Positions 1 through 63,952 of a DNA stretch of 63,952 nucleotides are shown piece after piece. The notes under the pieces were generated by a model. The model was not told where the DNA came from and did not search any database. It saw only the letters and a list, made by a program, of their open reading frames with translations. Numbering within the stretch: position 1 is the first letter of the stretch; every line of letters starts with the position of its first letter. Origin of the DNA: an uncultured Synechococcales cyanobacterium (GTDB taxonomy: Bacteria; Cyanobacteriota; Cyanobacteriia; CAIUCS01); assembly GCA_903897715.1 (NCBI GenBank), contig CAIUCS010000115.1, positions 1 through 63,952 of the forward strand. Direction: 5' to 3'. Made by a program: the position numbers and the translations under genes.

Positions 1-55
1 ACAAGAATCACCGCCACCACCGACTAACATCCTTAATACTTTAATACTCCTCTCT

Positions 56-199
56 TTAAGCAACCTCCCCCCTGGGATCGCCTTTTTGTAGAATTTTTTC
101 CCGTAATTCTGGGGATAAATCCACCGCCGCTAATATGCCATAGAGTTTTTTATCTTTGTGTTCAGGGAAAGAGCTGCGAAACCGTTGTAAAATACTTAA
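56..199 (-). pseudogene. C-terminal remnant of an unidentified cyanobacterial protein
   Basis: An open segment on the minus strand reads through about 48 codons, including EHKDKKLYGILAAVDL and SPELREKILQKG. It ends at a TAA at 56-58. An in-frame TAA at 200-202 blocks extension upstream, and there is no start codon. The DKKLYGILAA..L...LREK pattern reminds me of the C-terminus of large hypothetical PD-(D/E)XK-like proteins common in cyanobacteria, but I cannot name the family securely. It lies beside an IS256-type remnant, so it is best read as gene debris. Confidence 0.3.
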
Positions 200-299
200 T
201 TAGATGCAGAAGCGGCGACAGCAATCCCAGACGGCATTTAGTCAGGTATCAGAGAACTGCGATCAAAGTGCGTTTAAAGCAGTACCACAGCCCATAAAA

Positions 300-402
300 G
301 AGACTGTCAAGCATTTTGTGTAAAGTATAGAAGCTAAAGGTGGAGACAATCCTCAAAGAGGATGGCAAAGCGATTGAGAACAGGTTTCCAATCTTTAGGG
401 GA
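300..402 (-). mobile_element. IS256-family transposase C-terminal remnant and terminal repeat
   Basis: The minus strand encodes WKPVLNRFAILFED just before a stop at 334-336. This matches the extreme C-terminus typical of IS256/mutator transposases (W..V.NqFAI.FEdR). About 10 bases further on lies the likely element end, reading GAGACTGTCAAG on the plus strand at 300-311. Upstream coding sequence is absent, so only the last tens of bases of the element survive. Confidence 0.5.
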
Positions 403-528
403 AGGAAGTGCATGGGGTGGGGTTAGTGTTTGGTCGGGGGTGAGGAATTTGGTGGGGGGATGGGGGGAGTAGGTAAGTGGGGGAAGAGTGGGATGGTTGC
501 TTTTTATGGATTTATTCTAGTCTAGTCA
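403..528. other. G-rich spacer
   Basis: G-rich plus-strand sequence between the IS256 remnant and the 3' end of the fraD-like gene. It contains many runs of three to six G. I see no gene or clear terminator here. Confidence 0.4.
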
Positions 529-1524
529 TTAGGGAATAAAGGAATGAGTAGGGCGATCGCACCGAATGCCAACATCAAGGGAGTTAGGATTTGGGGGTGG
601 CATGATTTGACAGGTAGTTTGAAGTTGATGTGGTTGACCATTGGAGGTCGGACCCTTCCATGTGGCAGATAACTGGAATCGTTCCGGTTGCCCAATAAGC
701 CCGGTGGTAATGGGTTTTACATCCAATTTCCATAGGGATTGTTCCAAACTGCGATCCAGTCGAATGAACTGTTCAAGTACCTGTTCTCCAATTTTGGCAA
801 CATCTCGGTAACGGGAGATCAGTGTTGGAGTTGGCATCACCTGGGGAGGAGGGGAAGTTGACGGTTTTGGGAAGCGTTGGATATATTCCTTTTGAAACCC
901 CTCCCTCAGTTGTCGTTCCATGAGTTGCAAAAGAATCGCTGCTCTGGGTGCTTCTGAAGAGGTTTGCCATTTCACCACAAAGGCACTATTCTTGAAATCA
1001 TCCGCCATCAAGGTGGGATATTTTTGCATCCAATCTTGAATTAAAAAATGAAAATGTAACCAACAGCTCAACAAAAGATTAATGAGTAACATGATTAACA
1101 ATCGTTGTCGGGCGGCTGGTGAAGGGAGTTCAAGGTTTAGGTTGGGTTGGATCAATTCAACTCCAATGGCAATGATCACTGAAACAACCGGCCATGAGGT
1201 AATAATGATATTTAAGTCAGTGGCAGGGGTTTCTATGGATGACCAAAATAAACAGACCAATGCCCCCACCATCCAGGGACCAGTGGAAATTCCACCAATG
1301 ATTAACCCTTTTGCCAGGGTTACCCAACCTAACCCCACAATCAACAAAATCCATCCCAAAGCCCCAAATAGTTGTAACCAACTGGGAGGAGCAAGAAAGC
1401 CCATCGCCCAGCACAGGAAGCTTGCCAAGACAAAGGTTTGCCAACAAATGGGCTGGGGTGGAATTAAAATAACCTTAACGTGGTCTAGAAAGTCTTTTAT
1501 AATTTCAGGCATGGTTACGGTCAC
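529..1524 (-). CDS. fraD: FraD-like septal junction membrane protein (DUF5357 type)
   Basis: 331 residues. The N-terminal half has about five hydrophobic segments (roughly residues 28-45, 50-68, 80-96, 105-122 and 142-163). A C-terminal soluble domain of about 165 residues follows, with a helical, possibly coiled-coil part and a Pro-rich stretch. The membrane layout, the WQT motif near residue 28 and the W(M)QKYP.L.ADDF segment after the last membrane helix resemble FraD of heterocyst-forming cyanobacteria. FraD is needed for septal junctions and filament integrity, and its C-terminal domain is periplasmic. In Nostoc fraD follows fraC and precedes fraE; neither is adjacent here. The family assignment is from memory of the sequence pattern. 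If correct, the organism is filamentous. Confidence 0.65.
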   Translation of the reverse strand: MTVTMPEIIKDFLDHVKVILIPPQPICWQTFVLASFLCWAMGFLAPPSWLQLFGALGWILLIVGLGWVTLAKGLIIGGISTGPWMVGALVCLFWSSIETPATDLNIIITSWPVVSVIIAIGVELIQPNLNLELPSPAARQRLLIMLLINLLLSCWLHFHFLIQDWMQKYPTLMADDFKNSAFVVKWQTSSEAPRAAILLQLMERQLREGFQKEYIQRFPKPSTSPPPQVMPTPTLISRYRDVAKIGEQVLEQFIRLDRSLEQSLWKLDVKPITTGLIGQPERFQLSATWKGPTSNGQPHQLQTTCQIMPPPNPNSLDVGIRCDRPTHSFIP

Positions 1525-1563
1525 CAGTCAATCAATTAAGGGGTTAATTCAGTACACTGCAAC

Positions 1564-1977
1564 TTAAGTTGGCTTATCTTGCCATTTCCCATACCAGTGC
1601 AACAGATCAGCGGGGACTGGGATTCGATGGCGATGGACGGGATGGATACAGCAATGTTTTGTCTTTGCATTGGCAATTAACTGCGAACCAAGTTGTAGTT
1701 GATAAAGAACCGTAAACGTATTAGATGTTAATTCAACAGGGTGCAAGTGGAGAATGGGGCGATCGCCACAATGAAGGGGCTTTAGGAAATCCACACTGGC
1801 ATGTACAATAGGGATAGCTTGATTGGGGTGATTGAAAAAAAAATGTAACTGGATTCCGGTTTCCATCAAGGAAGCCTCATAAGCTTCATGGCATAATTCC
1901 AATACCGAAGTAAAGTACACAACTCCCGCAGTATCAGTATCCCGTAACCAAAGGGAGCGGGTATAAGTAAAAGGCAT
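1564..1977 (-). CDS. menI: 1,4-dihydroxy-2-naphthoyl-CoA hydrolase (hotdog thioesterase)
   Basis: 137 residues. I chose the ATG at 1977 because AAGGAA lies about six bases upstream and the N-terminus (MPFTYTRS) then matches the family; an upstream ATG at 2046 would add 23 unconserved residues. The motif RDTDTAGVVYF at residues 12-22 is the hotdog-fold active-site helix of the 4-hydroxybenzoyl-CoA thioesterase group, with an Asp as catalytic residue. The cyanobacterial family includes Synechocystis Slr0204, which releases 1,4-dihydroxy-2-naphthoate in phylloquinone synthesis. It is divergent from ycf37 across 81 bases. A second phylloquinone gene, menC, lies 22 kb away. Confidence 0.85.
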   Translation of the reverse strand: MPFTYTRSLWLRDTDTAGVVYFTSVLELCHEAYEASLMETGIQLHFFFNHPNQAIPIVHASVDFLKPLHCGDRPILHLHPVELTSNTFTVLYQLQLGSQLIANAKTKHCCIHPVHRHRIPVPADLLHWYGKWQDKPT

Positions 1978-2058
1978 AGTTCCTTGATTTGAAAACAGTT
2001 TATTGGACTTGTCATTGAGTAGAATAAACAATGAAATAATTATCAAGCATATCTGGCA

Positions 2059-2592
2059 ATGGAACTTGGCTTACCAACTATCTACTTATCTTTATTAGTA
2101 ATCCTATTGGGAGGAGCAAGCTGGTTTATCTTTCGTCAAATTATTCGTACCCGTGCCGTAGAAAAGACCTTATCTTCTCTTCGTACTAAATTAAATACTG
2201 GCAAAGGGGATGCTCAAGATTACTATGAATTAGGAAGTATCTATCTGGATAAAAAAATTTACTCTCAAGCCATTGTTCAATTTCAGCAAGCTCTTAAAGC
2301 AAAAGACTTAGTGGTGGGGGAGAATACTGCGTTAATTTATAATGCCCTAGGTTTTGCCTATGCTTGTCAAGAACAATATGACCTGGCAATGCGCCAGTAT
2401 AAAGAAGCAATTAAACAAAAACCAGACTATGTAAAAGCGTTAAATAACCTTGGTTTTGCCTATGAACGCAAACAAATGGTTATCCAAGCCCTGGGAGCTT
2501 ACGAAACTGCATTAAACTATCAACCCGATAACCCCACTGCCCAGAAGCGAGCTGATTCGTTACGAAAACGATTGGTTTCCACCGAAAGGTAG
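2059..2592 (+). CDS. ycf37: Ycf37-type TPR protein, photosystem I accumulation
   Basis: 177 residues. An N-terminal membrane anchor (about residues 7-27) is followed by three tetratricopeptide repeats (about 51-83, 88-121 and 122-155) with the usual A.Y.LG.aY...G.y..A...y..Al pattern. Length and layout match Ycf37 of cyanobacteria and plastids, which assists photosystem I assembly or stability at the thylakoid (Pyg7 in plants). The histidine kinase gene starts 12 bases downstream, so the two may be co-transcribed. Confidence 0.85.
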   Translation: MELGLPTIYLSLLVILLGGASWFIFRQIIRTRAVEKTLSSLRTKLNTGKGDAQDYYELGSIYLDKKIYSQAIVQFQQALKAKDLVVGENTALIYNALGFAYACQEQYDLAMRQYKEAIKQKPDYVKALNNLGFAYERKQMVIQALGAYETALNYQPDNPTAQKRADSLRKRLVSTER

Positions 2593-2604
2593 CTGGAGGC
2601 GTTT

Positions 2605-5052
2605 ATGACAGGTTCTTTCCCTGATCCGTTCCAATTCCATTGGAGAGAGAAAGGAAACCTTGGGTTTCCATCCCTGCCAGTAGCTATGTTTCGGGTGGAT
2701 ACTTTTGGGTATTTTACTGGCGTTAATGACTGGTTTGAAGAGTTAACAGGACATCCTCTTCAATCCATGGGAGGAAAAGAATGGTGGCATTTCTTCTGTG
2801 GGTCAGGCTCCAATTCCATTGGTGATGAATGGAGAAAGGCAGTGGCAGAGGGGCGTCCTTTTCCATTTCAAGGTCAGTGTACCAAAAGTGATGGCAGTGT
2901 TGTTTGGATTAAGGGGCAACTGGCGATGGCACTGGATGAACAGAGGCTATCCTCCCATGTTGGTATAGTGATTAACATAACTGATCATCAGCAAACACAA
3001 GTCCAACTGGAAGCAACTCAGACCCGTCTTCAATCTTTAGTCCATGCCATTCCTGGGAAGGTGGTGAGGGTAAATCGAACTGGAGAATGCCTTGAATATG
3101 TATCAAAGCCTATCCCAGTTGATGAACAACCACCACACCGACAGAGGTTCATATTTTCCCCAGCAGATGCTTGGCAAACCATGATTGACCTAGCACTGGA
3201 TACCAAAACTGTACAGGTATTTGAGCAAAATCTCCCTCAGGAGTGGGGAAGCCGAGTGGAGGAGGTCAGGATTATTCCCCTTCAGCAGGAAGAAGCATTA
3301 TTAGTAATCACAGACATCAGCGAAACAAAACAAATCCAGCGATCGCTTCAGGAAAGTGAAGCCAATTACCGTCTGTTGGTGGAACACCAAACTGACTTAG
3401 TAGTTAAGGTAGACTTGAATGGACGACTGACCTTTGTGAGTCCCTCCTATTGTCAACTGTTTGGTAAAACCCAAACCGAACTCCTGCATCAACCCTACCT
3501 ACCCTTAGTACACGAAGCAGACCGTCAGGCTACCGAAGAAGCCCGACAAAACCTCCGTCATCCCCCCTACACCTGTTATGTGGAACAACGGGTGATGGGT
3601 CAAGGGGGCTGGCATTGGTTAGCCTGGTCATCCCGGGCAATCTTAAATGAACAAGGGGACGTAACAGCCACTGTGGGGATTGGGCGGGATATCAGCCAAT
3701 TAAAACAATTTCAACAGGATCTCCACCAACTGAATGAAGAATTGGAACAACGGGTACAGGAACGCACCCGACAACTAGAGCAATCTAACCAGGAACTTGC
3801 CCGTGCCACCCACCTGAAGGATGAATTTTTGACCACCATGAGTCATGAACTGCGCACCCCATTAAATACCATTTTGGGGATGGCAGAAAGTATGCGGGAA
3901 CAGGTATTCGGTGAAATCAATGGGGAGCAACGATTGGCATTAGAAACTATTGAAAGGAGTAGTTACCATTTACTGGATTTAATGAATGATATTTTAGATG
4001 TTTCGAAAATCGAATCCGGTCAAATGGAATTAAACTTAACTGCCACTTCCATTCACCTACTCTGTGAAAGCAGTTTAACTTTTATTAAACAACAAGCTAC
4101 CAAAAAAGGAATTTATATCCACACTCATTTTCCCCCAAACATACCACAACTGGTGGTTGATGAACGGCGTATGCGTCAAGTGTTAATCAATTTATTGGAG
4201 AATGCGGTTAAGTTCACTTCACCAGGGGGAGTTATTTCAGTACACGTCTCTCTTACTTCTTCCCCATGCCCTTCCCAATACTCCATCGATGCCCCCCAAA
4301 CCATCCTCAGCCCAACAGTTGTTCGCATTGCAATTCAGGATACTGGTATTGGTATTGCCCCTGAAGATACAGAGCGGATTTTTCAACCATTCTTTCAAGT
4401 CGCCCGTTCCTTAAGCCGTCCCTATGATGGGACAGGATTGGGACTGGGGTTGGTGAAGCGACTTGTGGAGATGCATGGGGGACGGGTCGGTCTCAGTAGT
4501 CAAGTGGGGGTGGGCAGTTGTTTTACCATCGATTTACCTTGCCAGACCCCCCAGTTTAGTGGTGATGACCCCACTGGTCCTGAAGGGGTTAATGGATCAA
4601 CTGACGGCACCCTGGAACTGCCCATCCGTTCTGGGAATCAGAGGGATAAACTAGGACAACCATTGATTTTGTTGGTGGAAAATAATCCCATCAATACCTG
4701 TACGGTTTCAAATTACTTAACCGCCAATGGTTATGAAGTCTTAACAGCAGGGAATGGAGATGAGGCAATTATCCTTGCCCAGTCCCGCATTCCCAACCTG
4801 ATTTTAATGGACATCCAAATGCCTGGAATAAATGGCAGGGAAATCATCCACCATATTCGTACCCTACCAATCCTTGCCCCAATCCCAATTATCGCCCTCA
4901 GTGCTCAAGCCGTGGATAGCGATCGCCAACCTTCTTTGGCAGCAGGGGCTACCCATTTCCTATTAAGACCATTGCGGCTCAAACAGCTCCGTCAAGCCAT
5001 CCATCATTTACTGGAAGGAGGAGTACAAAACCCGCCGCCCCCTCCATCCTGA
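2605..5052 (+). CDS. PAS-PAS hybrid histidine kinase with C-terminal receiver
   Basis: 815 residues and no clear membrane segment, so probably cytosolic. Domains in order: PAS about 24-130, a divergent central segment about 135-245, PAS/PAC about 247-365, coiled coil about 366-405, HisKA with phosphoacceptor His414 in MSHELRTPLN, HATPase with N, DTGIGI, and GTGLGLGL boxes about 525-650, and a receiver domain about 685-805. The receiver keeps Asp736 (LILMDIQMPG), but one of its acidic-pair residues is Asn693 (VENN) and the conserved Lys is Arg788, so it is partly degenerate. GGAGG sits seven bases before the ATG. The input signal cannot be read from the sequence. Confidence 0.9.
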   Translation: MTGSFPDPFQFHWREKGNLGFPSLPVAMFRVDTFGYFTGVNDWFEELTGHPLQSMGGKEWWHFFCGSGSNSIGDEWRKAVAEGRPFPFQGQCTKSDGSVVWIKGQLAMALDEQRLSSHVGIVINITDHQQTQVQLEATQTRLQSLVHAIPGKVVRVNRTGECLEYVSKPIPVDEQPPHRQRFIFSPADAWQTMIDLALDTKTVQVFEQNLPQEWGSRVEEVRIIPLQQEEALLVITDISETKQIQRSLQESEANYRLLVEHQTDLVVKVDLNGRLTFVSPSYCQLFGKTQTELLHQPYLPLVHEADRQATEEARQNLRHPPYTCYVEQRVMGQGGWHWLAWSSRAILNEQGDVTATVGIGRDISQLKQFQQDLHQLNEELEQRVQERTRQLEQSNQELARATHLKDEFLTTMSHELRTPLNTILGMAESMREQVFGEINGEQRLALETIERSSYHLLDLMNDILDVSKIESGQMELNLTATSIHLLCESSLTFIKQQATKKGIYIHTHFPPNIPQLVVDERRMRQVLINLLENAVKFTSPGGVISVHVSLTSSPCPSQYSIDAPQTILSPTVVRIAIQDTGIGIAPEDTERIFQPFFQVARSLSRPYDGTGLGLGLVKRLVEMHGGRVGLSSQVGVGSCFTIDLPCQTPQFSGDDPTGPEGVNGSTDGTLELPIRSGNQRDKLGQPLILLVENNPINTCTVSNYLTANGYEVLTAGNGDEAIILAQSRIPNLILMDIQMPGINGREIIHHIRTLPILAPIPIIALSAQAVDSDRQPSLAAGATHFLLRPLRLKQLRQAIHHLLEGGVQNPPPPPS

Positions 5053-5069
5053 CCCAACGGGAAACCAGA

Positions 5070-6098
5070 TTAAGCACTTTTTGAATATTGATTCATCAAC
5101 AACTTCGTTTTTAATCCATATTCAATTGCTTCCAGTAAACGAATCATACCGGTGGTATTCACCATATGGGGGGTTTTCCCTGCCTGCTGCATGGCTTGCA
5201 TCGCCTTGTCAGTTAATTTATGGCTGGCATACCCAGTGATGATAATCACTAAATCAGCCGTAGAGACATGACTTTCTGCCTGATCAGCCATTTGCAACCC
5301 AGATTGAGCCGTACACCACAGTAACAGAACCTTTGAATCCCGAAGCCGATTACGAACTGCGGTTTCCAACCGGTCATGTCCGCCATAGATAACCACCTTC
5401 CCTTCCAGTTGAGAGTAGGGATTTGGTCGCTTTTCCGAACTCCGATGACGGAGGCGGGGATGGACATCAGGAATCCGTTCGACTCGTGAACGATTTTCTA
5501 ATGCTTTATTATATATAAAATTCAAGGTTTGTTCATGGGTTCCCCGTAACCGAGCCACTGGTCCATCTTCACTATGTTGGTTAATTTGATTCATTAAGGC
5601 ATCCACCACTTCCTCCAATGCCCCAATTATCTTGAGTTCATGCATATATCCCCTCACCGAGACTGCCGCATCAGTGGATTTATAAAAGTCATCCTGCTCC
5701 AAAATCATTTCAATTAAGTCAGCCTTAAGGGTCATTCGCCAACGATTATCTCGTTCTAAATCTCGTTGACCCAAAAGAACTTCTTCATTGGCAATAAGTT
5801 CCCCATCAACTGCTTCAGCAGCTAACAAGTCTAGGTTATCTAATTTATAACGAAGGTCTGATGCCTTTTCTTCCAGCTTTTTCCGAGCGATACTATCAGC
5901 ATCTTCATTGGTAAACAGCGCTAATGCTTTACTAACCTGTTCCAATAGGGGGGTGAGTCGCTGGTGTAAATCCTGCCGTACCTTTTCTATCTTATCCTGT
6001 CGCTGTTGCTGCAATCTTTTTTCTTCTAATTCCATTTCCGCTAAGGAAATTAATTCCTGAACCGATGCTTCCAAGTCATCTAATTCTGATACATGCAT
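5070..6098 (-). CDS. DUF2325 domain protein with helical N-terminus
   Basis: 342 residues. The first 230 or so are strongly charged and helical, including a likely coiled coil over residues 5-80. The C-terminal 100 residues form a DUF2325 domain, beginning KVVIYGGHDRLE near residue 235 and continuing through a Rossmann-like pattern ending in IIITGYASHK and GMIRLLEAIEYGL. The function of DUF2325 is unknown. The gene is convergent with the hybrid kinase, with an 17-base gap. A clear paralogous name is not available to me. Confidence 0.8.
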   Translation of the reverse strand: MHVSELDDLEASVQELISLAEMELEEKRLQQQRQDKIEKVRQDLHQRLTPLLEQVSKALALFTNEDADSIARKKLEEKASDLRYKLDNLDLLAAEAVDGELIANEEVLLGQRDLERDNRWRMTLKADLIEMILEQDDFYKSTDAAVSVRGYMHELKIIGALEEVVDALMNQINQHSEDGPVARLRGTHEQTLNFIYNKALENRSRVERIPDVHPRLRHRSSEKRPNPYSQLEGKVVIYGGHDRLETAVRNRLRDSKVLLLWCTAQSGLQMADQAESHVSTADLVIIITGYASHKLTDKAMQAMQQAGKTPHMVNTTGMIRLLEAIEYGLKTKLLMNQYSKSA

Positions 6099-7056
6099 GA
6101 ATACTCCCTCATTATATTGATCTAAGATTAAAGTCTGTCAGTAGGCATGTTTATAGTAGTCAACTAGGATCAGTAGTGTGAATACAAAACATCACAAAAT
6201 CCTATTTTTTCTTTCTTAAAATGAGACGAAATTATCAAATCCATGGAAAAGTATCAACCCCATTCCCAATTCATCAAAACAGGACATCACTGTTGACTCC
6301 TTCCAAGGGGAAGAACCAGTGGGCATAGCCCTCAGTCCTCTTAACCGGGGGAGTGGGAACGGTTACAAATAAAACCATTTCTAAAATTAGTTTAAACAAA
6401 ATAACTGTTCATCTTTCTATTAAGATTGGTGAACAGCTAATTCATTCATCTTGATACCTGAACTTCATGATATTCTTATGCGTATAAATACCTAATAAAC
6501 AATCGAAAAATATTGAATCGGAGTGTTTCTAATTCAGACAAATTTTCGGAACGAACCTCTTATTTACCCTGATAAAGCATACAGTCTAAGCTGGACAAAC
6601 ATGCCACTCCGATAATCAATGAACCGATATTTGAGTTATGTGTTTTAGTGTATATTCAATTTTAGATACTTTCAAGTTTACTTCTTTCCCAAGGGCGAAG
6701 GGGTTGGGGGAAAGACGAGTTGATTATTTGATATAAAGAGGGATGTTTCCCCAGATAAATGGTTTGGTCTCTCCCCCAAGGAATAGAAATAGGCTCTATT
6801 TCTTCATCCGTTAAGGATTTCGGGCATCTGAATTGACTAACTCAAAAATATTTCACCGATTGAACATTCTCGTCATCCCAGTCCCATCAATGCACTGATC
6901 AATATCATGTGTGGGCTTATTGCTTAGTGTCACCAGCCCAAAAAGCCTTCTTTGATTATGGAGTAGGCTTTGCCTTCTGCTTCTTAACCCGAACTCACCT
7001 TAATTCATTCATTCATCAGATAAAATATAAAACACATCATAACTCAGTAGCTTCCT
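6099..7056. other. 958-base intergenic region with inverted repeats
   Basis: AT-rich sequence with no supportable coding region on either strand. It contains an inverted repeat closing a segment of about 100 bases (6512-6620), a tight hairpin with arms AGAAATAG/CTATTTCT near 6786-6806, and a weaker AAAGCC/GGCTTT pair around 6937-6971. The promoters of the two flanking genes must lie here, but I cannot place them. Confidence 0.5.
6512..6620. repeat. Inverted-repeat-bounded segment, possible MITE or structured RNA
   Basis: The arms are ATCGGAGTG at 6517-6525 and CACTCCGAT at 6605-6613. They extend outward as ATTGA/TCAAT if a two-base gap is allowed. The enclosed 79 bases hold no open frame of note. 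It could be a small non-autonomous element or a folded RNA. There is only one copy in this window. Confidence 0.35.
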
Positions 7057-7539
7057 ATGGTTCCTCCCGCACCGGTCTATTCACTTAATTACCAGGATAG
7101 TTACCCTTGTCCAGCTTGTAGACAGGGACGAATTACCCCTATGACTTTAATGGATGCATTTGGTTGCAACACTTGTCGCCATTTATTTACTGCGAATCTG
7201 GAATCCCAGGTTCTCCTCATGGCAGATAGTTCAGTACCTCGATTATGGCGATGGACGGGGGAGTATTGGCGGGGGGGAACCCAATCCCAACCTATTTTCA
7301 CTCCATTACTTATTTGGGGAGGAGTAGGATTCGTGATCTTACCCCCCCTGCTAGTGGGATTGACTGCCTATATATTCCCCCTTCTACCCGATGATCCCCT
7401 GAATTGGTTACCCTTTGCATGGACAGGTTTAACATTTGTAGTTCATTTATCCATTGTTGTGGGGTTGGTGTTGGACTATTACCAACCTGTTTTTTTCACC
7501 ATCTGGCTCCAACGATGGTCAACATCCAGAAATCAATGA
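7057..7539 (+). CDS. Conserved hypothetical membrane protein with zinc-ribbon
   Basis: 160 residues. An N-terminal zinc-ribbon-like module has CPAC at about 18-21 and CNTC at about 36-39. It is followed by a W/R-rich linker and two hydrophobic segments (about 84-107 and 118-143). This resembles small cyanobacterial membrane proteins of unknown function. It may bind zinc at the cytoplasmic face. It precedes typA by 105 bases in the same direction. Confidence 0.75.
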   Translation: MVPPAPVYSLNYQDSYPCPACRQGRITPMTLMDAFGCNTCRHLFTANLESQVLLMADSSVPRLWRWTGEYWRGGTQSQPIFTPLLIWGGVGFVILPPLLVGLTAYIFPLLPDDPLNWLPFAWTGLTFVVHLSIVVGLVLDYYQPVFFTIWLQRWSTSRNQ

Positions 7540-7644
7540 ATCGATGAAACCACTTAACGATAATACACAATATTGTAAAAAAACCGATAACATAATGGTA
7601 TACGACTTACTATTTAATTCATCTTCTCATCCAGCTCTGATTTT

Positions 7645-9435
7645 ATGACCCTGCCCATTCGTAACGTTGCCATTATTGCCCATGTTGATCATGGAAAGAC
7701 TACTTTGGTTGATGCCCTATTAAAACAAGCTGGTGCGTTTCGCGAAGGAGAAGTAGTTCCAGATTGTGTGATGGATTCTAACACCTTAGAACGGGAGCGG
7801 GGTATTACCATCTTAGCCAAAAATACTGCTGTCCGTTATAAAGATACATTAATCAATATTGTAGATACCCCTGGTCACGCTGACTTTGGTGGAGAAGTGG
7901 AACGAGTGTTGGGAATGGTAGATGGCTGCCTATTGATTGTAGATGCCAATGAAGGGCCGATGCCCCAAACTAGGTTTGTGCTCAAAAAAGCATTGGAAAA
8001 GGGACTACGTCCAATTGTCTTGGTGAATAAAATTGATCGTCCTCAAGCTGATCCCCACGGTGCTATTGATAAAGTCTTGGATTTGTTCCTTGAACTTGGG
8101 GCGGATGACGATCAGTGTGATTTCCCATATTTGTTTGCTTCTGGTTTAGGGGGGTTTGCCAAAGAAAAACTCGAGGATGAGTCAGTGGATATGCAACCCC
8201 TATTTGATTCATTCTTACATCATGTTCCACCACCAGTGGGAGACCCTGAAAAACCATTGCAGCTACAGGTGACAACCCTAGATTACTCTGAATACCTAGG
8301 AAGGATTGTTATTGGACGCATTCATAATGGTGTGGTTCGCATGGGGCAGCCTGCAGCTTTAATCCGAGAGGATGGACAAATTATTCGATCCAAAGTAACG
8401 AAGTTGATGGGGTTTGAGGGGTTAAGGCGGGTTGAAATTGACATGGCTTCTGCCGGAAACATTGTGGCTGTAGCTGGTTTTGCAGATGCGAACATCGGAG
8501 AAACGATTACCTGTCCCCATGAACCACAGGCGTTACCCTTAATCAAGGTGGATGAGCCTACCTTACAAATGACTTTTTCTGTAAATGATTCCCCGTTTGC
8601 AGGACAAGAAGGACAGTTCGTTACCTCCCGACAGGTTCGCGATCGCCTGATGCGTGAATTGGAAACCAACGTAGCCCTGAGGGTTGAAGAAACTGATTCA
8701 CCGGATCGTTTTCTTGTTTCCGGTCGGGGTGAGTTGCACCTGGGAATCCTAATCGAGACAATGCGGCGAGAGGGATACGAATTTCAGGTTTCCCAACCCC
8801 AAGTTATCTATCGGGAAGTCAACGGACAGCCTTGTGAACCCTATGAATTATTAGTGCTGGATATCCCCGAAAATGCTGTGGGTGGTTGTATTGAACGATT
8901 GGGGCAGCGTCGGGGTGAAATGCAAGATATGTTAGTGGGTGGTAATGGGCGTACCCAATTAGAATTCGTAATCCCCGCCCGGGGATTAATTGGCTTTCGG
9001 GGTGAGTTCATGCGTCTGACCCGTGGCGAAGGGATTATGAACCATAGTTTCCTCGACTACCGCCCCTTGGTTGGAGATATTGATGCCCGTCGTAACGGGG
9101 TATTAATTTCCTTTGAAGAGGGGGTATCAACCTTTTATGCCATGAAAAATGCCGAAGATAGAGGTTCATTTTTCATTATCCCCGGTACCAAAGTTTATAA
9201 GGGCATGATTGTGGGTGAACATAATCGACCCCAAGATTTGGACTTGAATGTTTGCAAAACTAAACAACTCACCAATCACCGTGCCTCTGGTGGTGAAGAG
9301 TTGGTTCAATTACAAGCCCCCGTTGATATGAGTTTGGAACGAGCCCTAGAATACATTGGTCCTGATGAATTGGTGGAGGTGACTCCCCAATCGGTGCGGC
9401 TGAGGAAATTGAATAAAAAACTGGCAAAACGCTAA
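7645..9435 (+). CDS. typA: TypA/BipA ribosome-associated GTPase
   Basis: 596 residues, full length for the family. The G1 motif AHVDHGKTT is at about 12-20, the switch [10 protein letters not shown] begins at Asp74, and NKID is near residue 128. It then has the EF-G-like domains and the TypA-specific C-terminus, with [12 protein letters not shown] and a [13 protein letters not shown] segment. TypA is a translational GTPase linked to stress adaptation and late ribosome assembly. The ATG at 7645 gives the normal [13 protein letters not shown] start; no Shine-Dalgarno is obvious. Confidence 0.97.
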
Positions 9436-9504
9436 CTTCATAAAAAAATTATTGTAGTTATTAATACTTTATGTTTATGCCAGGTTCAGACTCAATCAAT
9501 AACG

Positions 9505-9510
9505 TACAAT
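9505..9510 (+). promoter_or_regulatory. -10 box of Yfr1
   Basis: TACAAT lies seven bases before the expected 5' end of the Yfr1 RNA, at the spacing of a sigma-70 type -10 element. No convincing -35 is visible. Confidence 0.55.
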
Positions 9511-9516
9511 ATAACT

Positions 9517-9586
9517 AGCGGAGACTGTAGTTTCCGTTCACTCCTCACACCACACTCCGCCTAGATAAATTCTAGGCGGTTTCTTA
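9517..9586 (+). ncRNA. yfr1: Yfr1 small regulatory RNA
   Basis: The unpaired core ACTCCTCACAC at 9540-9550 is the ultraconserved Yfr1 motif. A 5' hairpin (CGGAGAC 9519-9525 with GTTTCCG 9530-9536) precedes it. A 3' terminator hairpin (CCGCCTAGA 9557-9565 with TCTAGGCGG 9571-9579, then TTTCTT) follows. Length is about 70 nt. Yfr1 is known near trxA in many cyanobacteria, and trxA is the next gene here. The single-stranded core base-pairs with mRNAs of outer-membrane porins in Prochlorococcus. The 3' hairpin also serves as the terminator behind typA. Confidence 0.93.
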
Positions 9587-9613
9587 GTTATGTAGACTAT
9601 TGGATTTTCTCCT

Positions 9614-9653
9614 AATGTATCTAAATGTATCGAAGTATATGTCTTAATGTATC
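9614..9653 (+). repeat. Three AATGTATC direct repeats before trxA
   Basis: AATGTATC occurs at 9614-9621, 9624-9631 and 9646-9653, with a related AGTATATG between copies two and three. The cluster is upstream of trxA. It may be an operator or chance in AT-rich sequence. Confidence 0.3.
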
Positions 9654-9726
9654 AGGTTTATGCCAAAGTGATGAAGATTTCGCTATCTTAGGATTTAGGG
9701 TATAGTTTAATTAAGGATTTTATAGA

Positions 9727-10068
9727 ATGTCAAAAGTCGTAGAAATTTCAGATGCCAACTTTAAACAAGAAGTACTCGAGAGTTCATTACCAGTACTCGT
9801 AGATTTTTGGGCGCCTTGGTGCGGGCCATGTCGTATGGTTGCCCCTGTGGTGAGTGAGATTGCTGAACTTTACGAAAGTACTGTGAAAGTTGTGAAAATT
9901 AATACAGACGAAAATCCAAATGTGGCTAGCCAATACGGTATCCGTAGTATTCCCACACTGATGATTTTTGTAGGTGGTCAACGAGTCGATACGGTAGTTG
10001 GAGCTGTGCCTAAATCAACCCTTGCCAGCACACTGGAAAAATATATCCCTGAAAATGGAATTGCCTAA
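9727..10068 (+). CDS. trxA: Thioredoxin
   Basis: 113 residues. The redox motif WCGPC is at residues 31-35, and the cis-proline loop SIPT is near residue 76, as in classical m-type thioredoxins. It reduces disulfides of target enzymes in the cytosol and transfers electrons from ferredoxin-thioredoxin reductase in photosynthetic cells. A TATAGT at 9701-9706 could be a -10 element. Yfr1 lies directly upstream, a known arrangement in cyanobacteria. Confidence 0.97.
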
Positions 10069-10172
10069 AACATTAAACTGTGAATTTCTGGCTTTAATTT
10101 TCTAAAAACCATGTTCTTTAGTTTTATTTCCCTAGTTTTCTCCAACCCAGAAGCTAAATAATATTAATGAAC

Positions 10173-10230
10173 ATGCCCCCTTGATGATATGGATTTTTTA
10201 ATCCACTAGTCTTGGGGGTATGGTTTATTT
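10173..10230 (+). terminator. Putative terminator hairpin after trxA
   Basis: A long interrupted hairpin has an outer stem of CCCCC 10176-10180 with GGGGG 10214-10218 and an inner stem TGGATT 10190-10195 with AATCCA 10200-10205. A T-rich run follows. It is the best candidate for trxA transcription termination. Confidence 0.5.
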
Positions 10231-10254
10231 AAATGCCACTAGGGCTAATTATAT

Positions 10255-10353
10255 AGCGGTTCTTGAACGTATAAGGTACACTCTAAATGAGAGAAGCCTT
10301 GCAACTCATGGACTTGGACAGCTGACCTGTACCTCATCCCAATGAGAGCCGCT
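10255..10353 (+). mobile_element. MITE-like element, copy 1
   Basis: 99 bases bounded by imperfect terminal inverted repeats of about 26 bases. It opens AGCGGTTCT...AAGGTACA and closes TGTACCTCAT...AGAGCCGCT. The central CTAAATGAGAGAAGCC block is shared with a second copy at 57811-57908 in opposite orientation; I estimate about 80 percent identity by eye. There is no coding capacity. This looks like a non-autonomous miniature transposable element. Confidence 0.7.
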
Positions 10354-10407
10354 TACCGTTCTCAATGAAATCACAGATTGAAACTATGACAACCTTAAAG
10401 CCTGGTT

Positions 10408-10557
10408 GGCTGACAAAAGTTGTACGCTCTCACCCCCAACCCTTCTCCTAGGGGGCGAGGGGAGCCGATCCACCCCTCCGGTTCCCTCTCCCGATGGGAG
10501 AGGGCTAGGGTGAGGGCTTTCGGGGTTTTGGCTGAGAAGTTTTGTCAGTCAATCAAC
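10408..10557 (+). repeat. Dispersed CCCTCACCC-type repeat in the trxA-permease spacer
   Basis: Imperfect inverted ends (GGCTGACAAAA near 10408-10418 and TTTTGTCAGTC near 10541-10551) enclose a GC-rich core with CTCACCCCCAACCC and GGCTAGGGTGAGGG arms and an inner hairpin CCCTCTCCCGATGGGAGAGGG. The core resembles the repeats at 14866, 38082 and 63612, but the ends differ. It is non-coding. Confidence 0.5.
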
Positions 10558-10608
10558 CTTAAAGCTGTTATATTTTGGCTTTTTATTTAGTTAAAGACCA
10601 TTAAAACC

Positions 10609-11382
10609 ATGAAATATTGGAACGAAACTTTGGCTGTCGCGCAACGGATTCTGATTGAATTAATCCGTCGTCAGCGATCGCTCATTTTTTGGATGGTTTT
10701 TCCCATTAGTATTTTAATCATTAATGGTTATATTTTAGCTGAGCGGTCTAAGTTATCGCTAGACGATGCTTTTACCAATGCTGCCCCCATGACATTAGTT
10801 GGTTCGGCATTGTTTTTTAGTTGCCTAGGGGGCAGCGTAGCCACCGTAGTGGCTGAACGGGAGCAGTTTACCCTAAAGCGATTATTTATTTCTCCCCTAA
10901 GCGGTGTCTCTTACTTTTTGGGTATATTCCTTGCCCATACAGTGATTGGCATTGGTCAGACATTGATCGTATATGGAACCACCAGTTGGTATGGGGGGGA
11001 ATTTAAGGGGAACCTAGGGCTTGGGATCATGATTGTATTATTGAGTATACTTGCCTATGTGGGAGTGGGGTTTATTGTGGGTACCCAACTCGCGCGACGC
11101 ACTGAAGATGTAACTGCCATCATTGCCGCTGTGGGAGTTCCACTATTAATCCTTGGTGGGGCTTTTTTACCCGCTAGTTTATTTCCAGAAGCATTATTAA
11201 ATATTGCTAAATTTAATCCCATTTACCATATGACTGAAGCCTTGAATGATGTTTCAGCTAATGGAAAAACGATCAAAGATATTGAAGACCATCTTAATTT
11301 TCTTATTTTGTTTGCCATCACTATGGTGATTGGTGGTTGGATTTCCTATCAGATTATGGTGCAAGTGGAAAAACAGTTGTAG
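10609..11382 (+). CDS. ABC-2 type transporter permease
   Basis: 257 residues with six hydrophobic segments. The ABC-2 signature region reads ILGGAFLPASLFPE...NPIYHMTEALN near residues 185-215. It forms the membrane channel of an exporter together with an ATPase encoded elsewhere; no ATP-binding partner lies nearby. It could be related to FraE or Ycf38-like permeases, but that is a guess. A HIP1 site falls inside the coding region, as in neighbouring genes. Confidence 0.85.
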   Translation: MKYWNETLAVAQRILIELIRRQRSLIFWMVFPISILIINGYILAERSKLSLDDAFTNAAPMTLVGSALFFSCLGGSVATVVAEREQFTLKRLFISPLSGVSYFLGIFLAHTVIGIGQTLIVYGTTSWYGGEFKGNLGLGIMIVLLSILAYVGVGFIVGTQLARRTEDVTAIIAAVGVPLLILGGAFLPASLFPEALLNIAKFNPIYHMTEALNDVSANGKTIKDIEDHLNFLILFAITMVIGGWISYQIMVQVEKQL

Positions 11383-11798
11383 TGATGGGTGTCGATACGG
11401 AAACCCCATCCTTCAGATTACGGTTGATTCCTATGGAATTATTAATCACTATTTCATAAATTGTAAATATGTATTGAGGGCATAACTGACAGTTCAGTCA
11501 CTATTTTGGGTAGTGGTAAAAAAGTAAGGATTCAAGAAGAGTCTTAGATGTGTTGCCTCCATGGGGGAGCAAAACCTTAAACCTTCAATTAATTTTTATT
11601 CTTACTGGTTCATGATTTCATATACGGGTGATCCCATTCCTATCCCTCCTGCTGAGGTTCGGTAAACCACCCTTCTTTTGAAGACCCCCTAACAGACAAT
11701 AATAATGAATGGATTGCTTGCTTTGGAAGCACAGTATTTGGTCATCCCAAGCAACCGGTTATATCCCTTTTTTTAGTTAATGGAGCTAAATTACCAAT
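11383..11798. other. 416-base spacer before dnaK
   Basis: Non-coding on both strands as far as I can see. There is no CIRCE (TTAGCACTC-N9-GAGTGCTAA) element. An imperfect palindrome around TTGCCTCCATGG lies at 11560-11571. The dnaK promoter is presumably here. Confidence 0.5.
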
Positions 11799-13706
11799 AT
11801 GGCAAAAGTTGTAGGAATCGATTTGGGAACAACAAACTCCTGTGTCGCTGTAATGGAAGGGGGGAAGCCTGTGGTTATTGCCAATGCTGAAGGCTTTCGA
11901 ACTACTCCCTCCGTGGTTGCATTTGATTCTAAAAATAAAGAACGTCGGGTTGGTCAAATCGCTAAACGACAATCGGTCATGAACCCGGAAAATACATTTT
12001 ACTCTGTAAAACGGTTTATTGGTCGTCGCTTTGATGAAGTCACCCATGAAGCAACGGAAGTTTCATACAAAGTCATGAATGTCAATGGCAATGTCAAATT
12101 AAATTGCCCTGCAGAAAGCAAACAGTTTGCACCCGAAGAAATTTCAGCTCAGGTTCTGAGAAAACTGGTTGAAGATGCCAGTAAGTATTTGGGAGAGACG
12201 GTTACTCAAGCGGTAATTACTGTACCGGCATACTTTAATGACTCCCAACGTCAGGCAACTAAGGATGCAGGGCGCATTGCAGGTATCGAAGTTTTACGAA
12301 TCATCAATGAACCTACAGCAGCTTCCCTAGCCTATGGACTGGATAGGAAAAGTAATGAAACCATTCTTGTGTTTGACTTGGGGGGTGGAACCTTTGATGT
12401 CTCGATTTTAGAAGTGGGGGATGGTGTATTTGAGGTTTTGGCAACTTCCGGCGATACCCACTTGGGAGGAGATGACTTTGATAAAAAAATTGTTGATTAC
12501 CTAGCTGAAGAATTCAAGCGCAATGAAGGTATAGAGTTGCGTAAGGATCGTCAAGCATTGCAACGTCTAACCGAAGCTGCTGAAAAAGCTAAAATTGAAC
12601 TATCCAGTGTCACCCAAGCTGAAATTAATTTACCTTTCATCACAGCGACCCAAGATGGTCCTAAACATCTGGATGTAACCTTGACTCGGGCTAAGTTTGA
12701 AGAATTGTGTACTGATTTGTTTGAACGCTGTCGAATTCCTGTAGAAAATGCTGTAAGGGATGCCAAGCTATCCAAAACAAATATCGATGAAGTGGTTTTA
12801 GTGGGTGGATCCACCCGTATCCCCGCTGTTCAGGAATTGGTGAAACGGGTTCTTGATAAGGATCCCAATCAAAGTGTTAATCCTGACGAAGTAGTTGCCA
12901 TTGGTGCTGCCATCCAAGCCGGTGTCCTTGCAGGGGAAGTGAAAGATATCCTATTACTGGATGTGAGTCCTCTGTCCCTTGGGGTGGAAACCTTAGGTGG
13001 AGTCATGACTAAAATCATTCCCCGTAACACCACCATTCCTACGAAAAAATCAGAAGTTTTCTCAACCGCTGTTGATGGTCAGACAAATGTAGAAATTCAT
13101 GTTCTCCAAGGAGAACGGGAAATGTCTTCTGACAATAAGAGTTTGGGTACCTTCCGTTTGGATGGTATTCCTCCCGCTCCCCGAGGTGTTCCCCAGATTG
13201 AAGTAACCTTTGACATCGATGCAAATGGGATCCTGAATGTAACCGCTAAGGATAAAGGAACTGGTAAGGAGCAATCCATCAGTATCACTGGTGCTTCAAC
13301 CCTACCGAAAGATGACGTGGAACGGATGGTTCGGGAGGCGGAAGCCAATGCTGCCAACGATCGCGAGCGACGGGAAAAGATTGACCTCAAAAATCAGGCT
13401 GATTCCCTAGCTTACCAAGCCGAGAAGCAACTGGCTGACTTGGGTGATAAGGTGCCTGCTGGCGACAAGTCTAAGGTGGAAGGCTTGGTGAAAGATTTGA
13501 GGGAGGCGGTAGCCCAAGATAATGGAGATCGCTTAAAATCATTGACTACTGAATTACAACAAGCCCTCTATCAAATTGGTACAAGTATCTATCAACAGGG
13601 GGGTGGAGCAGGAACTGAAGATTCTTCCAGTACCGGCAATCCTGGTAATCCCCCCTCTACCGGTGGTGACGATGTGATTGATGCCGAGTTTTCGGAAACT
13701 AAATAG
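11799..13706 (+). CDS. dnaK: Hsp70 chaperone DnaK (DnaK2-like)
   Basis: 635 residues, complete. It has the ATPase signature [13 protein letters not shown] at 6-18, the phosphate-2 motif [10 protein letters not shown] near 195, and [11 protein letters not shown] near 333. A substrate-binding domain and a lid follow, ending [12 protein letters not shown]. The acidic DVIDAEF tail is typical of the cyanobacterial DnaK2 type rather than DnaK1 or DnaK3. It folds and refolds proteins with DnaJ and GrpE. grpE is 19 kb away and dnaJ is not in the window, so the genes are dispersed. Confidence 0.97.
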
Positions 13707-13761
13707 TTCAATCCATATTGCTACCTAGAATAATGCGGGGGCTGGAGGTTGCTGATCCACC

Positions 13762-14107
13762 ATGGAGCAAAGCAAAAAAACCAAGTCTGACGCTGGCAAT
13801 CATCGTGATAGTTGGGCGTTTTCTCAATTGGAAGTCCCCTAGATACTACATGACTCGCCCAAGTGTTCCTGTGCAATCGATTCCGTATACTAGCAAGTCA
13901 GATCATCGTACCAGTGTGATTGGCAAGCGGAATGGGGATTGGTTCAACGGCTTCGACGGGTATGGCTGCAATGCTGACTGGAAGGCTTCTCAAACTATTA
14001 GTCAATGGCTAGGTTTTTCATGCCCTTTGGATCTTCTAAACATTGTAGTTGCAATGGCTATGGCTGATGCAAAGGGTGTGGTCGATGGCAGTCCCCTCCC
14101 TAAGTGA
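13762..14107 (+). pseudogene. TnpB (IS200/IS605 group) C-terminal remnant, frameshifted
   Basis: Frame one from 13762 reads NHRDSWAFSQLE and stops at 13840. The next frame continues with YTSKSDHRTS, GKRNGDWF and then GCNADWKASQTIS...GFSCPLDL. This order (SWAF.QL, then YTS, then a degraded zinc-finger region, then (A)D.NA..I) is the C-terminal half of TnpB-type nucleases. The cysteines of the zinc finger are lost, and a frameshift and stop break the reading frame. It lies just left of a typical element end. Confidence 0.6.
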
Positions 14108-14110
14108 AGA

Positions 14111-14187
14111 GTCTATACGGAGGCTGAAGCCGCCGTCCGTATAGACAACCGCTAGAATCCCCCGTCTTTTAAGCGGGGGAATGTCAA
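14111..14187 (+). mobile_element. IS200/IS605-type right end with two hairpins
   Basis: A perfect 11-bp stem (GTCTATACGGA 14111-14121 with TCCGTATAGAC 14136-14146) is followed by GAATCCCCCG...CGGGGG (stem 14159-14179) and AATGTCAA. The GAATCCC/GGG(A)ATGTCA hairpin is the usual subterminal structure of cyanobacterial IS200/IS605 elements. In living elements this region also forms the scaffold of the TnpB guide RNA; here it is probably a relic. Confidence 0.6.
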
Positions 14188-14240
14188 AGAAATTACAGCT
14201 TAAAAAATACACGCTCCTAAGAGGAACTTTCAAGGCTTTT

Positions 14241-14272
14241 AATTAAAATTGAAAGCCTCTTTTAAACTTGAT
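14241..14272 (+). terminator. Hairpin followed by T run
   Basis: Stem AGGCTTT with AAAGCCT around an AT-rich loop, followed by CTTTT. It could terminate transcripts leaving the tnpB relic, or act from the opposite strand behind the RHH-like gene. Confidence 0.5.
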
Positions 14273-14307
14273 TGCAAGACTTTTTGAACTATCGCCCAAC
14301 AAATCTA

Positions 14308-14649
14308 TTAATCATTCCATTCTCCCCGATGGGGAACCGGGGGGGTTCGCAACCAAGTGCGGGTTAGATCATCATCCCGACCGCCCCCTCCACGTAACCA
14401 ACGCCTGAGGGCAACCTCAATCACCCTACTGGGGTCACCAGTTAAATGACGGACTTGATCCAATAATTGAGAATCGATTCGAATTAATACTTCAACCTTC
14501 GGGGCTGGGGCAGATTGAGCCCCATCGCTTACCAGTTCATTAGGTAAGGGTTCAGACCGATGGGGGTTATGCCCAGGGATTTCTTCAGAATTTTTAGTAA
14601 TATTATTCATTCCTATGTTACCCACAAGTTCCAAAGATAACCTGATCAT
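14308..14649 (-). CDS. Small protein with ribbon-helix-helix-like segment
   Basis: 113 residues. The N-terminal 50 are polar and poorly structured. The segment VEVLIRIDSQLLDQVRHL followed by TGDPSRVIEVALRRWL (about residues 52-86) fits a strand followed by two helices, as in ribbon-helix-helix DNA-binding proteins. The tail carries GGGGRDDDLTRTWLR..PPVPHRGEWND, which I associate with conserved cyanobacterial hypotheticals. No toxin gene adjoins it, so a stand-alone regulator is more likely than an antitoxin. The start is uncertain; an ATG at 14610 is also possible. Confidence 0.55.
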   Translation of the reverse strand: MIRLSLELVGNIGMNNITKNSEEIPGHNPHRSEPLPNELVSDGAQSAPAPKVEVLIRIDSQLLDQVRHLTGDPSRVIEVALRRWLRGGGGRDDDLTRTWLRTPPVPHRGEWND

Positions 14650-14865
14650 TGAAATTACAAAGAGTTCGTGACTGGTAAACTCACTGCTCTAAAGAATGGA
14701 GATTAGAGGGTATATTCCCATTAGTTCTCTCCAGAAGAGTACTGCAATTACGTCTATTCTAAGTCTTTCAACTACAGTTGTAATGAATGTCTAACCCCAT
14801 CAGTCAGGAAAGCATTACAATTGTTATCAAGTACTTCAATAATTACAGATAATCCTAGTGAATAG

Positions 14866-14984
14866 AGTATCCCAATTTTGCTCTCATCCCCTAATCCCTT
14901 CTCCCTTTTTGGAAGAAGGGGAACCGGATTCTAAATCCTTCTCGAGAGGGATTTGGGGCGAGGGCTTTAACATTGGGTGCACCC
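14866..14984. repeat. Dispersed repeat, copy A
   Basis: Begins GAGTATCCCAATTTTG and ends CATTGGGTGCACCC, so the ends are an imperfect inverted repeat of GGGTGCATCCCAATTTT. The inside carries CCCCTAATCCCTTCTCCC and its partial complement. Copies lie at 38082 and 63612. It is non-coding and sits in the spacer upstream of lepA. Confidence 0.6.
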
Positions 14985-15145
14985 CCTAGTGAAAGCCCAA
15001 GTTAAATTTGTTTTAACGAGTAGTTGGGATTGATTTGATCCTCATTAGAGTATCAAACGGATGAATTAACCTTCTCTGTTCGTTATAAAGATTATTGATC
15101 CTTACCCGTAAACTGGGTCCAGCCCTTGTCGCTCCCATAAAACCT

Positions 15146-16957
15146 ATGACAGATGTACCTGTTTCAAGAATTCGTAACTTTTCAATCATTGCTCACATTG
15201 ACCATGGTAAATCCACCTTGGCCGATCGCCTGCTACAGGTAACGGGGACTGTAGATGCCCGTGCCATGAAAGAGCAGTATCTAGATAATATGGATTTGGA
15301 ACGGGAGCGGGGAATCACCATCAAGTTACAGGCAGCCCGTATGAATTATCAGGGGTTAGACGGGGAGCACTATGTGCTGAATTTGATCGATACCCCTGGA
15401 CATGTGGATTTTTCCTATGAAGTATCTCGGTCCCTCCTGGCGTGTGAAGGTGCATTATTAGTGGTGGATGCGTCCCAAGGAGTAGAGGCACAAACCTTAG
15501 CTAATGTTTACCTGGCATTGGAGAATAATCTTGAAATTATTCCCGTCTTAAATAAAATTGATTTACCCGGGGCGGATCCGGAACGGGTGAAACGGGAAAT
15601 TGAAGAAATTATTGGATTAGATTGCAGTCAAGCCGTTATGGCTTCAGCAAAAGAAGGGATTGGGATTCCGGAAATATTGGAATCAATTGTTCATTTAACT
15701 CCCTCACCCACTGACACGGTAACAAAACCATTACGGGCTTTAATTTTTGATAGTTACTACGATAGTTATAGAGGGGTAATTGTCTACTTTAGGGTGATGG
15801 ACGGCAGGGTAGGGCAGGGCGATCGCATCCGACTCATGGCTTCTGGCAAAGAATACGAAATTGACGAATTAGGAGTCCTTTCTCCAAATCAAGTACGGGT
15901 CAGTGAATTACATGCAGGGGAAGTGGGTTACCTGGCTGCATCCATTAAGGCGGTGGGAGATGCTCGAGTAGGAGACACCATTACCCTCGTCAGTCAACCT
16001 GCCCAGGAACCATTACCTGGTTATCAGGAGGCAAAGCCCATGGTATTTTGTGGTCTTTTCCCCACCGACGCAGACCAATTTGCCGATCTCCGGGAAGCCT
16101 TAGAAAAACTACGTCTCAATGATGCCGCATTAAATTATGAACCAGAAACATCAAGTGCCATGGGCTTTGGGTTCCGTTGCGGCTTTTTAGGGTTGCTCCA
16201 TATGGAAATTGTCCAGGAACGACTGGAACGGGAATACAATTTAGACTTGATTACCACCGCTCCATCAGTGGTGTATCGGGTTACAACCCATACAAACGAG
16301 ATTTTATATATTGACAACCCAAGCACCTTACCTGATCCACAACATCGGGAAAAAATTGAAGAGCCCTATGTACAGGTTGATATCATCACCCCAGAACAAT
16401 ATGTAGGGGCTTTGATGGAATTAAGTCAAAACCGTCGGGGTCTGTTCAAGGATATGAAATATCTCACCCCGGAACGAACAACCTTGGTCTATGAAATTCC
16501 ATTAGCTGAAGTGGTGACTGATTTTTTTGATCAAATGAAATCCCGATCCCGGGGGTATGCCAGTATGGAGTACCAGTTAATTGGTTATCGAGAGAATCCA
16601 CTTGTCCGGTTAGATATTTTAATCAATGGCGACCCCGTTGATCCCTTAGCTGCCATAGTACATCGGGACAAGGCTTATTATGTAGGCAAGGCGTTGGTTG
16701 AAAAACTGAAAGAACTAATCCCCCGTCATCAGTTTAAGATTCCACTGCAAGCAACCATTGGTAGCAGAGTTGTGGCAAGTGAACACATCCCTGCTTTGCG
16801 GAAAGATGTGTTAGCAAAATGTTATGGGGGGGACATCTCCCGTAAAAAGAAATTGTTGCAAAAACAAGCTAAGGGGAAAAAACGGCTGAAGGCAATTGGT
16901 ACCGTAGATGTACCCCAGGAAGCATTTATGGCTGTCTTAAAGCTGGATCAGGGGTGA
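15146..16957 (+). CDS. lepA: Elongation factor 4 (LepA)
   Basis: 603 residues from the ATG at 15146. I prefer this start over the one at 15095 because 603 is the family's length and the N-terminus then reads [24 protein letters not shown]. It has G1 AHIDHGKST (16-24), [12 protein letters not shown], and [10 protein letters not shown]. The specific LepA C-terminal domain ends in [18 protein letters not shown]. It is a ribosomal GTPase involved in translation initiation and in back-translocation or stress. It is convergent with rsfS. Confidence 0.97.
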
Positions 16958-17004
16958 AGCGGGTATACCTTAAAAACATCCCCAAATAGGAACAGTTTGA
17001 TTCA

Positions 17005-17457
17005 TTAATATTGAATCCGTTCAGCATGACCCCAAAATGCTTCCAGGTTGTAAAACTCCCGTTCCTGTGGCATAAAGATGTGGGCGATCGCATCGCCATA
17101 ATCATGCAAAACCCAATTCGCATCAGACAGCCCTTCAACCCTTAATGGATGGCGCGCAAGGGATTCATAAACCTGATCTTGAATTGCATTGGAAATCCCA
17201 CGGAGTTGAACCTTGGAAAATCCAGTCATAATGATAAAGTAGTTAGTCAGATAAGATACTTCGCCAACCTTCAGGATTTCAATATTGGCTGCCTTTCGTT
17301 CATCGGCAGCTCGGGCAATGATCAAAGCTAATGATAAACTGTCGTCTGCGGCTTCATGAACATTATAATAATCCGTGGTAGGAGGGATACTGGGATTGGA
17401 TGAACCGGGTGACGTAACCTGGGATAGTTTCATCTTGAATTGATTTTGCTCTGGCAT
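17005..17457 (-). CDS. rsfS: Ribosomal silencing factor RsfS
   Basis: 150 residues. An N-terminal extension of about 40 residues is followed by the RsfS/DUF143 domain, with KAANIEILKVGEVSYLTNYF, LRVEGL.D.NWVLHDYGD and HIF.P..REFYNLE.FW. It binds ribosomal protein L14 and prevents subunit joining under starvation. The HDYGD..(V/A)HIF motif is intact. Confidence 0.93.
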   Translation of the reverse strand: MPEQNQFKMKLSQVTSPGSSNPSIPPTTDYYNVHEAADDSLSLALIIARAADERKAANIEILKVGEVSYLTNYFIIMTGFSKVQLRGISNAIQDQVYESLARHPLRVEGLSDANWVLHDYGDAIAHIFMPQEREFYNLEAFWGHAERIQY

Positions 17458-17600
17458 TTAGCAACTGATATTGGATATTTTTTTATCTTACCCGAAAATC
17501 TAACTTGGAAAGTGATACCTAGATTAATTGAATATCAAAGCTGCCTTGGGGAATCCAATAGCAATTATTTTGTTATCCATACACCCGCAGCATACACAAA

Positions 17601-18473
17601 TCACCCAGGGATTGGTTGAATTGTAACCTGGTACTCCATGCCCACTGACTGACCACCCCGAAACCCTCCCGAAAGAGGACTGGTATATCGAGGATTAGGG
17701 CTGGCAGCCAAGGCAATATGGCGATCGCTCACTGCCAAACCATGGGTAGGGTCATAGCCACGCCATCCCGCCCCTGGCAAGTACACCTCACTCCAGGCAT
17801 GGAGGTCATAGCGATCGCTATTCACATCCCCTTCCTGATAGCCGCTGACGAACCGAGCCGCCAACCCCACCGCTCGACATGTTGCCATAAACAAAACGGC
17901 AAAATCCCGGCAAGAGCCAAATTTATGCTTCCAGGTTATGCCTGGAAGCATAGGCTCACCGGTATCACGGGGTTGATAGTGACAGTGGTGATAAATTTGT
18001 TGATTTAACTCCGTGACAAATAGAGCTGGGTTATAGTGAGTTGCATGACTAACCCTTTCAGCCAACTCTGCCACTTCTGGATGAGATTTACCCTTCCCCC
18101 CATTGTCTGTCAAGTAGGTGTCTGTCAAGTAGGGTTGCAACATTGCCTGTAAAGAAGAGGGATAGTCAATGGGAAAATGGAGTGCCCATGGTTCTAAGGT
18201 GTAGGCAAAAGGATTGGTGCAATGGGTTTGGACTTGGGAATCTATATTGAGATACATCGTTTGTGCCGGTTCTACAAACCACAATCGACTCGTGTTATTC
18301 CCATCCAAGTCTACATTATGTCCCATGCTGTGGGGAACTGGATCACAGGTTAACTGGAAGGAATGTACCGTTTGCCAATGATCTGAGCGGGGTCGTAGTC
18401 GTAGGGTATGGGGTTCTAATAAAACAGGGCGATCATATCTGTAGGTGAGAGAATGGTTAATATGATAGTGCAT
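17601..18473 (-). CDS. Transglutaminase-like cysteine peptidase-fold protein
   Basis: 290 residues. It has the bacterial transglutaminase N-terminal beta domain (MHYHINHSLTYRYDRPV...LRLRPR), then the papain-like core with Cys188 in GSCRDFA, His225 in DLHAWSEVY and Asp241 in YDPTHG, so the catalytic triad is complete. There is no signal peptide. It is seven bases downstream of the alpha-E gene in one operon. Such pairs, usually with an ATP-grasp protein, are widespread and may make or process a peptide product; the substrate is unknown. Confidence 0.88.
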   Translation of the reverse strand: MHYHINHSLTYRYDRPVLLEPHTLRLRPRSDHWQTVHSFQLTCDPVPHSMGHNVDLDGNNTSRLWFVEPAQTMYLNIDSQVQTHCTNPFAYTLEPWALHFPIDYPSSLQAMLQPYLTDTYLTDNGGKGKSHPEVAELAERVSHATHYNPALFVTELNQQIYHHCHYQPRDTGEPMLPGITWKHKFGSCRDFAVLFMATCRAVGLAARFVSGYQEGDVNSDRYDLHAWSEVYLPGAGWRGYDPTHGLAVSDRHIALAASPNPRYTSPLSGGFRGGQSVGMEYQVTIQPIPG

Positions 18474-18480
18474 CGGTAGC

Positions 18481-19461
18481 TTACAAAAGGCTGAGGGAAT
18501 GGGGAGTTGGCAGGTCTAAACGAAAAAATACATCAAACATTTGGTGGTCTACTTCATTCAACTGGAGCTGGAGGCGATCCAGAAATTCATGCAACCCTGT
18601 TTGGATGATATCCTCTAGGGTAAGGTACTCCAAATCAGAACGCAACCGACCTAACGCCCGCTCTACCGGGTTACGCCAAGTTCCCAAGGGAGTGCCCGTG
18701 ATCTGATGGAGTGCTTTTTCAATCCTCAAGAGGCAATAACGAATCGAACGGGGGAACTCACTATCTAATACTAAAAATTCCACCACCCCAGAAATTGTAA
18801 TGCGATGATCCCGGCGTTTACGATACATTTCATAGGCACTGGCAGACTTGAGTAGTGCCATCCACTGCACTTCATCCAAGGGAGTCCCCACATCCTGAGG
18901 GCAGGGAAGGAGGATAAAGTATTTTACATCTAAAATCCGGGCTGTTTTATCGGCACGTTCCAATAAACGACCGATTTGACCAAAGTACCAACCTTCATTG
19001 TGGCTCATGGTGGCATCCATAACCCCGGCAAACAGATGACTTGCCATTTTTACGGAATCAAAAAACTCCCGCAGTTTTGCCATGGACTGAATGCCCCCTT
19101 GGGCAGATTCTTGCACCATAAAATAAATAGAGTTGACCTGTTCCCACATTTCTGAAGAAATAACTTCCCTCACCGATCGGGCATTTTCCCTCGCTGCAAA
19201 TAGACACGACAGGATGGAACTGGGATAGGTACGGTCGAATGTCAAAAAATGGACTACGTTTTCACCGGTAGCCTGTCCATATTGATTATAAAATAATGCT
19301 TGGTCGCCAGTGGTTACCACCAGAGGTTCCCATTGTTCTTGGATGACGGTTGGACAGTCTAATAAAAGATTAAAGTTAACATCAATAAATCGGGCGATGT
19401 TTTCAGCTCTTTCTACATAACGATTGAGCCAATAGATGGAATCAGCGACACGACTGAGCAT
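18481..19461 (-). CDS. Alpha-E domain protein (DUF403)
   Basis: 326 residues, mostly helical. It opens MLSRVADSIYWLNRYVERAENIARFIDVN, a signature of alpha-E proteins. The family usually sits between a circularly permuted ATP-grasp gene and a transglutaminase-like gene. Here the transglutaminase follows, but no ATP-grasp gene precedes; an IS200/IS605-group relic occupies that side. The function is not established. Confidence 0.9.
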   Translation of the reverse strand: MLSRVADSIYWLNRYVERAENIARFIDVNFNLLLDCPTVIQEQWEPLVVTTGDQALFYNQYGQATGENVVHFLTFDRTYPSSILSCLFAARENARSVREVISSEMWEQVNSIYFMVQESAQGGIQSMAKLREFFDSVKMASHLFAGVMDATMSHNEGWYFGQIGRLLERADKTARILDVKYFILLPCPQDVGTPLDEVQWMALLKSASAYEMYRKRRDHRITISGVVEFLVLDSEFPRSIRYCLLRIEKALHQITGTPLGTWRNPVERALGRLRSDLEYLTLEDIIQTGLHEFLDRLQLQLNEVDHQMFDVFFRLDLPTPHSLSLL

Positions 19462-19502
19462 GGATGGAGGTTGGGTTTATAAGATGAGTGGGTGATAGAG
19501 GT

Positions 19503-19520
19503 TTCCCGCGATCGCGGGAA
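19503..19520. repeat. Perfect palindrome centred on a HIP1 site
   Basis: TTCCCGCGATCGCGGGAA is an 18-base perfect palindrome containing GCGATCGC. It lies just beyond the tnpB relic, where the hairpin end of the element would be expected, so it may be the old right end. Confidence 0.45.
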
Positions 19521-19532
19521 CGTGGATATTAT

Positions 19533-20000
19533 TCATAATGTTGATTTTGAACTATCCCTCACATTAAACGAGAGGGATTCTAATCTGAACAAAAGATTGA
19601 TTATTTGGGGAGCCCAGATTGGCTCCTTTTTTTGTGCTTCATTCCAGCCAAAGACGATTGTGCTAAGAAGAGACTCTAGGCAGTGATTAATGATAAAACG
19701 AGCCGCTTTGTTAACAGCATCTCGTATAAAGCGATTCCGTTGTTCAGTAATTCGAGTCAGTTCTGGACTCCAATAACCTTGAGGTTTTCCTGTTTTAAGT
19801 TCGGCAAATCGCTTGTTATACCACTGATTGACGGACTTAACGTTTCGTCCATCAATGATGAAGGATTTGCCGAGACTGGAAACACAAGTCAGCCAATTAT
19901 TGATTCCATGACCAATGCTGAGTGCTTGGTGACACTGATACAAGAGGTAATCTCTCACCTCATCTGCGACATTTAGCCTAGCTTGAATCGTTGCGTACAG
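19533..20000 (-). pseudogene. TnpB remnant with internal deletion
   Basis: The open frame includes ARLNVADEVRDYLLYQCHQA, an N-terminal TnpB segment. It runs directly into GINNWLTCVSSLGKSF, IDGRNVKSVNQWYNK, YWSPELTRITEQRNR and AVNKAARFIINHCLES, the central RuvC-like part of the cyanobacterial TnpB family. About 150 residues that normally separate these blocks are missing in frame. The C-terminal zinc finger and last catalytic region are also missing. The expected ATG position carries CTG at 19998-20000, with GGAGG about ten bases upstream on that strand. It is divergent from a tnpA relic. Confidence 0.8.
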
Positions 20001-20062
20001 TGACTACCTCCTTATTCTGTTATAGTTGATATTGTCAGCTTCAGTAATAAAGTATAGCGACA

Positions 20063-20262
20063 ATGGTAAGCTTGTCCCCAAAGGTTTACGAATACCGCAG
20101 GACAAATAATTCTGTCTCTTCTATCAACGAATCCGCCGCCGATATTGTGGGATGGGTTTAGCGTCGGGCTTCAAGGATATTGAGAGAAGAATTTCCTTCT
20201 CTGAAGAAACTTCCTTTTTTTGGAGTCCTAGTTATTTCGTGGCTAGGACGGGTCAGGTACGC
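20063..20262 (+). pseudogene. TnpA (IS200-type) remnant with internal deletion and stop
   Basis: Starting at ATG 20063 the frame reads KVYEYRRTNNSVSSIN, the N-terminus of an IS200-type Y1 transposase. It passes straight to a C-terminal part (ADIVGWV, stop TAG at 20159, then RRASRILREEFPSLKKLP and FWSPSYFVA). The middle portion, including the HUH motif, is missing. All pieces are in one frame, so a clean internal deletion occurred. Sequence after about 20262 no longer matches. Confidence 0.75.
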
Positions 20263-20289
20263 ATCGATCTTCTTGTTTTTACCCTCCCC

Positions 20290-21078
20290 TTAAAAGATGG
20301 AGGCTCTCAACTTCAACTTGGTAGGAATAATAATATAACCAGTATCCCTATCACCAAGAACCTGGTTTTTTTCATCTCCCCAATACCACCAATGGGCTCC
20401 CACATAGGCACAAATGAGGCTGTCGAGGAGGTCTTCCGAGGCTTTTAGCAGGGAAGCAGTGGCGGGGAGGGGTTGATCAAGGAATGGACTGGTTGGGGAT
20501 GGGATGGGGATATTATCTGCCGTTTGGGGGTTATATCTTAGGGGTGGCTCTAGTATTGGCAAGGTGGTTCGCAGATGATGGCGTAGTTTTTCCAATTCTT
20601 GGCACCGATCCTCTAGTTTTCCCTTTTTATATTTTATGATGCGGTCTAATTGAAACAGTTGCACGGTAGCAGGGTGGGGATAAACTTCAATTTGATACCG
20701 CCCTCCCTGTTGAGGGATGAGAGTGGGGGCATGGTTAAACCCCCTAGATTCTAAACTTAGCCCAAATTGAACGGTACGTTTAGCAAAGGGACGGTTTAAG
20801 TTGGCTGGGTAACAGCCTGCATCATATCGACCATAATATCGGTGGGTCAGGCGATCGCACAGCCGCATACCTGTGGAGTTGGGAATCAGAGTAGGAGCAT
20901 CCACCGCCACCAAAGCCGGCTCATTCCTTGGTGCCCATTGATCTATCCAAGCCAAAATATCACTGGTTTCCAATTTTCGTTGCCAGTCCAAAACCCATAA
21001 GTATTCCCCTTGCCATTGAAGACAGCATAATCCACTTGCTCCTGAACTCCACCCTAAATCAATCCCTAAAAATTTCAT
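20290..21078 (-). CDS. DUF429 family protein, RNase H-like fold
   Basis: 262 residues from the ATG at 21078 (MKFLGIDLGW); an ATG 15 bases upstream is the alternative. The GIDLGW N-terminus, VAVDAPT segment, RLCDRLTHR(Y)YGR, ECYPHPA-like EVYPHP and a late DLLDSLICAY...W helix are the DUF429 pattern, which is predicted to have an RNase H/actin-like fold and possible nuclease activity. The conserved acidic residues of the fold are present. No partner gene suggests a role. Confidence 0.8.
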   Translation of the reverse strand: MKFLGIDLGWSSGASGLCCLQWQGEYLWVLDWQRKLETSDILAWIDQWAPRNEPALVAVDAPTLIPNSTGMRLCDRLTHRYYGRYDAGCYPANLNRPFAKRTVQFGLSLESRGFNHAPTLIPQQGGRYQIEVYPHPATVQLFQLDRIIKYKKGKLEDRCQELEKLRHHLRTTLPILEPPLRYNPQTADNIPIPSPTSPFLDQPLPATASLLKASEDLLDSLICAYVGAHWWYWGDEKNQVLGDRDTGYIIIPTKLKLRASIF

Positions 21079-21093
21079 ATTTTTTGAATGCAA

Positions 21094-21380
21094 TCCTCAA
21101 CTACCACACCTGTTAAATCCTTACCTTTTTACCACCACTGTCTAAAAAAAGGGTTCATGTTAACGATTGATCCAACTATCAGCTAAGATATAATTCTTCC
21201 CACTTCTCAATGTCATCATCCCAAATTGTGGTCGGGATAGAATTGACTGACTCTTAAATTTGATTCACCCAACCGTAACCACTTCCACTCCGGTAAGGAG
21301 GGTTGGGGGCTACACCGTCGGTTCCTCCCCTTGGGGGAGTGAACCGTTACCATCCAACTTGGTTCCCACGATGAAGCGAG
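21094..21380 (+). promoter_or_regulatory. Long, partly GC-rich leader upstream of ktrB
   Basis: The 287 bases before ktrB hold a strong hairpin (GGTTC 21320-21324 with GAACC 21341-21345, inner CTCCCC/GGGGAG). Upstream of it is an ACCG...CGGT pair around 21273-21295. The leader may fold into a regulatory structure. It does not contain the conserved segments of the c-di-AMP riboswitch that I know from other potassium-transporter leaders. Confidence 0.35.
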
Positions 21381-22730
21381 ATGCCAATGATAACAGTGCC
21401 AAGAACAATTTGTTTCGGGTTCCTAATGGTGATTCTAATCGGAACCGTTCTCTTAACGTTACCAATTTCTATTCGTGACGGAGGATGGAACTGGGATCAT
21501 TTAATGATTAGTTTATTTACATCTACTTCTGCCGTGTGTGTTACAGGTCACATCGTAGTTGATACAGCCACTTATTTTTCACCCATTGGTCAATTTTTTA
21601 TTGCCGCCTTAATCCAGGTTGGGGGGCTAGGTTACATGACTGCCACTACCTTCCTGTTATTATTACTGGGAAAACGATTTAAGCTGAAAGATAAGGTTGC
21701 TCTACAACAAGCCTTAGACCGGACTGAAATCCATGGAGCAAATCAATTAATCATCTCAATTATTGCCACCACATTGATTTTTGAATTGACTGGTACTTTT
21801 TTACTGCTCTGGGTGTTTGGTTCCCAATATGGGTTAGACCGTGCCCTGGGGTTGGCATTATTCCATAGTATTAGTGCGTGGAATAATGCTGGCTTTAGTT
21901 TGTTCTCGGATAACTTAATTGGGTATCAATCTTCCTTAGCCATCAATATCATTATTCCGGGATTAATTGTATTCGGTGGAATTGGGTACGATACCATTTT
22001 TGAACTCTACCTTTGGCTACGGGATCGCATTCACCGCAAGCCCCGATGTATATCCCTCTCTCTGAATTTTAAGGTGGCAGTTAGTACTACCCTTGCCCTA
22101 CTGGGAGTAGGGACATTAGCCTTCTTCTTGGTAGAAAGTCGTAATCTCCATACCCTGGGTCAACTTCCCCTCTCCACCCAAATTTATGCTGCTTGGTTTC
22201 AATCAGTCACTCCTCGCACTGCCGGGTTCAATACCATTGATATTAGCAAAATGACGACCGCCGGACTATTTATTACCATTGCCCTCATGTTTATCGGCGG
22301 CAGCCCCGGGGGTACGGCAGGGGGGATTAAAACCACAACCCTGAGGGTTCTAACCAGTTGTACCAAAACGATTCTTCAGGGGAGGGAGGAAGTTGGTTTG
22401 TATGAACGGGAGATACCATTGTCATTGATTCTAAAGGCAATTGGAGTAGCCGTTAGTTCCTTGATGGTGGTCATCGCCATGACCACGGTGATCTCCCTTT
22501 CTGATCCCCAAATAGACTTTATTCGCATTTTATTTGAAGTGGTTTCAGCCTTTGGGACAGTGGGACTTTCAACGGGAATAACCGCCACTCTTAGTACCAC
22601 GGCAAAGTTGATCCTGGTTGCAACAATGTATATCGGACGGGTGGGAATTTTACTTTTAATGTCAGCGTGGCTAGGTGAACCAAAGCAATCCTTTGTCCAT
22701 TATCCAGAGGAAGATTTATTGGTAGGATAA
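21381..22730 (+). CDS. ktrB: Ktr potassium uptake channel subunit KtrB
   Basis: 449 residues, with about eight membrane helices and four P-loops. The filter glycines are visible in AVCVTG (Gly56), WNNAG (Gly171), PRTAG (Gly282) and AFGTVG (Gly395), so the channel is complete. It imports K+, coupled to Na+ in the Ktr family, in the cytoplasmic membrane. The gating subunit ktrA follows 99 bases downstream. In Synechocystis this system drives osmotic adaptation. Confidence 0.93.
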   Translation: MPMITVPRTICFGFLMVILIGTVLLTLPISIRDGGWNWDHLMISLFTSTSAVCVTGHIVVDTATYFSPIGQFFIAALIQVGGLGYMTATTFLLLLLGKRFKLKDKVALQQALDRTEIHGANQLIISIIATTLIFELTGTFLLLWVFGSQYGLDRALGLALFHSISAWNNAGFSLFSDNLIGYQSSLAINIIIPGLIVFGGIGYDTIFELYLWLRDRIHRKPRCISLSLNFKVAVSTTLALLGVGTLAFFLVESRNLHTLGQLPLSTQIYAAWFQSVTPRTAGFNTIDISKMTTAGLFITIALMFIGGSPGGTAGGIKTTTLRVLTSCTKTILQGREEVGLYEREIPLSLILKAIGVAVSSLMVVIAMTTVISLSDPQIDFIRILFEVVSAFGTVGLSTGITATLSTTAKLILVATMYIGRVGILLLMSAWLGEPKQSFVHYPEEDLLVG

Positions 22731-22829
22731 ATGGGAATAACAGAGATGGAACCCAACCAAGGTTTTATCATTCATGGCGGGGTGAGGGTTAAGGGAATTG
22801 TTTGAATCCATAACGGTAGGTACTTCACG

Positions 22830-23534
22830 TTGGTTAACTTTTCTACTCTAAATTTCTTCCACAATTTACGTTCCGACGCTAGGAACAAACAATTTGCTGT
22901 TATAGGGTTAGGTCGGTTTGGTCGCGCCGTAGCCAGTACCTTACATCAACAAGGACATGATGTTCTCTGTATCGATTCTGATGCTAACCGAGTGGCTCAA
23001 GTTCTGGAAGACCGTATTGCCACCCATGCCAGTCAACTGGATTCAACTCAACCTTTGGCTCTAAGAGAGGCGGGTGTTTTTGAACAAGATACGGTGATCA
23101 TTGCCATCGGAAATTATGTCCAGGAAAGTATTATTACTACCCTGAATGTGAAAGAGGGGGGTGTCCCCCATGTAGTGGCTAAAGCCTCTTCAGAAATTCA
23201 TATGAAGCTCCTAAAAAAAATTGGCGCTGATCATGTGGTGTTTCCAGAACATGAAATGGGTCAAGCTTTGGCTCAGTCACTCACTCGACCAAATATTTTA
23301 GACCGATTTGAATTGGATCCCGACAATACCATTGCCGAAGTGATTGTGCCAAAGGAATTTGATGGCAAAACCATTGAGGAATTAAAATTAAGGGGACGTT
23401 ATGGCATTAGTGTGTTGGCACTTTCCCATCACGAAAAATTTGATGTTAACCCATCCCCCAGTTCTTTCCTGCAACAAGGGATGATGATGGTGGTGGTGGG
23501 TACCAATCGTGGTTTGGATCAGTTGCCCATCTGA
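22830..23534 (+). CDS. ktrA: KtrA, RCK/TrkA-N regulatory subunit
   Basis: 234 residues. A Rossmann nucleotide-binding domain has VIGLGRFGRAVA near residue 24 (GxGxxG) and an acidic end CIDSD near 47. A TrkA-C domain begins at about residue 160 (AEVIVPKEFDGKTIEELKLR). It binds ATP/ADP or NAD and gates KtrB from the cytosol. The start is TTG at 22830; the usual N-terminus ..FF.NLR......QFAVIGLG supports this position. Confidence 0.9.
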   Translation: MVNFSTLNFFHNLRSDARNKQFAVIGLGRFGRAVASTLHQQGHDVLCIDSDANRVAQVLEDRIATHASQLDSTQPLALREAGVFEQDTVIIAIGNYVQESIITTLNVKEGGVPHVVAKASSEIHMKLLKKIGADHVVFPEHEMGQALAQSLTRPNILDRFELDPDNTIAEVIVPKEFDGKTIEELKLRGRYGISVLALSHHEKFDVNPSPSSFLQQGMMMVVVGTNRGLDQLPI

Positions 23535-23536
23535 CT

Positions 23537-24484
23537 CTATGTGAACCAATAGTCAGTTCCAAAACCTAGGGATCGATGGTGGCGACAATTATCCCGACAG
23601 GCAATAACGATTCGTTGTAGCGATCGCCGCCCCACTTTGGTTTCAAACACCGATGAAAAGACTAAATCAGGTCGATGTTGTTGACAGAATTGGATTAGAC
23701 GGCGGGGATACCCCATAATTGCTGGTTTGACAACTACAATTCCCTGCCATCCTTGGGCAAAAATTGATTCTAACTGATGAATGGATGCTACGGATTCATC
23801 CAAGGCAATGGGGATGGGAGATTGTTGATCCAACTGGTGTAGGTTCTCAATTTGATCCACCGGTAAGGGTTGCTCTAAGTATTCTACCCGGTTGGGATGG
23901 AATGACTGTAAGCGATTTACCCACCATTGGGCTCCGTTCCAGTCTAATCCTCCATTGGCATCTAGGCGAAGTTTAGCAGTAGGGGGCAATATAGAGAGAA
24001 GGTGATGGCAAACTAACCATTCTTCCTCCAAGTTATCCACCCCAATTTTCCACTTAAACGTTCGATACCCCCTTTGCCATAATGGAGTCCACCCGTGTAA
24101 TGCTTGCCTGCCAGTGGGCAATAGGACGCTGTGGTGACGAATATCAAAGGGTGCGTCATTCAGGTTCGTTTTTTCCGGAATGAAACTGAGTTCATCCCAA
24201 GCAGATGCAAATCCAAATTGACAACAAGGCAAAGTAGCTGGGATTGTTTGAATATCTTTATGGCAAATAGTTGATCCCAAGTGACGACAGAAATCAAGGG
24301 CTTCCCCATAACTTTCAGTTCCAAACATCTCCAACGGTGCAATTTCCCCCCAACCTTGCTGACCTTTTTCATCCTTCAATTGCAGGATAATTCCATTGCG
24401 AACCGTCCAAACTCCATAATGGGTTACCAGTGGTTGCCGGAATGGAAGGGAATATTCATGAAAAGTAAAACAGTAATGTCCCAA
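23537..24484 (-). CDS. menC: o-Succinylbenzoate synthase
   Basis: 315 residues. An enolase-superfamily protein with Lys144 and Lys146 in KWKIG, Asp175 in DANGG, Glu204 in EQPL, Asp229-Glu230 in ALDES and Lys253 in VVKPAIMG. The catalytic lysines and the three metal ligands are therefore all present. It dehydrates SHCHC to o-succinylbenzoate in phylloquinone synthesis. It is convergent with ktrA; the stops are two bases apart. Confidence 0.92.
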   Translation of the reverse strand: MGHYCFTFHEYSLPFRQPLVTHYGVWTVRNGIILQLKDEKGQQGWGEIAPLEMFGTESYGEALDFCRHLGSTICHKDIQTIPATLPCCQFGFASAWDELSFIPEKTNLNDAPFDIRHHSVLLPTGRQALHGWTPLWQRGYRTFKWKIGVDNLEEEWLVCHHLLSILPPTAKLRLDANGGLDWNGAQWWVNRLQSFHPNRVEYLEQPLPVDQIENLHQLDQQSPIPIALDESVASIHQLESIFAQGWQGIVVVKPAIMGYPRRLIQFCQQHRPDLVFSSVFETKVGRRSLQRIVIACRDNCRHHRSLGFGTDYWFT

Positions 24485-24543
24485 TTGTTATAACCAGTTG
24501 GACTAAAATTCACAAGCAGGAAAGGTTTCAACTCATCCCCCAG

Positions 24544-24613
24544 CCGTTCATTCCCCCTGGGGAAGAGGTAACAAACCTAGCCCCAGTCCTTTCCCCTGGA
24601 AGGCGATGAACGG
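24544..24613. repeat. Inverted repeat upstream of the rrf2 gene
   Basis: CCGTTCAT at 24544-24551 and ATGAACGG at 24606-24613 enclose a GC-rich segment with a TGGGG/CCCCA pair, so the RNA or DNA can fold into a hairpin of about 70 bases. It ends 25 bases before the rrf2 start and may affect its expression. Confidence 0.4.
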
Positions 24614-24638
24614 TTCTATTCCAATAATGAATGATTCA

Positions 24639-25082
24639 ATGAAATTGACTACCCGTGGACATTATAGTGTCAAAGCCATGTTAGATTTAACCTTTCAACA
24701 GGGTGATGCCCCTGTAACCGTGCGAGCCATCGCTGAGCGGCAACAACTGCCAGCCCCCTACTTAGAAAAACTACTCATAGAACTGCGTCGGGCCGGATTA
24801 GTATATTCTATTCGTGGCTCCCAAGGGGGATACCAACTTGCCTGTGCTCCATCTCAAATCTCATTGGGACAAATCTTAGAGGCAGTGGGAGAAAACATTG
24901 ATCCACTCCCCCGTCATCATCCATCAGCTGATCAGGTTGAAGATTGGGTAACCTTCGCTCTGTGGCGACGACTTTCTCAAAAAATAAAAGAAGCTTTATT
25001 CACAATTTCATTAGAAGATCTTTTTTTTGATGCCCGCAGTTGGCAAGCTGCCCAAGGAGAAGAAACAGGGTTTATTGTTTAG
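24639..25082 (+). CDS. Rrf2 family transcriptional regulator
   Basis: 147 residues from ATG 24639; the start is set by the canonical MKLTTRGHYSVKAMLDL. The winged helix includes the recognition region PAPYLEKLLIELRRAGLVYSIRGSQGGYQLA. The cysteine triad used by IscR or NsrR to bind an iron-sulfur cluster is absent (only one Cys in this region), so it probably does not carry a cluster. Cyanobacterial members include Slr0846. Its targets cannot be told from the sequence. Confidence 0.88.
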   Translation: MKLTTRGHYSVKAMLDLTFQQGDAPVTVRAIAERQQLPAPYLEKLLIELRRAGLVYSIRGSQGGYQLACAPSQISLGQILEAVGENIDPLPRHHPSADQVEDWVTFALWRRLSQKIKEALFTISLEDLFFDARSWQAAQGEETGFIV

Positions 25083-25281
25083 GGGAGGGAAGGGGTATTC
25101 CATCCATTTAGAAGAGGGGCAGGATAATTGTTTCCTTTCGGTTTATTCAAAAACACCAACAAATTTCTCATCAAATCACAGAGCATAAGTTGGGCACAGA
25201 TAAAAACCCACGCACTTCCAGTGGTTATAATAATCCTATCTATCGATTCATTTTATTTATTCACTACGGTCAGGGGGCAAC

Positions 25282-26007
25282 ATGTTGGGAGTACCCTTTA
25301 AGCAATTCGTGACTAAAGTCAACCCCATTTTTTTTGGTCTATTATCAATCGGAACCTGCGCAGTAGGGTTTGCTGTAGTTTCCCAATGGTATCAAATCGA
25401 CATTTGGATCAGTCCCCTCACTACAGATTCCCGTATCCCTGCCAAAGTTGGAACATTGACAGAAAAGAATACTAATCAACCAGAGCAACTTGATTCCCCA
25501 GATGCCTTACCTATTGGGGAACAGCCAAAATTGGATATGGGGAAATGGTATACAGAAGATAGGCAATCAACCCCATTCCCAACCACTCCCTCTGATATGA
25601 GGGGAAATAATCAACGGTCAAGGGAATCATGGTTGAGTTTTGTGCCCCCTCACCAATCCCCACCCTCCAACATCACCGCACCACTGAGACTCAGCAATCA
25701 AACTGAACACCCATTAAGAGTCGCTATTTTACCACGACGGTTTGCCAATTTTTCTTCTCCTCCGTTGTCTAGTCATGCACCGGTCAACTCAGAACCATTC
25801 CACTGGGACTTTGCGCCGGAAGAGGGGAGTATCAAAGGGTTGGTTTTATCCCTGCCTGACGGAGATTTTGTCCTACAGGGAGGGGATATCGTTATTGCCT
25901 TTGCCCAAGATGGTTCTCGACGGTATTGGGGACCATTTGTGATTGGTGAAACAACTATGCCAGGATGGAATCAGAAAAAATCAGAATGGGTATTGATTAT
26001 TCAATAA
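25282..26007 (+). CDS. Hypothetical single-pass membrane protein
   Basis: 241 residues. One hydrophobic segment lies at about residues 14-34, followed by a long Pro/Ser/Thr-rich linker (about 40-140). A C-terminal beta-rich part contains WDFAPEEGSIKGLVLSLPDGDFVLQGGD. It looks like an anchored protein with an extracytoplasmic domain. I do not recognise the family. A GGGGGC stretch seven bases upstream may serve as ribosome binding site. Confidence 0.6.
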   Translation: MLGVPFKQFVTKVNPIFFGLLSIGTCAVGFAVVSQWYQIDIWISPLTTDSRIPAKVGTLTEKNTNQPEQLDSPDALPIGEQPKLDMGKWYTEDRQSTPFPTTPSDMRGNNQRSRESWLSFVPPHQSPPSNITAPLRLSNQTEHPLRVAILPRRFANFSSPPLSSHAPVNSEPFHWDFAPEEGSIKGLVLSLPDGDFVLQGGDIVIAFAQDGSRRYWGPFVIGETTMPGWNQKKSEWVLIIQ

Positions 26008-26117
26008 CTGATTCCCCTAACTACCGCCTGATCCACTCAATGATGTATGTTCTTAGGGATGTGTATCAATAAAAAAATAAATTCAAAATTTTATGAAAGA
26101 CCATTCCAGAATGGAGT

Positions 26118-26972
26118 ATGCTTCAAAAAATTACATCTCAGTCTCTTTCTACTGAGGTAAAGATGCCCCATTTCAAAAAAACCGCCGTTATGGTCATCGG
26201 TGGCGCAGAAGATAAAATCCATGGGAAAGAGATTCTAGTTAACTTTTTTGCCCGGTCAGGGGGAGAAAATGCCAGAATTGCCATCATCCCTTCAGCTTCT
26301 CGGGAGCCTGTCATTATTGGAATACGCTATAACACCATTTTTGAAGAAATGGGTGCTAAAAGTGTTGCAGTTATCGACATTCGTGAACGAGAACAGTGTG
26401 ATCATCCGGTTTGGCAGAACTATATTCAAACCTGTACTGGCATTTTCTTCACCGGCGGGGATCAATTGCGTCTTTGGGCATTATTGTCAGATACGCCGAT
26501 GATGGAAATGATTCGGCTTCGGGCTCAAGCTAATAAGGTGACCCTAGCTGGAACTAGTGCCGGAGCAGCGGTTATGGGGCACCATATGATTGCTGGCGGG
26601 GGGAGCGGGGAATGTCCAAATCGTTCCCTCACAGATATGGCTACAGGGTTGGGGATTTTACCAGAACTAATCGTTGATCAACATTTTCATAATCGTAATC
26701 GTATGGCTCGTCTGTTAAGTGCGATCGCCATTCATCCAGATAAAATCGGGATGGGTGTTGATGAAGACACCTGTGCAATTTTTGAAGGGGATGACAAGAT
26801 CCAAGTAACCGGTAAGGGGGTTGTAACCATCGTTGATCCTGGGGAAATGTCCTATACCAATGGACATCAGGTTGATAATGGGGAACCCATTAGAATCCAT
26901 AATTTGCGCATCCACTTACTTGGATATGGAGACTCCTACGACTTGAAACAACGGGCGGCAAGTTATGGATAA
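26118..26972 (+). CDS. cphB: Cyanophycinase
   Basis: 284 residues. A peptidase S51 family protein with the nucleophile Ser147 in GTSAGAA, the FFTGGDQLRLW loop and the VDQHFHNRNRMARL segment typical of cyanophycinase. It cleaves cyanophycin into beta-Asp-Arg dipeptides in the cytosol. An ATG at 26163 (MPHFKKT) would give 269 residues, closer to the usual length. The synthetase cphA, normally next to cphB, is not in this window, and the downstream gene is convergent. Confidence 0.94.
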   Translation: MLQKITSQSLSTEVKMPHFKKTAVMVIGGAEDKIHGKEILVNFFARSGGENARIAIIPSASREPVIIGIRYNTIFEEMGAKSVAVIDIREREQCDHPVWQNYIQTCTGIFFTGGDQLRLWALLSDTPMMEMIRLRAQANKVTLAGTSAGAAVMGHHMIAGGGSGECPNRSLTDMATGLGILPELIVDQHFHNRNRMARLLSAIAIHPDKIGMGVDEDTCAIFEGDDKIQVTGKGVVTIVDPGEMSYTNGHQVDNGEPIRIHNLRIHLLGYGDSYDLKQRAASYG

Positions 26973-27006
26973 GACTTTTGCCGCCCCTCGTTTCCATTGC
27001 ACACGC

Positions 27007-27780
27007 TTAGAATGAATATGAAGGGACTCGAACCACAAATCCACTGGAGGGTAAGTCTGTACTCTTCAATGTAAATTTATTGGCTAGTGGCTTTACACTA
27101 TCCTTAGGAACTAATTTCAGGAATTCATCCACACTGGTGATATCGCAGTTTTTATCATCGGCAGCTTTGGTTCGAAAGTGGGTGGGGATGACCAGTTTAG
27201 GATTCAGGGTAGTTATTGCAGTCTTTGCCTCTTCAGCATTGAGTGCTTTTGGACCACCCCCAACCGGGATAAAGAGGACATCGGGACGACCCATGAGGAT
27301 TTTTTGCTCCACTGTAATTGCTCCTCCCACTCCACCCAAGTGCAAAATATTGAGACCGCCCTGATTCCATCGCCATGCTACGTTGATACCAAACCGTCGC
27401 CCCCCAAAGCGATCGTGATCAGTGCTGATCCCCTGCACTTGGGTATTATTTAACTGGTACACTCCGGGTTCAAATAAAATTCTGGGATTGCCTGGCAATC
27501 CCTCCACGTATCCTTCATCAAGTAACCGGCTACTGAGGAATACTAAGTCTGCAGGAACAGTAGGAGGGCGATAGTTGGCTGTACATCCTATTTTAAGAAA
27601 AGGGTTAACCAGAATACGCCGTCCGCCGCCGGTGAATAAAAAACAAGTGTGACCCAACCATTGAATTGAAACGGAGCCTCCCGTTTGGGCAAACGCAGAC
27701 TGTAGTTGGGAGGTCAATCCTAACCCAGATGCCGACAACACGGAAGCCCCCAAGTAACGTACTAATTTTCGCCGCTGCAT
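27007..27780 (-). CDS. Tat-signal MBL-fold-like protein lacking the HxHxDH motif
   Basis: 257 residues. The N-terminus QRRKLVRYLGASVL..., with a hydrophobic stretch and AFAQ cleavage site near residue 32, looks like a twin-arginine signal peptide. The rest follows the UPF0173/YcbL-like MBL pattern: IQWLGHTCFLF, ILVNPF, GISTDHDRFGGRR, LHLGGVG, VIPTHF. The usual HxHxDH metal motif after the first strand pair is replaced by FLSSRLLDEGYVEG. Metal chemistry is therefore uncertain; it may be a non-catalytic or atypical family member in the periplasm or lumen. Confidence 0.75.
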   Translation of the reverse strand: MQRRKLVRYLGASVLSASGLGLTSQLQSAFAQTGGSVSIQWLGHTCFLFTGGGRRILVNPFLKIGCTANYRPPTVPADLVFLSSRLLDEGYVEGLPGNPRILFEPGVYQLNNTQVQGISTDHDRFGGRRFGINVAWRWNQGGLNILHLGGVGGAITVEQKILMGRPDVLFIPVGGGPKALNAEEAKTAITTLNPKLVIPTHFRTKAADDKNCDITSVDEFLKLVPKDSVKPLANKFTLKSTDLPSSGFVVRVPSYSF

Positions 27781-27867
27781 AAATTTCTCCCTAACCTAAA
27801 CAAAGTTAAACTGTTATAAAAAACTAACGCTAGGCTGATTTTGCCTGATTGTCTGTGTTTTGACAAC

Positions 27868-28848
27868 TCATTCCCTCCCATCATCATGGGTTTTCCGAAT
27901 GGATGGATGGTCTAGAAACCGTCCGGGGAAAGGATGACGGGATGACTGAAGTTGATTTTTCAAAACCATGGTAAATGCTCCTGCTCCTAAGCCAGATTGG
28001 GGCAACAACCGATAACAGGGTAAATTGGTCAGTTGAGACTGATAAGCTTCCAATCCCGGAACAACTAAGGGTTGGAATTGGGGGAATTGTCGCAAAAACC
28101 AAGCACATACCTGTTCGTTTTCCTCCCAAGAGAAAGTACACGTCATATATGCCAAATAACCTTGGGGAGCCACTATGTGAGCAGCATTTGCCAGAATACG
28201 CCGCTGACGACCGACACTTTTTTGAATGTTCACGGGATGGAAGCATCCGGGAGCTTCTTCTCCTTTTGCCAATAAGGATTGACCAGTGCAAGGTGCATCC
28301 ACTATGACCAGATCACTTGTCTGAGTTAGGTGTGACCTAAGCAACTGGCTGTCAGCATTGGAAACAAATCCAGTCACATGGCACCGTTTTAGATTACTGA
28401 TTAACTTACCAATCCGTTTTTTTATGGATTCATTACTTACTAGGAGTTGAGGATGTAGCCCCACCCATGCCGCTATACTTTTCCCTCCAGGGGCAGCACA
28501 CAGGTCAACTACGATGCCATGAACTGGAGCATAATGTAACCAAGGTATGGCGGCAAAAACTGAGGAAAAGTCCAAACAGTAAAAATGCCCTTGCTGGTGT
28601 AAAAAATGTTGGCTGGGACGGGGACTAGCAGTAAAAGTTAACCGATCGCAAAATGAAGGTTGCCATGGTAAAGGAGGTTGCACCGGGAATGGTGAGTCCA
28701 AAGGACGGGGTTGACACCATAGAACCGAACTGGAGAGGGGTTGGGGATGGATCAGTGCTTCAATAAACCCATCCTGTTCCCCCTTATCTGACAATATTTT
28801 TTGACTTAATTTAAGCAATTGATTGGGTATTTTAGATATTGTAGGCAT
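27868..28848 (-). CDS. RsmB/NOL1/NOP2/Sun-type RNA (cytosine-5) methyltransferase
   Basis: 326 residues. The S-adenosylmethionine motif VVDLCAAPGGKS is near residue 120, DAPCTGQ (motif IV Cys) near 185, and MTCTFSWEENE (motif VI catalytic Cys) near 233. No N-terminal NusB-like domain is present, so it is shorter than RsmB of E. coli and is better called an RsmB-like m5C methyltransferase of rRNA or tRNA. It is divergent from the small membrane protein. Confidence 0.88.
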   Translation of the reverse strand: MPTISKIPNQLLKLSQKILSDKGEQDGFIEALIHPQPLSSSVLWCQPRPLDSPFPVQPPLPWQPSFCDRLTFTASPRPSQHFLHQQGHFYCLDFSSVFAAIPWLHYAPVHGIVVDLCAAPGGKSIAAWVGLHPQLLVSNESIKKRIGKLISNLKRCHVTGFVSNADSQLLRSHLTQTSDLVIVDAPCTGQSLLAKGEEAPGCFHPVNIQKSVGRQRRILANAAHIVAPQGYLAYMTCTFSWEENEQVCAWFLRQFPQFQPLVVPGLEAYQSQLTNLPCYRLLPQSGLGAGAFTMVLKNQLQSSRHPFPGRFLDHPSIRKTHDDGRE

Positions 28849-28871
28849 ACAAACACAACCTTCTTGGAACC

Positions 28872-29141
28872 ATGGATACTAAACACTCAGAGACCAACGC
28901 CCCAAAGATGAAATCACCCTCCCCCCATTTGCCAGACTTGGGGACTACGTTCCGTCAATTACTGTGGGAAACGGGGTTAACGGCATGGATTCTATTGATG
29001 GGACTGGGAGCATGGGTTTTGTTTGGCGATCGCCATCCAGGTTGGCTCACCCCCGGACTACCCATCCATGCCTTAGCCATGGGACTGGGCTTAGGTGGGT
29101 TGGTTTGTATGGGGTTGAGCCGTATTGGGATCAAACGGTAA
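28872..29141 (+). CDS. Small hypothetical membrane protein
   Basis: 89 residues with two hydrophobic segments (about 33-51 and 63-81), separated by GDRHPGWLTPGLP. It has the look of conserved small cyanobacterial membrane proteins but I cannot name it. It lies 23 bases from the divergent methyltransferase and upstream of murF. Confidence 0.6.
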   Translation: MDTKHSETNAPKMKSPSPHLPDLGTTFRQLLWETGLTAWILLMGLGAWVLFGDRHPGWLTPGLPIHALAMGLGLGGLVCMGLSRIGIKR

Positions 29142-29266
29142 CGGACGCGTCCATCTCCCCTCGTCTATGCAACCAATCCATTGCCACAACAATTGCTGGA
29201 AATCACCGAAGACTGGTAGGCTGTTGGAGGATAATTGATTAATTATAGGTGAGTCAATACTTACAT

Positions 29267-30679
29267 ATGCCCTGTCAAGCCACCCTGAATCAACTCGTTA
29301 ATATAGTCCATTCAACCCAGTTCAATTGGCCCACCACCGGGTTAGATGACCCGTCCACCGGAATTACCACTGACACCCGGACAATGGAACCAGGACAAAT
29401 CTTTGTTGCACTGCGAGGGCATCACTTTGATGGTCATCACTTTATTCAGCAGGCAGCCCAGGGGGGAGCAAAGGCGGCAATCGTTGATCAACAGTGGGAG
29501 ATCAAGGGTTCATCTATCCCATTCTTACAAGTGGCAGATACCTTGGCGGCCTATCAGGCGATCGCCCATTGGTGGCGGGGGCAATTTCAAATCCCCATTA
29601 TTGCCATTACTGGTTCTGTAGGGAAGACTACAACAAAAGAGCTAGTAGCAGCGGCGCTGGCTTCTACTAGCGGAAATTCCCATTACTCCCCCCATTGGGT
29701 CTTAAAAACCCAGGCAAATTACAATAATGAAATTGGTGTTCCTCAGACTTTACTTAAATTGGATGCCCATCACCGATACGCAGTGATCGAAATGGGGATG
29801 CGAGGGTCAGGGGAAGTGGCTTTACTCGCACAAATTGCCCGTCCAACCATGGCACTGATTACCAATGTGGGGACAGCCCATTTAGAACGATTGGGGTCTG
29901 AGGAAGCCATCGCCCGGGCAGAATGTGAGTCGTTGTTAGAATTAAATGCAGATGGGGTTGCCATTCTGAACCATGATGATGCACGACTTATGAATACCGC
30001 AGCCCAACTTTGGCAGGGAACTACCCTGACCTTTGGCTTGAATGGAGGGGATTTACACGGGGAGTTGCTCAGTCAGGATAGGTTAAGGGTTGGTGATTAT
30101 TGTTTTCCCCTGCCCTTGCCGGGACGACATAATGGGTTGAATTATTTGGCAGCCCTGTCAGTCATTCAGGTTCTTGGTATGGACTGGACTCCATTACAAT
30201 CGGGGTTAAAGGTTTATTTACCTGGAGGGCGTGCCCGGCGTTATGAGACGGCTAGTGATATTTTATTGCTTGATGAAACCTATAATGCCGGGGTGGAATC
30301 AATGATTGCCACCTTACACCTGTTATCCCAAACCCCTGGGATCCGGCGTATTGCCGTATTAGGTACCATGAAAGAGTTGGGACCCCGTTCAGTAGAATTT
30401 CATCAGCGGGTGGGGGAAACGGTAGCTCAGTTGGGTATAGATTATCTACTGGTTCTGGCTGATGAACCAGAAGCTTCTGCCTTTATGAAAGGGGCACAAC
30501 AAGTTCCCAGTCAATGGTTCACCCGTCATGACCAATTGATTCATTACTTAATTGGAACTGTGAAGGCTGGCGATCGCCTCTTATTCAAAGCGTCTCGTTC
30601 CATTGGCATGGATCGGGTGGTGGATGGATTAAGGCAATACCTAGATAAAGTCCACATTTCCCATGGGAAAGACGTATAG
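29267..30679 (+). CDS. murF: UDP-N-acetylmuramoyl-tripeptide--D-alanyl-D-alanine ligase
   Basis: 470 residues from ATG 29267; a GTG at 29249 would add six. The DTRTMEPGQIFVALRG N-terminal domain, the ATP loop ITGSVGKTTTKE, NYNNEIGVP, and YNAGVESM are all present in order, as in MurF. It adds D-Ala-D-Ala to the UDP-MurNAc tripeptide in the last cytosolic step of peptidoglycan precursor synthesis. It ends 14 bases before the convergent tRNA-Trp. Confidence 0.95.
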   Translation: MPCQATLNQLVNIVHSTQFNWPTTGLDDPSTGITTDTRTMEPGQIFVALRGHHFDGHHFIQQAAQGGAKAAIVDQQWEIKGSSIPFLQVADTLAAYQAIAHWWRGQFQIPIIAITGSVGKTTTKELVAAALASTSGNSHYSPHWVLKTQANYNNEIGVPQTLLKLDAHHRYAVIEMGMRGSGEVALLAQIARPTMALITNVGTAHLERLGSEEAIARAECESLLELNADGVAILNHDDARLMNTAAQLWQGTTLTFGLNGGDLHGELLSQDRLRVGDYCFPLPLPGRHNGLNYLAALSVIQVLGMDWTPLQSGLKVYLPGGRARRYETASDILLLDETYNAGVESMIATLHLLSQTPGIRRIAVLGTMKELGPRSVEFHQRVGETVAQLGIDYLLVLADEPEASAFMKGAQQVPSQWFTRHDQLIHYLIGTVKAGDRLLFKASRSIGMDRVVDGLRQYLDKVHISHGKDV

Positions 30680-30693
30680 GGTGATTATTTTAA

Positions 30694-30766
30694 CGCGCCC
30701 TGGAAGACTCGAACTCCCGACATTAGGTTTTGGAGACCTACGTTCTACCAACTGAACTAAGAGCGC
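30694..30766 (-). tRNA. trnW: tRNA-Trp (CCA)
   Basis: A 73-nt cloverleaf on the minus strand. Acceptor arms GCGCTCT and AGGGCGC pair, the anticodon stem TAGGT/ACCTA encloses CTCCAAA with anticodon CCA, and the T-arm is GGGAG TTCGAGT CTTCC. No CCA end is encoded. In many cyanobacteria trnW precedes secE-nusG; here the downstream neighbour is murF in convergent orientation. Confidence 0.95.
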
Positions 30767-30978
30767 TCATGACTTATAATTGTAATGATTATAGTACCAC
30801 TTTTTACTGATGGTGAAAGTATCCCTGAGAAATTTCCATATGAGTGAGAGAAATAATCCATCATAAAATAAATTCCCATGGTGGATGGTGAATCACTCCT
30901 AACCCATTCTAGACTGGGAGTAGTACTGAATTGCTTATCCCCATTGCAATGTAACTTGATCCGGGAGATTATAGTCAA

Positions 30979-31686
30979 ATGATACATTTAGAAGACGAAC
31001 CATTAGAGAATAATCAGTCAACTTCTGTTATCAATGAGGAGTCCACTGACAATTCCTCTCCAGAGACAGAACCCGTCAGTGGAATTGATCTCAGTCCAGA
31101 TGAATCCTTACCTACCCAAGAGGATAGTGCCACTCTGACCGACTCCGACTTGATGACCTTAACCAGTCAAGTTGCTTCATTGTCAGAACAGGTGGGTAGT
31201 TTACAAGTTCAAGTTGATGAACGGACTGGTCAATATGTCAGAATCGTAGCAGACTTTGAAAATTTCCGGCGACGAACCCAGCGGGAGAAGGAAGATTTGG
31301 AACAACAGGTAAAGGGTTCTACCTTAACTGAATTATTATCGGTGGTGGATAATTTTGAACGGGCTCGCTCCCAGATTAAACCTCAAACTGAAGGTGAAAT
31401 GGTCATTCATAAAAGCTATCAAGGGGTTTATAAACAACTGGTTGACGGTCTAAAACGTTTAGGAGTTGCTCCTATGCGAGCTGAAGGGCAAGAATTTGAT
31501 CCTAATTTACACGAAGCGGTGATGCGAGAACAGTCCGCTGATTATGGTGAAGGAATCGTGATGGAAGAATTGGTACGGGGATATTTACTAGGGGATCGCG
31601 TTCTCCGTCATGCGATGGTCAAGGTGGCAGTTGCTCCAGAACCCCCAACTGAGGAAAATAACACCGAGGAAGAATCAGTGACTTAA
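30979..31686 (+). CDS. grpE: Co-chaperone GrpE
   Basis: 235 residues. A polar acidic N-terminus of about 65 residues leads into a long coiled coil. The GrpE domain follows, with [41 protein letters not shown] and [10 protein letters not shown], and ends VLRHAMVKV. It is the nucleotide exchange factor for DnaK. dnaK is not adjacent. Confidence 0.95.
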
Positions 31687-31739
31687 CCTTATTCAGAGTA
31701 GGCAGTCGTTAACCCAGGGTACAGTAATTCCACCAACAT

Positions 31740-32123
31740 ATGAAAACAAAAGCAATATTAGTTTTAGTATTTTCAGCAGTTCTCTTCATGGCAACAGAAA
31801 CCCCCTCTAAAGCCCAGCCGCAAGGAATGAGTATGGGGGAAATTCCAGATGCCTATGTGACTGCATTGAATCAAAACTCTTGGACTTTCTTTGAAGCCCA
31901 AGAGTTAAGGGGTCAGTTACGATTCTTATTGGGTCCCTCTTGGTTCCCTCAATTGGGAGCGTTCTCGGAAAATCAAATTGCTCGGGATGGAGAGCTATTA
32001 ACCCAATTGAATCGGCTTGTTTTGCAGCAGCAACTCAATCATTCAGGACCAAGGCAAGGGTCTGATTTACCTAATCCCTTCCAAAGTACTTTGCTAACCT
32101 TGCCTAGGTCAGTGCCAGAGTGA
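31740..32123 (+). CDS. Hypothetical secreted protein
   Basis: 127 residues. A signal peptide (MKTKAILVLVFSAVLFMATETPSKA) with likely cleavage near residue 25 is followed by a short soluble domain with PDAYVTALNQNSWTFFEAQELRGQLRF. I recognise no family. It is 53 bases downstream of grpE and could share its transcript. Confidence 0.6.
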   Translation: MKTKAILVLVFSAVLFMATETPSKAQPQGMSMGEIPDAYVTALNQNSWTFFEAQELRGQLRFLLGPSWFPQLGAFSENQIARDGELLTQLNRLVLQQQLNHSGPRQGSDLPNPFQSTLLTLPRSVPE

Positions 32124-32265
32124 ATTGATTTTCTCTTCAGCCAAAAGGCATGATGAGTTCCAGTCTGCCCAGGTCAAGGGGACTATTGAGGACTTACATT
32201 GGCTCCCACCCCTATTAAAGTGGGTTTACCCATCCCCTGATTTCAGTTCAGCAATTGTGTGCCCC

Positions 32266-32293
32266 AAGAAGCAGGGGTTGAGTCCTGCTTCTT
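32266..32293. terminator. Hairpin between the secreted protein and ssb
   Basis: A perfect ten-base stem (AAGAAGCAGG with CCTGCTTCTT) with an eight-base loop, between two convergent genes. It lacks a long T run on either side but is the obvious termination candidate for both. Confidence 0.55.
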
Positions 32294-32304
32294 AGGTCAG
32301 CCTG

Positions 32305-32664
32305 TTAGAATTCATCGGATGATGAAACTCTGTTCCCTTGATCATCTTGTTTAGAGCCCAGTAGCTCCAAACGCTCAACCCGAATAACGGGTTTGGATCG
32401 GTCAGCACCATTATTACGGTCTTTCCAATGCTCAATTTTCAAAGAACCACTGACTCCGATTAAACTGCCTTTTCGCACATAATCCGCAGCCACTTGAGCT
32501 ATTTTCCCCCACAACTCCAGGTTAAACCAGTCAGGTTGGTCATTATTTCGACTTTGGCGCTTGACCGCCAAAGTCGTACTGCACAGCACACTGCCAGACT
32601 CAAAGTATTTCACTTCCGGGTCTCCCCCCACTCGACCAACCAACGTAACCACATTAAGACTCAT
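32305..32664 (-). CDS. ssb: Single-stranded DNA-binding protein
   Basis: 119 residues from ATG 32664 (MSLNVVTLVGRVGGDPEVKY); four residues upstream (MGCP) are probably not translated. The single OB fold, with the WFNLELWGK strand and a short acidic C-terminal tip SSSDEF, is as in other short cyanobacterial SSBs. It is divergent from mreBCD, the usual cyanobacterial arrangement. Confidence 0.9.
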   Translation of the reverse strand: MSLNVVTLVGRVGGDPEVKYFESGSVLCSTTLAVKRQSRNNDQPDWFNLELWGKIAQVAADYVRKGSLIGVSGSLKIEHWKDRNNGADRSKPVIRVERLELLGSKQDDQGNRVSSSDEF

Positions 32665-32914
32665 AGGACACCCCACTCAAACGAATTTGACCACAAAAAA
32701 CTACAGCAGATGGAAACATACATTTTTATTTTTCCCAAGTTATTTATTTTTTGTGCATTCCTTACACTTCTTAATATATATTGGAATGTAGGTTGAAACC
32801 TGATTCTTCTTTTCGATCAAAATGGGTGGACTACCAACATAAAACATATTAAAATCCATTTAGATAAAGCTAAGGTTAAAGCAAAATACAGCATATATTG
32901 GAGCGCAAAATAGA

Positions 32915-33955
32915 GTGGGTTTCTGGAATCAGTTTTCTTTATCCCGAGACATGGGGATTGACTTAGGAACTGCAAATACATTGATTTACATTCCTGGCAA
33001 AGGTATAGTCCTCCAAGAACCCTCTGTGGTAGCCATAGACACTGACAGGAAAACCCCATTGGCGATTGGAATGGATGCTAAGAAAATGTTAGGGCGTACA
33101 CCGGGTAATATTATTGCTGTTCGTCCTTTAAGAGATGGGGTGATTGCTGATTTTGGTGCTGCCGAGCTCATGTTAAAGCACTTCATTACACGCGCGAATG
33201 ATGGTAAGGCTTTGGTGGCACCACGGGTGGTAATTGGTATTCCCAGCGGTGTAACCGGGGTGGAACGCCGTGCCGTCGAGGATGCCGCAAAAGAAGCTGG
33301 AGCTCGGGATGTTTTTCTCATTGACGAGCCTGTAGCCGCAGCAATAGGGGCGGGGTTGCCGGTGGCTGAGCCCATTGGTAATATGATTGTTGATATTGGA
33401 GGCGGTACCACCGAAGTTGCTGTACTGAGCATGCAAGGTACTGTATTAAGTGAATCAGTCCGGGTGGCGGGGGATGAACTCACTGACTCTATTATTCAAT
33501 ACATGAAAAAAGTTCATAGCCTGTATATTGGGGAACGATGTGCGGAGGATATCAAAATTCAAATTGGGTCAGCCTACTACAATACTAATATTGAAGATTT
33601 ATCATTAGAAGTACGGGGTCGTCATTTGTTGTCTGGTTTACCGCGAACAATTGTAGTAAAAGCCCCAGAGGTTAGAGAAAGTATGTCTGAACCCCTTACC
33701 TTAATTGTAGAAGCAGTAAAACGCACTCTGGAAAGAACTCCTCCCGAACTGGCTGCTGATATTATTGAGCGGGGAATAATGTTGGCTGGTGGAGGAGCCC
33801 TACTTTCTGGGCTTGATATTTTACTCAGCCATGAGACCGGAATTGTTACCCATATCGCTACCAATCCATTAAGCTGTGTGGTATTAGGTACGGGGCAGGT
33901 TTTAGAAAACTTTAAGGACTTGAAACGAGTTTTTACAAGCACTGCGGTAGGATAA
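32915..33955 (+). CDS. mreB: Rod shape-determining protein MreB
   Basis: 346 residues, starting at GTG 32915. The actin-fold nucleotide motifs GIDLGTANTLIYI, VDIGGGTTEVAV and GIMLAGGGALL are present. It forms membrane-bound filaments that guide lateral wall synthesis. It heads the mreB-mreC-mreD operon. Confidence 0.96.
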   Translation: MGFWNQFSLSRDMGIDLGTANTLIYIPGKGIVLQEPSVVAIDTDRKTPLAIGMDAKKMLGRTPGNIIAVRPLRDGVIADFGAAELMLKHFITRANDGKALVAPRVVIGIPSGVTGVERRAVEDAAKEAGARDVFLIDEPVAAAIGAGLPVAEPIGNMIVDIGGGTTEVAVLSMQGTVLSESVRVAGDELTDSIIQYMKKVHSLYIGERCAEDIKIQIGSAYYNTNIEDLSLEVRGRHLLSGLPRTIVVKAPEVRESMSEPLTLIVEAVKRTLERTPPELAADIIERGIMLAGGGALLSGLDILLSHETGIVTHIATNPLSCVVLGTGQVLENFKDLKRVFTSTAVG

Positions 33956-34082
33956 CGAAATATTAAGTTCTGTAATCAATAAGACATTGTTCTTTTCCTG
34001 AATCTCTTATTATAGAATGTAGCTTTTATTTGACTCCGTTTGAATGTAATCAATTTTAACCAGTATAGGGAACAAACATTAA

Positions 34083-34826
34083 ATGTACACGTTGAGGCGG
34101 TGGTGGCAACATAATGGGGTTCATCTGTCAGCCACTCTTCTTACCCTGGGTTCTGCCTGGTTCATCAGGCAGACCCACGGTGTTTTTATAATGGACTTAT
34201 ACGGAACAATTACCCGTCCATTGGTAGATTCATCAGCCAAACAAAATGCGGTAACAAATGCCCGAGTACTGGAATTACAAGAAAGACTGGTGGAAATAGA
34301 AAATCAAAACCAAGTTTTGCGTAATCTAGTTGGTATTACATCCACCAGTAAATCCGTTGGTATTATCGCTCCGGTTATTGGTCGCAGTCCCGACCAATGG
34401 TGGCATCAAATTATTTTAGGTCGTGGACAGGCAGAAGGGATTATAGAGAATTCCATGGTGATGTCTCAAGGTGGACTAGTGGGTCGGGTAATTCAAGTTG
34501 GTTCCTCCACTAGTCGAGTTTTATTACTTAGTGATCCAGCAAGTCGGGTAGGAGTGGTTGTTAGTCGCAGTCGTGCTATGGGTTTTTTGCGGGGACAGGG
34601 CAGTAACCGGGCTCTATTAACTTTTTTTGAAAAAGAACCAGATGTCAAACCAGGGGATGTCATTTCCACTTCAACGTATAGTCAACTTTTTCCTAGTTCA
34701 TTACCAATTGGTCAGATTGAGTCAGTTGACTATGTAAAAAGTCCTGCACCGGAAGCAGTGATTACATTAACTGCTCCTGTGAATTATTTAGAGTGGGTAA
34801 CTGTTCATCACCCAGAACAAAAATAA
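34083..34826 (+). CDS. mreC: Rod shape-determining protein MreC
   Basis: 247 residues. One N-terminal membrane segment (about 15-35) is followed by a coiled coil (about 57-85, with LQERLVEIENQNQVLRNL) and the beta-rich MreC domain with VIGRSPDQWWHQIILGRGQAEGI. It is the periplasmic scaffold that links MreB to the wall synthases. It starts 127 bases after mreB. Confidence 0.92.
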   Translation: MYTLRRWWQHNGVHLSATLLTLGSAWFIRQTHGVFIMDLYGTITRPLVDSSAKQNAVTNARVLELQERLVEIENQNQVLRNLVGITSTSKSVGIIAPVIGRSPDQWWHQIILGRGQAEGIIENSMVMSQGGLVGRVIQVGSSTSRVLLLSDPASRVGVVVSRSRAMGFLRGQGSNRALLTFFEKEPDVKPGDVISTSTYSQLFPSSLPIGQIESVDYVKSPAPEAVITLTAPVNYLEWVTVHHPEQK

Positions 34827-34886
34827 TTAAATTCTCCTACTCTTTGTATTGCCAATAAAAAGTCTAGACCTTCTCCTTTTAGTCCA

Positions 34887-35549
34887 GTGGTTAAAACTGA
34901 AGCTTCCCTTAATTTAAATCGAATGACACCCCTAGGACTTGACATCTTAAATTTTTTCATAATTGTTGGATCATTACTTATTTGTGTGATCCTTTCTCCC
35001 TTAAGATTGCCAGGAATTGATTTAATGGGAACCGCCCCAAGTTGGGTGCTGATATGGGTTGTCTCGTGGAGCATGAAACGCTCAATATGGCAAGGAACTG
35101 TTGCTGGAATCTGTGTTGGTTTTATCCAAGACGGGCTTACTGCGGCAGAACCTAGCCATGCCCTTAGTTTTGCTATTGTGGGTATGCTTACTACCCTTCT
35201 CCGAAAACAACGCTATGTTCATGAAGACTTTATTTCTGTTGCTTTAATTGTTTTTGGTATGGTAGTAGTTGCAGAGACAACTACTGCATTTCAATATTGC
35301 TTTCAACATTTTCCCCCTGAAACCCTATCTGAATATCAAGTCGTTAAATTTGCACCCATTGGTTCTTCTACCAATAGCCCTTCTTCCGACTGGCAGGTCT
35401 TTTCTGCTAAACTTTCTGATATTTGGATCTACCATCAAAGTATTGCTTTAAGTACAGCTATACTTACGAGCTTATGGGCACCCCTACTCTATTACCCCCT
35501 GAATCGTTGGTGGGAGCATTTAAGTCTGATCCGAAAAATGAAGGGCTGA
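34887..35549 (+). CDS. mreD: Rod shape-determining protein MreD
   Basis: 220 residues from GTG 34887, with about five membrane segments and an extended polar loop (about 145-175). The weak sequence conservation is usual for MreD, so position in the operon carries much of the call. An ATG at 34923 (MTPLGLDIL) is an alternative start. Confidence 0.85.
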   Translation: MVKTEASLNLNRMTPLGLDILNFFIIVGSLLICVILSPLRLPGIDLMGTAPSWVLIWVVSWSMKRSIWQGTVAGICVGFIQDGLTAAEPSHALSFAIVGMLTTLLRKQRYVHEDFISVALIVFGMVVVAETTTAFQYCFQHFPPETLSEYQVVKFAPIGSSTNSPSSDWQVFSAKLSDIWIYHQSIALSTAILTSLWAPLLYYPLNRWWEHLSLIRKMKG

Positions 35550-35572
35550 AATATTTGAGTTTAAAATTAAAC

Positions 35573-35603
35573 CCCTTGTGATGCTTTACCACAAGGGATT
35601 ATT
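35573..35603. terminator. Bidirectional terminator between mreD and sbpA
   Basis: Stem CCCTTGTG 35573-35580 with CACAAGGG 35590-35597. It is followed by ATTATTTA on the plus strand and a T-rich run on the minus strand. Confidence 0.75.
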
Positions 35604-35618
35604 TATAGTCAATTGAGC

Positions 35619-36824
35619 CTAACGCTTAAAGATTTGGTCAAACACACCACCGTTGACAAAATGTTTTTTCTCAACTGCGTCCCAACCCCCTAAGTCATTA
35701 ACGGTGTATAGCTTAGTCACCCGAGGATACTTCTTCTCAAAGTCTTTTGCCACTTTTGGCTCCACTGGACGAAATCCGACGCGGGCAAAATCTCTTTGGG
35801 CAATGGGGGTAAAGAGAAATTTTACAAACGCTTCTGCCACATTGCGAGTTTTACGTTTATCAACTACTGCATCCACCACTGCTACTGGTGTATCAATGGA
35901 AATATTGGTTTGTGGGAGTATATAGGAAGCGTTGGTTTGTCCTTGGGCAGTGGCTGCCAGGATTTCACTTTCGTAGTTTAATACTGCATCCCCCTGCTTC
36001 TTTTTGTAGAAAATGTCGCTGGTCTCCCGGGCATCTTTGCCTAAAATGGGGACATTCTTGAAAGCTTGGGTAACAAAATCTTTGGCTTGGGCTTCCGTTC
36101 CCCCTGATTCAGACACCGAACCCCACAATGCTAGGTAGTTCCATCGAGCCACGCCGGAGGTTTTGGGATTTGCGGTGATCCAACTGACATCTGGACGAGC
36201 TAAATCTTTCCATCCGTTAATTTTCTTGGGATTGCCGTCGCGGGTTTCAATTGCCACCACCGAGCGAGCGACAATACCATTATTGGGTGCTTCTTTTTCC
36301 CAACCAGGGTTGATGAGTTTACCCTTGACCAATCGGTTTGTATCTGAACCTACTGCCAAATGAACCACGTCTGCCGGTAATCCATCCAAAACTGCACGGG
36401 TTTGGGTTCCAGAACCACCAAAACTAGTTCTGATGAGGACTGACTGACCCGTCTTCTGTTTCCAATCGTTGACAAATCGGGGAATAATCTGGTCGTAGGC
36501 AGCTTTGGTCACTGCAAAAGATACTAGGGTAATTTCAACTTCTGATTGTTGACTGATCAATGTGGGAGTTTTCAGTTGGGGCAAGCCTGCTGCCCCGCTG
36601 GCAGCGGTAGATGCCACCCCTTGTAAACTTCCCAACCCAACGGTGGCTACCAGCACACCGTTAACCGATGTTCCATTGGCATAGGCAGTTGTGACTCCCC
36701 CCAAGGTGAGACCCGCTGCCAATAGAGCTGCGGTACGCCAAGAAGCCACTGACTTGATTACCCCTAAACCATCCCTAAGGATAAATGATTTCGTAACACA
36801 CGTTTGAACCATGGGATCCCCCAT
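35619..36824 (-). CDS. sbpA: Sulfate/thiosulfate ABC transporter substrate-binding protein
   Basis: 401 residues. An unusually long N-terminal portion of about 90 residues precedes the mature-like start EVEITLVSFAVTKAAYDQIIPRF; it includes a hydrophobic, Ala/Gly-rich signal region. The periplasmic binding-protein fold carries RTSFGGSGTQTRAV and WITANPKTSGVARWNYLALWG, typical of SbpA/CysP. It captures sulfate for the CysTWA transporter, whose genes are not here. A CRP-like palindrome lies 48-65 bases before the start. Confidence 0.92.
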   Translation of the reverse strand: MGDPMVQTCVTKSFILRDGLGVIKSVASWRTAALLAAGLTLGGVTTAYANGTSVNGVLVATVGLGSLQGVASTAASGAAGLPQLKTPTLISQQSEVEITLVSFAVTKAAYDQIIPRFVNDWKQKTGQSVLIRTSFGGSGTQTRAVLDGLPADVVHLAVGSDTNRLVKGKLINPGWEKEAPNNGIVARSVVAIETRDGNPKKINGWKDLARPDVSWITANPKTSGVARWNYLALWGSVSESGGTEAQAKDFVTQAFKNVPILGKDARETSDIFYKKKQGDAVLNYESEILAATAQGQTNASYILPQTNISIDTPVAVVDAVVDKRKTRNVAEAFVKFLFTPIAQRDFARVGFRPVEPKVAKDFEKKYPRVTKLYTVNDLGGWDAVEKKHFVNGGVFDQIFKR

Positions 36825-36871
36825 AACAACTACTCCCCTATGATGCCTATTAAAGGTTTTAACTACTAAAA

Positions 36872-36889
36872 TACAGTCGATATACTGTA
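36872..36889. promoter_or_regulatory. Palindromic operator candidate upstream of sbpA
   Basis: TACAGT-N6-ACTGTA is a perfect 6-6-6 inverted repeat. The spacing matches CRP/FNR-family sites, although the half-site differs from the CRP (TGTGA) and NtcA (GTA-N8-TAC) consensus. A CRP-family regulator such as CysR is known to control sulfate uptake in Synechococcus, so it is a plausible binder; that is inference. Confidence 0.5.
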
Positions 36890-36978
36890 CTTATATGGAA
36901 ATTTAGCATGACATATTCCAGGTGTTTACGCAAGGGATTTGCAAATATTTTACAAAAAGACTATAGATATACCGGTGT

Positions 36979-37965
36979 TTATTTGATTTTATTCAGGGGA
37001 AAGGGTTGAAAATATCCTCCTAAATCCTCCACAATTGCCCTGGTATTGGCTGTCATCATTTGGATATATGAAGAGGCATCACTAGTGGGGGCACCAATGG
37101 AATCAGAATAGAGGCGGCGGCGGGCTAAACGTGCCCCAGATTCTTGGGCGACTGTGGTGATCAACCGGGGATTAATGGTAGTTTCAGCAAAAATGACGGG
37201 AATCTGGGCGCTCCGAATAGCATTCACTAATTCCTTCAATGTTTGGGCACTGGGTTGTTCTTCCGTGCTAATTCCAATGAGTGTTCCTAAAACCTCCAGT
37301 CCATAGGCATGGGCATAATATTGAAACGCATCATGGGTGGTAACCAGACGGCGTTGGGAGCGTGGTATGGTGTTTATCTGGTTTTTAATCCAGTGATGAA
37401 GTCGGGTCAGTTCGCTATTGAGTTGGTCTGTGTTTTGCTTAAAAAAAATACTTTGTTGTGGATCCAATTCAATGAGGGCATCACGGATGACCCCGGTCAT
37501 GGTCATGACATTACCCACATCCCCCCACACATGGGGGTCAGGTTGGGACTGCTTTCGTTGTAGGGTGAGAGGGGTGACTACTTCCCCGACAGCCAACTTA
37601 CGGGCATTCCCCCCCGTTGATTCCATGAGTCGGATAATTCCCGGTTCCAAGTTATAGCCATTGTAAAGGATTAGGGCTGCCTGTTCCAATGATCGGCTGT
37701 CGTGGGGGACTGGTTCATATAAATGGGGATCTGTACCCGGTTTGAGTAATCCGATGAGGTGAATACGATTTCCGCCAATCCGTTGGGTCAAATCCGTTAA
37801 GATGGTACTGGTTGCCACTACTCTGGGGCGATCCCCCGGTAAGGATGGGAATAAGGCTTGGGTGCAACCGCAAAGGATTAAACCAATTCCCCATCCCAAC
37901 ACTAGATGCCACCCCCCTCGCCGCCACACAGACCATTCAACGGTCAATGGTTTCTTTCTTGCCAT
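36979..37965 (-). CDS. Metal-binding lipoprotein of a Zn/Mn ABC transporter (TroA/ZnuA family)
   Basis: 328 residues. A lipobox LCGC places the lipidated Cys at residue 34. Metal ligands fit the cluster A-I family: His81 in TDPHLYEP, His145 in PDPHVWGD, His211 in THDAFQYY and Asp288 in LYSDSIG. The third ligand is His, as in ZnuA and TroA, rather than Glu as in Mn-specific MntC/PsaA. It lacks the His-rich loop of many ZnuA proteins. Specificity is thus open between zinc and manganese. No permease or ATPase gene is adjacent. Confidence 0.85.
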   Translation of the reverse strand: MARKKPLTVEWSVWRRGGWHLVLGWGIGLILCGCTQALFPSLPGDRPRVVATSTILTDLTQRIGGNRIHLIGLLKPGTDPHLYEPVPHDSRSLEQAALILYNGYNLEPGIIRLMESTGGNARKLAVGEVVTPLTLQRKQSQPDPHVWGDVGNVMTMTGVIRDALIELDPQQSIFFKQNTDQLNSELTRLHHWIKNQINTIPRSQRRLVTTHDAFQYYAHAYGLEVLGTLIGISTEEQPSAQTLKELVNAIRSAQIPVIFAETTINPRLITTVAQESGARLARRRLYSDSIGAPTSDASSYIQMMTANTRAIVEDLGGYFQPFPLNKIK

Positions 37966-38081
37966 AGTTACAGTTTTTTTATGCTAAGGTTATCCTAACA
38001 GATGGGCTGAATTGGAATAGGGTGACGATGCCTTATTCATTAATAAACAATTGAAAAGGAGTAGTTGGTGAAGGACTAAAA

Positions 38082-38189
38082 TGGGTGCATCCCAATTTTG
38101 CAGCCCTCTCCCTAAATCCGGTTCCCTTTTCTTTCTTTTTGGGAGAAGGGGTTAGGAGATGAGGTCAAACTTGTAAAATTGGGATACTC
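38082..38189. repeat. Dispersed repeat, copy B
   Basis: Starts GGGTGCATCCCAATTTTG and ends AAAATTGGGATACTC, a nearly perfect terminal inverted repeat of about 15 bases. The core has CCCTCTCCCTAAATCC and GGGAGAAGGGGTTAGG arms. It lies upstream of asnB and overlaps the spurious extension of its reading frame. It matches copies at 14866 and 63612. Confidence 0.7.
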
Positions 38190-38273
38190 TCGATTACAAC
38201 AGAAAACTCATACAATCAATGGTAGTAACCAGTTTTCTAGCTGCCAAGGTAGTAGGGAAGAAAATAGTAGGAA

Positions 38274-38283
38274 GGAGAGGAGG
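38274..38283 (+). promoter_or_regulatory. Ribosome binding site deciding the asnB start
   Basis: GGAGAGGAGG ends three bases before ATG 38287. It supports this start, which also exposes the catalytic Cys2 after Met removal. Confidence 0.75.
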
Positions 38284-38286
38284 TGC

Positions 38287-40242
38287 ATGTGTGGATTGGC
38301 AGGATTTTGGCAGCGGTCAGGTACGGAATCGTCAATAGAATTAAAATCGATTATTGAACAAATGACCCATCGTTTAGTCCATCGAGGTCCAGATGACAAG
38401 GGAACATGGGTGGATCCCAACATTGGACTGGGGTTTGGTCATCGACGTCTGGCAATTCTGGATCTTAGCCCTGAAGGTCACCAACCAATGACATCCGAGA
38501 ACGGGCGTTATATTATTACTTTCAACGGGGAAATCTATAATTATTTAGACTTGCGCCAACAATTAATCCAACTGGGTCATGGATTTCGGGGTCACTCTGA
38601 TACGGAAGTCCTACTGGCGGGGATCAGTCAGTGGGGGGTACAACCATGCCTCTCCCGCTGTGTGGGGATGTTTGCATTTGCCCTGTGGGATCAGCGGGAG
38701 CAATTGTTATATTTAGGGCGAGACCGACTGGGGGAAAAGCCACTGTACTATGGTTGGCAATCTAATCAACAGGGTTCTTTTTTATTTTTTGCTTCAGAAT
38801 TAAAGGCAATTCATGCCCATCCCTATTTCTATCCCCACATCAATCGGGATGCCATTACCCTATTGTTGCGCTATAACTATATTCCGTCTCCCTACTCAAT
38901 TTATACTGGTATCTATAAACTACCCCCCGGTACGTTACTGACGGTCTCCCGTTCCCAATGGACAACATGTCAGCCCCAGCCTTATTGGTGCTTGAAGAAT
39001 GAAGCAGAACAGGGAATCCGGGTGGGTTGGCAACCCTCAGATTCGGAAGCAATCGCCGCCTTCGACCATTTACTCAGAGGAGTGGTAAGCCAACAAATGG
39101 TTGCTGATGTCCCCTTGGGGGCATTTCTGTCTGGAGGAGTTGACTCGTCTACCATTGTTGCCCTGATGCAAGCCCAGAGCGATCGCCCGGTGAAGACGTT
39201 TACCATTGGCTTTCATGAGACCAAGTTTAATGAAGCGGAACAGGCAAGGGAGGTGGCTCACTATTTAGGATGTGATCATACTGACCTTTATGTAACAGCC
39301 CAAGACTGTATGGCTGTTATTCCCCAACTGCCTAGTTTATATGATGAACCATTTGCCGATTCTTCCCAAATCCCCACTTTTTTAGTTTCCCAATTGGCAC
39401 GTCAGCATGTGACGGTTAGTTTATCTGGAGACGGGGGAGATGAACTGTTAGGGGGATATTCCCAATACTTTTGGGGACAACGGATTTGGCATGGAATCCG
39501 GTGGTTGCCGTTTAGAATACGGCAATTAGTGTCACATTTAATTACCCAACTCACCCCCCAAGATTGGAATGATTGGTTTGACCGGTTACACTTACCCTCC
39601 CTTTACTTCGCTCCGGGTGAAAGCTTATATCGATTAGCTGGGGTCTTAAAGGAACCGTATGCCCCTGGACTGTATCGCCACCTTATTTCCCAATGGCAAG
39701 ACCCTGCCTCAGTGGTAATTGATGGCATAGAATTACCCACCGTGATGGATGATTCCCGTCAATGGATTCCCCTTCCCCACCTGTTAGAAGCATTCATGAA
39801 TTTAGATGGTCGCATGGAATTACCAGACCAAATCTTGGTGAAGGTTGACCGCGCCACCATGGGAGTTGGATTAGAATCCCGAGCCCCCCTACTTGATCAT
39901 CGAGTTGCGGAATTTGCCTGCAAGTTACCGTTGCATCTAAAAGTAAGGAGAGGTCAGGGAAAGTGGCTATTGCGCCAAGTACTGCATCAATATGTACCTG
40001 CCCAATTGGTGGAACGCCCTAAGATGGGGTTCAGCGTACCTCTCAATGATTGGTTGCGTAGCCCAGAATTACGGGATTGGGTAGAATCCCTGCTGGCAGA
40101 GAACCGCCTAAAAACAGAAGGTTTTTTTCACCCCCAATCCATACGGCGGATTTGGGAAGAGCATCAGGATGGTCGATATAACTGGAAGTCCCACCTGTGG
40201 AATGTGTTGATGTTTCAATCCTGGCTAGATCATTGGCAGTGA
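38287..40242 (+). CDS. asnB: Asparagine synthase (glutamine-hydrolysing)
   Basis: 651 residues. The start at ATG 38287 exposes Cys2 (MCGLAGF), the glutaminase nucleophile; the open frame continues 36 codons upstream through a repeat but is not coding. The N-terminal amidotransferase domain has HRGPDD and GEIYN. The synthetase domain has the PP-loop SGGVDSSTIVAL near residue 280 and SGDGGDELLGGY. The length, about 650, is that of the family often tied to polysaccharide modification, but a general asparagine synthase is equally possible. Confidence 0.92.
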   Translation: MCGLAGFWQRSGTESSIELKSIIEQMTHRLVHRGPDDKGTWVDPNIGLGFGHRRLAILDLSPEGHQPMTSENGRYIITFNGEIYNYLDLRQQLIQLGHGFRGHSDTEVLLAGISQWGVQPCLSRCVGMFAFALWDQREQLLYLGRDRLGEKPLYYGWQSNQQGSFLFFASELKAIHAHPYFYPHINRDAITLLLRYNYIPSPYSIYTGIYKLPPGTLLTVSRSQWTTCQPQPYWCLKNEAEQGIRVGWQPSDSEAIAAFDHLLRGVVSQQMVADVPLGAFLSGGVDSSTIVALMQAQSDRPVKTFTIGFHETKFNEAEQAREVAHYLGCDHTDLYVTAQDCMAVIPQLPSLYDEPFADSSQIPTFLVSQLARQHVTVSLSGDGGDELLGGYSQYFWGQRIWHGIRWLPFRIRQLVSHLITQLTPQDWNDWFDRLHLPSLYFAPGESLYRLAGVLKEPYAPGLYRHLISQWQDPASVVIDGIELPTVMDDSRQWIPLPHLLEAFMNLDGRMELPDQILVKVDRATMGVGLESRAPLLDHRVAEFACKLPLHLKVRRGQGKWLLRQVLHQYVPAQLVERPKMGFSVPLNDWLRSPELRDWVESLLAENRLKTEGFFHPQSIRRIWEEHQDGRYNWKSHLWNVLMFQSWLDHWQ

Positions 40243-40256
40243 ACGGGGAGGACGAA

Positions 40257-40712
40257 TTAAACTTCAGGGGTACAAAACTCAATTGTATTTTTAACATCCA
40301 CCTCCCTGTCACCCCCCATTAAAATCACCCGGTCTATTACATGGATAATCCCGTTATCAGCTTCAATATTGGCTGCAATTACCGTGGCGTTTTTCACCTC
40401 AAACCCTTCAGAACAATCAATCCGAATGGGTGATCCTTCCAAGGATGGGAGAGATGGGGTATTTTCCAGGTCTGCCTGACTATATTTACCAGCAACCACA
40501 TGATAGGTCAGAATCCGTCCTAATTGATGGGGGGATTTGACCAAAGATTCCACTGTGCCCGGCGGTAATTTGGCAAAGGCATCGTCATTGGGAGCAAATA
40601 CGGTGAATGGTCCTGGACTTTTAAGGGCATCTACTAAACCGGCAATCTGTACTGCGGCTACCAATGTTTTAAACATGCCGGCACCCACTGCCAAGTCAAC
40701 AATATCAGCCAT
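40257..40712 (-). CDS. Fasciclin domain protein
   Basis: 151 residues from ATG 40712, preceded by GGAGAGGTG. There is a single fasciclin domain, with [15 protein letters not shown] and [11 protein letters not shown], and the end reading [13 protein letters not shown]. No signal peptide is visible, so it may be cytosolic or exported by an unknown route. Fasciclin domains mediate adhesion. It is convergent with asnB. Confidence 0.88.
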
Positions 40713-40835
40713 AAATTCACCTCTCCATTCAAAAAGATTAGGGCACCGATGGACATTATCAATTAATTTTATCAAAGAAATAAGTCTTATACCCTTGGCT
40801 TCGGCATTGCCGACATAACTAGCCTATAACTAACC

Positions 40836-41723
40836 CTAAGCAACGATCATACTGCCAATGCCGCGATCGCTAAAGATTTCCAGGAGCAGGGCATGGGGTA
40901 TGCGTCCGTCTAGGATATGGGCAGCCTTAACTCCTTGAGCTAGGGAACGGACGCAACAATTAACCTTAGGAATCATCCCCCCTGATACAATTCCGTCTGA
41001 GATCAATTTTCGGGCTGCACTGATATCCAGATGATGGATAAGGGTAGAAGGATCCTGATAATTTTGTAAAATACCCGATGTATCGGTGAGTAAAATCAAC
41101 TTCTCTGCCCCCAGTGCCGCAGCCAACTCCCCCGCCACAGTATCGGCATTGATATTATAGGCTTGTCCATGTTCATCGGCAGCCACACTAGACACCACTG
41201 GAATATAGCCGCTCTTCACCAGGGAATTTAAAATATTGACTTTAACTGAACTGACTTCTCCAACAAACCCAATATCAGCGGCACCTTGGGGTCGGGCACG
41301 AATAAGATTTCCATCTTTACCACACAGACCAACTGCTAAGCCACCGGACTGATTGATAAGTGCTACAATTTCCTTGTTTACCCGTCCCACCAAAACCATT
41401 TCTACCACATCCATGGTTGCAGCATCAGTGACTCGTAAACCATTTTTGAACTGGGGTTCGATTCCCAACTTATCTAACCAACTGTTGATTTCTGGACCCC
41501 CTCCATGCACCACTACAGGACGCACCCCAACACAGGATAAAAAGACAATATCTCGAATCACCCGTTCCTTCAGATGTCCCTCTTTCATGGCAGCCCCGCC
41601 ATACTTGATGACAACAGTGCGACCTGAAAATTCCTGAATGTAAGGAAGTGCTTCACTGAGTACCTGCACACGAACGGCATCATCCAGAAAAGCAGTGGAT
41701 TGGGAATAGTGTTCTGTTGTCAT
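40836..41723 (-). CDS. argB: Acetylglutamate kinase
   Basis: 295 residues from ATG 41723; an ATG at 41744 is also open. The amino-acid kinase motifs [20 protein letters not shown] and the [15 protein letters not shown] segment are present, as is the LTDTSGIL nucleotide part. It phosphorylates N-acetylglutamate in arginine synthesis. In cyanobacteria it is the target of PII (GlnB), which relieves arginine inhibition. Confidence 0.95.
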
Positions 41724-42048
41724 AGGGGTGGTACGTGAAATCAATCAAACTGCATTTTAATACTTACACTGGTATTTTGTATAATTCACCAAACACTATT
41801 CACCATTCACTAATTGTGTCAACTCTGCCCCAGTTCCAACGAATTAGGGTTTTCCACAGATTTGGACAAAAAATATAGGGTTAGATTTATCTTTCCTTTC
41901 GCATAATGATAATATAAAAATGTCCCAATCCTAAACTAGGTTGTAACCTGGAAAATAAAATTTAAGTCAATTGGCATTCAATGGCAGGATGTTGCGGATC
42001 ACTCTTTCATCATTGAAAAGTAGTCCCCCATCATTATCATTATCATCC

Positions 42049-42121
42049 CCAGGGTTGGCCGAGCGGTTGAGGCAGCGAACTCATAATTCGCGCTAGGCAG
42101 GTTCAACTCCTGCACCCTGGA
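42049..42121 (+). tRNA. trnI: tRNA-Ile(CAT), lysidine-type
   Basis: A 73-nt cloverleaf. Acceptor CCAGGGT pairs with ACCCTGG, the D-arm is GCCGAGCGGTTGAGGC, the anticodon arm GCGAA CTCATAA TTCGC has anticodon CAT, and the T-arm is GCAGG TTCAACT CCTGC. The ACTCATAATT context resembles chloroplast tRNA-Ile(CAU), whose C34 becomes lysidine, rather than initiator or elongator Met tRNA. The Ile2 identity rests on that likeness. Confidence 0.85.
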
Positions 42122-42147
42122 TTCAATCCCCTCTTAGAGTAAACGTT

Positions 42148-43860
42148 ATGGGTAAGGGTTTACTGGGTCATCAACGCTTAATTTTTACAGAAGCTGCATT
42201 CCACCATGGAATCCATAAACCCATCTTAACTGCCCTGTATTTAACCCATCCCCATCCTGTTCTACCCGATGGGGATACAGGCTTGGGGATTACCCCGGCT
42301 AATCGGATTCCCCTTGAACAAGTGAACTCATTGGTTGGTCAGGTTTACAGTGCTGCAAACAGTGTGCGTAGTCTCATCGATTTCCTTGGGGAACAGGGAT
42401 GGAGGTCTGATGAACTTTGGGATCATGAACGGGGGCGTTATGGCGATCGCTTCATTCAAACCTTAGCCAAAGGGTATTTGCCACCATCCAACGAACCCCT
42501 AACAGCTCGGATAGAGTCTTGTGATGGGAGTAAATTACTTAGGGAATATATCCATAATTTTGAACTCGATATCCAAGGTCAACCCTTGCCTTCAGACCTG
42601 TCATTTCTAGATTCGGCACTGCTGTCATTTACCGACCACATTCCTCAATTCTACTTGGGTACCCCAGCCCAACGGCAGGCACTATTGACCCTAGTTCGTA
42701 CCTGGCGACGGTTGGATAGTAATCAAGCTGCCATGGCAACCCTCTTGGCATCTAATTCACCCATTCACCCCCATCCCATGAGAATGGAACCATCCGGGTT
42801 AGATCAACCCCTCATGCAATTTATACACCAATTAGGGGATCGTTATAGCAACTTCCCTCCCCAACGGGAAGCCCTATTGCAGTTGGTACAATTATGGCGA
42901 GAGTTGGAGTCACGGGAGTCAGCCATCATTTCCCTATATCAATCCTCATCTCCCCAAATAACTCCCGAACAACTGGATTCTGCTTTAATTGCCTTTATTC
43001 ATTCCCTTCCCCATCAGTACCGTCGCACAAAAGAACAACGCTATGCTTTGACGGAAAGTTATCGAATTTGGCATGGATTTCATTCCCCTGCTGCTGCCCT
43101 CATTGATCTGGGCATTAACCCGGATACGTTAACCCAGGAGAACCGGGATCATGAGACGTTGAGTAATGCGGTAAAACAATTAGACCGAGCCTTGCTAAGC
43201 TTTAGTCAACGGGTTTCAGGAATTTATCACCAACAGGAACAACAACGGCAGGGACTACTGAAATTGGTTCAACTTTGGCAACAATTACCGGACAGGGATG
43301 GGGTCATTGAATTTTTAGCAATAGCCTTGAAACGTATGGCATGGGCTCGTAAGGATGGTCTTGATGCTCCCCCGGTTCCAACCCCAGTTCTATTTCCTAC
43401 CCCCCCAGACCAATGGACTCCAGATAATTTGCAGATGCATAGCGCAATTATTCCCACTGGTAGCTTTACGTGGGCAGATGCTACCCTTGGGGGCACCTAC
43501 CTGCCACCTGACCAAGTTACAGTCGATGCCATTGTCTCCATGGCTCAACGAGTTCAACCTGCCCGCGATCGCCTGGGTCGTCCCTTTCATATTTTCCGTT
43601 GGTATGTTTCACCTACCTGTGACACCAAAGACTTGGTGAACGATCGTCATTTTATTGGAGATGCTATTGACTTCTGGATAGATGGACTAACGGGTAGTCA
43701 AATGTTCTGGGCACTGGATCCGTGGTGGCCAGGTGGATTAGGAAAGTATCATCAATTTCCCTATCGTTGTTACCTGGATGCCCGACCTAGGCGAACTCGA
43801 TGGCAGTTTGAGGAACCTAGAGTTGACCACCTACTTAGAGATGAGAGGAAAATGATATAA
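42148..43860 (+). CDS. Repeat-containing protein with C-terminal peptidase M15-like domain
   Basis: 570 residues with no signal peptide. The N-terminal part (about 1-115) begins MGKGLLGHQRLIFTEAAFHHGI. Then come four related helical repeats, beginning near residues 154, 218, 276 and 345, each with LD.AL..F....(Y) and QR.AL..L.(Q)LW.. patterns. The C-terminal domain (about 435-560) resembles peptidase M15_3, with RHFIGDAIDFW (His501, Asp508). The third metal ligand expected as His is Tyr542 in CYLDAR, so hydrolase activity is doubtful. It may act on peptidoglycan. It starts 26 bases after the tRNA gene. Confidence 0.7.
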   Translation: MGKGLLGHQRLIFTEAAFHHGIHKPILTALYLTHPHPVLPDGDTGLGITPANRIPLEQVNSLVGQVYSAANSVRSLIDFLGEQGWRSDELWDHERGRYGDRFIQTLAKGYLPPSNEPLTARIESCDGSKLLREYIHNFELDIQGQPLPSDLSFLDSALLSFTDHIPQFYLGTPAQRQALLTLVRTWRRLDSNQAAMATLLASNSPIHPHPMRMEPSGLDQPLMQFIHQLGDRYSNFPPQREALLQLVQLWRELESRESAIISLYQSSSPQITPEQLDSALIAFIHSLPHQYRRTKEQRYALTESYRIWHGFHSPAAALIDLGINPDTLTQENRDHETLSNAVKQLDRALLSFSQRVSGIYHQQEQQRQGLLKLVQLWQQLPDRDGVIEFLAIALKRMAWARKDGLDAPPVPTPVLFPTPPDQWTPDNLQMHSAIIPTGSFTWADATLGGTYLPPDQVTVDAIVSMAQRVQPARDRLGRPFHIFRWYVSPTCDTKDLVNDRHFIGDAIDFWIDGLTGSQMFWALDPWWPGGLGKYHQFPYRCYLDARPRRTRWQFEEPRVDHLLRDERKMI

Positions 43861-43861
43861 G

Positions 43862-44521
43862 CTAGTACAAATGGATGGACTCTAGGAGTAACTGAAATTG
43901 ACCGGGTGTAAATTGGGGATTGAGGTTTCCGTCATATTCGAACTTACTGAGCATCAGTTGCAGAGATTGAATACGACTGGTATCCAAAGGGGCAGCAGTT
44001 TTCACCGTTTTAGCCCGAAATACCGGGATTAGTTGGTCAAACGGAATCCTGACGGTTGCCCATTCCTGAGCAGTTGTTGAAACGGAATAGGAATAAGCCA
44101 GACTATCCCATGTATTTTCGTCTCGGATTAAAAATTTATAGCGATTACCATCTCCTTGTAGACGGAGGGATAAACCGCGGAACTGACTTAAGTTCAGGGG
44201 GGGTTGAAAATTCCGTGTGCGAACAGAAGCAAAACCGCCAGAATTTGCAGTGGATACCACTCCCTTGAATACCAACCCCGATGATGATTGTTGAATCTGG
44301 CTGGCGCTGGCTCCTCCCATCACCACATCATCTAAGACTCCCCAAATTTGGTTGATTGCCATATTAGATTGACGAAAGTCAAATAATAGGTTGGCTAAGG
44401 GTAAAGGTGGGGGTAAAGGCGGGGTGCTAAAAAACATAGACTTAATACAACGAATAGGAGGAATAGAATCAAAATAAACAAGGGTTTTGATAAAACGACC
44501 AATATCCCAAGACTGACCCAC
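43862..44521 (-). CDS. CIA30 family protein
   Basis: 219 residues from GTG 44521. The N-terminus WDIGRFIKTLVYFDSIP is shared by cyanobacterial members, and the CIA30 domain follows with WGVLDDVVMGGASAS, GFASVRTRNF, GLSLRLQGDGNRYKFLIRDE and an FEYDG end. The family is named after the complex I assembly factor NDUFAF1 and is found in cyanobacteria and plastids; its photosynthetic role is not settled. It begins one base after the gun4 stop, so the genes are translationally linked. Confidence 0.88.
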   Translation of the reverse strand: MGQSWDIGRFIKTLVYFDSIPPIRCIKSMFFSTPPLPPPLPLANLLFDFRQSNMAINQIWGVLDDVVMGGASASQIQQSSSGLVFKGVVSTANSGGFASVRTRNFQPPLNLSQFRGLSLRLQGDGNRYKFLIRDENTWDSLAYSYSVSTTAQEWATVRIPFDQLIPVFRAKTVKTAAPLDTSRIQSLQLMLSKFEYDGNLNPQFTPGQFQLLLESIHLY

Positions 44522-44522
44522 G

Positions 44523-45230
44523 TTAAACCTCCCATGCTGAGTGAGTTAGTAATGCCTTCATCACCTGTACTCCTCGTAATTGATTGGATAACGGTAGGTG
44601 ACCTCTGGGGGCTGTTAAATCCCAGGTAAACTCCTGAGGGTAACGAGTCCAGATATTAGAATTCTTCCAGCCAATTTTTTTCCATAATTTCTCCCAGTCT
44701 TTTCCAACTCCTAACCATAATTCTCGCTGTACTGAAAAACCAAACCGACCTTCAGAATAGAAAAACCAAAGAGAATTAATGGTTTGCAGGTCAATAACGG
44801 AAAAATGATTGACTTCAGAAAAGTAAATCCAATTACGCTTAACTGCTTGCTCCCCGGATAGTTCACACAACTTACCCAATGTCAGGCGGTCTGCATCTTG
44901 GAAGTTCCGGGTGGCTAAAAGGTGGTGTAACTGGCTGTAATCTAATCCATGGGCTGATACTAGGGGAGTAATACCGGATGGTAGGTGGACTTCCAAAAAA
45001 TGTCTGGCATGGGATGATGAACTGTTAAATAAAGCTTGATAGGCTTTGCCCATTGCCAAAGTTGGGGGATGGGTGGAGCGATCGTGTAGAAACCTAATCA
45101 ATTCAGCCAACCCTTCCTCACCCTTATCTAAACAAGATTCAATCAGGGTGAGTTGGTTTTTTTCTGTAAGCTCACCGAATAGATGAGGGGAGGCTAGATA
45201 GTCTGAAGGATTGGAAAGAAAAGAAATCAT
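44523..45230 (-). CDS. gun4: GUN4 family tetrapyrrole regulator
   Basis: 235 residues. An N-terminal helical HEAT-like domain (about 1-85) is followed by the GUN4 core, with DYSQLHHLLATRNFQDADRLT, NWIYFSEVNHFSVIDLQTINSLWFFYSEGRFGFSVQ and LPLSNQLRG. It binds protoporphyrin IX and Mg-protoporphyrin and stimulates Mg-chelatase in chlorophyll synthesis. The length matches Synechocystis Sll0558. It heads a two-gene unit with the CIA30 gene. Confidence 0.95.
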   Translation of the reverse strand: MISFLSNPSDYLASPHLFGELTEKNQLTLIESCLDKGEEGLAELIRFLHDRSTHPPTLAMGKAYQALFNSSSSHARHFLEVHLPSGITPLVSAHGLDYSQLHHLLATRNFQDADRLTLGKLCELSGEQAVKRNWIYFSEVNHFSVIDLQTINSLWFFYSEGRFGFSVQRELWLGVGKDWEKLWKKIGWKNSNIWTRYPQEFTWDLTAPRGHLPLSNQLRGVQVMKALLTHSAWEV

Positions 45231-45429
45231 GGGGATTCATCATTTAGACTCAGACTCCTATGGCTGAAGGGGAGACCCCTTTCCAGAGTTTGTCTGTTTA
45301 GTAGGCTGCTAAGAAGGTTGACGAGAACCTACAAGAACTGGCAGCTTGCTGTGATTATCATTATGGCACAAGTGGACTATAACGTTCATTTATCACTGAC
45401 TAATTCTAATCCCATACGAATGAGGGGAT

Positions 45430-46557
45430 TCAAACTGCCAACGTGAAAAAAACTGTTGTTCCATTTCCCCACTCTGACTCAGCCCAAATAGTTCCCTGGT
45501 GATTTTCTACAATCTTCTTACAGATGGCTAAACCAATACCAGAACCCGAAATGGTTTGTACTTCATCAGCCCGGTAGAATAATTGAAAAACGGAGTGTAA
45601 ATTCTCAGATTTAATCCCTATTCCATTATCTTGAATGGTAAACAGATAGTGATCTGTCTTTAGAGTAGCGGTAATGGTTAGTTGAAGTACCCGTTCTGGG
45701 TGTTTATACTTCAATGCATTAGAAATCAAATTTTGAAACAGTTGGGTTAATTGAATTGGATACCCTTTTACGGTAGGTAAGCTAAGGTAATCTAAATGGG
45801 GGGAATTTTTGGTTAAATCAAACTGTAAATCTTGACGTACCTGGTTTATCAACAGATTGCAATCAACATCTTGACAGAATTGATTAATCCCATTGAGATG
45901 GGCACTACTTAACAGATATTCAATAAACTGCTGCATTCGATTGCCAGCACCATGAACACGTTGGATATATTCATATACTTGGGCATCTAAAGGAGTGGCG
46001 GTCTGGTTTAAGAGTAATTTGGAAAATCCAATAATACTTTGCAACGGTTGCTGTAAATCATGGGAGAGGGTGTGGGCAAACCCTTCTAATTGTCGATTCG
46101 ATTGCTCTAGTAAATCATTTTGTTTGATTAATCGTTCTTGTAAATTCCGAATCCGAAGTTGGGTATTAACCCGAGCCATCACTTCAATTTCTTGAAATGG
46201 TTTTGTGATGTAGTCAACCCCCCCTGCATCAAATCCTTTTAGTTTATCAAACACGTTATCCAAAGCACTGATGAATAAAACCGGAATGTTGCGAGTAAGT
46301 ACTTGAGATTTCAGATGTTGACAAACATCATAACCATTCATGTCAGGCATGACAACATCCAAAAGGATAATATCAGGTGGATCGGACAGGGCAGAAGCAA
46401 TGGTGCGTTCACCATTTAATGCTTTACGCACTTCATGTCCCTGATCGATCAACATTGAAGATAACACCCGGATATTATCTGGGGTATCGTCACCAATTAA
46501 AATCTCACCTTTTAATTCTGACGACCAATATTCATCCAAGTTATCCATGGAATCCAT
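45430..46557 (-). CDS. Response regulator-histidine kinase fusion
   Basis: 375 residues. An N-terminal receiver with acidic pair GDDTPDN, Asp in LLDVVMPDMNG and Lys in ITKPFQ is intact. A short helical linker follows, then a HisKA/HATPase kinase of the cyanobacterial LSHDLQQPLQSI type, with N box FQNLISNALKY, DNGIGI and GSGIGLAICKKIV. It has no membrane segment. It could relay a signal from an upstream kinase through its receiver to its own kinase. No cognate partner lies nearby. Confidence 0.92.
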   Translation of the reverse strand: MDSMDNLDEYWSSELKGEILIGDDTPDNIRVLSSMLIDQGHEVRKALNGERTIASALSDPPDIILLDVVMPDMNGYDVCQHLKSQVLTRNIPVLFISALDNVFDKLKGFDAGGVDYITKPFQEIEVMARVNTQLRIRNLQERLIKQNDLLEQSNRQLEGFAHTLSHDLQQPLQSIIGFSKLLLNQTATPLDAQVYEYIQRVHGAGNRMQQFIEYLLSSAHLNGINQFCQDVDCNLLINQVRQDLQFDLTKNSPHLDYLSLPTVKGYPIQLTQLFQNLISNALKYKHPERVLQLTITATLKTDHYLFTIQDNGIGIKSENLHSVFQLFYRADEVQTISGSGIGLAICKKIVENHQGTIWAESEWGNGTTVFFTLAV

Positions 46558-46764
46558 TTAATTCTTAAGCATTTTCAGAGGTGAACCTAAAGCTGACAGG
46601 GAAACTCAAAAGGATTGAAAGGTCATTAAACTTTGTCTTTCAACTAGACGTTTAGCCCAATGAGATTGACAAAGAATTTCGTTGGTCAATTCGGTTTGAA
46701 ATTTCTGACTTAATCTAGTATTAACATTACGTGGGGGGCGGCATCCGGAATAAACGGAGTGTTC

Positions 46765-46780
46765 GGGGGGGGGGGGGGGG
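46765..46780 (+). repeat. Homopolymer of 16 G
   Basis: The longest mononucleotide run in the window, in a non-coding spacer. It is prone to slippage and to sequencing or assembly error, and could form quadruplex DNA. Confidence 0.8.
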
Positions 46781-47260
46781 TAATACTACAATAGTACATC
46801 TCCCAGACCCCGCTTGATGGGTGTTTTCAGATAGAACATCTGATCCATAATTATCGCACCCCGTTTCCCACTGAAAGCGAGGGGGATGCTCCAGTGCCCA
46901 AGCATAAAGCATTAATTTTACAATATCAATCGTTCTATTAAGCATGATGGGGAATGGGATTGTAGATGAAAGTCAGCCTTTGTACCCCTTCGTCTGGTTA
47001 TGTTATGCTGGTCATTGACGTAGGGATGGAAGGTTGAGTTTAGTTAATTTTCAGATCCTTTTATGATTTTTTTGTGTCAAAACGGAAATTCTAAAAAGAA
47101 GGGCTAAGATTTCCACTGGAAACTGAAGCAAACCCAAGGTTTAGGTTCGATGCTTTTGATCCCATTGATTCGGCAACTATATCAGAAAGGTGGGGACAAT
47201 ATTAGGATTTAATCTTGGTGGAGTTGGTAGGAGTGCTTTGATGATGCCCGAAAGGTTCTC

Positions 47261-47302
47261 GATTCTTGAAGAATCCCACTTTTTTAGACGTGGGAATGTC
47301 AC
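47261..47302 (+). mobile_element. IS200/IS605-type right-end remnant
   Basis: GATTCTTGAAGAATC (a 15-base palindrome with one central base) leads into GAATCCCAC...GTGGGAATGTCA (stem 47275-47279 with 47290-47294). It has the same layout as the end at 14155-14187. No clear tnpB sequence remains upstream. Confidence 0.5.
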
Positions 47303-47371
47303 AATTGGTTTGAATAAGATGACGCGATATTGCGGATAGGCAGAAGACAATGAATACCAAAATTGATAGAT

Positions 47372-48685
47372 TTAATATTTATTTTCTGGTTTCAGAGTAG
47401 TGACCGCATAACGATAAGGGGAAATGTATTGGGTCGCGAGACGCTGTAAATCATCTGAACGTAAAGCTTTGATTTGTTGAGGATAGGTGACTGAAATATC
47501 CGCAGAAGCTACTGTATTGTAATATCCATAAAGACCAGCTAGTTGCCCAGGTGTTTCCGTGGAAAAAATATAATCATTGCACAATAACCGTTGACATCTT
47601 GCCAACTCCGCGGATGAAATGGGAAGGTTGGGTAAATTCATTAAATGTTCACAAATTCGATATTCCACTGCTGATAAATGCTTTGGTTCTAACCAGGCTG
47701 TAATTGTAAATAAACTAGAATCTCGTTGTAATGAAAAAGCACTACTAACCCCTTGTACCCATTGCTTATCTTCCCGTAAGTCTTTTAATAGCCTGGATGT
47801 GCGTCCTTCTGCCAATAAAACCGCTAATAAATCTAAACCATAGGCGCTTTGGAAATGCTCCACCCCTGGTCCGATCCAACCCATCAATAATCTTGCTTGT
47901 TCGATTCGGGGTAAAGTCAACTCTCGTCGTCTAATTTCAGTAATGGGGGGTTCAGCTTCAATACTGTGGAAACCACAATCAGCAGGCTCTGGGAATTGAC
48001 TAAAGCATTGTTCAATTAAATCTAATGTTTCTTCCCGATCCAATCCGCCGATGGCTACAATGGTCATGTTTTGAGGCTGGTAATAGGTACGATGGAAACG
48101 TCGCATTTCCGTTGGTGTCCGTTGCTTCAGGTTCGTTTCAGTTCCCAGTACTGGACGGCGATAAGGATGATGATGATAAATTGTTTCCATCAAAGACTGA
48201 AACCCTAACCAATCGGGATTATCGTAGGATTGCCGTAACTCTTCCAAGACCACATCTCGTTCCCGTTCAAATTCTGACTCTGGGATTGCGGCTTTGAGGA
48301 GCAGATCCGCTAAATAAGGTAAAGTCTCTGGTAAATGCTCAACGGAGGTAGTGATGTAAAAATGGGCATAATCCTGACTGGTAGCAGCATTGGTAGCACC
48401 ACCACGACTTTCAATTATCTGATCAAACTGACCAGGAGCTATGTCGGCAGTACCCTTGAATACCATGTGTTCAAGAAAATGAGCCATCCCGGACCATTCA
48501 TCTGGTTCAACAATAGCTCCGGCATTAATCCAAACGTCAACTACCGCCACCGGAAAAGTTGGTAGATTTTGGTAAATAACGGTTAATCCGTTTTTCAAAT
48601 GTATAACTTCAGCCCCAAAATCCAAAAGGTTTGATGTATTTCCTGAAAATAAATTAGAGTGACTCAATGGGGGCAATGACCTCAA
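47372..48685 (-). CDS. M16 family zinc peptidase
   Basis: 437 residues. The inverted zinc motif HFLEH (His69, Glu72, His73) and the distal Glu near residue 149 (VVLEELRQ) are intact, so it is probably the catalytic member. The rest follows the processing-peptidase pattern up to YAVTTLKPE. There is no signal peptide. Cyanobacteria usually have two such genes in tandem; only one is here. It lies 53 bases downstream of lptF. Confidence 0.93.
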   Translation of the reverse strand: MRSLPPLSHSNLFSGNTSNLLDFGAEVIHLKNGLTVIYQNLPTFPVAVVDVWINAGAIVEPDEWSGMAHFLEHMVFKGTADIAPGQFDQIIESRGGATNAATSQDYAHFYITTSVEHLPETLPYLADLLLKAAIPESEFERERDVVLEELRQSYDNPDWLGFQSLMETIYHHHPYRRPVLGTETNLKQRTPTEMRRFHRTYYQPQNMTIVAIGGLDREETLDLIEQCFSQFPEPADCGFHSIEAEPPITEIRRRELTLPRIEQARLLMGWIGPGVEHFQSAYGLDLLAVLLAEGRTSRLLKDLREDKQWVQGVSSAFSLQRDSSLFTITAWLEPKHLSAVEYRICEHLMNLPNLPISSAELARCQRLLCNDYIFSTETPGQLAGLYGYYNTVASADISVTYPQQIKALRSDDLQRLATQYISPYRYAVTTLKPENKY

Positions 48686-48738
48686 TCAGGGTGATTTACT
48701 TTAGTAACCTTTAGACTTTAAGGGTGTTTTAAATTATT

Positions 48739-49935
48739 TTATCCAGCAGTTTTCGCCAATAGTAAACCACCCATCCCCAAACCAATAAAAATCGGTAGCC
48801 AAGCCGCTAAGAATGGAGTTAAGGTGCCGACCTGTCCCAATGCTTCGCACATAAATATTAGCAAATAGGCAACGAAAATGACTAGTACACTGATGCCGAA
48901 GCTAGTTGCTTTCCCTGTTTTTTGGGGTTTTGCCCCCATGGAAACACCTACCAAGCCAAAAACAACACTAATAAACGGGAAAGCATACCGTTGCTGAATA
49001 TGAATTTCTAGGCGATTAATCGTTTTTTGATCCCCACTGCCACGAACTAGATTTAGGTTTTCTTGGGATTGGGCAATATTCATTTCTAACAAATGCCTGC
49101 CGCGGTTTGCCAAATCTAGGGGTGCACGGGGCAATGCAAGCCGTTGATGCTCAAATCGTAGAATATTTCGGTAAGAACCATCTGGGGAAACCAAATAAAT
49201 TGTACCATTAAAAAAATCCCATACTTTTTCAGAAGGATTCCAACTTGCTGTTTTAGAGGTAACAATCTGATTAAGTCCTTCTTGGGAGAAATCCAGAATG
49301 GTTAAATCTTTCATTTGTATACCATCAAACTGGCGAGAATAAAAGAGACGATCCATTTCCTTATCCGCCCGTCCATTCCTAATTACATCTTTGAACTCCT
49401 GATAGAGAATATCTCGTTCTTGGTAGGAGGGTTTTTCATCTTTCAGTGCTTTTTCTAACGTGATGGCTGCTTGATAGTTAGCAGCAGGGACTACCATTTC
49501 ATTGAACCCAAAAGCGAATACCCCTACCAGTAAACTAAGCAAAATTGCTGGCACAATCAGTCGGTATAGACTTACCCCACTACTGCGTAATGCGATTAGT
49601 TCGCTATCGCTGGATAGACGACTATAGGTCATCAATGTAGCTAACATTACCGACATGGGGAAAGCGACGACTACGAAATCAGGAACTTTTAGTAGAAAAA
49701 CTTGCAAGGCTATGTCTAGACCTAATCCTGCATCCGTAACTTGTCGTACCAAATCAAATACAACCCCAATTGCCACTCCTAATGAGGAAAACATCCCAAT
49801 TCCAAACAATAGGGGTAAGATGAGTTCTTGTAGTAAGTAACGATCCATTATGGACAATCGACCACCTGGCAAGATGGAACTCAGCAAGGATAGCCCATCA
49901 CGAAAAAATGATTTCTGAATGGCAGGTGCAGTCAT
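48739..49935 (-). CDS. LptF/LptG family lipopolysaccharide export permease
   Basis: 398 residues. Membrane segments near 30-60, 70-95 and 115-140, then a beta-rich periplasmic domain (about 150-300), then three membrane segments at the C-terminus. The pattern MDRYLLQELILPLLFGIG and the LMTYSRLSSDSELIALRSSGVS segment are diagnostic of YjgP/YjgQ. With LptB it extracts LPS from the inner membrane. Cyanobacteria usually carry a single such permease. Confidence 0.9.
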   Translation of the reverse strand: MTAPAIQKSFFRDGLSLLSSILPGGRLSIMDRYLLQELILPLLFGIGMFSSLGVAIGVVFDLVRQVTDAGLGLDIALQVFLLKVPDFVVVAFPMSVMLATLMTYSRLSSDSELIALRSSGVSLYRLIVPAILLSLLVGVFAFGFNEMVVPAANYQAAITLEKALKDEKPSYQERDILYQEFKDVIRNGRADKEMDRLFYSRQFDGIQMKDLTILDFSQEGLNQIVTSKTASWNPSEKVWDFFNGTIYLVSPDGSYRNILRFEHQRLALPRAPLDLANRGRHLLEMNIAQSQENLNLVRGSGDQKTINRLEIHIQQRYAFPFISVVFGLVGVSMGAKPQKTGKATSFGISVLVIFVAYLLIFMCEALGQVGTLTPFLAAWLPIFIGLGMGGLLLAKTAG

Positions 49936-50099
49936 AAGATGAAGTCAAGATGAAGAAAAATACTCAAAAAGGTTCAATCCTAGGTCAATTCCGAGACTAT
50001 GTTAATTTACTCTAATACTTAACTTTACTCTCGGTTTTTCCATCAATCTACTCATCACATTATAGGACTGATTTACTTTTTCCAAATCAATTGCGATGC

Positions 50100-50903
50100 C
50101 TAACGGTGGAAGTCGTCTCCAAGATAATAGGTTCGAACTAATTGATTTTCATAAAGTTCGTCTGAACTGCCTGAAGCAAAGATTTCGCCATCTCTCATAA
50201 TATATGCACGATCAGTGATAGCAAGAGTTTCACGTACATTATGGTCAGTAATTAAAATACCAATGTTTCGTTTAGAAAGCTCGGCAACAATTTTTTGGAT
50301 TTCAGCGATCGCAATGGGGTCAACTCCAGCAAATGGTTCATCAAGCAACAAGAAAACTGGTCCGTTTGTTCCACTTGCCAATGCCCTGGCTAATTCTGTT
50401 CGACGCCGCTCTCCCCCCGACACATAGCTTCCCTTAGTGTTGGCAACTTTCTTTAAATGAAATTCTTCCAGAAGAAATTCGACTCGATGTTTCCATTGGG
50501 ATTGGGGAACATGACTTTGCTGCATAACCAGTAAAATATTTTCCCGCACCGTGAGATTCCGGAATATACTGGGTTCTTGAGCTAGGTAACCAACCCCCAG
50601 TCTAGCTCGCATCTGGATGGGAAGTTGAGTGATGTCTATGCGGTTCAACCAAATGGTACCTTGATCCGGCTTTTCTAGCCCGGTAGTCATATAAAATGTA
50701 GTAGTTTTTCCTGCTCCATTGGGACCTAATAGCCCAACGACTTCCCCTTGGCGAACAGATAAACTCACTCGCTTAACAATTTGGCGAGAACCATAGGACT
50801 TGGAAACGTTAGCCAATGAAATTTTTGACCTATCGTGACTATCCTGAAATGTTGATTGGTTATTTCTGTTGCCTGAAAAGTAGGAATCCATCAAGTCTTT
50901 CAA
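50100..50903 (-). CDS. lptB: LPS export ABC transporter ATPase LptB
   Basis: 267 residues. Walker A GPNGAGKTT near residue 60, signature YVSGGERRRTELARAL near 160, Walker B FLLLDEPFAGVD near 185 and the H-loop ITDHNVRETL are all intact and typical of LptB. It has a 25-residue polar N-terminal extension. It powers lipopolysaccharide transport with the permease encoded 164 bases downstream. Confidence 0.94.
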   Translation of the reverse strand: MKDLMDSYFSGNRNNQSTFQDSHDRSKISLANVSKSYGSRQIVKRVSLSVRQGEVVGLLGPNGAGKTTTFYMTTGLEKPDQGTIWLNRIDITQLPIQMRARLGVGYLAQEPSIFRNLTVRENILLVMQQSHVPQSQWKHRVEFLLEEFHLKKVANTKGSYVSGGERRRTELARALASGTNGPVFLLLDEPFAGVDPIAIAEIQKIVAELSKRNIGILITDHNVRETLAITDRAYIMRDGEIFASGSSDELYENQLVRTYYLGDDFHR

Positions 50904-51045
50904 TTTCTTAGGTAGAAACTATAATACCCATCATTTTAAATGGGTAAACCTTACCCCCAATTTATTTTATAGTTAGTCAGGTGTTAGTTTTGAGGGAGAA
51001 GCCTTCCCGTTCCCAAACTTAAGGTTTTATTCACAACCAGCCTAT

Positions 51046-51582
51046 CTAACGAGGAACTATGGGAGAAACAGAAGGAGTTTTGGGGGTAGGTTTGGGGTTA
51101 AATACCGGAGGTTGAGGTGCAGTAGGGGTAGCATCAGGGTCAGACACAATATATATAGACTCTACCTGGCGAGAGGGTTGAGGAGTAGCAACAAACCGTC
51201 CCTCACCAACTAAGTAAGTTATTACCTCACCCCGAATACTGTTTCCTTGTTGAATTACATACACATTACCGCTCAATATGATTTTACCCTCCCTGCTAAA
51301 GTATTGGGCTTGGGCAGCTGTAGCTTGAATTTGCCGGGCTGGATAAAGGATCTGTACATTCCCTCGGGCTGTGATTACTCCTGTTTTAGAATTGGCTTCT
51401 TGAATATCAGCTTGGAGGGTAATTGCCCGACCGGTATCAGGAACCTTAGAGTCAAAGTTTTGTGCGATCGCGGAAGGGCGATGATCCATAAACAACCAGA
51501 TAACCACCAGCAGTGGCAAAGCCAAGATAGTGAATAAAAAACGATAGGAGGGGGAAGCGGATGGGATGGGGGACATAATCAA
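51046..51582 (-). CDS. lptA: LptA/OstA-like periplasmic LPS transport protein
   Basis: 178 residues. An N-terminal membrane segment or signal (about 13-30) is followed by a short OstA-like domain (ITLQADIQEANSKTGVITARGNVQILYP...AQYFSREGKIILSGNVYV) and a Pro-rich tail. The domain builds the beta-jellyroll bridge that carries LPS across the periplasm. It is first of the lptA-lptB-lptF series on the minus strand. Confidence 0.85.
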   Translation of the reverse strand: MIMSPIPSASPSYRFLFTILALPLLVVIWLFMDHRPSAIAQNFDSKVPDTGRAITLQADIQEANSKTGVITARGNVQILYPARQIQATAAQAQYFSREGKIILSGNVYVIQQGNSIRGEVITYLVGEGRFVATPQPSRQVESIYIVSDPDATPTAPQPPVFNPKPTPKTPSVSPIVPR

Positions 51583-51875
51583 TGAATTAAGGATAGAAAA
51601 ACATTAGGTAACCGGTACGTTATTTTAGAAGCTGATTGAAAATTGAGTGGATCATAAAGTAAGTCCTTCGAACACCTTGTCAATAGGCTTTTTAAGCTGA
51701 CAATCAAAGGATAGGGGCGATGACCATCAAGCCCTTACAATGATTTTTTTATCTAAACCCTATAAACCCAATCCAACTTACTAGTCAACCATAATAAAGA
51801 TTATTCTAAATGGTTCATTCAACCCAGAAAGAACTAGTCAAAACTGTAACAATATCTTTCATTTAAAGCAAGACC

Positions 51876-52124
51876 ATGACTACAAATCCAACTTCATTTC
51901 TGACACCCGAAGAGTCAATCCAGGTGGATAAAGCTCTACTCTCTCCACCTGAAAAGTTCCTCACCCGGCTAACAATTTCATCCCTCCGCCTCTTGACCCA
52001 GATTGCCCGTGATCAAAACTGTGCCATTGAACAACTCTCTCCAAGGGAAATTATTGATTGGTTTGAGAACGAGGCTCGCCAACGTCAGGATCAACCCTCA
52101 AGCGGTACCTTTTTGCAATGGTAA
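51876..52124 (+). CDS. Small conserved hypothetical protein
   Basis: 82 residues. It contains LTPEESIQVDKALLSPPEKFLTRLTISSLRLL, then a helical part with IIDWFENEARQRQ. The pattern is familiar from short cyanobacterial proteins of unknown function. There is no membrane segment. It is isolated on the plus strand between two minus-strand operons. Confidence 0.65.
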   Translation: MTTNPTSFLTPEESIQVDKALLSPPEKFLTRLTISSLRLLTQIARDQNCAIEQLSPREIIDWFENEARQRQDQPSSGTFLQW

Positions 52125-52320
52125 ATATAAATAGAACGTAAGAGAGGGAGACTGGAAACAATATAAATCGTATTGGGAATGGGTTCAGAATTTTATTAGT
52201 TTCAGGTTCATGCGATTCGTAATAAGGTAATTAATCGAGATGCCTGTGACACAACCAGTTTAGAGAGAATGTGACCCATCTTGTAACCAATGCACGGGTT
52301 TATTACCCCAACCTCCAGTA

Positions 52321-53286
52321 CTATAGCTTGGGCAAATCTTTTGTTTTAGGACCCCATACACCCGGTAACTGGATGATTTGATCTCGTAAAACATTGCAAG
52401 TTCTTGGTTGGTTGTCGATACGAGTCTGATTTGAGCAGTGTTCCGAAAAAATTTGTGCCACTAAACCTTTCGGGAGTTGCTCTGATAGTTGTAATGCAGT
52501 TTGATAGGATTGAGCTGCGGTAATGAATAAAGCTGGATTTTTCTGTGCTTGTAAGTTCAGTATTTGAGCTTTCAAGTAGTGGATTTCTGGATTTCTGGGT
52601 GTTAGGTTTAATGCCCGTTCTGTATATTCTAAAGCCTTATCCAACTGATTTAAATCCCGATAGGCAAGGGCAATTCCACGATGTACCAAGTAAGAAGGAC
52701 TGGCATTTTTCTCTAGTCGGTCTATGGACTGTCTAGCATCCGAGAAGGGTAGATTTATGGCTAACATTACGTCCATATAGCCCTTAATCAAACTAAACTC
52801 AGGGTCATTGGGAGCAACTTTCTCAGCTTCATCTAAGTACTTAAGCACTTGCTGAAGTTTAATTAATGCCTTGGGAGTACCTGTGATTGGGTCTTCTATG
52901 CTAACAGAATAAGCCCCTTGGAGAAAATGCCCTACTGCTACATAAAGGTTACCCCGCAGTGGATCGGTCTTAACTAAATTTTGAGCCACGGTCAGGGTGC
53001 GTTCCGCATTTTGTTCAAAAGACTTCCAATCCTGGTTAAGGTAGTCAATTCCTGTTAACAGGGCAAAAGCAAGAGGCTCATTTTTTGCCGCTTTTTGAAG
53101 TTGACTTTGGGCTTTCAGATAGTCCCCTAGCTGAAAAATAGACGTAAAGGCTTCTTCAGTACTAGGATCAATTGTCTTGGGATTGGTAGTCCGGAACGGA
53201 TCTGCAAACACGGGACCACTTGTAAATAGGGAAATAATAAGGGCACCAATGGTTCCTATTTGAATGAGAGAATGAGTACTTTTCAT
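52321..53286 (-). CDS. Secreted TPR protein of Sll0314 type
   Basis: 321 residues. A signal peptide is cut near residue 29 (GPVFA-DP). A helical repeat domain follows with at least three tetratricopeptide-like repeats, the clearest being ALAYRDLNQLDKALEYTERALNLTPRN. The end reads CNVLRDQIIQLPGVWGPKT. It resembles cyanobacterial periplasmic TPR proteins such as Synechocystis Sll0314, whose function is not known to me. Confidence 0.78.
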   Translation of the reverse strand: MKSTHSLIQIGTIGALIISLFTSGPVFADPFRTTNPKTIDPSTEEAFTSIFQLGDYLKAQSQLQKAAKNEPLAFALLTGIDYLNQDWKSFEQNAERTLTVAQNLVKTDPLRGNLYVAVGHFLQGAYSVSIEDPITGTPKALIKLQQVLKYLDEAEKVAPNDPEFSLIKGYMDVMLAINLPFSDARQSIDRLEKNASPSYLVHRGIALAYRDLNQLDKALEYTERALNLTPRNPEIHYLKAQILNLQAQKNPALFITAAQSYQTALQLSEQLPKGLVAQIFSEHCSNQTRIDNQPRTCNVLRDQIIQLPGVWGPKTKDLPKL

Positions 53287-53741
53287 GGGTGAACATAGAT
53301 ATAGATGGATAAGAGCGGAAGATTTGTATAGGGTAAATTAGTATCTCAAAAAATCACATCCTAGTGGATTTATGTCATTTATTGGGTCGCCTAATACAAA
53401 TGGTAGTTTTTCTTTAAGGTACTTCTTCCCACAAATAAATGGACGAAAAGAATCATTGGATGTTCCAAATTAATAAAAACTCTATCCTTCGGTGATTGAC
53501 TCGCAGGTTCAGAAAATCAGTGTTTTCTTGAAAATCCTGATCCAATTCACGATTACTTGGACTTCAATCTGTTGATTCATTTGGTGCTGACACTTCAGAA
53601 AAAGTTACAGCGCATCAATTGATATATTAAGTTTTGTGTGCGGTTGTCCTAGGACACTCTCGTTAGTATTTCCCTTAACCTACTTGTAAGTGGTAATGTT
53701 AATAATTGCCCGTGTTTTAATCCCATTCCAGTCTTGTTACC
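53287..53741. other. 455-base spacer between the TPR gene and lysC
   Basis: AT-rich. I see no open frame, hairpin or known riboswitch. The promoters of two divergent genes must be here. Confidence 0.45.
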
Positions 53742-55595
53742 ATGGCATTCATTGTTCAAAAGTATGGGGGTACCTCCGTTGGAACGACCCAACGGATTCA
53801 AGCAGTCGCTCAGCGGATTGTAGCAACCGTAAAAGCTGGTAATTCCGTAGTAGTGGTGGTATCAGCCATGGGTAAAACCACCGATGGCTTGGTTAAATTA
53901 GCCCATGAAATTTCGGGTAACCCCAGTCGTCGGGAAATGGATGTACTGCTTTCTACGGGTGAACAAATTACCATCGCCTTATTGAGTATGGCTTTACAAG
54001 AATTAGGGCAACCAGCCGTTTCCATGACAGGTGCACAAGTGGGCATTGTGACTGAAACCGCCCATACTCGGGCACGTATCCTGCGCATCACTACAGAACG
54101 CATTGAACGTCATCTTCAATCAGGATATGTGGTGGTGGTGGCAGGTTTTCAAGGGGTCAGTGATACGGAAGATTGGGAAATTACCACCTTGGGTCGTGGC
54201 GGGTCAGATACTTCAGCAGTTGCCTTGGCGGCTGCCCTACATGCTGATCAATGTGAAATTTATACCGATGTCCCTGGCATCTTGACCACCGATCCCCGAT
54301 TGGTTCCTGAAGCACGGTTAATGGAAGAGATCACATCAGATGAAATGCTGGAATTAGCTAGTTTGGGTGCGAAGGTTCTCCATCCCAGGGCTGTGGAAAT
54401 AGCTCGAAATTATGGGGTAACCCTTGTGGTTCGTTCTAGTTGGACCGATGAGCCGGGCACTAAGGTAGTGTCTTTAACCCCACAGAACCGGAGTTTGGAG
54501 GGTTTAGAAATTGCTCGGTCAGTTGATGCGGTAGAATTTGATACCCAGCAGTCGCGGGTTGGTTTGTTACGAATCCCCGACCGTCCCGGCATTGCTGCAT
54601 CCCTGTTTGATCAGATTGCAAAAGAACAAGTGGATGTGGATTTGATTATTCAGTCCATCCATGAAGGGGAAACTAATGATATTACGTTTACGGTAAATCG
54701 CAGGTCAATTGCTTGTGCTGAAGCAGTAGCCACTTCAATTCTGCCCAATCTTTTGGCGGGGTTTACCCCCCACCCGGATGCGATCCCTGAGGTGGTGGTC
54801 AATCCACAGGTCGCCAAGGTTAGTATTGTGGGTGCAGGAATGATCGGTCGTCCCGGAGTGGCTGCCCAAATGTTTACCATTCTGGCTCAGGCTGGTATCA
54901 ATATTCAAATGATTTCCACCTCAGAGGTAAAAGTGAGTTGTGTCATTGAGTCTTTTACTGAAACCACAGTAGATGAATTATGTCATCGAGCTTTACATGC
55001 TCTGCAGGCAGTTTTTGAAGTAGATAGCTCTCCAACCCCTTTTCGGCAAGACGAAAAGATTGGGGTGCACGGGGGGAGTCAACCCTATCCAGTGGTTCGT
55101 GGCGTCGCATTGGATATGAAACAGGTTCGATTGGCTATTCGTGATGTGCCCCATCGCCCTGGCATGGCATCCCAACTATTCCAACTACTAGCAGATCATG
55201 GGATTAGTGTGGATATGATCATCCAATCCCAGCGCTGTCACGAGACTAATACTTTCCATTATCGAGATATTGCCTGTACGGTTGCTGAAACTGATGGAGA
55301 AATGGCACGGTCTGTTTTAGAATCTGCAATGACGAACTTAGGATATGGTGCAGTCATGATTGACCGAGCGATCGCCAAGGTCAGTATTGTGGGTGCTGGC
55401 ATGGTAAACCATCCGGGAGTCGCCGCTCGCATGTTTGCAGCGTTGTCTGAACGTCAGATTAATATTCAGATGATTGCCACATCCGAAATTAAGATCAGTT
55501 GTGTAGTAGACAAATCTAAGGGGGTGGAGGCGTTACAGGCAATTCATCAAACGTTTCACCTAGCCGGTAATTATCCCATCCATATTCCTAGTTAA
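53742..55595 (+). CDS. lysC: Aspartate kinase with four ACT domains
   Basis: 617 residues. The amino-acid kinase domain (about 1-240) starts with [15 protein letters not shown] and has [16 protein letters not shown]. Two pairs of ACT domains follow, near residues 270-345, 350-420, 455-530 and 540-610. Two of them open KVSIVGAGM and suit allosteric binding of lysine and threonine. It catalyses the first step toward Lys, Thr, Met and Ile. The four-ACT form is usual in cyanobacteria. Confidence 0.96.
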
Positions 55596-55682
55596 TTGGG
55601 GGCAAGGGTGAGATAGGGAATTGGTCAATGATGGGAAAGAGACTCCGTTGGCTATAGGGTAGATTGTTCATCCCTCCATGAA

Positions 55683-56927
55683 TTATCGGGGTGGCAATTG
55701 ATTTAAATAATTCAGAATGGGTATCATAATCAATGTAGTACCGGTGAGAATAAACCAAAACAGGTGAGGAACTGGTTGGGGTTGATCCAATGCCCATCCA
55801 CCAACTGGTGCACCTACAACATAACCCACTGCCCAGCATAGGGAATTAATTGCTAGGTAAGTACCCCGTAATGACTGGGGAGCCATTTCTGCCACAAAGG
55901 CTGAAGCAGTGGGTAAATAGATGATACTGGCAAAGCTAATGGTGGTTAAAGCAAGGGCGGCAATCACCACCGGGAATTGAGAATTAAGCCCCGTGAATCC
56001 AACTAAGGCAAACCCTATTCCCCACAATCCAGCTGATAGCATTAATGACCTGGGGTGGGGGTATCGTCCCAGCCACCGTGCCACGGGTAATTGAAATAGG
56101 GAAGATAGGAGGATATGTCCTGTGATCAATCCACTGATCGTAGAGGCAGAAAATCCAGAAGGCAATCCCCGAATATTGGTATGAACAAAATTGGTAAGAT
56201 AGAGAGGTAGTACGGTTTGAACTTGGGCAATATAGAGAGTCAACACACAATTAACCAACCCAAATATCAACAACTGACCATCTGCCAAGGCAAATCTCCA
56301 GTTTCCGCGGGGGGTAAATGGGTGACCAACTGGGTGAGTAGTTTCATGAATACTGAAATAAACAATGACACCAAATATCAAATAGCTTAACCCATCCACC
56401 ATATATAGTACCCGGAAAGCTCCCGTGGTATTGATCACCCAACCCCCACAAACTACCCCCACCCCCAGTCCTAAATTGTCTGCCAATCGATTAAGGGCAT
56501 AGGCTTCATTCCGATTATTCTCCCCAGCCAAGTCAGCGATGGATGCTTCCATCGCCGGCCAATAGAGTCCGATTCCTAGACCCATTATGACACTGCCTGC
56601 TGTAAAGAATGGTAAGTTGACAGTAATGGATAGGATCAGGGAGCCAAAAGCTGAAATAATTGAAGATAAGATTAAGATTTTTCGCCGTCCCCAATCAGGG
56701 GAGTCTGCCAGAGTTCCTCCTACAATTCGTCCTGCCATTCCTACTGCTGCCCCTAGTCCCAAGGCTAACCCCACCGCTGCGGCTGATAATCCGACCCGAT
56801 TGACGAAAAAAATAGTCGCATAAAATAGGGTAAAGCCAGTCCCAACTTGGGATAGTAAACGACCCACGGCAAGTATCCAAACCGTGGTTGGTACATTGGG
56901 AAGCCATTGATTTAGATAATTCATCAT
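55683..56927 (-). CDS. Major facilitator superfamily transporter
   Basis: 414 residues from ATG 56927, with twelve membrane helices. The loop 2-3 motif reads GGTLADSPDWGRRKIL. The start overlaps the stop of the upstream protease gene (ATGA), so the two are translationally coupled; a start at 56957 inside the protease is less likely. The substrate is unknown; loop 4-5 shows NEAYALNRLADNLG, as in drug or sugar exporter families. Confidence 0.85.
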   Translation of the reverse strand: MMNYLNQWLPNVPTTVWILAVGRLLSQVGTGFTLFYATIFFVNRVGLSAAAVGLALGLGAAVGMAGRIVGGTLADSPDWGRRKILILSSIISAFGSLILSITVNLPFFTAGSVIMGLGIGLYWPAMEASIADLAGENNRNEAYALNRLADNLGLGVGVVCGGWVINTTGAFRVLYMVDGLSYLIFGVIVYFSIHETTHPVGHPFTPRGNWRFALADGQLLIFGLVNCVLTLYIAQVQTVLPLYLTNFVHTNIRGLPSGFSASTISGLITGHILLSSLFQLPVARWLGRYPHPRSLMLSAGLWGIGFALVGFTGLNSQFPVVIAALALTTISFASIIYLPTASAFVAEMAPQSLRGTYLAINSLCWAVGYVVGAPVGGWALDQPQPVPHLFWFILTGTTLIMIPILNYLNQLPPR

Positions 56928-57730
56928 TGAGGGGCTGACGATAATGGAACAGACCAACCCAATCGGGTTGGTTGTTGATAAATCCGTATGAGAGTGTTGA
57001 CATCTCGTTGGGATATGGCGGGAGGATGACGAACTTGGGAGAAAAAGAGAGCGTCAGTCTCTAAGAGGCTATGCCCCCAAATTCCCAAGGCATGCCCCAG
57101 TTCATGGCGAGCTGTGGCTAACAAATAAACCGGGGATTGATTGGGACGGATGCGAATGGTCATCCGATGGGTCAGGGTTGGGGATTGATTAGGTAAATGT
57201 CTCAGATAAAGTTCATAATGGGTTTCGGCAGTCCGAAACCGGGGTAATTGCCCATTGGAACCCAGTCTCATCGGTGGAGGCGATCGCCATAGGAGAATAT
57301 CAGCCTGTTCCGGTTTTTCAGTCACTCTACAAGGCAGGTACATAGACCATTCTTCCACAGCTTGGTTCACTGCATTCCACCATTGTTCAGCTTGCTGCCG
57401 ATCAAATGGTAATGCCTCTTTTCCGGGTACAGGTTGGCGATAAACCTGAATCGGAAACTGGGACCATACTAAATAGCCAATGTCTGTTGATTGAATTTGA
57501 TCAAAATAATTGTCAGAGTTTGATAGATTGGATCCCCCTTTCCATTGCGTTAGGGTAGGGGGCATTGAATGGATGGCAGCCACAGGGAGAGGGGGGGGTT
57601 GGGAAGTTGGCTGAGCAAGCATTCCTGTACTCACTAAGGATAACCCAAGGCTAAAAAGAATCCCTCCAATAAAACAACCTATTTTTATGAGGTGCCACTT
57701 GCTTGAAACTTTTCCATTATTGAAAACCAT
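56924..57730 (-). CDS. Metzincin-like zinc protease, secreted or anchored
   Basis: 268 residues from ATG 57730. One hydrophobic segment (about 15-40) suggests a signal or anchor, then a Pro-rich stretch. The catalytic motif is HELGHALGIWGH at residues 209-220. The third His comes one position later than in the standard HExxHxxGxxH of matrixins, followed by S. A TIRIRPN strand precedes it. The domain is otherwise like cyanobacterial predicted Zn-dependent proteases. The start of the MFS gene overlaps its stop. Confidence 0.8.
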   Translation of the reverse strand: MVFNNGKVSSKWHLIKIGCFIGGILFSLGLSLVSTGMLAQPTSQPPPLPVAAIHSMPPTLTQWKGGSNLSNSDNYFDQIQSTDIGYLVWSQFPIQVYRQPVPGKEALPFDRQQAEQWWNAVNQAVEEWSMYLPCRVTEKPEQADILLWRSPPPMRLGSNGQLPRFRTAETHYELYLRHLPNQSPTLTHRMTIRIRPNQSPVYLLATARHELGHALGIWGHSLLETDALFFSQVRHPPAISQRDVNTLIRIYQQPTRLGWSVPLSSAPQ

Positions 57731-57810
57731 ATTTCCCTTCCATTCTCTTCTTTTCAGTCTACACAAACTAGTTAACAGTTTCCTTTCCTCAGCCCAGATG
57801 AGACAATAAT

Positions 57811-57908
57811 AGCGGTTCTCATTCGGATAAGGTACAGTTCAGTTGCCCAAGCCCATGAGCAGCAAGGCTTCTCTCATTTAGGTTGCACCTCATACTTCAG
57901 GAACCGCT
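57811..57908 (-). mobile_element. MITE-like element, copy 2
   Basis: The reverse complement aligns over its whole length with copy 1 at 10255-10353, beginning AGCGGTTCCTGAAG and ending TATCCGAATGAGAACCGCT. The same central block CTAAATGAGAGAAGCC is present. It is flanked by AT-rich sequence on both sides. Confidence 0.7.
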
Positions 57909-57996
57909 ATATATGCGTGCTTAAAAACTAGCCGAGTTTTTCCTGAAGATGAGTTACGCCGCTCATCACTCATTAGGGAAAGGAACTGTGAAACTC

Positions 57997-58020
57997 CAGC
58001 CCCTTCTCGAGAAGGGGCTG
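57997..58020. repeat. Perfect 24-base palindrome
   Basis: A self-complementary sequence centred on CTCGAG, with arms CAGCCCCTTCTC and GAGAAGGGGCTG. It lies between the protease gene and dcd and could be a terminator core or the stem of a dispersed repeat. It is followed by GACCGGGTGACTGAG. Confidence 0.6.
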
Positions 58021-58155
58021 ACCGGGTGACTGAGCTTAACCTACATTGAGAGTATTTTAAAGTTAAGCGTTCGGTTCTTCCCATTCACTATTGAAAAGAA
58101 CCATTTACATGTTAAAAAGCAATAAGGTTGAACAATACACAGAGAGTATATTGCC

Positions 58156-58752
58156 ATGCTAAAAAACGATCGCTGGATTATGGAACAAGCTAAACAAGGC
58201 ATGATTCAGCCTTTTGAACCAAAGCTAATTCGTCAAGTATCCAGAGATGATACCCATATTCAAAAAGTATTATCATTTGGTTTGTCAAGCTATGGCTATG
58301 ACATAAGGCTTTCGTCAGCAGAATTTGTTATTTTTCGCCATATTCCCGGCACCGTGATTAACCCCAAGCGGTTCAACCCACAAAATCTTGAACCTGTTAC
58401 ATTGCAATCTGATGCAGATGGTGATTTTTTCATCATTCCCGCCCATTCCTATGGATTAGGAGTCTCATTAGAGAAAATACAGATGCCCCCTAATGCTACT
58501 GCCATTTGCATGGGGAAAAGCACTTATGCCAGATGCTCCTTAATTGTAAACACTACCCCACTGGAAAGTTCATGGGTTGGACATATAACCCTTGAGGTCA
58601 GTAATTCGTCTGGCGCAGACTGCAGGATTTATGCAAATGAAGGGATCTGTCAACTGTTATTTTTTGAGGGCGAACCCTGTGATACCACTTATGCAGACCG
58701 GGCAGGAAAATATCAGAATCAACCGCAACGGGTCACTATCGCTAAAGTTTAA
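58156..58752 (+). CDS. dcd: dCTP deaminase
   Basis: 198 residues. The trimeric dUTPase-fold enzyme motifs are present: SYGYDIRLSS, PAHSYGLG, CMGKSTYARCSLIVN, and HITLEVSN, whose Glu is the catalytic residue. It converts dCTP to dUTP. The sequence pattern is closer to the KADNWI/GKSTYARCG.IVN.TP type known from Helicobacter and other proteobacteria than to the E. coli GRSSLARLGL type. It stands between a MITE-like element and a tnpB relic. Confidence 0.92.
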   Translation: MLKNDRWIMEQAKQGMIQPFEPKLIRQVSRDDTHIQKVLSFGLSSYGYDIRLSSAEFVIFRHIPGTVINPKRFNPQNLEPVTLQSDADGDFFIIPAHSYGLGVSLEKIQMPPNATAICMGKSTYARCSLIVNTTPLESSWVGHITLEVSNSSGADCRIYANEGICQLLFFEGEPCDTTYADRAGKYQNQPQRVTIAKV

Positions 58753-58791
58753 AGCCTTTCCACACAAGTTGTCTACTAAAATTGTTCGTGA

Positions 58792-59004
58792 AAACCATTG
58801 GATCTAAACATTCGGTCGGTTCGATGCCTGAATTGTGACACTGAACACGACCGAGATGAGAATGCAGCAAAGAATATAGAACAAAGTCCCCAAGGCATTG
58901 GGAGACTCTAAACCGACGGGGAGCGATCCTAATATCTCTTCGGAGGCTAGTTGCTGTGAACTGTCCAGAATCACCGTGGTTTTAGCCCGGTAAGTATGTC
59001 AACC
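58792..59004 (+). pseudogene. TnpB zinc-finger remnant and IS200/IS605-type end
   Basis: The frame from 58792 reads LDLNIRSVRCLNCDTEHDRDENAAKNIE, matching the LSVREW.C..C...HDRD.NAA.NI block at the TnpB C-terminus, with the CxxC and the catalytic Asp retained. A TGA at 58789 blocks extension upstream, and most of the gene is missing. About 90 bases on, GAATCACCG...CGGT and GTATGTCAACC (to about 59004) resemble the right-end hairpin of these elements. Confidence 0.7.
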
Positions 59005-59073
59005 ATAACCCATCATTATCCTTGGCACTACCAAGACAAAAGAGTGAGAAAATTGCCTTGGAAAGGAGATTCA

Positions 59074-60000
59074 TTATTTGGGTTTAACAGGGCTGGGTTT
59101 AGGACTAGTTGGACTTGGCTTGACAGTAGGGGAGGGGCTGGGTTTAGGACTAGTCGTTGTAGTTGGTCTAACATTGGAGGAAGGAGATGATTGAGGGTTT
59201 GGCTTCCCCTGGGTGCCACTGGATAAGGTTCGAACAAACTCCAGGGACTCTTGGGGCGGTACCAAGACGATCTGAGAACCAAGTTCTTTGAAGAAGGGCA
59301 CCTCTTTATTGAATTTTTCATCTGCTTCATTTTCCCAACCATACAAAACCATTTCAAGAGGTAATGGGAATGCCAGAACTTGTAATGTAGCCGCTTGATT
59401 AGGCTGTTGTTTCTTAAACTGTTCAATAATGGTTTGCATATCTTCTTTTTTGAAGAACAGAGGAATCACCGATTTATCTCCTTGCCGTATGGCAACAGGA
59501 AACCGCTCTTTTTCAGCCCCAGCCAAGGCAAAAAACAAGGGTGTTCCTTGGAACTGTTCAGGTTTTGCCCCTGCTTGTTTAATCAAGTCTTTGGCAGATG
59601 CAACCTGTTGTTGCATGGGCACATATTCAAACTCTAACCGATCGGCTTTACCTTTTGACTTTTGACGAATTTCAAAAACCTCTGCCATGGAAATTGGAGT
59701 CACTTTAACACTTTTAGCTAAATCTGGGTTGGTACTTTTCAATCGATCCAGAAATGTCTGGGCTTCCCCCCGCCCTATGAAAATTGGTGAAATAGGGGGG
59801 CGGTTTTCTCCTTGGCGAGGACTGGCTGTCAAGGGTACCCCTTGATCGTTGGTAATTGTAAATACTGGGATAGGACGGAGACGATCTAAAATTTGAGCAA
59901 CTGGCAAACCAAATACGGGTAAACTACCTGCCCAAATTGTTCCCGCTAAGACACTACCCACTAAACTAGCGGTGGCACCAATACGACCAAATCCTTTCAT
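59074..60000 (-). CDS. Tic22-like family protein
   Basis: 308 residues. An N-terminal hydrophobic signal (about 8-30), then the Tic22 domain with LRPIPVFTITNDQGVPLTAS, FIGRGEAQTFLDRLK and TPLFFALA.K....I. A C-terminal tail of about 50 residues is very rich in Pro, Ser, Lys and Thr (SPKPSPSPTVKP). Homologues include Slr0924 and plastid Tic22, chaperones of the intermembrane or thylakoid space. The low-complexity tail is probably disordered. Confidence 0.88.
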   Translation of the reverse strand: MKGFGRIGATASLVGSVLAGTIWAGSLPVFGLPVAQILDRLRPIPVFTITNDQGVPLTASPRQGENRPPISPIFIGRGEAQTFLDRLKSTNPDLAKSVKVTPISMAEVFEIRQKSKGKADRLEFEYVPMQQQVASAKDLIKQAGAKPEQFQGTPLFFALAGAEKERFPVAIRQGDKSVIPLFFKKEDMQTIIEQFKKQQPNQAATLQVLAFPLPLEMVLYGWENEADEKFNKEVPFFKELGSQIVLVPPQESLEFVRTLSSGTQGKPNPQSSPSSNVRPTTTTSPKPSPSPTVKPSPTSPKPSPVKPK

Positions 60001-60097
60001 AAATATCTTACCTCAATGGAATACTGACATGATTTAAGCAACCCTGGAAGCGATTTGTCCAGATGAGTATGTAGGTTCATCAACTGACTATCCCATG

Positions 60098-61108
60098 TTA
60101 AATGGCTGGGGATAACCATCCCCGCAAAAAATAAAAAATTGAAACTAAGTACTCTTCAATAAATCGAGTCGTTTGATCTAATGCTAATGCACTAGGAAGT
60201 AAATCGGTCAGTTGAATGCGTTTGCTAGAGTTACCTCCTGGTTGAATCGTGATAAAGTCTGTAGGCTTAGGTATGACTTTGAATCCCTCTTGACGAAATG
60301 TCATGGTAGCTCGACGGATATGAATCGCCGAAGTAACCAGCATAATTTCTCGGGATTCTTTTATGCGAGGATCGGCTTTCCGCTCCTCTAATTTATTTTT
60401 CACCTCCAACACTGAAACACGGATATCCCCGCCCTTTGGCTCTAGGATAATATCTGAGCTTGTAACACCTTGATCAATTAGAATTTTTTGAATATCATTT
60501 CCTTCCTGAACATTCTCAGCAGCTCCTTCCAAATCAGGACGACGCCCCGCAGACACGATAACCAAGGGACCAACACCGGATTGATCCCGCTGTTGACGAT
60601 AGAGACGCGCAGTATAAAGAATGCGATCGCCCGTATCCGTTAATTGGACTTCAGGACGGGGCGGAATACCAGCTTCCGTTGTCCCTTGACCTAACATTAC
60701 CAAAACAGGAGCACTCCCAGTCGCCTCTTTGGTTAGTTGGACGACTTCCTGTTCCACTTGCTGCATTAGAAAATAAGACACAATGGGAATGCTAGAAACA
60801 AATAAAATAAAAAAACCAACTAATATGGGAGTAGTGTAAACGGGACGACCTTTCTGGTAATAATCTCTTAAACCAGCTCCCACCAAGATCAAGCTTATTC
60901 CCAGTGGTTTGAGAGGAATACTGATGACAGTGATCAATGTTCCGATAGGACCATCTCCTGGCTCTATAAACCCAATGATTACGAGTAAAATCATCACCAA
61001 CCCACCCAGCCAGGTATAGATTTTAGAGGGTATGAATCGGAGAAAAATGTACCAAGCGACTCCACCAATGACCAACCATAGTAGAACGCGGGTTAAAACT
61101 TGAAACAT
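60098..61108 (-). CDS. YdcF/ElyC family membrane protein (DUF218)
   Basis: 336 residues. Four or so membrane helices occupy residues 1-125, then a soluble DUF218 domain begins at APVLVMLGQGTTEAG and includes ARLYRQQ, VIVSAGR, LEPKGGDI and LVTSAIHIRRATMTFRQEGFKVIPKPTDF. DUF218 proteins such as ElyC and SanA support envelope integrity. It is followed by a transmembrane-free end. Confidence 0.85.
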   Translation of the reverse strand: MFQVLTRVLLWLVIGGVAWYIFLRFIPSKIYTWLGGLVMILLVIIGFIEPGDGPIGTLITVISIPLKPLGISLILVGAGLRDYYQKGRPVYTTPILVGFFILFVSSIPIVSYFLMQQVEQEVVQLTKEATGSAPVLVMLGQGTTEAGIPPRPEVQLTDTGDRILYTARLYRQQRDQSGVGPLVIVSAGRRPDLEGAAENVQEGNDIQKILIDQGVTSSDIILEPKGGDIRVSVLEVKNKLEERKADPRIKESREIMLVTSAIHIRRATMTFRQEGFKVIPKPTDFITIQPGGNSSKRIQLTDLLPSALALDQTTRFIEEYLVSIFYFLRGWLSPAI

Positions 61109-61185
61109 CCTTCCTCTCTTGTGTCTAGTTAACGTCTCCCCTTAAACCACCTGAGAACGATTCGTAGGTCTTGATATGGAAAATA

Positions 61186-61953
61186 TTAGCCATAAGGCAC
61201 CATAAAAGATGGAGCTAACTGTTCAATTGCCTTCCATTCCTCCTCCCTAAGGGGTTGGGTATCTAAGGTGATATGAAATCGATGGCAAGCAGCTAGGACA
61301 AGGGCTTCCATAACATCATTCAAGGGTTCCTTAACATTCAATTCCAGGGGAAAGTGGGGCAGACCAGTTTTTTCCTTAAAGACGTGAAAGAAAAGATCAG
61401 GATCTGGCTGTAAGCGTATCGAACCGTGTTGCAAGATGGCATGACCCCGATGTAACCGGGCACTGCCAATTAGTTTGGTACCATCTTCCATGACCAAATC
61501 CGCAGAAGTAGGGATGCCAAAACAATTTTGGTTTTGGGTATTACCCCGACCTTGTTGCCCATAGCATAAAGAAACCCCTAAATTCTGCCAACCCTGAATT
61601 AAAAAACTACATAGGGTTTGATACATTTGAGTCCGATTCCCCTCCACCCCCGAAGTAACCACCATATAGGTTAGGTCTCCCTGATGTAACACAGACCGCC
61701 CCCCCGTTGGTCGTCGTACCAGGGTAATGGGTTGCCCTTGCCAGGATAGGTGTTGCCAATGGGCAGACCATTGACGTTGATGGTAACCTAAAGAAATGGA
61801 GATGGGAAGCCAGGTGTAAAATCGAAGGGTGGGGGGATGGGAATGTTGACGATGTTGTTCCAGCAGCCACCAATCAATAGCCATCTGGATAGATCCAGGG
61901 GCATGGAGTGGCGGAATCAATCGCCAAACAGCGGGAGGAGAAACGTTCGTCAC
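61186..61953 (-). CDS. Lipoate-protein ligase-like protein (BPL/LPL domain)
   Basis: 255 residues. The BPL/LplA/LipB domain has QMAIDWWLLEQH, FYTWLPISISLGYHQ, LVRRPTGGRSVLHQGDLTYMVV and DLVMEDGTKLIGSARLHR, in which RRPTGG and KLIGSAR form the adenylate site. It is shorter than E. coli LplA and lacks the C-terminal accessory domain. It may attach lipoate or octanoate to a carrier protein; which one is unclear. Confidence 0.85.
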   Translation of the reverse strand: MTNVSPPAVWRLIPPLHAPGSIQMAIDWWLLEQHRQHSHPPTLRFYTWLPISISLGYHQRQWSAHWQHLSWQGQPITLVRRPTGGRSVLHQGDLTYMVVTSGVEGNRTQMYQTLCSFLIQGWQNLGVSLCYGQQGRGNTQNQNCFGIPTSADLVMEDGTKLIGSARLHRGHAILQHGSIRLQPDPDLFFHVFKEKTGLPHFPLELNVKEPLNDVMEALVLAACHRFHITLDTQPLREEEWKAIEQLAPSFMVPYG

Positions 61954-61992
61954 AAAGAAGAGGTTAATTCAATAAATTTTCAAATGGGGAAA

Positions 61993-62493
61993 TTAAAGCC
62001 CAAATTCTGCTTTTAATAAATCATCTTGTTCGTCAGCCAATGTGGCAACAATGGTAATTGCTCTGGAAATTTCACCTGCTGATAAATCTGCAACCGATCG
62101 TTGGGTGATGGCAACGACCTGATTATCCAAGATACCAAACCGAGCTTCCAGGGTGCTAGTCCAGTTCATTTCTAGTAATCTACGCAATAAAGTCAATTCA
62201 TCTTTCACGGGTAGGGACAGAACAGTTGCCCAAACAGTGAAGGTGTCTTCATTGGATTGTCCCGTTAGTTGGACGAGAACTTCCACCGATCCATATTGAA
62301 ATTTCCATAAAAATTGATCCTCCCTATGGTTAACCATCGCCGTTTCGGTTTGTTCTAAGCTGGCAATGACAGTTTGGATTAATTCTACATAATTGGTGGT
62401 TTCGCTAGAATCATGGTTGACGGTACTTAAAACATTTGCCATGGAGGCAAAAGATGCTAAGACAGACTCTAAATCAGATGGTGTAGTTGCCAT
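61993..62493 (-). CDS. YbjN domain protein
   Basis: 166 residues from ATG 62493; an in-frame ATG at 62541 is less likely. It contains a YbjN-like fold, related to type III secretion chaperones, with LELLWK-like FLWKFQYGSVEVLVQLTGQSNEDTFTVWATVL, LLRRLLEMNWTSTLEARFGI and VADLSAGEISRAITIVATLADEQDD. Function is unknown; YbjN-like proteins are linked to stress responses and chaperoning. Possibly cytosolic. Confidence 0.8.
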   Translation of the reverse strand: MATTPSDLESVLASFASMANVLSTVNHDSSETTNYVELIQTVIASLEQTETAMVNHREDQFLWKFQYGSVEVLVQLTGQSNEDTFTVWATVLSLPVKDELTLLRRLLEMNWTSTLEARFGILDNQVVAITQRSVADLSAGEISRAITIVATLADEQDDLLKAEFGL

Positions 62494-62752
62494 GATTGTT
62501 CTTGTTTCGTTCACAGAGGGAGATTGACAAATACTAATCATTGTTCACAATACTACATTCTTGCAACCTATGATGTACTAGAATTCCTGTCTAGGGGAAG
62601 GATCCCAATGGTGTTCTATCGTCTTCAACCCCTACTGCCTGACGGTGTATGGCTGATTACCATGTGAACTTAGAATGGTTGATAAGAGGGGGACACGGTT
62701 CACCCAAACCCAGGGTAAAATAAGATAAAAATTACCCTTAAGAGGACAATGA

Positions 62753-63490
62753 ATGGTTCAGTTGCCAACAGATATTGATAGTGCCATTATTCAGGCTCAA
62801 AGGGCAACCCAAACGGCTTTAGCAGCAGGAAATCGACGGTTACAAATTGAACTGAACATTCCGGAATTAAAGATAATGCCCATTGCTGAACGATTTCTGC
62901 CCATGTTTGAAAATTTACAGTTGAAATTACGGGTGTTCTTTCCTGATGCTGGATCGGCTGCTTTGGCACGAAGGGATTGGGGGCATAAGCCCTATGAGAT
63001 TCGGGGTATGGAAGAACTGAAAGCGATGATCCACCCTGATGACCAATTGTTTCTATTTATAGAACCTTCAGCGGTGGAGGTTGAAACGGTGGAGAAATTA
63101 TGTGACCAAGCTGGCGATCGCCCTGTAGTTTTACTCAATCCCCGTCTGGAGGATATTGCCACCATAGGTATTGGCTATGCTGGTCGTCAATTACGAGAAC
63201 GGTTTCTTAGTACCTTCATTTGTTCATACTATTTGCGTCCCCTTGAAAAAGCAGCCATTCTCCGAGCGTATCCAGACCCGTGGCAAGTCTGGGTAGAAAC
63301 TGATTTCAATGCCTACGAATTGATGACTGAACAAGTGAATAAACCCATGGGAGACGAGTTAGACCGTATTTTAAGTGGCACCCCTACCCCGGATCAACTA
63401 GGAACCCCATCTTCTATTCCCCCATGGAAGGCTAAGAAAAATGGTTTTTTATCAGAGCTACAGACCCTTTTCCGGGCATTAACCCATTGA
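62753..63490 (+). CDS. DUF1995 family protein
   Basis: 245 residues. The family pattern is clear: LPTDIDSAIIQAQRATQTAL...RRLQIELNIPELK, FFPDAGSAALARRDWG, HPDDQLFLFIEPSAVEVETVEKLC and RLEDIATIGIGYAGRQLRERFLSTF. Related proteins occur in plastids (LPA3), with a role in photosystem II assembly. No membrane segment is present. It ends at a small hairpin. Confidence 0.85.
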   Translation: MVQLPTDIDSAIIQAQRATQTALAAGNRRLQIELNIPELKIMPIAERFLPMFENLQLKLRVFFPDAGSAALARRDWGHKPYEIRGMEELKAMIHPDDQLFLFIEPSAVEVETVEKLCDQAGDRPVVLLNPRLEDIATIGIGYAGRQLRERFLSTFICSYYLRPLEKAAILRAYPDPWQVWVETDFNAYELMTEQVNKPMGDELDRILSGTPTPDQLGTPSSIPPWKAKKNGFLSELQTLFRALTH

Positions 63491-63505
63491 TGAATGGGTT
63501 GGTTG
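63481..63505 (+). terminator. Hairpin overlapping the stop of the DUF1995 gene
   Basis: AACCCATT 63481-63488 pairs with AATGGGTT 63493-63500. The stop codon lies in it. It is followed by GGTTGTAG rather than a strict T run, so termination is only likely. Confidence 0.4.
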
Positions 63506-63611
63506 TAGTCCCACCAGGTATCTCATTTACCTTAATTTGGGTTCAGTTCTGTCGTCCTATGCTCGGTTAGCCCTCACCCCCCTTAGGAAGAGGGGATGAG
63601 GGTTTCAAAGG

Positions 63612-63725
63612 AGCGTATCCCCTAACCCCTTCTCCCAAAAAGGGAGAAGGGGAACTGGATTCAAAGTCCCTCTCCTGTTCTGGGAGAGGGACTTAGGGTG
63701 AGGGCTATAAAATTGGGATGTACCC
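63612..63725. repeat. Dispersed repeat, copy C
   Basis: The right end AAAATTGGGATGTACCC matches the complement of GGGTGCATCCCAATTTT, and the left part GAGCGTATCCCCTAACCC matches other copies. Two strong hairpins are inside (CTTCTCCC...GGGAGAAG and CCCTCTCCTGTTCTGGGAGAGGG). A further GC-rich stretch runs from about 63570. It is the third clear copy of the repeat in this window. Confidence 0.6.
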
Positions 63726-63952
63726 GATCGCCCCTTCACCCACAAATCAACGATCGCCCAACCTAAAAATATAGAAGTTTAGTAAACCATGTCTGAGCAT
63801 ATAGACTTTTGGTGCACATCCTTTTTCATGATTACAATTGCTTCATTTTGGGAATCATCCTATTCAGGAATCGTAAATTAACCGTTGCATCGGTTATCAT
63901 CAATCAGTAAATCTAGGTACAATGAAATTCAATGTGACAAGTTTTCTACCAT
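63726..63952. other. Right-end spacer
   Basis: No gene or clear structure is visible. It contains two CGATCGCC sequences just after the repeat. Confidence 0.4.

Follow-up and report, generated by a model that had tools for sequence, protein, structure and literature searches.

A 773-base relic of an IS200/IS605-type element lies at positions 19547-20319 of the window, which is the whole 63,952-nucleotide stretch analysed here and corresponds to contig C115 of a 2.86-Mb draft assembly in 207 contigs. The relatives recovered and a Yfr1 RNA in the window point to a cyanobacterial source. Read on the minus strand from the left end (LE) to the right end (RE), the locus consists of a CTACC target, an LE hairpin, divergent remnants of tnpA and tnpB, and an RE hairpin (Table 1). 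Here we show the anatomy of this relic, the losses in both of its genes, its ends, its target and its insertion point. It is very probable that a complete IS605-type element inserted at CTACC and subsequently decayed in place to an inert, end-bearing, single-copy relic, one among many in this genome. A sequence-only reading had recognised internal deletions in both genes of an IS200/IS605-type element, and Pfam matches together with alignment to full-length relatives bear this out; the extent it gave (19503-20262) is replaced by the longer interval above, which takes in both ends and is directly adjoined by CTACC.

Table 1. Features of the relic and related elements (window positions)
Feature	Position	Strand	Basis
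Target CTACC, immediately 5' of LE	20320..20324	-	Common to 11 of 12 aligned sites in the genome
LE, hairpin CCTCC-loop-GGAGG (~20283-20303), GAAGTTGAGAG before hairpin	20265..20319	-	Similarity to other copies; DNA folding
tnpA remnant, C-terminal part, ESAADIVGWV*RRASRILREEFPSLKKLPFFWSPSYFVARTGQVRIDLL	20129..20275	+	Y1_Tnp Pfam match and alignment
tnpA remnant, N-terminus, MVSLSPKVYEYRRTNNSVSSIN	20063..20128	+	Comparison with full-length TnpA of L033, L037, L039, L040 and L042
tnpB remnant, N-terminus, CTG at start position, then YATIQARLNVADEVRDYLLYQCHQ	19926..20000	-	Alignment with full-length TnpB
tnpB remnant, RuvC-I to central region, ALSIGHGINNWLT...FGWNEAQK	19629..19925	-	OrfB_IS605 Pfam match and alignment
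tnpB remnant past the frameshift, GANLGSPNNQSFVQI, then deletion to RE	19582..19626	-	Alignment, e.g. L039 NGANLGHKTNQTFVQI
RE, AGAATCCCTC, hairpin GAGGG ATAG TTCAA	19547..19581	-	Same RE in C119, C121, C173 and C33; homologous RE in intact relatives
Non-coding mini-elements: L049 (C94), L046 (C193), L048 (C88), L053 (C114), L047 (C17), L095 (C56) and partial copies

Intact relatives and the probable ancestral element

The Pfam matches to OrfB_IS605 (E=1.3e-13) and to the C-terminal part of Y1_Tnp (E=2.5e-5) place the identity of the two remnants beyond chance. Across 84,980 species genomes, a scan returned five loci, in Microcystis and other cyanobacteria, that are 64-69% identical to the relic in the TnpB core, and a separate search of related genomes provided further relatives. 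In loci L033, L037, L039, L040 and L042, tnpB is full-length, at 429-463 codons from stop to stop, and divergent from a tnpA of ~135-138 codons. Since the intact relatives are arranged in this way, the divergent order is taken as ancestral, and the ancestor would have been a complete IS605-type element with both genes, roughly 1.9-2.0 kb long as in the Microcystis relatives.

The relic resembles these IS605-group relatives (cyanobacterial copies such as L033 and L037 in Microcystis) in gene order, in its TnpA Y1/HUH and TnpB families, and in having subterminal hairpins, a GAAT foot, an RE ending in TCAA and a fixed target 5' of LE without duplication. It differs from them in that both genes are gutted, in its RE terminus (TTCAA vs GTCAA in the relatives) and in that its CTACC target is deduced from copies within its own genome. 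No near-identical intact parent was found in the genome itself or in 59 relatives searched, and breakpoints were therefore set by protein alignment, with an uncertainty of several codons in tnpA.

Deletions and point lesions in the two genes

The genes diverge as proposed from the interval 20000-20063, tnpA reading rightwards from an ATG at 20063 on the plus strand and tnpB leftwards from ~20000 on the minus strand. The initial 22 codons of tnpA run directly into ESAADIVGWV, which is followed by a TAG at 20159-20161; past this stop the remnant goes on as RRASRILREEFPSLKKLPFFWSPSYFVARTGQV to ~20275, where it meets LE, a second and terminal deletion having begun after IDLL. The 3' side of the first tnpA deletion is uncertain by several codons, as the join SSINESAAD was placed by eye and the automatic alignment differs. 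With the HUH segment and catalytic Tyr lost, this is a relic of the IS605 group and not an active member.

Alignment and position counts in L037 (442 codons) indicate that tnpB kept ~24 N-terminal residues and lost ~168, the frame resuming at ALSIGHGINNWLT. The catalytic Asp of RuvC-I, found within GIDHG in relatives, is replaced by Gly at 19911-19913. Directly after FGWNEAQK, a one-base frameshift lies in an A7 run near 19629, beyond which 45 bases still encode a segment like that of the relatives. A terminator-like repeat on the plus strand at 19607-19628 was considered as a regulatory element and rejected, being frameshifted and decayed tnpB code (GANLGSPNNQ). The second tnpB deletion starts after FVQI and joins RE directly; the C-terminal third of TnpB (the last ~135 residues, including the NADCNGA motif) is lost.

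Alignment with the full-length relatives thus gives four deletions, one internal and one terminal in each gene, and confirms as real both internal joins noticed earlier (SSIN to ESAADIVGWV, and CHQ to the resumed tnpB frame). The claim that each gene had lost only its centre was right about the central loss but not about the gene ends, which a second deletion removed in each; alignment and end comparisons agree that the HUH and C-terminal TnpB motifs are gone and that the ends of the element are kept. The sequence-only reading had also named two observations that would count against it, namely random scattered decay and the lack of an intact divergent relative; deletions dominate despite some scattered decay, and such relatives exist.

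These joins might conceivably be artefacts of collapsed repeats, given a draft genome in which several IS fragments lie near contig ends. The region is, however, inside a 64-kb contig, its deletions are accompanied by point lesions (the RuvC-I Asp to Gly change, the tnpB frameshift and the tnpA stop), and no intact copy is present as the source of a chimera, so that we attach very little credence to this explanation. The same holds for the idea that the tnpB-derived open frame was retained and now encodes a small protein of new function, such as a repressor derived from TnpB. The in-frame tnpB junction does leave a 141-aa open frame, with a ribosome-binding site (AAGGAGGT, 20006-20013) upstream, but this frame lacks TnpB residues 25 to ~192, has a frameshifted end and carries CTG as the start-position codon 5 bases after that site. 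The adjoining tnpA is ruined as well, and the genome, the species-genome scan and the searches of relatives yielded no orthologue of this deleted form; such a function is highly improbable.

Ends, target site and insertion into a neighbouring gene

In the IS200/IS605 family, the foot of the hairpin carries a guide tetranucleotide and LE is flanked by a fixed target (PMC6006769). The relic has subterminal hairpins at both ends and a guide-like GAAT at the foot of the RE hairpin, as expected for the IS605 group. The RE, which terminates in TTCAA, is similar to that of intact relatives (GAATCCC ... GGGGAGATGTCAA), and in DNA folding its hairpin is more stable than shuffled sequences (z=-2.5 to -2.7). 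Other copies in the genome share the LE (GAAGTTGAGAGCCTCC...), at 90% over 52 bp in the case of C173; the LE hairpin is weak, being no more stable than shuffles. CTACC is identified as the target because it lies a few bases upstream of LE at 11 of the 12 LE sites in the genome despite differing further flanks.

The gene at 20290-21093 on the minus strand, which we take to be DUF429-like, ends ...GYIIIPT|KLKLRASIF*, and its last nine codons and stop (20290-20319) are the LE of the element; the stop codon of this host gene is now provided by a transposon end. Most of 29 homologues match the protein only to residue 257-260 of 267, and in most cases the protein stops soon beyond GYIV(I/V)P. The PT codons are formed in part by CTACC. 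Joining the flanks yields a predicted empty site with a DUF429-like C-terminus of normal length (...GYIIIPTNQHYE*; DNA ...CCTACC|AATCAACATT) and no target duplication. As judged from these comparisons, the insertion point lies clearly at the very end of the DUF429-like gene, the homologues matching up to the residue beside CTACC.

The insertion lies 3' of a short fixed target and made no duplication, in keeping with the IS605 group, and from the family we infer that single-strand transposition would have placed the element 3' of CTACC at this site. Through several deletions and point mutations in place, the element would then have lost its transposase and nuclease active sites while both terminal hairpins were spared; these deletions probably followed the insertion.

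Other copies and transposase supply in the genome

Copy comparison, which could have revealed multiplication of the deletion derivative, found the 773-bp form only once in the assembled genome, and not in the several near-identical copies expected of a PATE or MITE. Another element, on C173, has similar ends, but all that remains between them is ~24 bp of tnpA and the C-terminal part of tnpB (SFVDNDFLPTFGEKP...NSDCNGAANRIRKVATQLG). It thus retains LE and RE with a different interior, the complementary part having been removed by an independent deletion. Its tnpA/LE join has a putative short overlap of 6 bp, which may be microhomology.

The genome also contains a multi-copy, non-coding family of roughly 0.25-0.4 kb with similar ends, the same CTACC target and a conserved interior (CGACTGTCTCTCAGTTCTTTAGAAGGGTTCTCC...). 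An origin of these mini-elements from HEARO/IscB was rejected, as Rfam returned nothing up to E=2 and blastn gave no match to the IscB locus on C113. Descent of the interior from TnpA or TnpB was likewise rejected, there being no convincing similarity; the interior has no match in plasmids. A Cyano-1 RNA (RF01701; L049:1591-1664) adjoins the LE of the C94 mini-element on the opposite strand.

Only one of the 18 Y1_Tnp matches in the genome, on C132, is a complete gene, which by eye only resembles the REP-associated kind of Y1 transposase; the others are fragmentary or have broken frames. All seven matches to OrfB_IS605 are partial. The 207-contig draft assembly contains no intact TnpA of the relic's family. 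Within the limits of this draft, the family appears to have no active transposase left, and present trans-mobilisation of the relic is therefore unlikely. The earlier suggestion that a functional copy may still recognise the ends in trans is weakly supported, by ends that look intact and by the spread of a mini-family with similar ends; the assembly holds no intact TnpA of the relic's family. Separately, the IscB gene L091 (C113:450-1388) appears intact, with a 442-aa open frame scoring 475 bits against NF040563, unlike the TnpA and TnpB genes detected, which are otherwise broken or partial.

These findings also bear on the order of events. The 773-bp form could itself have been a mobile mini-element of PATE or MITE type, its core deleted first and the remainder then inserted with TnpA acting in trans, as its intact ends and target and the existence of the multi-copy CTACC family would allow. 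The single genomic copy, the surviving coding pieces with separate lesions that resemble stepwise decay, and the lack of an intact TnpA of the family in the assembly make this unlikely, and we favour decay in place of a complete element. Whether the mini-elements themselves are a cyanobacterial counterpart of halophile PATEs, mobilised in trans at CTACC by the now-dead transposase family of the relic, is a separate proposal, which we put forward tentatively and hold at slightly below an even chance.

Comparison with halophile elements

Haloquadratum walsbyi contains many internally deleted IS605 elements, including remnants with divergent genes, as well as PATEs consisting of ends only, and nearly all of its TnpA genes are broken (PMC3119063). 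The relic's genome likewise has end-bearing, internally deleted divergent tnpA/tnpB elements, multiplied end-only derivatives and mostly pseudogene TnpA. The relic represents such an element in a cyanobacterium, and the kind is already known. It keeps N-termini and middle parts, whereas the described Haloquadratum remnants (PMC3119063) kept C-terminal pieces; no 19-22-bp direct repeats were seen at its breakpoints as placed by protein alignment.

The relic is ordinary and matters little outside its own genome. It documents the death of an IS605-type element through several deletions that spared the hairpin ends, and defines the ends and target of a cyanobacterial family of this type, along with an insertion point. 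Elsewhere in the window, a Yfr1 small RNA (RF01116) lies at 9518-9581 on the plus strand.
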